Below are positions 1-36,037 of a DNA stretch of 36,037 nucleotides, piece after piece. The stretch is from Methanobacteriota archaeon (GTDB lineage: Archaea > Thermoplasmatota > Poseidoniia > Poseidoniales > Thalassarchaeaceae): positions 1 through 36,037 of the forward strand of contig PBMO01000034.1 in the NCBI GenBank assembly GCA_002722595.1, in the 5' to 3' direction. How positions within the stretch are numbered: the stretch's first letter is position 1; every line of letters starts with the position of its first letter. Both the position numbers and the translations under genes were made by a program. The notes beneath the pieces were generated by a model. It saw nothing but the letters and a program-made list of their open reading frames with translations. It had not been told where the DNA came from and searched no databases.

Positions 1-53
1 AACCATATTTTGGTTTTTTTCTATTATGGATTTTGAAAGGACTCCCTGAATGA
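1..53 (+). CDS. possible C-terminal tail of a membrane protein, cut by the left edge
   Basis: The frame starting at base 3 is open from the window edge to a TGA at 51-53. It encodes a short hydrophobic tail, PYFGFFLLWILKGLPE. This could be the end of a membrane protein whose body lies outside the window. Sixteen codons are too few to prove coding, and the other frames stop earlier or equally early. The tail would end 9 bases before the next proposed start at 63, which fits the tight packing of the rest of the window. Confidence 0.2.
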   Translation, partial: PYFGFFLLWILKGLPE

Positions 54-62
54 TTTCACAAA

Positions 63-527
63 TTGATACAGCGCTCCTGTATTCCATGTAACCATGTGCA
101 GGGTCCTCCTTTAAGTTCAGAACTCAATCCAAAAATCATGCAACAGATGGCCCAAGTCGTTGCACATGACTACATGAAAAAGGAAAGACTGCGTTATTTA
201 TTGTTCAGAACAACACTGACTGTTTTTTTGTTTGGATTTACAACATCTATCATCATACATTTGACATCTTCATCTGTAGGTTGTGATGGGAAGTTTACTC
301 TTGGTGAACAACTGGCGAAATTATTGTTTTTCTCATCTATTCTAACAGGATTTATTGGGATCATATATTCGTTTTCTCTTCTTTTTTTCTGGCCGTCGAA
401 GTTCAAATCAATAATCTACCTCCTCGTTTTTTCTGGATTATGCATTGCATCATTCTATCTTTTCTTATCAATCGAATTCTCAGAAGGATTTTGCATTGCT
501 TGGATTTACGGACAAGGGGCGTACTAG
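63..527 (+). CDS. small membrane protein, three predicted TM segments
   Basis: I do not recognise this 154-residue protein. Three hydrophobic stretches are visible: about residues 45-65, 83-107 and 114-136. An N-terminal CIPC pair (Cys6, Cys9) could be half of a zinc ribbon, but the partner CxxC is missing. The reading frame allows a TTG start at 63 (used here) or ATG at 138, which would remove the CxxC. No convincing ribosome binding site decides between them. It precedes another small membrane protein on the same strand by 62 bases, and that neighbour has a complete zinc ribbon, so the two may be related in architecture. Function unknown. Confidence 0.55.
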   Translation: MIQRSCIPCNHVQGPPLSSELNPKIMQQMAQVVAHDYMKKERLRYLLFRTTLTVFLFGFTTSIIIHLTSSSVGCDGKFTLGEQLAKLLFFSSILTGFIGIIYSFSLLFFWPSKFKSIIYLLVFSGLCIASFYLFLSIEFSEGFCIAWIYGQGAY

Positions 528-589
528 GTCGCATTGGCCCCAACACTCACAATGAAGAATTTCAATAACTAACGCCGATTACGCCGGGT

Positions 590-1117
590 GTGTCATACTG
601 CCATGAATGTGGTCAAGTTCTTCATGATTCATGGGAACCTTGTCCTAAATGTGAATCTGGGCAGAAATCTGAACAAGATACAAAGGAAAAAGGTATTTTT
701 GATGTCCCAAGGCACGTATTCGTTTTTTGTATTCTTTCTCTTTTTTTCCTTATTCCTTTAATAGTAGTGTTTGACCTTTTATTCGAATCTTCTCCAGTGG
801 TATTGGTACTATTTGCACCCTACCTTCTTTTTCTTTTAAGTTACGCAATTCGCCATGAAAAAACCAAAGCGAAGAGTTCCTTATCTGATGATCTAGATAA
901 TTTGGTAGGCGATTCCTCTAATCCAACTAATTGGCTTCGTTCCAGATTTCTTTTGATGAATCTATTCGCAATAGGATTGGCTTCATTGGGTTCAGTATCA
1001 GTTGTCATGAACCACATTATGTTCTGGGGTGCATTAATTCTGGGTGGTCTCATATGGTCTGCACCAAAGAAATCGAATATAGATTCAAAAACAGATGTTG
1101 ATGAGTTATTTGATTAA
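590..1117 (+). CDS. zinc-ribbon membrane protein
   Basis: The 175-residue protein starts with a GTG codon. It has a zinc ribbon at the extreme N-terminus, C4-x2-C7 and C18-x2-C21, followed by a short charged linker. Then come four hydrophobic segments, about residues 44-66, 68-88, 121-142 and 144-160, and a charged tail. Small proteins with an N-terminal zinc ribbon and several membrane helices are common in archaea. The ribbon is expected on the cytosolic side, binding nucleic acid, protein or only metal; nothing in the sequence chooses between these. It is convergent with the transporter at 1130, with only 12 bases between them. Specific function unknown. Confidence 0.7.
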   Translation: MSYCHECGQVLHDSWEPCPKCESGQKSEQDTKEKGIFDVPRHVFVFCILSLFFLIPLIVVFDLLFESSPVVLVLFAPYLLFLLSYAIRHEKTKAKSSLSDDLDNLVGDSSNPTNWLRSRFLLMNLFAIGLASLGSVSVVMNHIMFWGALILGGLIWSAPKKSNIDSKTDVDELFD

Positions 1118-1129
1118 GGATGCTCCAAC

Positions 1130-2338
1130 TCAGAAGTCAACACCTGCTAGTAACAAAACAACACCTGTAATCAATGCAGGAATGGTTGTATGTACGGTCG
1201 CCCAGAGACTAGCAGCCTTATGGCGAACAAGTAGGGGGAATAATGCATCACCATCTTGACTGATTGCATTTGCTGCAAGGGCTGGGAACGAAATCATATC
1301 CTTCGTGTATGCGGTGATGGCGATAATTTGTGGTCCACAACCAGGGATCAAACCTATTATTGCCGCTATAGTCACGGCAATCAAACCATCACCATATTTG
1401 GAGAGATCTTGTTCTGACATACCTGAAAATAAGAGACTGAATTCAAACACAAGATATGCAATCATAACCCAAAATGTAACAAATGCTGTTTCGCTTGCCG
1501 CATGCACCATAGTCTCCTTCATAGAATGCAATTTGTCACCAATTGTAGCTTCAGTATCGTCTGCAAACCAATTCTTCTGAGCAATATAGAGAATAATAGA
1601 CAAACTTGTTCCTAACAACCCAACCCAAGTGATGAATCCATCTAGAGTAGTAGGGTCGAAGGACAGCTCAAGTGAATATTCTGCGTCTTGTCCTGACCAA
1701 ATGAGTAATAGAACAGCAAAAACCAAACCCACTATTGTGACGATCCACCAAATCAAGTAACCTCGGTGCAATATATTGTAGCCCAAGCCTTCCGGGTCTT
1801 CACGAGGTAAATCTTCCAATGGCGTATTTTCATTCCCCGATTCAAGCACTTTTTCTTCTCCTATTTTTGGACCAAATCGACCTAGTGGATGAGTGGGTGT
1901 GGTTCCCGACCAATCTACGATGTATCCCCAAATAATTCCAACTATCAGAGATATGGCATGAACTGCAAGCATGGGGGCTATGAACCGACTGTCTGTAACA
2001 GCAGCTCCAATTAGGACGAATGCAGCGTCACCGAGTGTAGCAATCAGAGTTGCTATGACGGTTCCATATGTGACATATCCTCTAGCATACATGGGCATCA
2101 TCACAATCGCTCCTCCACAACCCGGAGTCAATCCCATTAGCGCTCCAATTATAGGTTGAAATCGCTTATTCTCCTGTATAATTTCCACGAAACGTCCACT
2201 AGTTGCATATTGTAACCAACTGAATAGAAACACCATTGCAGCAACAAAAACAGTTACTGCAAGGAATGCATCTCTCATGCTGACGACAACGATCTCGATG
2301 ATATCTGAGAGCGAAGCCATGTTTGTCGCTTGACACAT
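1130..2338 (-). CDS. putative 10-TM metal (manganese/heavy-metal) exporter, ArsP_2-like
   Basis: This 402-residue polytopic membrane protein is built as two homologous halves. Each half carries a glycine-rich signature: GLTPGCGG (about residues 69-76) in the first, and GLIPGCGPQ (about 330-338) followed by an acidic, small-residue segment in the second. This repeated G-x-x-PGCG pattern and about ten helices match the family called putative 10TM heavy-metal exporter / putative manganese transporter (Pfam ArsP_2, from memory). The central loop (about residues 150-190) is charged and soluble. The start is ATG at 2338; a second Met at 2320 is possible. The gene is divergent from the XdhC-like gene, with a very short shared upstream region. 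Substrate is not decided by sequence. Confidence 0.75.
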   Translation of the reverse strand: MCQATNMASLSDIIEIVVVSMRDAFLAVTVFVAAMVFLFSWLQYATSGRFVEIIQENKRFQPIIGALMGLTPGCGGAIVMMPMYARGYVTYGTVIATLIATLGDAAFVLIGAAVTDSRFIAPMLAVHAISLIVGIIWGYIVDWSGTTPTHPLGRFGPKIGEEKVLESGNENTPLEDLPREDPEGLGYNILHRGYLIWWIVTIVGLVFAVLLLIWSGQDAEYSLELSFDPTTLDGFITWVGLLGTSLSIILYIAQKNWFADDTEATIGDKLHSMKETMVHAASETAFVTFWVMIAYLVFEFSLLFSGMSEQDLSKYGDGLIAVTIAAIIGLIPGCGPQIIAITAYTKDMISFPALAANAISQDGDALFPLLVRHKAASLWATVHTTIPALITGVVLLLAGVDF

Positions 2339-2407
2339 ATGTCAATAATTGTTAGTCTCTAGTTGTCCGTACGTATTACTCAAGTTCTACCCCCTTCTGC
2401 GACGTCC

Positions 2408-3235
2408 ATGACGCAGCGCGTACTCGAGTGGGCTACGTCTCGTCTCAGAGCAGGTGAATCCATCGCTTTGGCTAGTGTGATATCAGCACAGGGCAGTGTT
2501 CCAGGTAAACCTGGGGCGCATATGGCCATTACGGATTCTGAAGTGTATGGGACGATTGGAGGTGCAGGTTTAGAGATGAAAGTCATGGCCCATCTTCGAG
2601 AGATTCTAGTCACTAAGAAAGGCAGAGTAGAAACATACCAATTGCATAAGGAAGGTGGGGGGTTGTCTGGAACTCCTCTCAATAGTTTGTGTGGAGGGAT
2701 ACTGACTGTAGCCATGGAATTCATCGAACCCATGCCGCATATATTGTTGGCAGGCGGAGGGCATTGTGCACAAGCTATTGCAGATGCCAGCGCATCTCTT
2801 AGTTGGTCAATATCTGTATTGGACATACGCCCTGAATATGCATCAGTAGAACTATGGCCAGATGCACAGGAACGTATCGTCATGAAACCGGAAGAATTTC
2901 TTTCAGGGGAAACTGTCGAGTCTTTGTCTAGATTCTCTCATATCATGCTACTTGGACACGATTGGGCAATAGACGAGACTCTTCTAATTGGACTTCTGCA
3001 GAGATCCGAAGGCCGTCCAAGGATAGGCTGTATCGGCTCACGTTCTAAATGGAAAGCATTTGAAAAGAGTGCAATTGATGCAGGGATTAGTCAGAAATTG
3101 ATAGATTCAGTCATTTGTCCGATTGGAGTCAATATAGGTGCAGAATCTCCACAAGAAATTGCAATTGCAGTTCTTGCACAGATTATTGCCGATGTCAAAG
3201 GCGTTGAACCAGGTGCACCTAACTGGCGTGATTAA
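2408..3235 (+). CDS. xdhC: XdhC/CoxI family protein (molybdenum cofactor insertion factor)
   Basis: XdhC/CoxI proteins bind and sulfurate or protect molybdopterin cofactor before insertion into xanthine dehydrogenase-family enzymes. The N-terminal XdhC/CoxI domain contains VISAQGSVPGKPGA and GTIGGAGLE, then SLCGGILTVAMEFI. The C-terminal Rossmann domain has ILLAGGGHCAQAI, CIGSRSKWKAF and CPIGVNIGAESPQEIAIAV, all at the family's conserved places. The ATG at 2408 begins MTQRVLEWATSRLRAGES, which aligns with the usual start of the family. A TTG at 2363 would add 15 residues and leave only 24 bases to the divergent transporter. Its likely client is the three-subunit molybdenum enzyme at 11251-15631, about 8 kb away on the same strand. 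It converges on the giant membrane protein with a 5-base gap. Confidence 0.88.
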   Translation: MTQRVLEWATSRLRAGESIALASVISAQGSVPGKPGAHMAITDSEVYGTIGGAGLEMKVMAHLREILVTKKGRVETYQLHKEGGGLSGTPLNSLCGGILTVAMEFIEPMPHILLAGGGHCAQAIADASASLSWSISVLDIRPEYASVELWPDAQERIVMKPEEFLSGETVESLSRFSHIMLLGHDWAIDETLLIGLLQRSEGRPRIGCIGSRSKWKAFEKSAIDAGISQKLIDSVICPIGVNIGAESPQEIAIAVLAQIIADVKGVEPGAPNWRD

Positions 3236-3240
3236 GCAAT

Positions 3241-6200
3241 TCAAACCTCAGTTGGTTCCCAATCGACGATTACTTGCCCCCAAGCATTCCATCTGACAAT
3301 TGCTCGGAATCCCTCATGTGGTGTTGAAGCGATTGCATTCATGATATTCATCTGTATGTCTGCAGGAAGTTGTACATCATAGTCATCCCCTGAGATGATA
3401 GTGTCGTATTTTTCAGAGATTACAGGTTCCGGTAAAGTCTCTACCTCTTCGTCTTCTCCACCATCCACCTCCTCTTCAGAAACCGCATTTTCATCATTCT
3501 CTTCTGCCTCATCTTGTTCAATGGTTTCTTCAGATTCTTCTTCGATTTCTTTTGAAAGAACAGGCTCTGGTAATTCACCTAAATCATCCTCCATTTCATC
3601 TGAGATTGGTGAAAATGATGCAGCATTCAGAACCTTTGTCCCCTCCATTTCATATCCAGCCCTAGTCATGTACAATATACCCAGCATGAACATCGTTAAA
3701 GCAGCAAGAATGAGCATGACTCCTTTCATTATACCGCTATCAATATCGCCCCAAATGAAGAGGAAACCTACACTGACTCCAATCATTGCATACAATCTTC
3801 TCCAGGAAATATCTCTCTGGAAACCTATTGCCCCCTGTCCTGCAGAATGCACACAAAGCATGCCTCCAAACAGCCATAGGTCACCCATGTCATTCACTAG
3901 TAACCAAGCACTTGGTATGAATATCAGCGCTCCTGCAATACCAGATGTAGTTGACATCTCCAACACCTGTTCATCGGACCATTCATCCCACTCAAAGTCC
4001 CACATGTTCCATGATGACCAAGTTAGGGCAAGCGATTCGATTAGCATGATGAAACCAGCAATTTCAGTACTCAAACCAGGATATGGACCATCTAGGACTC
4101 TAAACACTACCCAAGCATGAACAACTGGTAGAATCAACAATAGGTTTGCCCATCGGCGTTGATGGACATATTTGGTGAAGATTAGAATCCCAACAAACAT
4201 TGCAATCCCATAGAATATAGTGTCTGCAAATATTGCCCAAACAATCGAATATATTGCTATGATATCAACAACAGTTTGAATCAACTTCGAAATATCATTT
4301 TCTTCTGAATCTTCAATAGTCAAATTCTTGAAAAGTATTTTCTTTGTATGCAATATGTATAGTGCTGAGGTGAAAATGAACGCACTTACTGAGGAGAATT
4401 CGAAAACCTCTCCATCACTCCACTGGTTCCATTCAATTCCAGTTGCAAATACCATAGAAATGAACATTGCAAGTGGGGCCCAGTAGAACCACTGGTAGGC
4501 GCCTACTGCCCAAGCTATTCCAGTCGCTAGAACCACACAGAAAACCAAGAACCAATGTGAATCGGGGAGCAAAAAGAATATTCCTGCTAACACAAATATT
4601 GATGGGAAAACAAGTGGGTGCTCAAATTCATCAACCTCCTCTCCTCGTTTTTTCGCTCTGGTATCGGAAAGTCTCCCATATAGTGACGGCGCACCAATCA
4701 TCAAAAGTCCAATTCCAGTCCAACGAGGCACTACTACAGAAATTTCTTGCAAATATGCGATTTCTGGTGCGTATGATATGAGTGTCGCAGAAGAATCTAG
4801 ATCAAGCATAATTACCCATAAAACCCACACAAATCCAAGACATCGGGTTGCTATAGCTTGTCTATGTGCGTATCCACGTGAAAGTACTAGTGCAAACATT
4901 GGTATTGCTAGTAATCCACCACTTACATCTAGTAGTCCAATTACCAGTAGTGCGACTAAAGTAGCGGCTCCAGCCTGCATATTCTTTTCTCCAGAAAGTC
5001 CCCTTTTTCTGAGCGCAATATCTACTGCAATTGGGCCGGAAAGCATGATTGCATCAAACAATATCAGCCCAGTCTCTAACGTGAAGGTCTCGTAAGAATG
5101 AATAGACCAAGAAATTGGTAATCCAATCAGTACTAGCGCCCAAGCAGCCGTTGCTCTGGTGCGGTCATCATTCGGCAACTCGACTAGAACCTCATATGTC
5201 AGTACACCAATTGGTATTAACAATAGGAGCAAGTGCAACATCTCAATGTTCAAGTCGATGTATGCCATTGATAATGATGTAGAGAAAATCAGTAATGGTG
5301 CTAGTAACCCAATCCTAGCTGCTGGTCCAAGGGACATTTCATCTATCTTCTCAGGTTTAGATTCAGATGAATTTGACCAAGTATTTGTGGCGTAGTCATA
5401 CACAGGTATTCCTGCTCCTGAGTACCATAAATTAGCAAAGAGTTTCCCAATGTCCACTTCTACTTCTCGTAATCTTCTACAGATCACATACAATATAATC
5501 GCGAACATCATGGCTTCAACATGTATCATGGTCAAAGAATCCAGTTGCGTGATTGAAAGACGTCCAGCAATTTCCATTATCATGAATCCAATCACAGCCA
5601 TAGCAACACGACCAGTTGCCTCCATCCTCGCTTTTTCTCCGGCTTCAAGTATTGCCCTTGCATCGTATGCTTGTTGTGCTACAAGTCCCAAGAGGAATAA
5701 TGCTACCCCCCATGGTAGAATATCGCCATTTCCTAACAATAATTCGTGTGATGTTATAATTGCAAATATTCCAACTTGGTGCACCGAATTTTTCAATTTG
5801 TTCTCTCTTACTGCAAATAATCCTATGACTGTAAGGGCAATTGGAGGTATGGCTACGAAAGCGGGGTCCATTGCCAAATTGGTCAATTCCCCTCCATTTG
5901 CCAGCCAACCGTTTGCCCACCATGAAAATATCATGCCCGCATATGTCCAATCAGATACCCATCTGCGAGTTTGTGGCTTCGTAAGCATGTAGATGAATGC
6001 AAGTAAGGCTAGACACCATGCCAACATACTTCCAGGCCCTGGGATGAACAGCAAACCAAATCCAAGTCCAATCGGCATTGATGGTACACGATTCTTGAGT
6101 ACTGGCCAGAAATATCCTACTAGTAAAGACATCCAAAGGACCAGTGGTAGACTAATCCAATCACTCACAATTGGCTCAATAATGATGAAATCGGCATCTG

Positions 6201-7137
6201 TAGCTCCTGCCATCCATTGCGCAATGATTACCAAAGCAACAAGTGCGATGGAGCCTTTTTCGATCATTTCTCTAGAAAGCCCTGGATGTGCAGCAAATAC
6301 TCCCTGAACAAGTACAATCATTACCAGCATAGACAGGCCTTCTCCCTCGACCATAGAACTCTCGTATAGGAATGGGACCAGTGAAGAAACAATTGCTGCT
6401 GTCAGAAACAATGGACTGCGGTCACTATCTGTGGCTATGCCCATTGATGTTATTGACAAAGTGAGGACACCAATTATTAGTGGTAAAGTTGAATTATCTG
6501 CAGTATAATCTACCCACGGCATTGAACCATATGCGATTAAAGCAAGTGGGGCAAGAACCAATACTAATCGAGGCACAGTCCCTCCATTCACTCGCTTTGT
6601 GTACAACCAAAAACTCAGCAAAGCGATTGCCATTGTAGTGGATTGAACCACAATACCCCATTCCCCGGGAATCCAATCAGGGGTGCCACTTTCACCACGG
6701 CAAAAACCGTTCGTCAAAGCCGCATCTACACACATTGCATAAAGTGCAAATCTACTCAACCAAATCGTACCCAATGCCCCGAATAATAATCCAAATGAAA
6801 GTATGTAATCGTGAATAATTGAGAGCGAACCCTTGCGGCGATATTGAAATTCAACAAGGCCTATAGATCCGATTACAGCAACAAATGATCCAACTGATAG
6901 CCAAAGAAATGTCATGTCAGAATCAGTATCTGAAACCATGAATGTCCATATACCCAGAATCAGTGCTATAACACCGCCGCCAAGAGAAATCATCATTCCA
7001 AATTGTGCATCACCAGATGCCGAATCGATTTGGTTTGGATTTGAAATCTTGAAACCGGGCTGATATTTCATTTTGTCCTGAGGAATTTCGATTGTTCTGA
7101 ATCGTGAACGCTTGGATTCGTCTTGGCTCATGTTCAA
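3241..7137 (-). CDS. giant polytopic membrane protein, about 35 TM segments, acidic C-terminal tail
   Basis: The protein has 1298 residues and I do not recognise its family. A hydrophilic N-terminus of about 45 residues, rich in Lys and Arg early on, is followed by near-continuous hydrophobic helices from about 47 to 1150. I count roughly 35. Short loops carry charged residues and there is no obvious soluble domain. The last 150 residues are strongly acidic (runs of Glu and Asp, with LPEPV appearing twice). They end in a small conserved-looking block of about 50 residues containing Trp, with RWNAWGQVIVDWEP near the end. The design recalls giant multi-helix envelope proteins such as DUF2339, but I see no motif proving relation. 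The start ATG at 7137 faces the HTH_10 regulator. A transporter, a polymer or lipid assembly factor, or a sensor are all possible. Confidence 0.8.
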   Translation of the reverse strand: MNMSQDESKRSRFRTIEIPQDKMKYQPGFKISNPNQIDSASGDAQFGMMISLGGGVIALILGIWTFMVSDTDSDMTFLWLSVGSFVAVIGSIGLVEFQYRRKGSLSIIHDYILSFGLLFGALGTIWLSRFALYAMCVDAALTNGFCRGESGTPDWIPGEWGIVVQSTTMAIALLSFWLYTKRVNGGTVPRLVLVLAPLALIAYGSMPWVDYTADNSTLPLIIGVLTLSITSMGIATDSDRSPLFLTAAIVSSLVPFLYESSMVEGEGLSMLVMIVLVQGVFAAHPGLSREMIEKGSIALVALVIIAQWMAGATDADFIIIEPIVSDWISLPLVLWMSLLVGYFWPVLKNRVPSMPIGLGFGLLFIPGPGSMLAWCLALLAFIYMLTKPQTRRWVSDWTYAGMIFSWWANGWLANGGELTNLAMDPAFVAIPPIALTVIGLFAVRENKLKNSVHQVGIFAIITSHELLLGNGDILPWGVALFLLGLVAQQAYDARAILEAGEKARMEATGRVAMAVIGFMIMEIAGRLSITQLDSLTMIHVEAMMFAIILYVICRRLREVEVDIGKLFANLWYSGAGIPVYDYATNTWSNSSESKPEKIDEMSLGPAARIGLLAPLLIFSTSLSMAYIDLNIEMLHLLLLLIPIGVLTYEVLVELPNDDRTRATAAWALVLIGLPISWSIHSYETFTLETGLILFDAIMLSGPIAVDIALRKRGLSGEKNMQAGAATLVALLVIGLLDVSGGLLAIPMFALVLSRGYAHRQAIATRCLGFVWVLWVIMLDLDSSATLISYAPEIAYLQEISVVVPRWTGIGLLMIGAPSLYGRLSDTRAKKRGEEVDEFEHPLVFPSIFVLAGIFFLLPDSHWFLVFCVVLATGIAWAVGAYQWFYWAPLAMFISMVFATGIEWNQWSDGEVFEFSSVSAFIFTSALYILHTKKILFKNLTIEDSEENDISKLIQTVVDIIAIYSIVWAIFADTIFYGIAMFVGILIFTKYVHQRRWANLLLILPVVHAWVVFRVLDGPYPGLSTEIAGFIMLIESLALTWSSWNMWDFEWDEWSDEQVLEMSTTSGIAGALIFIPSAWLLVNDMGDLWLFGGMLCVHSAGQGAIGFQRDISWRRLYAMIGVSVGFLFIWGDIDSGIMKGVMLILAALTMFMLGILYMTRAGYEMEGTKVLNAASFSPISDEMEDDLGELPEPVLSKEIEEESEETIEQDEAEENDENAVSEEEVDGGEDEEVETLPEPVISEKYDTIISGDDYDVQLPADIQMNIMNAIASTPHEGFRAIVRWNAWGQVIVDWEPTEV

Positions 7138-7244
7138 CTATAACTAAAACTAGACCATAATGGATTTCCCGGACATCACAGTTGGAAATGCAATTAAATC
7201 ATCTTCACGATGTATTCAATAAGCAATAGCCAGTATCATCAATC

Positions 7245-7880
7245 ATGCAGGTAGTCCACCTCCATTGGTCACGAGAGAGCATGGATGGAACCGGTTTTGA
7301 AGAATTGCTAATCCCCTGTACAAAACTAGAGGTTGTTGCTCATCTCGCAGTCACAGAAAAAGGTGTTCGGCAGTTGATGCGTTGCGAATATAGAGAGGGT
7401 TTTGGTCCGGAAGATCTCTCTAATTCCCAGTATCTGACTTTTGAGGAAACGCTACGAGGCGATGGTGAAGAAACCCCTGTAGTTGTTTTCAACACTCATC
7501 CATTAGCAATTGGCGGTGTGGATTTTGAGGATATTGCGGTCTTGCCCCCATACACAATATCAGATGATGGGATCTCAATTACAATAAGAGGCGTGGCAAG
7601 TGGCATCAAGAATTTCCTCGATCTTGCTAGAAAAATAAATCCTCCTGATAATATCAAAGTCATCAAAGAAATCGAGGAGATTGGAGGCCCCAAGGGCCTA
7701 CTCGGAGAACGACAATGGGAAGTTGTCCAAGCTGCTGTGCAGTGGGGTTACTACGATAATCCGAAGAAAATTTCTATGAGAAAAATGGCTGAGCAACTAG
7801 ATATGGCTCGTTCAACGCTGGGAGAACATCTGAATAATGCCGAAGCAGTTCTGATGCGTTGGTTGGTGAATCAAGATTGA
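7245..7880 (+). CDS. HTH_10 (bacterio-opsin activator type) transcription regulator
   Basis: The 211-residue protein ends in an HTH_10 domain, about residues 150-208. The block LLGERQWEVVQAAVQWGYYD begins it, and KMAEQLDMARSTLGEHLNNAE forms the helix-turn-helix. This is the typical C-terminal DNA-binding module of archaeal Bat-like regulators. The first 140 residues are a mixed alpha/beta region without a recognisable PAS or GAF motif, and probably act as sensor or dimerisation domain. The gene is divergent from the giant membrane protein (107 bases between starts). It is convergent with the CD36-like gene with one base between stop codons. Targets are unknown; the divergent neighbour is the obvious first candidate. 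Confidence 0.85.
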   Translation: MQVVHLHWSRESMDGTGFEELLIPCTKLEVVAHLAVTEKGVRQLMRCEYREGFGPEDLSNSQYLTFEETLRGDGEETPVVVFNTHPLAIGGVDFEDIAVLPPYTISDDGISITIRGVASGIKNFLDLARKINPPDNIKVIKEIEEIGGPKGLLGERQWEVVQAAVQWGYYDNPKKISMRKMAEQLDMARSTLGEHLNNAEAVLMRWLVNQD

Positions 7881-7881
7881 A

Positions 7882-10389
7882 TCATTCTTCCTCAGACCAA
7901 TCAATTTCTCTATTACTGCCTCTACCTAGTTTTGCAACTACTGAACATCCCAATAGAGAAACAATACCAAGTACCCATATCGCGAATGTAATTTGATCGA
8001 TATACATTGAATCACCATCGGTGTCAAAGTTTGTCCAATAACTATACGGTTGCGTATTAGTAATTACCAAGTCCTTGAAGTCCTCTGATTGCGACTCAGT
8101 CATCGATGAATTTTGTGATATTTGGAACACCTTCTGCAAATCATCCATCTCTGGATCACTTGTGCCGATGGCATTCAAACCTCTAGTGTCCAGATAGAAG
8201 TAGGAATCCAAATCTCCAGCAATTGCAGCATTTACATTTGGCTCCATTTCTATTGTTACTTCACCGCCAAAGTATACTGGTAATGCACCGGGAAAAACAT
8301 CCAGAATATTCTCCTGTCCGAGAAGTTTTGCTTGTATCGGGTTGTCTAATGGGTCAAGATTGAACTTATGTGTGTAGGTTTCAATGCCTAGTACGGAGCC
8401 CATTCCTACAACTTCGCTTGTTGCTACAACATATCCACCCAAGTTCGATCTTGCTGGTTCATTTGCAGGGAAGTAACTTCCCACAACACCAGATTGGTTC
8501 ACGGGTTCTAGCATACCATATGCAGATTGGTTGCGAGCAGGAGTCCTCCACGGTAGGTACTCGCTGTAGTCTTCGAATAGTAGTTGACCCGGTTCATAAT
8601 CCCCTACTGCGCCAGTGAACACTGAATAAACCGATGCAGAATCAGTCCAACAATCTGTACCAAATCCATCTTCTATACTTTGGTCATATTGGCATCCATA
8701 GTAAGTTGCATTTTTCTCAAGAGATACCCACCCACTTAGTGGGTCATTCCAACCGAAGAGCCAGTTGTTTACTGATTGAGTCTTGTATGGGACTACATCG
8801 AGGAAAGAATCCAGTAAGGGGTCGAGAAACTGGTCAAAAACTGTGTAACTAAATAACCAACGAAGTGCGCTGGCAGAGTTGTTATCAAGGCCATATATTT
8901 CAGCCACAAAAGCATCATTCCATTCATGAACTGTACCACCAGGTGTTGGAATGTAATTTGCGTCCATAGGGACCGAAAAGCCAGTCATTTCTCCATACAT
9001 GAAGTCCATAGCAAAATCGCTCGAAATTGAGTGTGGTCCCTCAAAAAGGCCCTCAGTTACTTCGGCATCTAAATCTACCAGCGGATTTCCATAAACGGTA
9101 CTCCACAGAGGTCCAATATCAGTTCCAACATTCAATCCAAGTGTGATGTATTGGTTATTGATTGGGTCGATAGAGCCAAATGACTCATAGAACCATTCAT
9201 CAGCATTAATTTTCCCACTTCCTCCTGATAAAATCATCTCATAATTTTCTGACGATAAGAACCAATCTCCTGCCCATCCACCAATGCTCTCAAGGGCCCA
9301 GAAGGGGAATGTATACTGCTCAGGATTAACAGTGAGTTCAATCTTTAATGCAAAAGGATCCTCCTGTGCTTTCAGGAGAAAATCAGTAGAACCACAAAGA
9401 ATCTTTTGGCTGTCGCACTTCAATAATCCAGTGGGGACTCCATCAGTTTCTGAAAATAGAAGATGTTGAAGAGTAGATTCATCATCAATTCTATACCCTA
9501 TCATTTCTTCTAATCTGTCATTCAAATCTTCTAGAGATGCCGATTCTAAATTAGCACCGCCTCCATGACTTGAAAATCGTGCACTAATCTCATTATACAA
9601 TTCATTATCTCGTGCAAATGTCTCTGCATCATCAGCACCAACATAACCGAATAATGTAGCACGTTCTATAGAAGAAGTCCCATTATCTGGTTCACCAAGG
9701 CGCACCATTAGCATAGGCCCAATATCACAAGTCATTGCAATGCATATTGAGTTATCATTTGGATCTCTGGCAGCATTCATTACTTGATCTAGTGCTGATG
9801 CATTAAAGGAAGGGAGAGTGGCTGTCATATCAACTCCATCGAGGTCGTTTGATACCCATATGGATGGCGCTCTTTCGCTAAGGTCGACATAGAGCATATC
9901 TGTTGTGAAGGCCCCTCTAACGAATTGTGCACCTGTATCAATTGCAGTCCCTACGGCTCCTATTTTTTGTGCGTTGAATAAGATATTGAGATTGGTAAGC
10001 TGCGTATCTCCAGATAATCCATCAGCCCATTCGTAGACATTGTATTCGCGATAGGTTAGGATTCCAGTGTCCTCATTGTGTCCACATACAGAACAATCAA
10101 GATCTCGTTTTGTTGTGAGGTTATAGGTAAATGGACCCATTTTCTCAAATTCCATATCGGTTGCCGCCCCATCTTGTAACTCGGCTGCATTGGTAAGGTT
10201 CCAAGCATAGAAAGAGCGTAGAGATGTTGAACTAGTCCAACCTTCATCTTCCCATGTTTCATTATCCATCACTGTTGCAGTTGCAAGTGTTTCTTCAGTT
10301 GTTTCCATCACCATTGGGGAAATAACCGCCAAATTCACTGAAAAAAGCAGCAAACCAACGATTCCCAAAGCCACAGCCTTAGCGTTCAT
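7882..10389 (-). CDS. CD36/LIMP-2-like two-anchor ectodomain protein
   Basis: The 835-residue protein has a membrane segment at each end: residues about 5-27, and about 797-822 followed by a short acidic cytosolic tail. A large ectodomain lies between, the same topology as eukaryotic CD36/LIMP-2/SR-B1 scavenger receptors. After the first helix the sequence reads SLRSFYAWNLTNAAEL (about 56-71), then EKMGPFTYN (82-90), then LTNLNILF (131-138). These correspond in order and spacing to the CD36 blocks 'F-x-x-F-x-V-x-N-P-x-E-V', 'x-x-x-GPY-x-Y-R' and the 'D-x-x-x-V-L-N-L' strand. Cys pairs (99/102 and several later) suggest disulfides. The ectodomain is longer than the roughly 400 residues of CD36. 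CD36 proteins move lipids or bind polyanionic ligands; whether this one does is inference. Actinobacterial PorA/DUF3068 proteins are an alternative relative. Fold call moderate, function unknown. Confidence 0.6.
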   Translation of the reverse strand: MNAKAVALGIVGLLLFSVNLAVISPMVMETTEETLATATVMDNETWEDEGWTSSTSLRSFYAWNLTNAAELQDGAATDMEFEKMGPFTYNLTTKRDLDCSVCGHNEDTGILTYREYNVYEWADGLSGDTQLTNLNILFNAQKIGAVGTAIDTGAQFVRGAFTTDMLYVDLSERAPSIWVSNDLDGVDMTATLPSFNASALDQVMNAARDPNDNSICIAMTCDIGPMLMVRLGEPDNGTSSIERATLFGYVGADDAETFARDNELYNEISARFSSHGGGANLESASLEDLNDRLEEMIGYRIDDESTLQHLLFSETDGVPTGLLKCDSQKILCGSTDFLLKAQEDPFALKIELTVNPEQYTFPFWALESIGGWAGDWFLSSENYEMILSGGSGKINADEWFYESFGSIDPINNQYITLGLNVGTDIGPLWSTVYGNPLVDLDAEVTEGLFEGPHSISSDFAMDFMYGEMTGFSVPMDANYIPTPGGTVHEWNDAFVAEIYGLDNNSASALRWLFSYTVFDQFLDPLLDSFLDVVPYKTQSVNNWLFGWNDPLSGWVSLEKNATYYGCQYDQSIEDGFGTDCWTDSASVYSVFTGAVGDYEPGQLLFEDYSEYLPWRTPARNQSAYGMLEPVNQSGVVGSYFPANEPARSNLGGYVVATSEVVGMGSVLGIETYTHKFNLDPLDNPIQAKLLGQENILDVFPGALPVYFGGEVTIEMEPNVNAAIAGDLDSYFYLDTRGLNAIGTSDPEMDDLQKVFQISQNSSMTESQSEDFKDLVITNTQPYSYWTNFDTDGDSMYIDQITFAIWVLGIVSLLGCSVVAKLGRGSNREIDWSEEE

Positions 10390-10422
10390 ATTTGTCGCAC
10401 CCTCCTACTCGCGGCATAAGCA

Positions 10423-10469
10423 ATGCGGCATAGAAGATACCGCATTTAGCGAATATTCAAAGGTTGAAT
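10423..10469. promoter_or_regulatory. two dyad symmetries in the shared upstream region of the CD36-like and AIM24 genes
   Basis: The 96-base region between the divergent starts holds two inverted repeats. ATGCGG (10423-10428) pairs with CCGCAT (10440-10445). ATTCAA (10455-10460) pairs with TTGAAT (10464-10469) across AGG. Either could be an operator for a dimeric regulator. In an AT-rich intergenic region short dyads also arise by chance, so confidence is low. Confidence 0.3.
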
Positions 10470-10485
10470 CCTTATCCAAGTAATT

Positions 10486-11181
10486 ATGGAAGAACATATT
10501 GAATTTAATCCAAGTTTTACAATGTTGACATTAGCCTTAGCACCAGGTGAAAGCGTAAAGGCAGAACCAGGTGCAATGGTTTGCCAATCGGGTGTTGAAA
10601 TGAAAACTGGAATGAGTGGCGGCGGAGGCGTTGGTGGCTTTTTCAAAAGCATGGCCAAAGCCGCACTCGGTGGTGAGTCCTTTTTCTTGAACACATTTAC
10701 AGCCGGACCAAGTGGTGGATGGGTTAGTCTAGCACCAGGAGTCCCCGGTGATATTGCTTGGTTTGATTGTCAACCTGGACAGAACCTATACATCCAGAGT
10801 GGATCGTATCTTGCCAGTACTGCTAACGTTGAAACTGATACTAAGTTCCAAGGAGCGAAAGGACTTTTCAGTGGAGAGAGTATGTTCTTCATTCGAGCAT
10901 TTACTCAAGCCGAAACCGGTCGAGTGTACTACAATTCATATGGTGCTGTAAAACAAATTCCAATTCAACCTGGACAAGTAGTGACAATAGATACTGGTCA
11001 CGTGGTTGCGTATACCGATGGTTTGCACTACGATGTCGGTAAAGTTGGTGGAATGAAGTCATTGTTACTCGGTGGAGAAGGCTTAGTCATGCATTTCTCT
11101 GGGCAAGGTACAGTTTGGGTACAAACTCGGAATATCGGAGGCCTTGCTGGAGTCCTCCATCCATACTTCCCTTCAAATTGA
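10486..11181 (+). CDS. AIM24 / TIGR00266 family protein
   Basis: The 231-residue soluble protein matches the AIM24 family of beta-sandwich proteins found in bacteria, archaea and mitochondria. Visible family features are: LALAPGESVKAEPGAMV near residues 17-32; the glycine-rich GMSGGGGVGGFFKS; then GESFFLNTFTA, APGVPGDIAWFDC, a central GLFSGESMFFI, and the C-terminal GGEGLVMHFSGQGTVWVQTR. Its length is usual for the family. The biochemical role is not established; the yeast homologue affects mitochondrial inner membrane organisation. The start ATG at 10486 is divergent from the CD36-like gene. Downstream, 7 bases past its stop, comes the hairpin at 11188-11220, then the molybdenum enzyme genes on the same strand, so co-transcription is possible. 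Confidence 0.9.
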   Translation: MEEHIEFNPSFTMLTLALAPGESVKAEPGAMVCQSGVEMKTGMSGGGGVGGFFKSMAKAALGGESFFLNTFTAGPSGGWVSLAPGVPGDIAWFDCQPGQNLYIQSGSYLASTANVETDTKFQGAKGLFSGESMFFIRAFTQAETGRVYYNSYGAVKQIPIQPGQVVTIDTGHVVAYTDGLHYDVGKVGGMKSLLLGGEGLVMHFSGQGTVWVQTRNIGGLAGVLHPYFPSN

Positions 11182-11187
11182 TGATTA

Positions 11188-11220
11188 TTTGATTCATCGC
11201 CCTACGGGCGAATCATCAAA
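11188..11220. repeat. intergenic hairpin with CCC-TAC-GGG core (copy 1)
   Basis: Inner stem TCGCCC/GGGCGA closes on TAC. A three-by-three internal loop separates it from an outer stem TTTGAT/ATCAAA. On the plus-strand transcript the tip reads C(UACG)G, the hyperstable UNCG tetraloop. It lies between the AIM24 stop and the small subunit start. It could be a terminator, attenuator or processing site, though no U-tract follows. Two further copies with the same core occur at 24341-24359 and 27108-27126. Confidence 0.7.
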
Positions 11221-11237
11221 TGTCGCCCATGCTTCGA

Positions 11238-11249
11238 CGGACTAGTCCG
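11238..11249. promoter_or_regulatory. 12-bp perfect palindrome immediately before the molybdenum enzyme operon
   Basis: CGGACTAGTCCG is a perfect palindrome ending one base before the ATG at 11251. Being loop-free it is more plausible as a DNA operator than an RNA hairpin. If transcribed as leader it would sit in the ribosome binding region, where no Shine-Dalgarno sequence is seen. Confidence 0.35.
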
Positions 11250-11250
11250 C

Positions 11251-11850
11251 ATGTCGATTCACATTCGCGTACCCATGCTTCCTGGTTCAGGAAAAGAGGT
11301 TTGGCAAGCGAATGTAAACGGTGAAGAAAACGAACATCTTGTCGAAAGCAATTCGATTTTGTTAGATGTTCTTCGTGATCAAGTAGGTACGTTGGGAGTC
11401 AAACGTGGCTGTGACATGGGTACTTGTGGATGTTGCGCAGTTCTTATCGACGGTGAGCCAAGATTATCCTGCCTTTGTTTGGCCAAAGAAGCAAGTGGTA
11501 CAGAAATTACAACGGTAGAAGGTTTAGCTGATGGACATCACCTACATCCTATCCAGCAGTGTTTTGCAGAAGCTGGTGGTAGTCAGTGTGGTTTCTGTAC
11601 ACCAGGTTTCCTTGTGGTAAGTGCAGCTCTACTTGACGAGAATCCACAACCAAGTCGCTCTGAGATTAAGTGTGCGATTGAAGGCAATCTTTGCCGATGT
11701 ACTGGTTACCAGCAGATTGTAGATGCCGTTGAAATGGCCGCGGCGATGAAGCGTGGTGGTACTTCCACGCCAGATACTACCGATCCTAAATCAGATCCAC
11801 ACCCACTCGGTCCAGATGACCCATCCCTGCCACCGGGCAGTTCAAAATAG
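11251..11850 (+). CDS. molybdenum hydroxylase small subunit, two 2Fe-2S clusters (HcrC/CoxS-like)
   Basis: This is the electron-transfer subunit of a xanthine oxidase-family enzyme. The plant-type 2Fe-2S ligands are C54-x4-C59-x2-C62-x11-C74. The second, all-helical 2Fe-2S domain has C113-x2-C116 and C148-x-C150, with CGFCTPGF and CRCTGY. These spacings are exactly those of the family. The first about 165 residues are the whole known subunit. A Pro/Asp/Gly-rich tail of about 30 residues follows and is extra. The start used is ATG at 11251, but ATG at 11275 is possible because the first 20 residues are poorly conserved. The stop overlaps a good ribosome binding site (GGTGAT) for the large subunit, 8 bases downstream. 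Confidence 0.93.
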   Translation: MSIHIRVPMLPGSGKEVWQANVNGEENEHLVESNSILLDVLRDQVGTLGVKRGCDMGTCGCCAVLIDGEPRLSCLCLAKEASGTEITTVEGLADGHHLHPIQQCFAEAGGSQCGFCTPGFLVVSAALLDENPQPSRSEIKCAIEGNLCRCTGYQQIVDAVEMAAAMKRGGTSTPDTTDPKSDPHPLGPDDPSLPPGSSK

Positions 11851-11858
11851 GTGATAAA

Positions 11859-14663
11859 ATGGCTAAGGGATATCGTCAGGCACCTGGTAAAGGTGGGAGT
11901 AAAAAGCGAACTGATGGAAAGCGGGTCGCAGGACAGCAAGATTTTGGGGTACCCGGTTCGGGTGGTTCTGATCCATACTCTAAATTGCAAGATTTAGACT
12001 ACGTTCCAGAATCAGTAGGGGGTTGGAAAAAGCAACCAAGGGGCCCCCATGTACATGATCGCCATGTTACTGGGATGACAATTGGTAAGCCTGTGCCTCT
12101 TGTCGATTCAAATTGGAAAATCACAGGACAAGCACATTATGGCGACGATATTCGTTTACCTGGTGAATTGATAGGGAAGATTTTGAGATCACCCCATCAT
12201 TATGCTAAGATTTTGTCAATAGATACATCGGCTGCTGAAGCTATGGATGGTGTCTTTGCAGTTGCGACGGGTCAAGATTCGGTGAATAAATTCGGTGTTC
12301 TTCCTGTAACAAAGGATGAACATGCAATGGCCCAAGAAAAAGTTCGACATGTAGGCGATTTAGTTGCTTGTGTTTGTGCAATAGATGAGGCAACAGCCAT
12401 TGAAGCAATGAATGCAATTTCGGTAGATTATGAAGTACTTCCAAGTATACATGATATGGAGGATGGGTTGAAGGATTCAGAGAATCCAATACATGATCGG
12501 GGTAAATATCACATTGGCGAATCCAATGTTCAAAAGAGAGTTTTCCAGCAATTTGGTGACCTTGAAGGAATGAAGGATGCACCGTTTCATCATGAAGCTG
12601 ATTGGGAAACTGCAGGCCTACATCATGGTTTCACGGAGCCACATGCAGTTGTTGCACATTGGGATCCATCAGGGAGGTTAACTGTATGGACGCCTCAACA
12701 AGTACCTCATTATCTTCACAGAGGGCTGTCTGCAGTTTTAGACATACCAATGCACCAAATCAATGTCCACCGGACTTTCGTAGGAGGAGGTTTTGGGGGT
12801 AAATCAGATCCTTTCCCGCATGAAATGTGCGCTGCCATCCTTGCTCGTAAATCAGGACGTCCAGTGCGCATTAATTTTGACAGAGAAGAGGTATATTGGA
12901 TAAATCGTGGTCGCCATCCTTCGAGAATCCAAATGGGGGTATTTGCTGATGATGAAGGGCGCATATCTGGAATCGAAACCGATGCACTAATCGACGGTGG
13001 AGCGTTTGCCTCGTTTGGACATGTGACTACTTATTACAACGGTGTTTTACATACAGCACCATACGAAATAGGTGCATTCAATTACACGGGTGCTAGGGTT
13101 TGGACCAACAAACCAGCAAGTGGAGCCATGCGTGGTCATGGTGCGGTAAATAGCCGGTGTGCTGTCGAGGTCGGAATTGATGCTGTCTCAGAGCAGATGA
13201 AAGTAGATCCGATGACATTCAGACTAGCTAATTTACTTCCACCTCACAGTCGGACAATTACAGGTTTTCGTGTCACAAGTACTGGTATGCGTGAATGTTT
13301 GGCGAAAGTGCGTGAACAATCTGGATGGGATGAAAAGTTCAGAAATTTACCACTTGGAAAGGGTATAGGTGTTGGTTGCGGGTTCTTCATATCGGGTTCA
13401 GGTTTGCCAATTCATTGGGATCCAGAAAATTTCCCACACGCAACAGTACATCTGCAGTGTGATATGGATGGAGGTGTCACAGTACACACTGGTGCTGCAG
13501 ATATTGGACAAGGAAGTGACACAGCAGTTGCTCAAGCAGTTTCGGAAGTTCTCGCACTACCATTGGACATGATTCGAATTAGGAGTAAAGAAAGCGACAC
13601 TGCTCCAGTCGATCTTGGCTCCTATTCAAGTCGAGTCACTTTCATGAATTGTAATGCTGCTATTAAGGCGGCTTGCGAGTTGCGTGATAAAGTGTTGAAG
13701 GCAGCTTGGGAAATCACCGGTTACAATCCAGATGTGTTGGTTATTGGTGATAGGCGGATTTACTACAAGCATGACCCTGCAATCGGAGTTTCTTGGCTTG
13801 AAGCGGTTCACAAAGCACAAGCTGATGTTGGGTCATTAATTGCTTCAGGTGCTTACAGGACACCTCCTATGGGAGGCATTCACAAAGGTGCCGCGGCCGG
13901 TCTTGCACCTGCGTATTCCTTCTCGGCCTATGTTGCTGAAGTTGATGTTGATGTCGAAACAGGTTTTGTCAAAATCACGAAGGCTTGGGCTGCTCATGAT
14001 TGTGGGAAAGCCCTCAATCCTCTAGCAGTCAAAGGGCAAATCATAGGCTCTTGCCACATGGGCATGGGTCAAGTTTTGTCAGAGGAAATGAAGTATGGTC
14101 GCAATGGCCATCTGATGAATCCAGATTTGTTGGATTACAAGATTATGAGTGTACATGAAATGCCCGATGTTGTTCCAATAATTGTCGAAAGCAATGATCC
14201 AGAGGGTCCTTTTGGAGCCAAAGAAGCTGGAGAAGGGCCACTTTTACCAATCTTGCCCGCAGTATGTAATGCAATTTACGATGCGATAGGTATCAGAATT
14301 GACGAATTACCAGTTACCCCTGATCGTCTTCACAAAAGAATCGAGAAGCATTGTAGAAAACTTGGTATTGATGACCCGTTAGAACTCCCAGTCCCTCGAT
14401 TTGAAGCAGGCCCTCTTCAGCAAAAATTGGTTGAACGCGCAAAATCACATGCGAAAAGAGATCATCTTCGTGACATACAAGAGGATCGTTCATCATATGT
14501 GAACGGTGTTCTGTTCGGATTTGATCCAGATAAACCCATGTCTGAACAAAAGGAAGGGTGGAGAGAATCAGTTATACCAACTCCAGAGGATTTAGCAGAT
14601 CCAAAAAAGCGTGCTGCAAGAGCTTGGAGCCATGTTGAACGACGTCATCGAGGTGATGCTTAA
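11859..14663 (+). CDS. molybdenum hydroxylase large (Mo-cofactor) subunit, 4-hydroxybenzoyl-CoA reductase / xanthine dehydrogenase type
   Basis: This is the catalytic subunit. Family landmarks are GGGFGGK (309-315), GAMRGHG (422-428) at the cofactor site, the GAADIGQGSDTAVAQ block near 547-561, and GAKEAGEG (786-793) with the catalytic Glu792. The CO dehydrogenase form I loop (AYRCSFR) is absent, so it is not a CoxL CO dehydrogenase. At 934 residues it is about 150 longer than usual HcrA/XdhB proteins. There is an extra basic, glycine-rich N-terminus of about 65 residues, and an extra C-terminal region of over 100 residues rich in Lys, Arg and Glu. No twin-arginine signal is seen, so it is probably cytosolic. 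ATG at 11859 follows GGTGAT at good spacing. The stop overlaps the medium subunit start by one base (TAATG). Confidence 0.92.
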   Translation: MAKGYRQAPGKGGSKKRTDGKRVAGQQDFGVPGSGGSDPYSKLQDLDYVPESVGGWKKQPRGPHVHDRHVTGMTIGKPVPLVDSNWKITGQAHYGDDIRLPGELIGKILRSPHHYAKILSIDTSAAEAMDGVFAVATGQDSVNKFGVLPVTKDEHAMAQEKVRHVGDLVACVCAIDEATAIEAMNAISVDYEVLPSIHDMEDGLKDSENPIHDRGKYHIGESNVQKRVFQQFGDLEGMKDAPFHHEADWETAGLHHGFTEPHAVVAHWDPSGRLTVWTPQQVPHYLHRGLSAVLDIPMHQINVHRTFVGGGFGGKSDPFPHEMCAAILARKSGRPVRINFDREEVYWINRGRHPSRIQMGVFADDEGRISGIETDALIDGGAFASFGHVTTYYNGVLHTAPYEIGAFNYTGARVWTNKPASGAMRGHGAVNSRCAVEVGIDAVSEQMKVDPMTFRLANLLPPHSRTITGFRVTSTGMRECLAKVREQSGWDEKFRNLPLGKGIGVGCGFFISGSGLPIHWDPENFPHATVHLQCDMDGGVTVHTGAADIGQGSDTAVAQAVSEVLALPLDMIRIRSKESDTAPVDLGSYSSRVTFMNCNAAIKAACELRDKVLKAAWEITGYNPDVLVIGDRRIYYKHDPAIGVSWLEAVHKAQADVGSLIASGAYRTPPMGGIHKGAAAGLAPAYSFSAYVAEVDVDVETGFVKITKAWAAHDCGKALNPLAVKGQIIGSCHMGMGQVLSEEMKYGRNGHLMNPDLLDYKIMSVHEMPDVVPIIVESNDPEGPFGAKEAGEGPLLPILPAVCNAIYDAIGIRIDELPVTPDRLHKRIEKHCRKLGIDDPLELPVPRFEAGPLQQKLVERAKSHAKRDHLRDIQEDRSSYVNGVLFGFDPDKPMSEQKEGWRESVIPTPEDLADPKKRAARAWSHVERRHRGDA

Positions 14664-15631
14664 TGCGCATGCCACCTTTTACTTTGCATACTCCTGAAAA
14701 CTTGGCACAAGCCCTCTCTTTGGCCTCAGAAATGGACAATTTTGATTGGGTTGCCGGTGGAACTGATTTACTCCCTAACTACAAATGGCATTTGAACCCA
14801 AAACCCAATGTAATTTCATTGGCCAAAGTTCAGGAATTAACAGCACTTTCAAGCACAGTAATTGGGGCAATGGTGAGAGTTCATGATTTGGCTAACAGTG
14901 AGGAAATTCATCCATTAATACGTGAAACTGCGGCCACAATTGCGAGTGTTATGATTCGCCGTTCAGCTACTGTTGGCGGCAATATTTGTTTAGACACTCG
15001 TTGTTATTGGTTCAATCAAACAGAAGAGTGGAGGAGGAGTATTGATTGGTGCCACAAATGTGACTGTGATACAGGTGCAGATTGTAGAGTAGTTCCAAAC
15101 CAAAACACACTCTGTGTTGCAACATATCAAGCTGACCTAGCAGCTGCTTTCATCGCTCTTGATGCCACAATTCATCTTGCAAGTGGGGATGGAACACGTT
15201 CTATGCCATTTGCTGATTTCTTCCAATTGGATGGGATGACTCGGAATGTACTCAAATTAGGTGAGTTGGTAACCCATGTTACACTCCCTGAAGATTCAGT
15301 CAATTGGGAGGGCGGATATCAGAAATTACGACTTCGTGAAACTTGGGATTTCCCTGAAGCAGGAGTTGCAGCAGCATGGAAGATTGAGGATGGAAAAATT
15401 GCAGCATTACGAGTTGCGAGCACAGGTTGCGAGAGTATTCCTGGCGATCACTCGGAATTGGCAGAAGGAGCCATTGGTGAGTGGAATGGAAAACAGAGTA
15501 TCCGAGATTTGGCTGAAGGTGTGAGAAAGGCCGTAAAGCCAGTCAGTAACACGTATTTCCCTCCAGCATATAGGCGGAAAATGCTACGTGTTTTGACTCG
15601 AAGAGCTCTTTCACCTCTCGAGCACCTGTAG
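14663..15631 (+). CDS. molybdenum hydroxylase FAD subunit with 4Fe-4S-type cysteine insertion (HcrB-like)
   Basis: The FAD-binding fold is shown by AGGTDLLP (31-38) and SATVGGN (101-107). Directly after the second motif comes a cysteine-rich insertion, about residues 109-151, with NICLDTRCYWFNQTEEWRRS and further Cys. Cysteines are at 109, 114, 130, 133, 135, 141 and 151. Ordinary CoxM/XdhA FAD subunits lack this. It closely resembles the insertion that binds a 4Fe-4S cluster in the beta subunit of 4-hydroxybenzoyl-CoA reductase; C114, C130, C141 and C151 fit the four ligand positions best. PaoB of E. coli aldehyde oxidoreductase is a more distant alternative. The CO dehydrogenase C-terminal domain follows (about 200-320). 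Last gene of the S-L-M unit. Substrate not decided by sequence. Confidence 0.9.
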   Translation: MRMPPFTLHTPENLAQALSLASEMDNFDWVAGGTDLLPNYKWHLNPKPNVISLAKVQELTALSSTVIGAMVRVHDLANSEEIHPLIRETAATIASVMIRRSATVGGNICLDTRCYWFNQTEEWRRSIDWCHKCDCDTGADCRVVPNQNTLCVATYQADLAAAFIALDATIHLASGDGTRSMPFADFFQLDGMTRNVLKLGELVTHVTLPEDSVNWEGGYQKLRLRETWDFPEAGVAAAWKIEDGKIAALRVASTGCESIPGDHSELAEGAIGEWNGKQSIRDLAEGVRKAVKPVSNTYFPPAYRRKMLRVLTRRALSPLEHL

Positions 15632-15649
15632 GCGTTGCATTGATGCCTG

Positions 15650-16666
15650 ATGGGTGGTACGACTGTTATCATGACAGGGCGGAGAGTGAGTCTTGCGATT
15701 TGCATTATCGCATTAGTTTCTCTTGTTCCTATGTCCGTGCAAGCACAGGTTGACCCAAATGCTCCAATTGGCTGGGAAATGGGTATTGATTACGAATCAT
15801 ATGATTTGCAAGATGGTGATCCGTTATTGCTCCAAGATGGCGGTACAGTCGTACGTTTCTGGATACAAAATAATTATCTTACAGATATCAATATTGCACT
15901 TGATTATGATTGGGGTAATTTGCCAAATGCATCCCACAATGGTGAAGAAAGTGTCAGTGTAGGTGGTGGGAAAAATGAAACATTTTCGGTTTATTTGTCA
16001 GACGTTGATCTTTGGAGTATCGAAGCAGGAACTGGATTTGATTTTGAAATAAGTGGACAACTGACATCTGTTGCTGTGGTGCCCACAGGTTTTGTTCCAG
16101 ACACTCGAAGTTCCGAAGGCCAGGTTGTCGTGCCAATGCTACACCGTTGGGAAATCACTGCCTTTGATGTAGGATATACAATCAGTGCAGGGACAGAATT
16201 TTATGTATCTGTTTTATTCAAGAATATGGGTAATACTGCAGATTCCTTTACTAGCACATCAATTGAAGATAATTGTCCCGTTTTAACAGTGGATGAAGAA
16301 CCATTGGAAGATGCGGAAGGGGTAATGCATGGGATGTGGGGTTCAGCCCTTATCGAAATCAAGTTTGATGCCTCATCAACACACCCAACACGCAATTGCA
16401 AAGTTGAGTTCAGTGCCAAGTCAACAGGTGTTCTCAATGGTGGTCTAGGTGTTAAATCGAGTATGGGCGAAGTTGAGATAGAGGTCGAGGCAAGACCTGT
16501 TGGAGCCCAAGTTGATCAAGAGCAAGCTAGTGTTGGTGATGGTGAGGAACCGGATGATCCTGAAACCGTGACTTCTGAGAATTTCCTGTCTCTCCATTTT
16601 TCATTGACTCCACTAGCGATATTTTCTGCAGCATTAGTTAGAAGAAACTGGTCACAAACCCTCTGA
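15650..16666 (+). CDS. exported protein with beta-rich ectodomain and C-terminal anchor
   Basis: The 338-residue protein begins with a signal peptide: RR, then a hydrophobic stretch to about residue 30, then VQAQ as probable cleavage site. The ectodomain looks beta-rich and has N-glycosylation-type NxS/T sites. It includes about residues 155-225 of the kind seen in COG1470/NEW3-like beta-sandwiches (VSVLFKNMGNTADSFTS). Only two cysteines are seen there, possibly a disulfide. A Glu/Asp-rich linker precedes a weak C-terminal hydrophobic segment (about 313-332). Start ATG 15650 lies 18 bases after the FAD subunit; ATG 15671 (residue 8) also keeps the signal. It may be the last gene of that transcript, but nothing ties its function to the enzyme. 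Confidence 0.75.
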   Translation: MGGTTVIMTGRRVSLAICIIALVSLVPMSVQAQVDPNAPIGWEMGIDYESYDLQDGDPLLLQDGGTVVRFWIQNNYLTDINIALDYDWGNLPNASHNGEESVSVGGGKNETFSVYLSDVDLWSIEAGTGFDFEISGQLTSVAVVPTGFVPDTRSSEGQVVVPMLHRWEITAFDVGYTISAGTEFYVSVLFKNMGNTADSFTSTSIEDNCPVLTVDEEPLEDAEGVMHGMWGSALIEIKFDASSTHPTRNCKVEFSAKSTGVLNGGLGVKSSMGEVEIEVEARPVGAQVDQEQASVGDGEEPDDPETVTSENFLSLHFSLTPLAIFSAALVRRNWSQTL

Positions 16667-16767
16667 AATGGAGGATATGGCTCTTTATTGGGGGTAATGA
16701 TACGCAAAGGTCATTCTTGAAACTCCTTTGAAAATCGATTTTTACCCATACCCGGCATGCAGCAACC

Positions 16768-16774
16768 TATATTT
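16768..16774 (+). promoter_or_regulatory. possible archaeal TATA box for the MoxR cluster
   Basis: TATATTT lies about 80 bases before the first ATG of the cluster, in the longest gene-free stretch of the region (16667-16847). Transcription would begin near 16800, leaving a leader of about 50 bases that includes the palindrome at 16807-16822 and a G-rich ribosome binding site (about 16833-16839). The box is recognised only by composition and position. Confidence 0.35.
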
Positions 16775-16806
16775 GCGCAATGATGTTGCCAAAGGCGTTG
16801 CTATGG

Positions 16807-16822
16807 TGGAGCCTAGGCTCCA
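16807..16822. promoter_or_regulatory. 16-bp perfect palindrome upstream of the MoxR cluster
   Basis: TGGAGCCTAGGCTCCA is perfectly self-complementary and centred on CTAG, like the shorter palindrome at 11238-11249. It falls about 25 bases before the ATG at 16848, just upstream of a G-rich ribosome binding site. It could be an operator for a dimeric regulator, or an RNA element in the leader. Confidence 0.45.
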
Positions 16823-16847
16823 TTCAAGCAAATAGGGGGTCGCAACT

Positions 16848-18494
16848 ATGGTACAGGCTGACAAAAGTGACAGCCGCTTTGGATTGTATATCGCGTCCTC
16901 ATTAGTGATTATTCTTCTACTCACACTAACTCTTCCAATGGTATTCTCAGCCAACAAAGAGACAACATATTCAGCCTATGTTACATCCGAATCGGCTGAA
17001 GATGAAAACAACCGCTTAGCACAACTCAACTTGATGCGGGATTCTCTTGGTGAAACTGGTGAGCAGTATTCTATCGCTAACACAATGTCTACACCAATGT
17101 TGGTAAATGATTGGCAGAACCCTCATCGAACAATGCTTGCAATAATTGCTCCTGAGAAACCAATAGATGAAACTGAAGCTCGCAAAATATATGATTTTGT
17201 TACAGAAAATGGTGGCAAAGTCATTATCGCTGCAGATAACACAAACGCTAACAGAGTAGCCTCCATGTTTGGAGTTACGTATTTTGATGATCCAATGTAT
17301 GACGTAGATCATTCGTGGGAAGAATTTGACGAAGAGGGCAATTCACGTAGCATGGATGGAAATGGAAAGAACGTTTGGAGTCTTGCTTCTATAACCGAAT
17401 CACTTGCAGATCCTGATGGTGATGGTGAGGGTGTAATGGACGAATCTGGACAGCGTCAGGGATGCGAAGCATCTGACCTAACCCAACACCTCTACACTGG
17501 CTGCAGAATGCCCGTTATGTTCCGAGCTCCAACTGGAATGAAAGTCGAGGATAATTGCGCTAATTCTGGACAGGATTGTGAGATTAAGGTACTCGCCCAA
17601 GCGAGCGTGTCAGCCTGTATTGATGTGGCTGGACAGTTGACTCCTGAATCGGATGACGATGGTGATTGTGGTAATGATAAGAATCCAGCACCTGGTGACC
17701 TTGCAATGATGATTCGAATTGATTTCCCAGGTATCAAGGCTATGGATTACAAGAAAGATAGTTCAGGCACATTATCTGAGATAGACGTCACTGGTTCGAT
17801 TCTCTTTGTGTCTGATGAAGAGGCATTCAGTAACAGGCTTTGGGATTTTGATGAAGCAGAGGCTACAGGAATGCGAAGCGAATGTGATGTTGCTGATTCA
17901 TCCTGTTGGCAGAGCAGATTAACAGGCAATTCCCTGTGGAATGGAAATGAACACTTTTTCAAGGCCGTAATTTATTCAATGATGGAATTTGATAACCAAG
18001 AGTTGTCGAATACGATCAAATTATCACATTCTAACTTCGATATTGTGTTTGATGAAAGCCGGCACGTAACAGGAGTAATGAGTGCTCCATTTACAGATGC
18101 AATGGCAACAATTGTGTTACTAACAAGTGATGGTTTCCTTAAGTGGCTAATAATTCTGAATATCATGCTCCTTCTATTGGTTGCAATGATGGTTGTTCCC
18201 GAGAAGTCAAATTGGAGACATGTATTCGATTTGACAAGATTTAGAGAGAGACCTGAAAAGCTTGATTCAAGTTTGTATCGTCAAAGAGTTAGAGAGTCTT
18301 TGATGACCAAAGTTAGAATATTCAACGATTTAACACGCGACGAGATGGCACTAAAACCACCCGCAGAAGTACAAACAATGATTGGAAACCCCCGTCTTGT
18401 TGAACTGGCTTACAGCCAAAATAGAACATATTCCCCCGAGGAGCTTCGAGAGTTGCTCCAAACGATCCGTCGATGGGGGAAGGAAAATAATTGA
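16848..18494 (+). CDS. DUF4350-like membrane-anchored protein of a MoxR cluster
   Basis: This 548-residue protein has an N-terminal membrane helix (about 12-34), a large extracytosolic region, and a second helix (about 420-443). A cytosolic C-terminal part of about 105 basic and acidic residues follows. After the first helix, about residues 40-160 resemble the DUF4350 domain: 'S.Y...PHRTMLAIIAPEKPIDETEARKI' and 'V..NGGKVIIAADN' have the glutamine-amidotransferase-like beta-alpha pattern. DUF4350 is known to travel with MoxR and DUF58 genes. The middle region (about 190-290) has an Asp-rich stretch and several cysteines, likely a disulfide-bonded loop. It is the first gene of the cluster; ATG 16848 follows a G-rich ribosome binding site. 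Role inferred: a membrane partner or regulator of the MoxR ATPase. Confidence 0.65.
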   Translation: MVQADKSDSRFGLYIASSLVIILLLTLTLPMVFSANKETTYSAYVTSESAEDENNRLAQLNLMRDSLGETGEQYSIANTMSTPMLVNDWQNPHRTMLAIIAPEKPIDETEARKIYDFVTENGGKVIIAADNTNANRVASMFGVTYFDDPMYDVDHSWEEFDEEGNSRSMDGNGKNVWSLASITESLADPDGDGEGVMDESGQRQGCEASDLTQHLYTGCRMPVMFRAPTGMKVEDNCANSGQDCEIKVLAQASVSACIDVAGQLTPESDDDGDCGNDKNPAPGDLAMMIRIDFPGIKAMDYKKDSSGTLSEIDVTGSILFVSDEEAFSNRLWDFDEAEATGMRSECDVADSSCWQSRLTGNSLWNGNEHFFKAVIYSMMEFDNQELSNTIKLSHSNFDIVFDESRHVTGVMSAPFTDAMATIVLLTSDGFLKWLIILNIMLLLLVAMMVVPEKSNWRHVFDLTRFRERPEKLDSSLYRQRVRESLMTKVRIFNDLTRDEMALKPPAEVQTMIGNPRLVELAYSQNRTYSPEELRELLQTIRRWGKENN

Positions 18495-18528
18495 CGAAAG
18501 TCAAATGAAAAAAGGAGAGTGAAATGAA

Positions 18529-19659
18529 ATGCAGGCACCACCGCCACCCGGAGGAGCGCCACCAGCGCCCCAACCCGCAGCCCCGGTCGCACCAGCGGCC
18601 CCTGCGCCGGCACCAGCACCAGCACCAGCACCCGCGCCAGCGGTTGCTGCGCCAGCTCCAGCTGCTGCCGCCCCGCAGACCCCGAGACACCAAAGCACAC
18701 CTGAAGTACGCGAGCGACTCGCTGCTGTAGGCGCAATAGGACAAGCTATTAGCGCTGAAGTGCAGAAAGTGATTATCGGTAAAAGCCACGTGATTGACAA
18801 CGTACTGGTCAATATTCTCGCTAACGGCAATCTGCTGTTCGAGGATTATCCTGGACTAGCAAAGACACTAATGACAAACACCTTCGCAGATGCGTTAGGT
18901 TGTGACTTCAAGCGTGTCCAGTTCACACCTGACCTGCTACCTGCAGATATCACTGGAACAAACATTTATGATGCGAAGAAGGGTGAATTTACGTTCAAAC
19001 CCGGACCGATTTTCTGCAACCTTTTGTTGTCTGACGAAATCAATCGGGCTCCACCCAAGACACAAGCTGCTCTGCTCGAAGCGATGCAAGAGAAGCAAGT
19101 GACAATCGGTACTGTAACCCACAAGTTACCAAGTCCGTTCTTGACAATGGCTACACAGAACCCTGTCGAACAAGAAGGAACATATCCTCTGCCTGAGGCA
19201 CAATTGGACCGTTTCATGTTCAAGATGAGTGTCGGTTATCCAGACCGTGCTGATGAAGATGAGATTCTTGCTCGACGTATCACACGAAAGAAGGACGCTG
19301 TAGATGTTGAAGTCATCACAGACCCTGCACGTGTGGTTGCAATGCAGCAGGCGATTGAAGATGTATACGTCGATCCAGCAGTTCGTATGTACATGGTTGA
19401 GGTAGTTGCTCGAACACGTGAAGACCCCAGAGTATTGGTCGGTTCATCACCTCGTGGTTCACAAGCACTGCTCAAAACTAGTCGTGCAGCAGCCGCAATG
19501 CGTGGCCGCGACTTCGTAACGCCTGATGATGTCAAGGCAGTGGCTCCTCTAGCAGTTAGCCACCGTCTTATCCTCAAGCCTGAGCACCAAATCAAGGGTC
19601 TCGAACAGAAAGAAGTTGTCGAAGCAATCTTGCGCGAAGTTCCAGTACCAACGGTCTGA
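18529..19659 (+). CDS. MoxR family AAA+ ATPase with Pro/Ala-rich N-terminal extension
   Basis: MoxR ATPases act as chaperone-like activators, often for von Willebrand-type proteins coded next to them. The AAA core (about 60-370) has Walker A EDYPGLAKT (105-113), Walker B LLLSDE (165-170), the sensor region TMATQNPVEQEGTYPLPEAQ, and C-terminal sensor 2 RGSQALLKTSRAAA. The P-loop lacks the usual glycine before Lys (Ala111); this DYPGLAKT form is, to my recollection, common in archaeal MoxR. The first about 55 residues are almost only Pro, Ala, Gly and Gln, giving a clear GC-rich peak in DNA at 18530-18690. The tail is probably a flexible tether. ATG 18529 follows GGAGAG at suitable spacing; it is the second gene of the cluster. 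Confidence 0.93.
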   Translation: MQAPPPPGGAPPAPQPAAPVAPAAPAPAPAPAPAPAPAVAAPAPAAAAPQTPRHQSTPEVRERLAAVGAIGQAISAEVQKVIIGKSHVIDNVLVNILANGNLLFEDYPGLAKTLMTNTFADALGCDFKRVQFTPDLLPADITGTNIYDAKKGEFTFKPGPIFCNLLLSDEINRAPPKTQAALLEAMQEKQVTIGTVTHKLPSPFLTMATQNPVEQEGTYPLPEAQLDRFMFKMSVGYPDRADEDEILARRITRKKDAVDVEVITDPARVVAMQQAIEDVYVDPAVRMYMVEVVARTREDPRVLVGSSPRGSQALLKTSRAAAAMRGRDFVTPDDVKAVAPLAVSHRLILKPEHQIKGLEQKEVVEAILREVPVPTV

Positions 19660-19689
19660 GTATAATCTGAACCATTTTGCGTAAAAGGA

Positions 19690-21018
19690 GTGTATACCAT
19701 GGCATGGAGTCGTAAGTCAGCAATGTTCGCGAGTCTCGCGACAGCGCTATACTTACTCGGTCTCGTATTGCGTAATTCGCAGCTAGTAACAGTGGCTGTG
19801 GTATTGCTTTCTTTCCTAACATGGGCAGCTCTTCGTGCAGCCCACGCAGATGTAGCAGCATCAGGTCGCCGATTAGATGAGGACGAGCAAAATGAGGATG
19901 CTCCAACTCTGGCCTCTTTATCTGCAATGCGGAAAATTTCCGCTGCCCGGATATTTGAGGACGGAGAAATACAAGTAACTCTTCGATTACAGAATCATTC
20001 ACCACTCTCCAAGATTCTGGAAGTCAAGGATTCAGTTCCTGAGGTCATGCGTATTAAGGAAGGAGCGAACTACATTTTGATGGAACTGGGCCCCCGCCGT
20101 GAAACTCTAATTGAGTACACTGTTGAGTGTCCACTCCGCGGTTTTTACACACTAGGTCCTGTTGGAATACGTGTACAAGATCCATTTGGATTATTCCACA
20201 AGGAAAAGGAACTACATGTTTACGATGATTTCCTAGTGTTCCCCAAAACTGAGGACCTCAAGGATGCTTTCGTTAAGAGTAAAGTTCCTAAGATTTTCAC
20301 AGGCGCTGTTAACATCAGGCAACCAGGCGAAGGTTCTAATTTCTACAATCTTCGAGAATACATACCTGGTGATCCCATGCGGAAGGTAAACTGGAAAGCA
20401 TTCGCACGTGCAGGTAAAATGATGGTCAATGAATTTGAGCGAGATGCAGTTAGTGACATAATTCTCATTGTAGATAGCCGTGCAATTTCAGAAACAGGTC
20501 CAGTGAGTCGTAATTCGCTTGTTTACAGCACACGTGCTGCAGCAAGTTTGGCACAGTATTTCCTTAGTAGACGTGATTCGGTGGGATTAGTTATCTACGG
20601 TGATCAGATTAACAGTGTTGATAGGGATACTGGTAAGAAACAATTGTATGTCCTTCTAACAAAGTTAGCAGGCGCAGCAGCTAAAGGAAACACACCACTA
20701 CAAGTTGTGACAAATCGGATTATGCCCCATATCAATAGAGGCAGTCCAATTATCATCCTGAGTCCACTAGAAGGGGATCCGACACTTGTGAATGCAGTCA
20801 GAGATTTCCGGGCCAGAGATTTCGATGTTACAGTTCTGAGCCCTTCAAGCCTCGAGTTTGAGTTTGATGCAAAGCGATTAGATCGTACTGGGTATGAAGT
20901 CATGAAGACAGAGAGGGACATTTTGATTACTGAATTGAGAGGACTTGGCGCATTTGTGATGGATTGGGAGCCAGACATGCTCCTGTCAACCGCTCTAGCA
21001 GGAGCAAGAGGATTCTGA
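19690..21018 (+). CDS. DUF58 domain protein
   Basis: The 442-residue protein has two short N-terminal hydrophobic segments (about 8-24 and 27-45) anchoring it to the membrane. A beta-rich region follows, then the DUF58 signature: LREYIPGDPMRKVNWKAFAR (about 221-240) with MVNEFERD shortly after. The remainder is a von Willebrand A-like domain with IILIVDSRAIS as the metal-ion-dependent adhesion-like strand. DUF58 proteins are the standard partner of MoxR ATPases and often sit with transglutaminase or membrane proteins in cell-envelope or secreted-protein maturation clusters. It begins 30 bases after the MoxR stop and ends 12 bases before the next gene. Third gene of the cluster. Confidence 0.92.
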   Translation: MYTMAWSRKSAMFASLATALYLLGLVLRNSQLVTVAVVLLSFLTWAALRAAHADVAASGRRLDEDEQNEDAPTLASLSAMRKISAARIFEDGEIQVTLRLQNHSPLSKILEVKDSVPEVMRIKEGANYILMELGPRRETLIEYTVECPLRGFYTLGPVGIRVQDPFGLFHKEKELHVYDDFLVFPKTEDLKDAFVKSKVPKIFTGAVNIRQPGEGSNFYNLREYIPGDPMRKVNWKAFARAGKMMVNEFERDAVSDIILIVDSRAISETGPVSRNSLVYSTRAAASLAQYFLSRRDSVGLVIYGDQINSVDRDTGKKQLYVLLTKLAGAAAKGNTPLQVVTNRIMPHINRGSPIIILSPLEGDPTLVNAVRDFRARDFDVTVLSPSSLEFEFDAKRLDRTGYEVMKTERDILITELRGLGAFVMDWEPDMLLSTALAGARGF

Positions 21019-21030
21019 GGAGATGGTACA

Positions 21031-21957
21031 ATGGTCGCAGGTCAATCAGCAGATACAGCACATCTATACGATGGGAAGACCATTCGAAGTGGAGCTCCTT
21101 CAAGAAAAAAATTGGCAGGCAAAATGACAGGCTCATCCGAATTGCCTAAAGATGCCGTTCCAGAAGTTTACGTTCCGAGTTTCGTTGAGAGTTTGTTTGG
21201 TGGGCCACTTGTTCCAAAGATGAAATTCCTGCCTGCAGATAGGATGGTTCAGACTCTACAATTGATTGGCGGGGGCTTAATGATGGTGCTTGCAGTGCTC
21301 ACATATCTGGTAACACCAGTAGATGGCACGGCTTGGAATGGAGTATCCATTTGGCTTGGACTCGATGCAATGGGTCCAATTTTCCACCTTCTAATGGTCA
21401 TAAGTGCAATCGGAGCTGGGTTTTATGGGATATTCCGAAGAGATGCACGTGGTTTGTTGGCATCATATGTTCTATTCATCTTGATTTCTCTCCGTTTTGC
21501 AGCATCGAAGGACACATTCGAGACAGGTATTCTACAAGATCTTGGAGAGTTCTGGACAAAACAATTGATTGTCCTCTATGCTGTATCTTTGGTCATGTAT
21601 ATTGAAGTCACAAATGGAATAATCCGTTTTTCGATGCTTGATACCAGTATTCGTACAGGCGAGGTCTATGTAATGAATGTCAAGAAGGTGCTAAGCAGAT
21701 ATCATGTGAGTTTGGTAGTCACACCAATCATTGCAATGTTTGTTGCAACTGGTACATTGCTGATCAATGTAATCATCCCTTGGTTTTTCAACGCATTCGA
21801 TGCAGAAACTGCAGCACGACTTTCGCAATCTGTTGAATTGACAAGTGTTTATGGGGTAGCCCTTGGAACAATGTTTGTGTTCATTTTGGTTGCAGCAGTT
21901 TTTGCAGCGAATATACCTCTAAGGATACAGCAATGGAGAGAGTCCTCAGATAGTTGA
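21031..21957 (+). CDS. six-TM membrane protein of the MoxR cluster
   Basis: I do not recognise this 308-residue protein. After about 70 hydrophilic residues there are six hydrophobic segments, about 72-92, 112-131, 139-156, 174-194, 225-248 and 266-290. No catalytic motif is apparent. ATG 21031 lies 12 bases after the DUF58 stop and follows a GAGGAGATGG ribosome binding region, so it is the fourth gene of the same transcript. Its job is probably as membrane partner of the MoxR/DUF58 pair. It is convergent with the aspartate kinase gene, three bases apart. Confidence 0.8.
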   Translation: MVAGQSADTAHLYDGKTIRSGAPSRKKLAGKMTGSSELPKDAVPEVYVPSFVESLFGGPLVPKMKFLPADRMVQTLQLIGGGLMMVLAVLTYLVTPVDGTAWNGVSIWLGLDAMGPIFHLLMVISAIGAGFYGIFRRDARGLLASYVLFILISLRFAASKDTFETGILQDLGEFWTKQLIVLYAVSLVMYIEVTNGIIRFSMLDTSIRTGEVYVMNVKKVLSRYHVSLVVTPIIAMFVATGTLLINVIIPWFFNAFDAETAARLSQSVELTSVYGVALGTMFVFILVAAVFAANIPLRIQQWRESSDS

Positions 21958-21960
21958 GCA

Positions 21961-23289
21961 TCAATTGGTCAACAAATCTAATCCATTGCACAGAACACGA
22001 AGAGCCTTTTCTGTATCATCTTCGGAAACAGATGAGTGTATCGCATGGTCTCTTGGATGATCATACATAATCTCCATTTTCAAGCCCTCTATCCTTGCGA
22101 TTTCTTGGATTTTCTTCAGGGTACTGCTGTCATTTCCAATACCTTCACCAACAAAGCACAGAATTGACATTGCTTCTCCAATCTCAGGTGTAGGTAGATT
22201 GAGACGTTCTGATAGGATTCTTTTGGCCCTTGCAGCCATTCTCTTGGAAACTAATAGACGAACGTGCCCTGGTTGCGCATGGATACTGACGACATTTATT
22301 CTTGAACGATTGAGAATACCCATGGCATCACTTACAGATTCCGTCAATGACATTGCATTGGATAGATTCCATTTTAGCGGTACTAATTTTGAAAGGCAAC
22401 CTACGGCACGAACTGAAGGTTCTTTCGAACGAATTGATGGTCCAATGATGGTTCCTCCGATTTCAGGACTATGAAGGGGGCGCAGATACAGTGGGATTCC
22501 AGAATCTCGTAGGGGTTCTACTGCTGAAGGATGAAGCATTGGTTGACTGAAAATTGCTAATTCAGCAGCTTCAGTATAGGATAGGTTGGACAAATTTCGA
22601 GCGGGTAATGTCCATCTTGGTGATAATGCTAGTACCCCATCTACATCGCGCCAAATGGTAACGCTCGCAGCATCAAGTGCCGAAGCAAGAGCCGTCGCAG
22701 TTAGATCCGACCCCCCTCTGCCTAGAAGCGCAAACCCGTCTCGTGAAATGCCATACCAACCTGTAATTACTGGAACTGCCTTTGATGGTAAAGACAAACT
22801 TTCACGGGTTGCTTGAATATCGATAGTTGCATCTTCGCCGCGACCTACTAGGCAAATTCCTGCGTGCTCCGACCAAGTCGGTACAGCAGGTATTCCTCTT
22901 GCGTGAAGTGCTGCTGAAATTGCGAGACTTGAGAGCCGTTCACCACAAGCCAAGATGTCTGCCTTCTTATGCTCCTCTGGTTGTGTGTGATATCTCTCAA
23001 GAGAATCACAAAGATGCTTCAGTGTATCCTTGAAATGTGCCTCCCAAGGAGATGAATTGATTTCTGGAACTCTTTCAACATGCTCTAATTCAATTGAGGA
23101 AACGAATGCTAAGTTTGAGGAAATATGATCATTTTCAATTTGTTTGAGCAACCTATCTGTAACACCGCTAAATGCTGAAACAATAACAACTGATTGTTTT
23201 TCAGCCAGTCTAATTCTTTCTACAACTGCATCAATATCTTCTATAGCTGAGAGACAAGAACCTCCAAATTTATGGATATGTATGCTCAT
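21961..23289 (-). CDS. lysC: aspartate kinase
   Basis: Aspartokinase makes 4-aspartyl phosphate from aspartate and ATP, the first step to lysine, threonine, methionine and aspartate semialdehyde. The N-terminal HKFGGSCL (6-13) is the KFGGTS-type signature. VVIVSAFSGVTDRLL follows, and GRGGSDLTATALASAL (about 192-207) is the second kinase signature. The last about 150 residues form two ACT-like repeats for feedback control (NVVSIHAQPGHVRLLVS and a second, degenerate one). 442 residues is normal for archaeal forms. The start ATG overlaps the stop of aroC by 4 bases (ATGA), a translational coupling arrangement. Aspartate semialdehyde, made from its product, is a substrate of the ADTH synthase at 26312-27097, so grouping with aro genes makes metabolic sense. 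Confidence 0.93.
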   Translation of the reverse strand: MSIHIHKFGGSCLSAIEDIDAVVERIRLAEKQSVVIVSAFSGVTDRLLKQIENDHISSNLAFVSSIELEHVERVPEINSSPWEAHFKDTLKHLCDSLERYHTQPEEHKKADILACGERLSSLAISAALHARGIPAVPTWSEHAGICLVGRGEDATIDIQATRESLSLPSKAVPVITGWYGISRDGFALLGRGGSDLTATALASALDAASVTIWRDVDGVLALSPRWTLPARNLSNLSYTEAAELAIFSQPMLHPSAVEPLRDSGIPLYLRPLHSPEIGGTIIGPSIRSKEPSVRAVGCLSKLVPLKWNLSNAMSLTESVSDAMGILNRSRINVVSIHAQPGHVRLLVSKRMAARAKRILSERLNLPTPEIGEAMSILCFVGEGIGNDSSTLKKIQEIARIEGLKMEIMYDHPRDHAIHSSVSEDDTEKALRVLCNGLDLLTN

Positions 23290-24338
23290 TTTTCAGCACC
23301 TCTTAATTGCATTAAATCTGCTAAAATCAATCGACAAACAGCCTCGACAACAGGAGCTGCTCTTGGTGCAATGACTGGATCGTGGCGCCCCCCAATTTGG
23401 AGTTCACGCATCTCGCCAGATGGTAGATGTAGTGTCATTTGTGTCTTGGAGATAGAACTTGGAGGTTTGAAGTGTACTTGGATTCGCAAAGGGGCTCCGG
23501 TTGACATTCCACCTAATGCCCCATCGGGATTACTTCCTACAGGAGTTTGTTCGATTCCCCATGCATCGTTGTGTTCTGAACCTTGCATTCTGACAACGTC
23601 CTTCCCACGTCCAAATTCTACCGCACGTGCAGCAGGTATGGCCATGAGGCCCCGTGCTAGCGCAGGTTCTAACCCCTCAAACCATGGTTCACCTAGACCG
23701 ATTGGAAGATTTGAGATGCAACATTCTACGCTTGAACCGATACTATCCCCTTGTTTCCTGAGGGCCTTGACTAATGCAAACATTTCTTCAGCGGCCTCCG
23801 AGTCATTGCAATTCAGAACATCGCATGCCTCTCCATCCCTTGTTCCATCTATTCTACCCTTAATTGGCCCAATTTGAGAACAATGTGCCTCAACCATTGC
23901 ATCACCAATTAAATTACGAGCAATCGAGCCAGCAGCAACTAGACCAAGAGTTAGACGGCCTGATTGAGTTCCACCACCTCTAAGGTCAGCTGCACCGTTT
24001 GTTCTTTCGGCCTCAGGAAGGTCTGCATGTCCAGGGCGAGGATGATCAGGTAGGAATCCATAATCCCGGGATTTAGCATCTTTATTTCGGACCAATAAGA
24101 GAATCGGATAACCAGTCGTTTTCCCATTGTAAACACCAGACAAAATTTCGCATTCATCAGGTTCAGCCCTTGCAGAAAGCAAACGGCGCCCCGGTCGTCT
24201 ACTTTCTAAATCCTGAATCAATATTTCAATATCAATTTCAATACCGGGAGAGACACCTTCCAGCAATGCACCAACAGCAGGACCATGGCTTTCGCCAAAG
24301 AGTGTGACTCGAATATTCTCGCCGAGACTCATCCCCAT
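23286..24338 (-). CDS. aroC: chorismate synthase
   Basis: It converts 5-enolpyruvylshikimate-3-phosphate to chorismate with reduced FMN as cofactor, the last common step of aromatic biosynthesis. Signatures are LFGESHGPAVGALLEG (13-28), RPGHAD (101-106), RGGGTQSGRLT (120-130) and, near the end, RHDPVIAPRAAPVVEAV. The third motif differs from the textbook RGGGRSSARET; an SGRLT form occurs in some shorter bacterial and archaeal enzymes. 350 residues is normal. Start ATG 24338 or ATG 24332 (residue 3) are both possible. The hairpin at 24341-24359 ends two bases before the first ATG, so its stability could control initiation. The 3' end overlaps lysC by 4 bases. Confidence 0.95.
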   Translation of the reverse strand: MGMSLGENIRVTLFGESHGPAVGALLEGVSPGIEIDIEILIQDLESRRPGRRLLSARAEPDECEILSGVYNGKTTGYPILLLVRNKDAKSRDYGFLPDHPRPGHADLPEAERTNGAADLRGGGTQSGRLTLGLVAAGSIARNLIGDAMVEAHCSQIGPIKGRIDGTRDGEACDVLNCNDSEAAEEMFALVKALRKQGDSIGSSVECCISNLPIGLGEPWFEGLEPALARGLMAIPAARAVEFGRGKDVVRMQGSEHNDAWGIEQTPVGSNPDGALGGMSTGAPLRIQVHFKPPSSISKTQMTLHLPSGEMRELQIGGRHDPVIAPRAAPVVEAVCRLILADLMQLRGAEK

Positions 24339-24340
24339 CT

Positions 24341-24359
24341 CTGCACCCTACGGGTGCAG
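24341..24359. repeat. intergenic hairpin with CCC-TAC-GGG core (copy 2)
   Basis: CTGCACCCTACGGGTGCAG is a perfect 8-bp stem with a TAC loop on the plus strand. It lies between the aroK stop (24378) and the aroC start (24338), both on the minus strand, so the transcript carries the GUA loop form. It touches the aroC start region. The core equals copies 1 and 3, while the outer stem differs with compensating changes. Confidence 0.75.
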
Positions 24360-24377
24360 CGCGGAAAAACTTCCATA

Positions 24378-25241
24378 TTATGCCTCGCTAGTCAGGAACT
24401 TGGTTTCAATTACATTCCATCCACGCGGTTCTAGTGTCTGTTTAATCCTGCGAATAGAAGCATCTAGACTAGAAGGTAGAATTGAAACAATTGCTGGACC
24501 TGAGCCTGTTATTGTAGACACCCTTGAACCAATTATGCCGAGGTCATTACATATTTTACGGCCAAGAGTATCTCCTGTTGCAGTAGCGACTGCTCGCCCA
24601 TTCTGAATCATTGCTGTAAAAATCTGCTCTCTTTCAACAGCAGATATTGCCTGTTGGAACTGCCCTGAAGCCATTTGGAAACGTTCAGGGTCGATCTCTA
24701 GTTCTCGTGGCCCCCTGTCGATAATCAGAATAGTCCAATCTCCTGCACCCTCAATTTCGCCTTGCATCAATACTCCTTCTGCTGCAGGTACGGATGGGTC
24801 AACGACTTTCCATCCAGCCTCAACTGCTGACCACGAATCATCAACTGAACCAGTCAATGAGCATCCACATGCTAGTTGTGCTGCTGATGCAAGATCAACA
24901 ATCTGGTGATTTGCAAGTTCAGTCCCCGTTGCATCTGAAAGAGCACGAATGCAAGCCACTGCAAGGGCTGCACTTGATTTCACTCCACGCCCCATTGGTA
25001 TATCTGATCGTACAGCCCAATGAAATTCCTCAGATTCAGGTAGTGAAAGTCCCGCAGATTCCCATGTTTCCATTGTAGATGGAATTAATCCGTGAGGGTC
25101 ATCTGGTTGTGTTTTAACAGGGGAATCTCTCAATTGAACTCGGGTTGATAATGTGATACTCACCGTTGAACCATAACCAGCTCCCAACGCATGTAGGATA
25201 CTAATGCCTCCATGCCCTTCACCTCGTCCCAAAACTGCCAA
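24378..25241 (-). CDS. aroK: archaeal-type shikimate kinase (GHMP family)
   Basis: It phosphorylates shikimate with ATP. This is the archaeal enzyme, unrelated to bacterial AroK, from the galactokinase/homoserine kinase superfamily. The ATP loop is SDIPMGRGVKSSAALAVA (79-96). GHGGISILHALGAGYGS (about 9-25) lies at the N-terminus, GSVDDSWSAVE (about 131-141) follows, and ITGSGPAIVSIL near 243-254 is the GHMP C-terminal motif. 287 residues is usual. The start is TTG at 25241, backed by an AGGAGGG ribosome binding site 6 to 12 bases before it and by correct alignment of the N-terminus. It begins 11 bases after the aroB' stop, within the aro unit. Confidence 0.92.
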   Translation of the reverse strand: MAVLGRGEGHGGISILHALGAGYGSTVSITLSTRVQLRDSPVKTQPDDPHGLIPSTMETWESAGLSLPESEEFHWAVRSDIPMGRGVKSSAALAVACIRALSDATGTELANHQIVDLASAAQLACGCSLTGSVDDSWSAVEAGWKVVDPSVPAAEGVLMQGEIEGAGDWTILIIDRGPRELEIDPERFQMASGQFQQAISAVEREQIFTAMIQNGRAVATATGDTLGRKICNDLGIIGSRVSTITGSGPAIVSILPSSLDASIRRIKQTLEPRGWNVIETKFLTSEA

Positions 25242-25252
25242 ATTCGACCCTC

Positions 25253-26302
25253 CTAGCGCTCCTCGACTGATGACAGAACATTCTGACCGATATGTCTAGC
25301 GGTTGTACCCATTCTAGCAAGTAGGGTATCACCGTTGTTTATTGAAGTTACAGAAAGGCATTTTCCGTTTGGAACAACAAGTCTGACAGTCTCAGCCTGT
25401 TGCAAGAAGGTTTGTCCAATAATACCACTATCTGAATGCCTGAATCTGATAAGCAAAAATGGTCGTGTTTCTATTTTTAACCGACCTACAATAGCATCAC
25501 GTAATTCACCCTTTGAGTTGCTAATTGCTACTTTATCTCCCGCCTCAAGTTCACACAGATATTTTGTAGTCGTGTCTGAAAGTAGGACATATGCATGAAC
25601 AGCGCCAGCGTTTATTCTAAATGGGCGTGATGGAACAAATTCACTTTCCAAAGTTTCCCCGTGTACTAGAGTCAGCGCATTTGCAGAAGAACCCACCAAC
25701 AATCCCTCACCAACATCAAGTTTCGAAGTCAAGTCTACACAGACACGATCTCCAGTGCCACCATCTTCTACTGCAATCACTTCAACTTCTACAATTGGAG
25801 ACTCATGGGCCTCATCGAAGGCGCTTTCTTCACCCAAAGATTTCACTGCTAAGCGTTCCGCTGCTATTGCTTGAGCATCAGCCCACATTACTGGTTGGTT
25901 TGGAGGTATCAGTAATGCATCAACACCCGTTTCTAGCGCAAAAGCAGCACCCCTAATCGATTGAGAATCATCAATTCTTGCCACAACTTTGGTCCCAGAT
26001 TTCTGTGCTGCTGCTACAATATTCTCCAGTGGTATCATTTGCCAATCGCCAGTCGTTATGACAATCCACTGGACCATCCCAACCATTGCACGTGCAGCAT
26101 TTTGCCCCTCTGAATCGCTGATGTCAACATGTATTCCTACTGGTTTGGTGGATGAATCTAAGATTCTCCCATCCTCACAAGCAAATAGTGGTGAATCAGT
26201 CCATTCTGGAATAGCATCTCCTGCCATTAGGAGAACACGATCAGCAGGATGTGGTTCAATTTGAGCAAATCCATAACTCGCCCCATCCAGCCAGATTTCC
26301 AT
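25253..26302 (-). CDS. aroB': 3-dehydroquinate synthase II
   Basis: It oxidatively deaminates and cyclises ADTH (2-amino-3,7-dideoxy-D-threo-hept-6-ulosonate) to 3-dehydroquinate with NAD, in the archaeal alternative to the DAHP route. Conserved family blocks are visible: DDSQSIRGAAFALETGVDAL (about 112-131), GGTGDRVCVDLTSKLDVGEG (about 180-199) followed by LLVGSS, RPFRINAGAVHAYV (about 227-240), and IVGRLKIETRPFLLI (about 272-286). 349 residues is typical. ATG 26302 is 9 bases downstream of the aroA' stop, with a GAGGGA ribosome binding region. The product goes to dehydroquinase and shikimate dehydrogenase, which are not in this window. Confidence 0.94.
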   Translation of the reverse strand: MEIWLDGASYGFAQIEPHPADRVLLMAGDAIPEWTDSPLFACEDGRILDSSTKPVGIHVDISDSEGQNAARAMVGMVQWIVITTGDWQMIPLENIVAAAQKSGTKVVARIDDSQSIRGAAFALETGVDALLIPPNQPVMWADAQAIAAERLAVKSLGEESAFDEAHESPIVEVEVIAVEDGGTGDRVCVDLTSKLDVGEGLLVGSSANALTLVHGETLESEFVPSRPFRINAGAVHAYVLLSDTTTKYLCELEAGDKVAISNSKGELRDAIVGRLKIETRPFLLIRFRHSDSGIIGQTFLQQAETVRLVVPNGKCLSVTSINNGDTLLARMGTTARHIGQNVLSSVEER

Positions 26303-26311
26303 ATCAATCCC

Positions 26312-27097
26312 TCATTTTTCATGGACAATTTTTCTCAGAGCCCGAATACATTCAGCAGGATTTTTTGACCCAAACACTTGTCGACCCATGCAAACACCAG
26401 CTCCACCTGCAGAAACTGCATATTTTACAATCTCCAAGGTTTCTGAAAAGTCAGAGTTCATCGGACCTCCAGAGATTAAGACAGGTATTGGAACCGCTTG
26501 ACAGACTTTTCGGAAACTTTCGGCATTTCCAGTCCATGGTACCTTAACCACATGGCAACCCAATTCATAGGCTACACGAGCCGCATGAGCGACTCCACCT
26601 GTGATGTCATTTGGAAGTATGGTTAGATTGGGTCCCCTCGGATACACCATACCAAGAACTGGCATGCTAGTTTCGTGCGCCTCAGCTGTCAATTGGCCCA
26701 TGTCGCGAAGCATTGACGGTTCGTTTTCATCACCAAGGTTAATTTGCCCAGATACACCAGTTGCCCCCCTGGAATATGCTTCCTTAGCACTTGCAACTTT
26801 GACTTTGAATTGTGATTTTGTTCCTCCATGAACCGTCGAAGCAGACACATGACAAACAAATCCATTCCACCCTGTTCGACTATATTGGTGTGAAAGTACA
26901 CCTTTCTGACAAACGATTGCATCTGCTCCACCAGTGATGATTGAATCAATAACGCTGTCCATTCTGTCTAGACCTTCCTCAGGATAACCGGAAAGGCCAT
27001 GGTCGATTGGAATCCAAACACCACGTCCATTCGGTAACAGTTGCTCAAGACGATTGGCAAGGTCTCCGCTCATGCTCTGGCCCACTACTTCTTGCAT
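26312..27097 (-). CDS. aroA': 2-amino-3,7-dideoxy-D-threo-hept-6-ulosonate (ADTH) synthase
   Basis: This class I aldolase-like enzyme joins L-aspartate semialdehyde with 6-deoxy-5-ketofructose 1-phosphate to give ADTH, the first step of the archaeal aromatic pathway. The Schiff-base lysine is Lys185 in CHVVKVPWTG. Asp32-His33-Gly34 in WIPIDHG and Tyr152 in VYPRG match catalytic residues of the family. The phosphate site is near VLISGGP (about 210-216) and AGVCMGR. 261 residues is normal. It could also be read as a class I fructose-bisphosphate aldolase, but the neighbouring DHQ synthase II gene makes ADTH synthase much more likely. ATG 27097 is 10 bases past the hairpin at 27108-27126. Confidence 0.92.
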   Translation of the reverse strand: MQEVVGQSMSGDLANRLEQLLPNGRGVWIPIDHGLSGYPEEGLDRMDSVIDSIITGGADAIVCQKGVLSHQYSRTGWNGFVCHVSASTVHGGTKSQFKVKVASAKEAYSRGATGVSGQINLGDENEPSMLRDMGQLTAEAHETSMPVLGMVYPRGPNLTILPNDITGGVAHAARVAYELGCHVVKVPWTGNAESFRKVCQAVPIPVLISGGPMNSDFSETLEIVKYAVSAGGAGVCMGRQVFGSKNPAECIRALRKIVHEK

Positions 27098-27107
27098 TTG
27101 AGCATTT

Positions 27108-27126
27108 GTCGACCCTACGGGTCGAC
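27108..27126. repeat. intergenic hairpin with CCC-TAC-GGG core (copy 3)
   Basis: GTCGACCCTACGGGTCGAC is a perfect 8-bp stem with a TAC loop on the plus strand. It begins directly after the exonuclease III stop codon (27127-27129 on the minus strand) and ends 10 bases before the aroA' ATG. It may separate expression of the aro unit from the upstream exonuclease/ABC genes. Confidence 0.75.
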
Positions 27127-27903
27127 CTAAATCTCCAAATCAATGATGACTGGAGCATGATCACTAACAATCAAACCACCTTCTCTCATGACTGATGCTT
27201 GTTTCAATAGGGGCGCTCCTACAGCATTCGCAAGTACGTAATCGATACGCCAACCACGGTCTTTTTCTCGGGCTTGACCGCGATTTGACCACCATGAGTA
27301 TGGCCCCTTCCCTGGTCCGACACCAATTCGAAGTAAGTCATTCCAGCCAGATGCGAGGAGGCGGTCAAACCATTCTCTCTCATGTGGTAGGAAGCCGCTC
27401 ATGTTTTTGTTTCCAACTGGATTCCAAATGTCATCCTCTGTATGGGCAATATTGAGGTCTCCACACAAGAATACTGGCTCATCTAATTTCGTGAATAATC
27501 TAGCCCATTCAAGCAAATCTTCCATCCACTGTTCCTTCCATATTTGTCGCTCAATTTTGTTGGAACCACTCGGCAAATAACAATTCAAACAATGTACGCC
27601 ATTGTGATAGGTGTGGAGCATTCTGCCTTCCAAGTCATTGGGATCAAGACTTGTACCTATACCTCGCCCCATGTCGACGAATGATTCCCTTGCCCAAGTC
27701 GCCACTCCAGAGTACCCTTTTTTTTCGGCTGGATGCATCAGCGTATGAGGCATTGTAGGTTCCCAACCCTTGGGTAATTGCTCTGGTAATGCACGTGTCT
27801 CTTGGAGCAATAAAATATCAGGATTGATGCGTTCAACAAATTCATCGAGACCTTTGCGGATGGCCGCACGGATTCCATTGAGGTTCCAAGTCACCAAACG
27901 CAT
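27127..27903 (-). CDS. xthA: exodeoxyribonuclease III / AP endonuclease
   Basis: This is a DNA base-excision repair enzyme of the exonuclease-endonuclease-phosphatase superfamily, acting on abasic sites. Conserved sites are Asn7 in TWNLNGIRAA, Glu35 in LLLQETRA, CGDLNIAHTEDDIWNP (about 142-157), WRIDYVLAN (about 222-230) and the final SDHAPVIIDL (about 246-255) with the catalytic Asp-His. The SGVATWAR segment is the usual ExoIII one. 258 residues is standard. ATG 27903 lies 8 bases after the permease stop, so it is probably co-transcribed with the ABC genes. There is no obvious functional link to them. Confidence 0.95.
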   Translation of the reverse strand: MRLVTWNLNGIRAAIRKGLDEFVERINPDILLLQETRALPEQLPKGWEPTMPHTLMHPAEKKGYSGVATWARESFVDMGRGIGTSLDPNDLEGRMLHTYHNGVHCLNCYLPSGSNKIERQIWKEQWMEDLLEWARLFTKLDEPVFLCGDLNIAHTEDDIWNPVGNKNMSGFLPHEREWFDRLLASGWNDLLRIGVGPGKGPYSWWSNRGQAREKDRGWRIDYVLANAVGAPLLKQASVMREGGLIVSDHAPVIIDLEI

Positions 27904-27911
27904 ACAAACAC

Positions 27912-30359
27912 CTACTGCGAGAGATCTTTAACCTTCTCAACAAGATCCATTCTACGGATTCTATAAATTCCAAGTGGTACCATAGCTACAGCAATTGTAA
28001 GCACAATTGCCATGAGTTGGTAAGCAACGCTTGGAACCAAAACAACTGGGAAATAAAATTGCCATGTGGAGAATGATGCAGCCATTCCAAGGGCTCCGCC
28101 AAAAGCAAAGGCGACCCCTACGACACCTCCTATGAATCCAATGAGAATACTCTCGAAAAATAGCATCCCACCAAGGCTTAGTGTAGATGCCCCTAAGACG
28201 CGAAGTGTTGCAAGTTCGAAGTCTCGTTCTGCAATGTTCATGACCATAGTATTGAACATCACAGCCAATGTGAATAAAATTCCCAAACCCAAGATTGCTT
28301 TGAGTACTTGTGTTTGCTGGTCCAGAAGAGTGGTTAACCCATCCAGAAGATCATTTCGGTCAATGATTCCACTTGACACTTCACCTAGTGATTCATCGGC
28401 GGTGACTCCCTCGGGTAAACTAAGATACACTGAAGTTGCATTCATACCAACAATTTCCGATAGATCTGATTGAAGGAAGAACATGGTTCGGGCTATTTCT
28501 CCTCGAACAGACCCGGTAATCGCTACTTGAATTTCTGTTCCAGATACTTGGATTGGATATGTCTCACCAACTGACCATTCGTTCATAACCAACGAACCTT
28601 CATCCATCATGACCTGGATTGGGCCATTTGTTTCTTGAGGAGAATTTCCTTCAATGATATTGACGCTTTTCATTGATTGACCTTCATCATATCCATTGAG
28701 AGCCACGAGTGTGAAACTTCTATCCATTCCGTTGGAACCATCTAATATCCCAATTGGGATTTCGATGATTTCTTCATAACTGGCACCATTTTCGTTAGCC
28801 CATTGAATAACATCGTTTTCCCCACCTGGTTGAACATAGACTTGGAGGTCCCATGTCTGATCCTCTTCAAGCCCACCAACTATCGTATCTTGTAGTCCAA
28901 CTGTCATCATCTGGATCGACCCTGCAAGCATCAGAGATACACCTACTGCAAAGAAAGTCAAGCCAAGACGAACCGGTTTTCGAAGGCTAGATCTTAATGA
29001 AAGACCGAGAATTGTCGGCATCCAACTCGTCAAGGATTTAAGCAAATTTGAACCAATTCGAATTTCAGATTGTCCACCCAATATTTCCAATGGTTCGATT
29101 CTAGTTGCTTTCCATGCTGGTAATGCACCAGATAGGAATACCAAGAACATGGTTGCACCAATTTGAGTCAGATAGACTTCCGTTGGCATCACCCTTTCGA
29201 CAATCGGTAAGCCCACGATGTCTTGGTAAAAATCCAACATCCAATTCATCCCAACAGGTGCGACCAATGCACCAAGTCCACATCCAATTAACCCAATAAA
29301 TAGTGGAGAAATCAGATAACCTATCATCAAAGATGTTCTTGGAATACCGAGAGTCCGTAGAATCGCAATTTCACGTGATTGACTCTGAACAAGACGTTGC
29401 AAACTCAATACAATCGTGATAGCGGCTATGGTTCCAATCATCAAAGTAATTGGAGTGACCATTTTCTTGGCACCCTCAAGATCTAGACGCAGCAATTCGA
29501 CTGCATCATTTTGACCTCGGTCTCGGATTCTTCCATTCATTGCTTGTTCTGCCATCGTAGCATTCACGATTTGTTTGATTTCATCTATTTCTTGACCTTC
29601 GTAAGCCACTGTATCAGGGTAATCAAAATTCGGTGTGCCCTCAATATCAAGCATCAACGTGTTACTGGAACCTGTAGCCACTCCTGTCAGGCGCTCAATA
29701 CCTTCACTAGATAGGTAACCAACCACGAACTGCCCTGGTTTTGGAGGGAATAAGGATCCTTCAGGTGTCAAAAACACATGCATAGGATGGTATGCAATCC
29801 CAACAATGGTGAAGTTTTCACTACCATTGCCTGAACCGATTCTAACAGTGTCATCGATTTCAAGTTGAAGAGCATCGGTAATGTGTGCATCCATCACAAT
29901 TTCATTTGCAGATTGTGCTAACCTTCCTTCTGAGTGTCCTTCTGGAAACCACGGCCGATCAATATCTGCATTTTCAGGAATCCCATGCCATACTGATTTA
30001 ATGATATAATCACCAGTATCATTTGAATGGAAAAGTGCCCCATCTACAATCATTCTACCTTCACATCCATCAAGTGGAGCTGATGAATCTGACCAAGAGG
30101 TGTACAAAGAATCACAGAACCCTGATACTTGTTCGTCAGACCAAACTGCGGTTTTATTGTCAATCCAGATATCTGCGAGGTTTGTTCCTGTTTCAGAATC
30201 TTCGTATAATGAATCATACATTGTATCCAAATTTGCTGCATAACCTCCGAAGGTGATACCTGCGAATACACCAACAAAGACCATGCTGATAACAGCAATT
30301 AGTCGAATTTTTGTCCGCAAGAGACTCCTAGCGAGTCTTTTGTTCAATAAATTCGACAT
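27912..30359 (-). CDS. FtsX-like ABC transporter permease (two FtsX domains)
   Basis: The 815-residue protein has the duplicated FtsX/MacB-like plan. There is an N-terminal helix (about 17-37), a large extracytosolic domain (about 38-300), and three helices (about 317-430) ending in AWKATRIEPLEILGG. A further helix (about 460-485) precedes a second extracytosolic domain (about 490-675). Three final helices end in RIRRMDLVEKVKDL. AWKATRIEPLEIL and the last segment are typical FtsX cytosolic coupling ends, with REIAILRTLGIPR and RDFELATLRVLGA as the matching coupling helices. Such permeases couple ATP hydrolysis to work on envelope lipoproteins, lipids or peptides rather than classic solute transport. 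ATG 30359 is 9 bases after the ATPase stop. Confidence 0.92.
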   Translation of the reverse strand: MSNLLNKRLARSLLRTKIRLIAVISMVFVGVFAGITFGGYAANLDTMYDSLYEDSETGTNLADIWIDNKTAVWSDEQVSGFCDSLYTSWSDSSAPLDGCEGRMIVDGALFHSNDTGDYIIKSVWHGIPENADIDRPWFPEGHSEGRLAQSANEIVMDAHITDALQLEIDDTVRIGSGNGSENFTIVGIAYHPMHVFLTPEGSLFPPKPGQFVVGYLSSEGIERLTGVATGSSNTLMLDIEGTPNFDYPDTVAYEGQEIDEIKQIVNATMAEQAMNGRIRDRGQNDAVELLRLDLEGAKKMVTPITLMIGTIAAITIVLSLQRLVQSQSREIAILRTLGIPRTSLMIGYLISPLFIGLIGCGLGALVAPVGMNWMLDFYQDIVGLPIVERVMPTEVYLTQIGATMFLVFLSGALPAWKATRIEPLEILGGQSEIRIGSNLLKSLTSWMPTILGLSLRSSLRKPVRLGLTFFAVGVSLMLAGSIQMMTVGLQDTIVGGLEEDQTWDLQVYVQPGGENDVIQWANENGASYEEIIEIPIGILDGSNGMDRSFTLVALNGYDEGQSMKSVNIIEGNSPQETNGPIQVMMDEGSLVMNEWSVGETYPIQVSGTEIQVAITGSVRGEIARTMFFLQSDLSEIVGMNATSVYLSLPEGVTADESLGEVSSGIIDRNDLLDGLTTLLDQQTQVLKAILGLGILFTLAVMFNTMVMNIAERDFELATLRVLGASTLSLGGMLFFESILIGFIGGVVGVAFAFGGALGMAASFSTWQFYFPVVLVPSVAYQLMAIVLTIAVAMVPLGIYRIRRMDLVEKVKDLSQ

Positions 30360-30368
30360 CGAACAGCC

Positions 30369-31055
30369 TCACTCGGAATTTGTGGATTCATCTGAAATTA
30401 TTTTACCGCTATCGATCCTAATTACTCTAGTAGCATATTCAACCAATGACTCGTCATGTGTAACAAATATGGCTGTGATATTCTCCATCAAACATGCTTG
30501 TACGAGGACTTGCATCACTCTTTTCGATGTCTCAGTATCGAGATTTCCAGTCAATTCATCACCAAGAAGTAGTGTTGGTTTCTTTGCAATACTTCGTGCA
30601 ATTGCAACTCTTTGTTGCTGTCCTCCACTAATCTCGCCTGGGAATCGATTCATCTCAGATTCTAGGCCAACGAGTGTTAGGAGTTCTCTAGCACGTTCTG
30701 GATTTTTTCTTCCAGCGAGTTCTTGAATTAACTGAATATTCTCCAATACAGTAAGGTCCTGAAGGAGGTTGAAAAATTGAAATACATATCCGATGTTTTC
30801 TCTTCGGAAAGAGGTCATTTTTTCAGAATGGTTTCGAGGGACTTCTTTGCCATGGAATGTGTATGAACCGCCCGTTGGGCTATCAAGGGCTGAAAGGCAA
30901 TTCAGAAGTGTAGTTTTTCCAGATCCTGATGGGCCTAGAAGTATCACGCGTTCCCCTTCATAGATTTCGATATTTATACCGTCGAGAGCTTTGACCACGC
31001 CGGCTGGAGTTTCATAAAATCGCTCAACATTTTTGATTTCCAACAACTTTTCCAT
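30369..31055 (-). CDS. MacB/LolD-type ABC transporter ATP-binding protein
   Basis: This is the ATPase partner of the FtsX permease. Walker A is GPSGSGKTT (41-49), Q-loop Gln93 is in GYVFQFFNL, the ABC signature is ISGGQQQR (142-149), Walker B is LLLGDE with Glu167, and the switch is His190 in FVTHDES. The usual DEPTGNLD is here DELTGNLD: Leu replaces Pro after the catalytic Glu. All catalytic residues are present. 228 residues is normal for the MacB/LolD group. ATG 31055 follows GAGGAG at good spacing and lies 23 bases after the upstream EF-hand protein stop. Confidence 0.94.
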   Translation of the reverse strand: MEKLLEIKNVERFYETPAGVVKALDGINIEIYEGERVILLGPSGSGKTTLLNCLSALDSPTGGSYTFHGKEVPRNHSEKMTSFRRENIGYVFQFFNLLQDLTVLENIQLIQELAGRKNPERARELLTLVGLESEMNRFPGEISGGQQQRVAIARSIAKKPTLLLGDELTGNLDTETSKRVMQVLVQACLMENITAIFVTHDESLVEYATRVIRIDSGKIISDESTNSE

Positions 31056-31078
31056 TGCATCTCCTCAAGTAAAAAACC

Positions 31079-33235
31079 TCACTCGGAATCTGATGTTCCG
31101 CTGAAGAATTGTATTGTTTCATTGAATAATGCTTCTCGCCTTCTTTTCTTGCTAGTTCGAAGATGAAATACTGCGAATAGAACAACCACGGCAATCATCC
31201 ATGGGATGAGCGCCTCGGCATGATACCGTTCCATCACTTCGATGATTCCTTTAGCAGTGTATGCCCAAGTGATTGATGCAGCAAATCCACCTATGGTACA
31301 TGCAATCAGTACATTTGTGAATCGCATTCTACTCAATAAACCAAGCATTGCTCCAACTAAAACACCAGATGCCATGAACGGAATCCACACGAAAACAATT
31401 AATCCCCAGAATCCCCATTTATTGATGAAACTGCGCTTTTCATGTGCCACAAATTCAACAGTAGACAACACATCGCCCATTACTTGGTTTTGGAGTAATG
31501 TGCCAACAATTCCATCTTGTTTCGCAACTAATGCTTGTTCTTTACCGCCCTCATTTCCTCTTTCAACACGACCTGCAGCAGCACGATCGGAAAGAGTTTG
31601 CACCTCATTTCGAGCACTTACGAAGAGTTTCCGCTTTTCGAGATAGTTGCCCATTTCCTTACGCAACTCGTTCTCGATATTGGCTTCAACTTCCGTGAAA
31701 GATTGCTTAAATCTGAAAAAGGCAAAACGCTGTTTTGGTTTGTAAATCACTCGAATGTATAATGCTACATCATCAGAGTATACTTTTGATCCTCTGTCGA
31801 TAATTGGTTGTGTTTTGAACCATTTTTTCAACGCCTCAACAGCTCTATCTTCTACACCGGCCAACTGCCCCACAGTTTCGAAGAATTTCGAATAATCGTC
31901 AACTAATTCGGCTCGCTCACCCTGTGCGGTTACCGAAAGATCAAGACCATGCTCTAGAGATTCAAAGACACCCTGTCGACTATCAATTGCTTTTGCTTGT
32001 AGATGGAGAGGTTTCATCACACCAAATACTTTGAATTCGCTTAGAACCTTGGTTACCATTGATCCGCGGATTTCCTGAACATCAACGTGAGTTTCCATTG
32101 TGGTGCGGTATGGCACTAGTACATCGATGCTGATATCTCGTTCTTGCATTTTCCAGTTTTCCCAGTCAATCTCAAGTCGCATCTTCTTCTCGACTTTCTG
32201 TAACGATAATTGGATTACTCTTTCGATTTGTTCCTCAGTTAATTCGTCATCCTCTTCGCGATGATAAAATCTGTACATCAGAGGGTATTGAACAAACAAG
32301 AAGAAAATTGACATTGACAATGACGTAAATGCCATCCACCATGGAGGTACACCGGCAGAACCACCTGCAAGCATAGCAGTTTCACGACCGCCACCCCATT
32401 CTGCAGCCATCATAATCCAAGCCCAATCTCCTAATTCAGATGTTGACCAACACCTCCGCGCCTCATCTGTTTCAATCTCAGCTTCTTTCACAGGTGCATC
32501 ATCTACCCATGGTAGCCATGCCATTCCAGGTGCCCGTGATTTAACTTCAATTTGTATTTCCAATTCAGCGAGTTTTGTAGAAGACCAAATTTCGGTTGTA
32601 TTACCAGTGGCATTTCCATTCTCATCTAATTCTTCAATGACTTCAAAGGTATCATTGGTAAATTCAATGTGTAAATCGTACATTCCACCTTGCCAATCTT
32701 CACCAGAATAATCAAGACTAATTGTAGTTGAATTTTCTTCTTGTATAATTTGGCCTACAGGGCCCTTGGAAGAACTAATGCTTACCGAATAAGAAATCGT
32801 CGTATAACGGGCTTCAGGTGGCACATTCATTGCATCAATTCGGATATTATGTGAATCATCAATCCAAGCGTTAATCCACACTTGGTCACCAGGGTCAGTG
32901 CAGTTTTCAGCATCAAGGAATGAATCAGACAAGGTTTCATCCAAAACCACGCTGTTTCCGAGTATACCTGCACTCATAAGTAAGGTGCCGCCAAAGAAAA
33001 TAATTCCATAAATCAATCCACCAATAAGAACAAAGTCCTCGATCCCACTTGGAAATCGGCTTTTTTTACCACTACGACGCAATTTAATCTTGTCCAAATC
33101 CTTGTCAATCGCTTCACGAGTTTCAAATTCGTCAGATTCTATCCAACCTGAACCATCGGTATCAAGTTCCTCGAGAAGTTCATGAGGCGACATCAAATCT
33201 TCACCGTCTACGACGGTGTCTTCGGTGTCGCTCAT
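31079..33235 (-). CDS. EF-hand membrane protein upstream of an ABC exporter
   Basis: I do not recognise the family. Counting from the ATG at 33235, a canonical EF-hand loop DTDGSGWIESDE lies at residues 25-36, with all calcium-ligand positions correct. A basic stretch and a membrane helix (about 69-90) follow. Then comes an extracytosolic beta-rich domain of about 200 residues, a second helix (about 296-320) and a long cytosolic, partly coiled region (about 330-600). Three more helices (about 615-690) precede a basic tail ending DSE. A GTG at 33256 would add 7 residues. The EF-hand is thus expected in the cytosol. It is the first gene of a minus-strand unit with the ABC ATPase and FtsX permease, and divergent from the gene at 33339. 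A calcium-responsive accessory protein for the exporter is an inference only. Confidence 0.75.
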   Translation of the reverse strand: MSDTEDTVVDGEDLMSPHELLEELDTDGSGWIESDEFETREAIDKDLDKIKLRRSGKKSRFPSGIEDFVLIGGLIYGIIFFGGTLLMSAGILGNSVVLDETLSDSFLDAENCTDPGDQVWINAWIDDSHNIRIDAMNVPPEARYTTISYSVSISSSKGPVGQIIQEENSTTISLDYSGEDWQGGMYDLHIEFTNDTFEVIEELDENGNATGNTTEIWSSTKLAELEIQIEVKSRAPGMAWLPWVDDAPVKEAEIETDEARRCWSTSELGDWAWIMMAAEWGGGRETAMLAGGSAGVPPWWMAFTSLSMSIFFLFVQYPLMYRFYHREEDDELTEEQIERVIQLSLQKVEKKMRLEIDWENWKMQERDISIDVLVPYRTTMETHVDVQEIRGSMVTKVLSEFKVFGVMKPLHLQAKAIDSRQGVFESLEHGLDLSVTAQGERAELVDDYSKFFETVGQLAGVEDRAVEALKKWFKTQPIIDRGSKVYSDDVALYIRVIYKPKQRFAFFRFKQSFTEVEANIENELRKEMGNYLEKRKLFVSARNEVQTLSDRAAAGRVERGNEGGKEQALVAKQDGIVGTLLQNQVMGDVLSTVEFVAHEKRSFINKWGFWGLIVFVWIPFMASGVLVGAMLGLLSRMRFTNVLIACTIGGFAASITWAYTAKGIIEVMERYHAEALIPWMIAVVVLFAVFHLRTSKKRRREALFNETIQFFSGTSDSE

Positions 33236-33338
33236 ACGCCTAGGACAACTTACCACCTTTTGGCACTTTGGACGCGAATACGTCGTTTAGTCAAACTTCA
33301 AACACAGAATTGAAGCCTAATGGTTCACTGGTAGTTTC

Positions 33339-33971
33339 ATGGCAAGTAGTAAGTGGGGTGTTGCAATATCCACTTTACTGGTCATGTCATTTCTCATTCC
33401 AACGGTTGAATCATATTCAGCAGGAATCTCAAATGTCCCTTCGAATGGTTGTATATGTCACAATTATGAACCAACTGAGACAGTCAACATATCAATTATT
33501 GGACTCCCAGATGATTATCAAATTAACACCACATATACTCTGTTTATTGGTGCTGAAAACGGTGCTGATTTAGTTGAAAACCATACTAATTCGGGGGGGT
33601 TTAATTTTTGGATTAGCCATGGAGAATTAACATCCCTTGGGAACGAAACTAAGACCTGGTCTATTAATGAAATATCGCACACAAATGAGGGCAACAATCA
33701 GCGCAATTGGACATTTCTATGGACATCTCCCAGTGATGAGAATATTGTAGTAGAGTATCGATTACACGTCAACACTGTCAATGGAGACGGTATACCGTCA
33801 CCCGACGATAAGTGGAACAGATTAACAGGGGTAATAGGGGATGAAATAGAACCAATTAGTGCATTATTTCTGTATGGGGTTCCTGTTGTTATGATTGGAT
33901 TAATATCGCTGGTTTATTTCAGAGAAATGAGGAAATTACGAGATGAAGCAAATGCATTTGAAGATGAATAA
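33339..33971 (+). CDS. Reeler / choice-of-anchor-V-like surface protein
   Basis: The 210-residue protein has a signal peptide (hydrophobic to about residue 22, cleavage near VESYSA) and a C-terminal anchor helix (about 176-196) followed by a charged tail. The ectodomain starts NVPSNGCICHNY with Cys38, Cys40 and His41. It continues with a beta-sandwich pattern: GGFNFWISHGEL, then EISHTNEG, NWTFLWTSPS and HVNTVNGDGIPSPDDKW. That order matches the Reeler-like 'choice-of-anchor V' domain of bacterial and archaeal surface proteins (family recalled, not searched). The usual C-x-x-CH cysteine motif is here CxCH, so it is not a c-type heme site. N-glycosylation-type sites are frequent. It is convergent with the next surface protein, one base apart. 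Ligand unknown. Confidence 0.65.
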   Translation: MASSKWGVAISTLLVMSFLIPTVESYSAGISNVPSNGCICHNYEPTETVNISIIGLPDDYQINTTYTLFIGAENGADLVENHTNSGGFNFWISHGELTSLGNETKTWSINEISHTNEGNNQRNWTFLWTSPSDENIVVEYRLHVNTVNGDGIPSPDDKWNRLTGVIGDEIEPISALFLYGVPVVMIGLISLVYFREMRKLRDEANAFEDE

Positions 33972-33972
33972 T

Positions 33973-36037
33973 TCAAGACTCCCATTTAGTCCATTTTGAT
34001 TCAGTACCACTCCTGTACCATTTTTCGTTTTCGTGATCAATCCATTCATATCCTTTTTCATCAACAAAACCTTCTGCTGCAGTTGATGGTTCTAGGCTCA
34101 GTTCTTCTTCGGTATAATCAGTCTGATCCGGGGTGGTGACAATTGGGTCGAAATCATCATCTTCACCAGTTAATTTGGCTTCACTCATCTCAATTTCGTC
34201 ATCGAGCTCAGCCCTCACTCTTTCCAATCTGATTCCTTGATGAGGCCCAATTAGTCGAATCATTAAGGCCCGCTCATATTCGGTTGCAACTTCTTCTAAT
34301 TCCTCTCGAGATGTTGCCTTTCTCATCCTCGCTTCAAATATCTCAGTACGCGTGTTCCTCGTTACAAAGCCAAAGATTAGCCATGATGCTATAGGCACCC
34401 CAGTAAGTACACCCAATAGGTCCCAAGCACTTAGTGCAATATTTTCTGTAATTGCGATTTGGAAATCTTCTTTCGGCTTATCATTCGGGTCATATGGGTC
34501 GGTACCTTCTCGCATTTCAATCCAGTCGCCCCATTCGTCGTTATCATCATCAGGGTCGATATTGTCTCCAAATCCATCATCATCTGAATCAGCCCATTCA
34601 CTACTATCATCTGGGTCCCAATCTTCATCATCCAACCAACCATCATTGTCTAGATCACCAGGTGTCGCGTAGAATGGCAATGGGTCGATACTGTTGTTGT
34701 AACCGTCATTGTCACTGTCGAATAAGTAAGGGTCTGGATTATTTCCATTTGGATTGTCCCCCAATCCATCACCATCTGAATCAGCCCATTGTGTTGCATC
34801 AAGTGGGAACAAGTCTGGCATACTTCCACTTGGATTGTCCCCAAACCCATCTCCATCCGAATCAATCCATTGGGTAGGGTCCAGAGGGAATGCATCGGGC
34901 ATGTTTCCACTTACGTTGTCTCCGTAGCCATCCCCGTCAACATCTGACCACTGTGTTACATCATCAACAAACTTGTCTGCATTCGAACCGAGTGGATTAT
35001 CTCCAAACCCATCTCCATCCGAATCAGTTGTTTGGGTGGGGTCGAATGGAAATGAATCGAGTACATTCTCAACACCGTCACCATTAGTGTCCTCCCAAAT
35101 TTCTGGGTTATTTGGGAATCGATCATAAATATCACTAACACCATCACCATCAGAATCTATGCACCCATATACGTCGATAACTGAAGTTCCATATTCGTTA
35201 GGACATGCATCAGGTAAATTTCCAAATGGGTTATCTCCATATTGATCCCCATCAAGATTCATAGTTTGCGTCGGGTCAAAGGGAAATGCATCTGAATTGT
35301 TTCCGACACCATCTCTGTCAGTATCTTCCCATTCTGTTGGGTCATTTGGAAATGGGTCATTCACATTGGGACGAGTGTCTCCATCAGAATCTGGACACCC
35401 TTCTTCGAATTCAAATGTTGAGTTACCAAACAATTTCGGGCACTCGTCTCTATAGTCATCAAATCCATCGCCATCATCATCCAAGTCTTCGGAAGCATCG
35501 TAGCACCCATCCATGTCAATGTCCGTCGTATTATCTGGTGTCCAATCAGTCCATCCTCTTGGACAACCATCATTTTCGTCTAGGATTCCATCACTATCAT
35601 CATCTAGATCCTCATCGGAATCACTACATCCATCTCCATCGTGATCAGTAGATGGCAAAGATTGGAAACCAAATGGAGAGGGGTTGCAATCATCAAACTC
35701 GTCGAGGATGAAATCACCATCGTCATCAGGATCTAATGAATCTGGCAAGTTGTCTTGGTCATAGTCACTTGACATTTTCGCGACAAACGCATCAAAGCCT
35801 CCACTCGGAGGTATGTTGATATTTCCAAATGAAATTGTATTTTGCACAAAATAGCCTGAAATATACAGGTTGCCTTGAGAATCGGTTGCAATCCCAAGTC
35901 CAGTGTCGATATTTCCACTTCCCGCTTTTTTAGACCATGACCAAGTTCCATCCATCTGAAGTTTTGTGACAAATACATCTTGATTTCCACTACTCGTCAT
36001 CGCAGTGTTTCCAAATGATGCCGTGCCCCTAAAGTCT
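33973..36037 (-). CDS. thrombospondin type 3 repeat surface protein, N-terminal part outside the window
   Basis: The frame stays open to the right edge, continuing upstream of the first in-window ATG (36000) with FRGTASFGNTAMTSSGNQDVFVTKLQ. This is an SBBP-type beta-propeller repeat, of which a second copy (NTISFGNINIPPSGGFDAFVAK) follows. So the protein is N-terminally truncated here. About 15 calcium-binding D-x-D-x-D-G thrombospondin type 3 repeats follow. Early ones are cysteine-containing; later ones share SDGDGFGDNPxGxxPDxFPLDPTQW. A membrane helix (WDLLGVLTGVPIASWLIFGF) precedes about 130 cytosolic residues containing EARMRKATSREELEEVATEY, an acidic linker and a final Trp-rich block (YEWIDHENEKWYR to KWTKWES). 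Such proteins are typical of Marine Group II cell surfaces, probably in adhesion or polymer binding. Confidence 0.9.
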   Translation of the reverse strand, partial: DFRGTASFGNTAMTSSGNQDVFVTKLQMDGTWSWSKKAGSGNIDTGLGIATDSQGNLYISGYFVQNTISFGNINIPPSGGFDAFVAKMSSDYDQDNLPDSLDPDDDGDFILDEFDDCNPSPFGFQSLPSTDHDGDGCSDSDEDLDDDSDGILDENDGCPRGWTDWTPDNTTDIDMDGCYDASEDLDDDGDGFDDYRDECPKLFGNSTFEFEEGCPDSDGDTRPNVNDPFPNDPTEWEDTDRDGVGNNSDAFPFDPTQTMNLDGDQYGDNPFGNLPDACPNEYGTSVIDVYGCIDSDGDGVSDIYDRFPNNPEIWEDTNGDGVENVLDSFPFDPTQTTDSDGDGFGDNPLGSNADKFVDDVTQWSDVDGDGYGDNVSGNMPDAFPLDPTQWIDSDGDGFGDNPSGSMPDLFPLDATQWADSDGDGLGDNPNGNNPDPYLFDSDNDGYNNSIDPLPFYATPGDLDNDGWLDDEDWDPDDSSEWADSDDDGFGDNIDPDDDNDEWGDWIEMREGTDPYDPNDKPKEDFQIAITENIALSAWDLLGVLTGVPIASWLIFGFVTRNTRTEIFEARMRKATSREELEEVATEYERALMIRLIGPHQGIRLERVRAELDDEIEMSEAKLTGEDDDFDPIVTTPDQTDYTEEELSLEPSTAAEGFVDEKGYEWIDHENEKWYRSGTESKWTKWES

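Follow-up and report, generated by a model that had tools for sequence, protein, structure and literature searches.

An 835-residue open reading frame, P0001, encodes a protein that profile searches and a predicted structure place within the CD36/SR-B family as a true archaeal member. The reading frame lies on the minus strand of the window (the whole stretch of DNA analysed, 36,037 nucleotides, part of a Thalassarchaeaceae draft genome of 1.64 Mb that is 76% complete), begins with ATG and is free of internal stops. Gene and protein are laid out as follows.

7882..10389, minus strand: CD36-family membrane protein P0001, 835 aa (open reading frame, Pfam, AF2, Foldseek)
10276..10383, minus strand: N-terminal transmembrane helix, model residues 3-38, hydrophobic window 5-23 (hydropathy and AF2)
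9973..10239, minus strand: N-terminal part of the CD36 barrel, residues 51-139, with the FYAW.LTN, GPFTY and TNLNILF blocks (Pfam CD36; AF2 strands 53-65, 81-96, 110-124 and 130-134)
8872..9972, minus strand: apex insert, residues ~140-506, almost all helical (models; its excision restores a continuous CD36 match)
8794-9972, minus strand: modelled insert segment, including helix 503-530 (AF2 of the insert alone)
8014..8871, minus strand: C-terminal part of the CD36 barrel, residues 507-792, apex helix first (profile, AF2, Foldseek and insert-free match)
8740..8769, minus strand: NNWLFGWNDP motif, residues 541-550, pairing with ELLWGYKDEI (LIMP-2) and ELLWGYRDPF (CD36)
7927..8010, minus strand: C-terminal transmembrane helix, residues 794-821 (hydropathy and AF2)

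The Pfam CD36 model (PF01130) aligned residues 11-139 of the intact protein with profile positions 2-133 (E 1.1e-12; 47.6 bits, with a curated cut-off of 26.5 bits). All 18 relatives scanned matched the same model (best E 1.7e-20), which gave zero matches in 14 control genomes and in the sampled Thermoplasmatota genomes outside Poseidoniales. The three sequence blocks from which an earlier note had inferred an archaeal homologue of CD36/LIMP-2/SR-B1, namely SLRSFYAWNLTNAAEL (56-71), EKMGPFTYN (82-90) and LTNLNILF (131-138), are present in P0001, and the homology itself is borne out by the profile match above the curated cut-off and by the LIMP-2/CD36 fold that Foldseek recovers (see below). 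NCBIfam has no named family for P0001. A PDB search with the single sequence found nothing; profiles were required.

When LIMP-2 was compared with the family profile, it was matched twice and colinearly, in blocks separated by about 400 profile positions but by only about 26 LIMP-2 residues. Removing residues 140-505 of P0001 in silico, together with the corresponding part of its relatives, yielded a single stretch of similarity to Pfam CD36 (residues 11-228 to profile positions 2-219, E 1.3e-16, 60.6 bits) in which gaps are balanced, 218 residues facing 218 profile positions. Insert-free relatives reached E 2.1e-24, with coverage up to profile position 257. A profile made from 8 insert-free cores matched LIMP-2 (3.2e-9) and CD36 (3.7e-9) in the PDB, the match running through NNWLFGWNDP, a motif in which W543, G546 and D549 are invariant across 76 sequences. 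Without the insert P0001 is 469 residues long, the CD36 profile 463 positions. The later ectodomain had been described as unalignable by eye; this is correct, because an insert of ~370-420 residues interrupts the CD36 domain. The ectodomain length given in the earlier note, about 760 residues, stands as a total but not as a single long CD36 domain, the protein combining a CD36 core of normal size (~470 residues) with a helical insert that is separate from it. The profile search suggested there as a check came out in favor of CD36, with a score that rises once the insert is removed. In the C-terminal third, the resemblance to CD36 consists of the predicted fold (a 793-column alignment) and of a weak colinear piece whose sequence similarity is not significant.

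An AF2 model of P0001, built with 76 sequences (pLDDT 85.6, pTM 0.77), shows an N-terminal helix (3-38), strands (53-134), helices up to residue 530, a second set of strands (535-762) and a C-terminal helix (794-821). Comparing this model with the PDB by Foldseek gave 13 matches at E<=1e-3, every one of them LIMP-2 or CD36 (LIMP-2 at the top with E 1.6e-6, probability 1.00 and a target TM-score of 0.60 over 793 columns; CD36, E 5.0e-6, probability 1.00). The next match, LmcA of Mycobacterium smegmatis, was far weaker (E 0.0099-0.013, target TM-score 0.31-0.34). The helix at ~503-530 aligns with the LIMP-2 helix that precedes ELLWGYKDE; the insert either replaces or overlies the three-helix apex bundle. 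The expected CD36/LIMP-2 beta-barrel is carried by the predicted ectodomain; the outcome does not extend to a tunnel. Hydropathy identifies exactly two transmembrane segments (5-23 and 797-815), coinciding with the terminal helices of the model, and so confirms that a helix at each end flanks an ectodomain of about 760 residues. This pattern is exact in 50 of the 76 aligned rows; a further 18 show it with 1-2 extra middle segments, and part of the remainder are truncated. P0001 is strongly acidic (127 D+E against 35 K+R).

The notion that P0001 is an unrelated membrane protein whose N-terminal resemblance to CD36 is accidental or local can draw on the fact that the intact sequence matches at residues 11-139 only. 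The fold match and the effect of removing the insert already contradict it, and further against it stand the colinear second block and the consistency of the CD36 matches across the family, set against their absence from the control genomes; we consider it virtually untenable. Similarity restricted to the N-terminus is ruled out by the same rise in score and fold match. Contamination of the assembled genome can also be dismissed, the gene having turned up in dozens of Poseidoniales genomes that were assembled independently.

The insert is kept in every full-length member and makes up nearly half of the ectodomain. As defined on the alignment, it spans 398-457 residues (5th-95th percentile of 69 full-length rows). 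Modelled alone with its closing helix (140-532), it is nearly all helical (pLDDT 93.1, pTM 0.90), indicating that it is, as predicted, an autonomous helical domain between barrel strands and apex helices. Its mean pairwise identity (0.37) is somewhat lower than that of the barrel (0.42 and 0.45). Foldseek found no match for the predicted insert fold in the PDB (best E 0.94, probability 0.02), no Pfam family recurred at a meaningful score among 68 members, no relative emerged among PDB sequences (best weak match LAMP-1, E 0.056), and profile self-comparison detected no internal repeats. The family contributes a confidently predicted autonomous domain without a PDB fold match, sited where ligand specificity resides.

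P0001 meets the operational definition of an SR-B, that of a CD36 ectodomain between two transmembrane helices (PMC10715195). It shares with CD36, LIMP-2 and other SR-Bs the FYAW.LTN, GPFTY and LWGY.DP-like blocks in the same order, the two terminal transmembrane helices and the predicted barrel; it differs in being archaeal and strongly acidic and in its ~370-420-residue helical insert before the apex helices. The archaeal family also lacks family-wide cysteine pairs that would match the animal disulfides: the family alignment has no conserved cysteine column, and the commonest cysteine is missing from P0001. Conserved disulfides are documented in the members from mammals and insects (PMC10715195) and hence do not define the family. 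Eukaryotic SR-Bs show independent helical expansions of the apex, at helices alpha4 and alpha5 (PMC10715195), and the archaeal insert, standing before the apex helices, occupies the same relative place. Like the expanded apices of Phytophthora, Tetrahymena, Dictyostelium (LmpA) and Aurelia, it is mainly alpha-helical and without known homologues; the eukaryotic expansions, however, are described as lineage-specific and independent (PMC10715195).

A prokaryotic protein with a CD36 fold is not new in itself, since mycobacterial LmcA/PgfA (DUF3068/PorA, PF11271) has this fold (PMC8972800) and handles lipid, PgfA binding trehalose monomycolate and acting in envelope assembly (PMC9678360). The view that CD36 proteins are almost entirely eukaryotic needs refining at the level of fold. 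Our search of the literature, which covered few subscription journals, found no report of a prokaryotic CD36-fold protein matching the CD36 family by sequence; such proteins may already carry the CD36 label through automatic annotation. Like P0001 as predicted, LmcA/PgfA has a CD36-like barrel anchored in the membrane of a prokaryote, in its own case with cavities (PMC8972800, PMC9678360), but LmcA has no helical bundle or head (PMC8972800), and the PF11271 domain is only 297 positions long. The PF11271 profile did not match P0001, and its match in one relative (E 0.0058, 16.4 bits) fell short of the 29.5-bit cut-off.

Relatives of P0001 were found in 52 of 59 near genomes. Those found by sequence belong to Ca. 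Poseidoniales (Marine Group II), the nearest being labelled Thalassarchaeaceae or Marine Group II, and the 80 loci drawn from the genome collection bear the labels Poseidoniales, Thalassarchaeaceae, Poseidoniaceae, Marine Group II or plain Euryarchaeota. The family profile matched 43 of the 48 Ca. Poseidoniales genomes sampled; in the rest of the Thermoplasmatota it had no match in 146 genomes. Judged by these sequence counts, the CD36 family is near-universal in Ca. Poseidoniales. A search for plasmid or viral carriage or relatives of the family found none. Marine Group II archaea rank among the most abundant archaea of the surface ocean; to our knowledge, they have no cultured member. In the tree, the two families are mostly separate (3 label changes, compared with 9.7 in shuffles). 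In the window's genus, certain genomes carry two CD36-family copies, the second ~31% identical to the first and divergently transcribed beside it.

L069:2275-4881, L070:2274-4880 and L066:1-2124: second-copy loci

This copy is missing from the window and falls within the Poseidoniaceae part of the tree, a placement that, as far as sequences go, points to transfer between families or to an old duplication.

By profile score, eukaryotic CD36 is a far nearer match to P0001 than PorA is. This closeness, and the restriction of the family, inside its phylum, to a single marine order, would fit a transfer between these archaea and eukaryotes, in either direction. PorA-type proteins in other Thermoplasmatota leave room for a shared archaeal root. 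Whether these proteins and the Poseidoniales CD36 proteins form one orthologous family is left open, the profile comparison between them not being significant. PF11271 matches occur in 31 of 194 Thermoplasmatota genomes (L142-L149, L160-L166), often as several stretches within one protein of ~745 residues (240 bits in L163), and a profile of these proteins finds LmcA in the PDB at 1.5e-7; PorA/DUF3068 has been described as a purely actinobacterial family (PMC9678360). The evolution of CD36/SR-B has been handled as a matter of eukaryotes alone, going back to their last common ancestor, with archaea unmentioned (PMC10715195). The boldest reading would have Poseidoniales CD36 not as a recent import but as an archaeal branch or source of the SR-Bs, linked through PorA/LmcA proteins in other Thermoplasmatota, with a lipid-receptor fold predating eukaryotes and a head that is a new class of domain, making the barrel a particle-capturing receptor of planktonic archaea; we hold this to be unlikely as matters stand. 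A highly diverged, near-universal CD36 family in abundant ocean archaea does make the origin of CD36/SR-B testable.

As to function, we lean, with clear reservations, towards a surface receptor anchored by two helices, with a head that captures a ligand and a barrel that hands lipid on to the membrane. One transmembrane helix at either end would anchor the protein, leaving the large domain outside the cell. The asymmetric CD36-type beta-barrel would stand on the membrane and bear the helical insert as an enlarged, ligand-capturing head, which may bind lipids, or particles bearing them, from detritus in seawater; hydrophobic molecules would move down an internal tunnel of the barrel to the membrane, and the delivered lipid would feed fatty-acid degradation. 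Within the limits of sequence comparison and modelling, the data establish that P0001 is homologous to CD36 and shares its fold and two-helix topology, where the insert sits and that it is autonomous, and that the family is near-universal in Ca. Poseidoniales; orientation, tunnel, ligand, direction of transport and lipid binding are inferred. Lipid handling by CD36-fold proteins is documented in eukaryotes and mycobacteria (PMC10715195, PMC8972800, PMC9678360). Every Poseidoniales genus is reported to have genes for fatty-acid degradation (PMC6461757; also PMC6336850), and the source genome has three acyl-CoA dehydrogenase-like genes and one AMP-binding ligase gene. Such enzymes are common and are no proof of lipid uptake. 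P0001 offers a concrete candidate for lipid uptake by fatty-acid-degrading Marine Group II archaea.

In the absence of ligand, expression or localisation data, the head could be an adhesin or an enzyme and the barrel only its stalk. A protein acting chiefly as adhesin or as receptor for particles or cells, its head binding proteins or glycans and its barrel serving as a rigid stalk without transport, is to our mind possible though doubtful. The size of the insert and its retention in all full-length members would suit such a role, and its lower conservation relative to the barrel is as expected of a binding surface. Protein ligands are moreover bound at the apices of CD36 proteins (PMC10715195). 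Poseidoniales, which carry genes of thrombospondin type, are presumed to adhere to particles (PMC6461757), and one protein with type-3-like repeats is encoded in the window (33973-36000). Yet the barrel, too, has been kept, with higher conservation than the head; the CD36-fold proteins examined to date have cavities and lipid ligands (PMC8972800), and no binding partner is known for the Poseidoniales protein. Alternatively, the protein might serve envelope building in the manner of mycobacterial PgfA/LmcA, moving the cell's own membrane or surface lipids outward without any uptake of food. LmcA being the next fold match (E ~0.01), the role of PgfA in envelope assembly (PMC9678360) and a near-universal presence in the order that suggests housekeeping all agree with this; the non-significant comparison with archaeal PorA-type profiles and the far stronger match to eukaryotic CD36 (1e-12 to 1e-20; the PorA match of one member reached 0.0058) make it improbable. 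We also know of no mycomembrane in Poseidoniales.

The lipid-passing receptor, which remains our preferred reading, receives no decisive help from gene order. A functional operon was sought, but neighbours vary between genera, with no lipid transporter that would settle function. Since the neighbouring genes differ in this way, no function was drawn from them. The convergent neighbour in the window is a putative regulator:

7245..7880, plus strand: convergent neighbour with a C-terminal HTH_10 DNA-binding domain (PF04967; Pfam)

In 10 fetched loci an HTH_10 gene adjoins that for the CD36 protein, a functional link being unproven. In the window's genus the neighbours are the HTH_10 regulator, AIM24 and molybdenum hydroxylase genes; elsewhere they are an acyltransferase, an M60 peptidase, a PLD/PhoX protein or TctA. 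Near CD36-family genes of other genera lie a large M60 (enhancin-like) peptidase that carries Ig domains (L107:8827-12621) and a giant LTD-PhoX-PLD protein (L081:5611-10209), both probably secreted.

Other loci of the window include the following.

11251-15631, plus strand: three-gene molybdenum hydroxylase operon, with an AIM24-family gene just upstream
21961-27097, minus strand: archaeal-type aromatic amino acid cluster (aspartate kinase, chorismate synthase, GHMP-type shikimate kinase, 3-dehydroquinate synthase II and ADH synthase)
33339-33971, plus strand: Choice-of-anchor V / Reeler-like surface protein
33973-36000, minus strand: calcium-binding protein with thrombospondin type-3-like repeats and an SBBP-like start, cut at the window edge

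The large subunit of the molybdenum hydroxylase scores best against 4-hydroxybenzoyl-CoA reductase alpha, below the cut-off, which leaves its substrate open. As for the last of these proteins, animal CD36 binds thrombospondin through other domains, with no link shown for the protein in the window.
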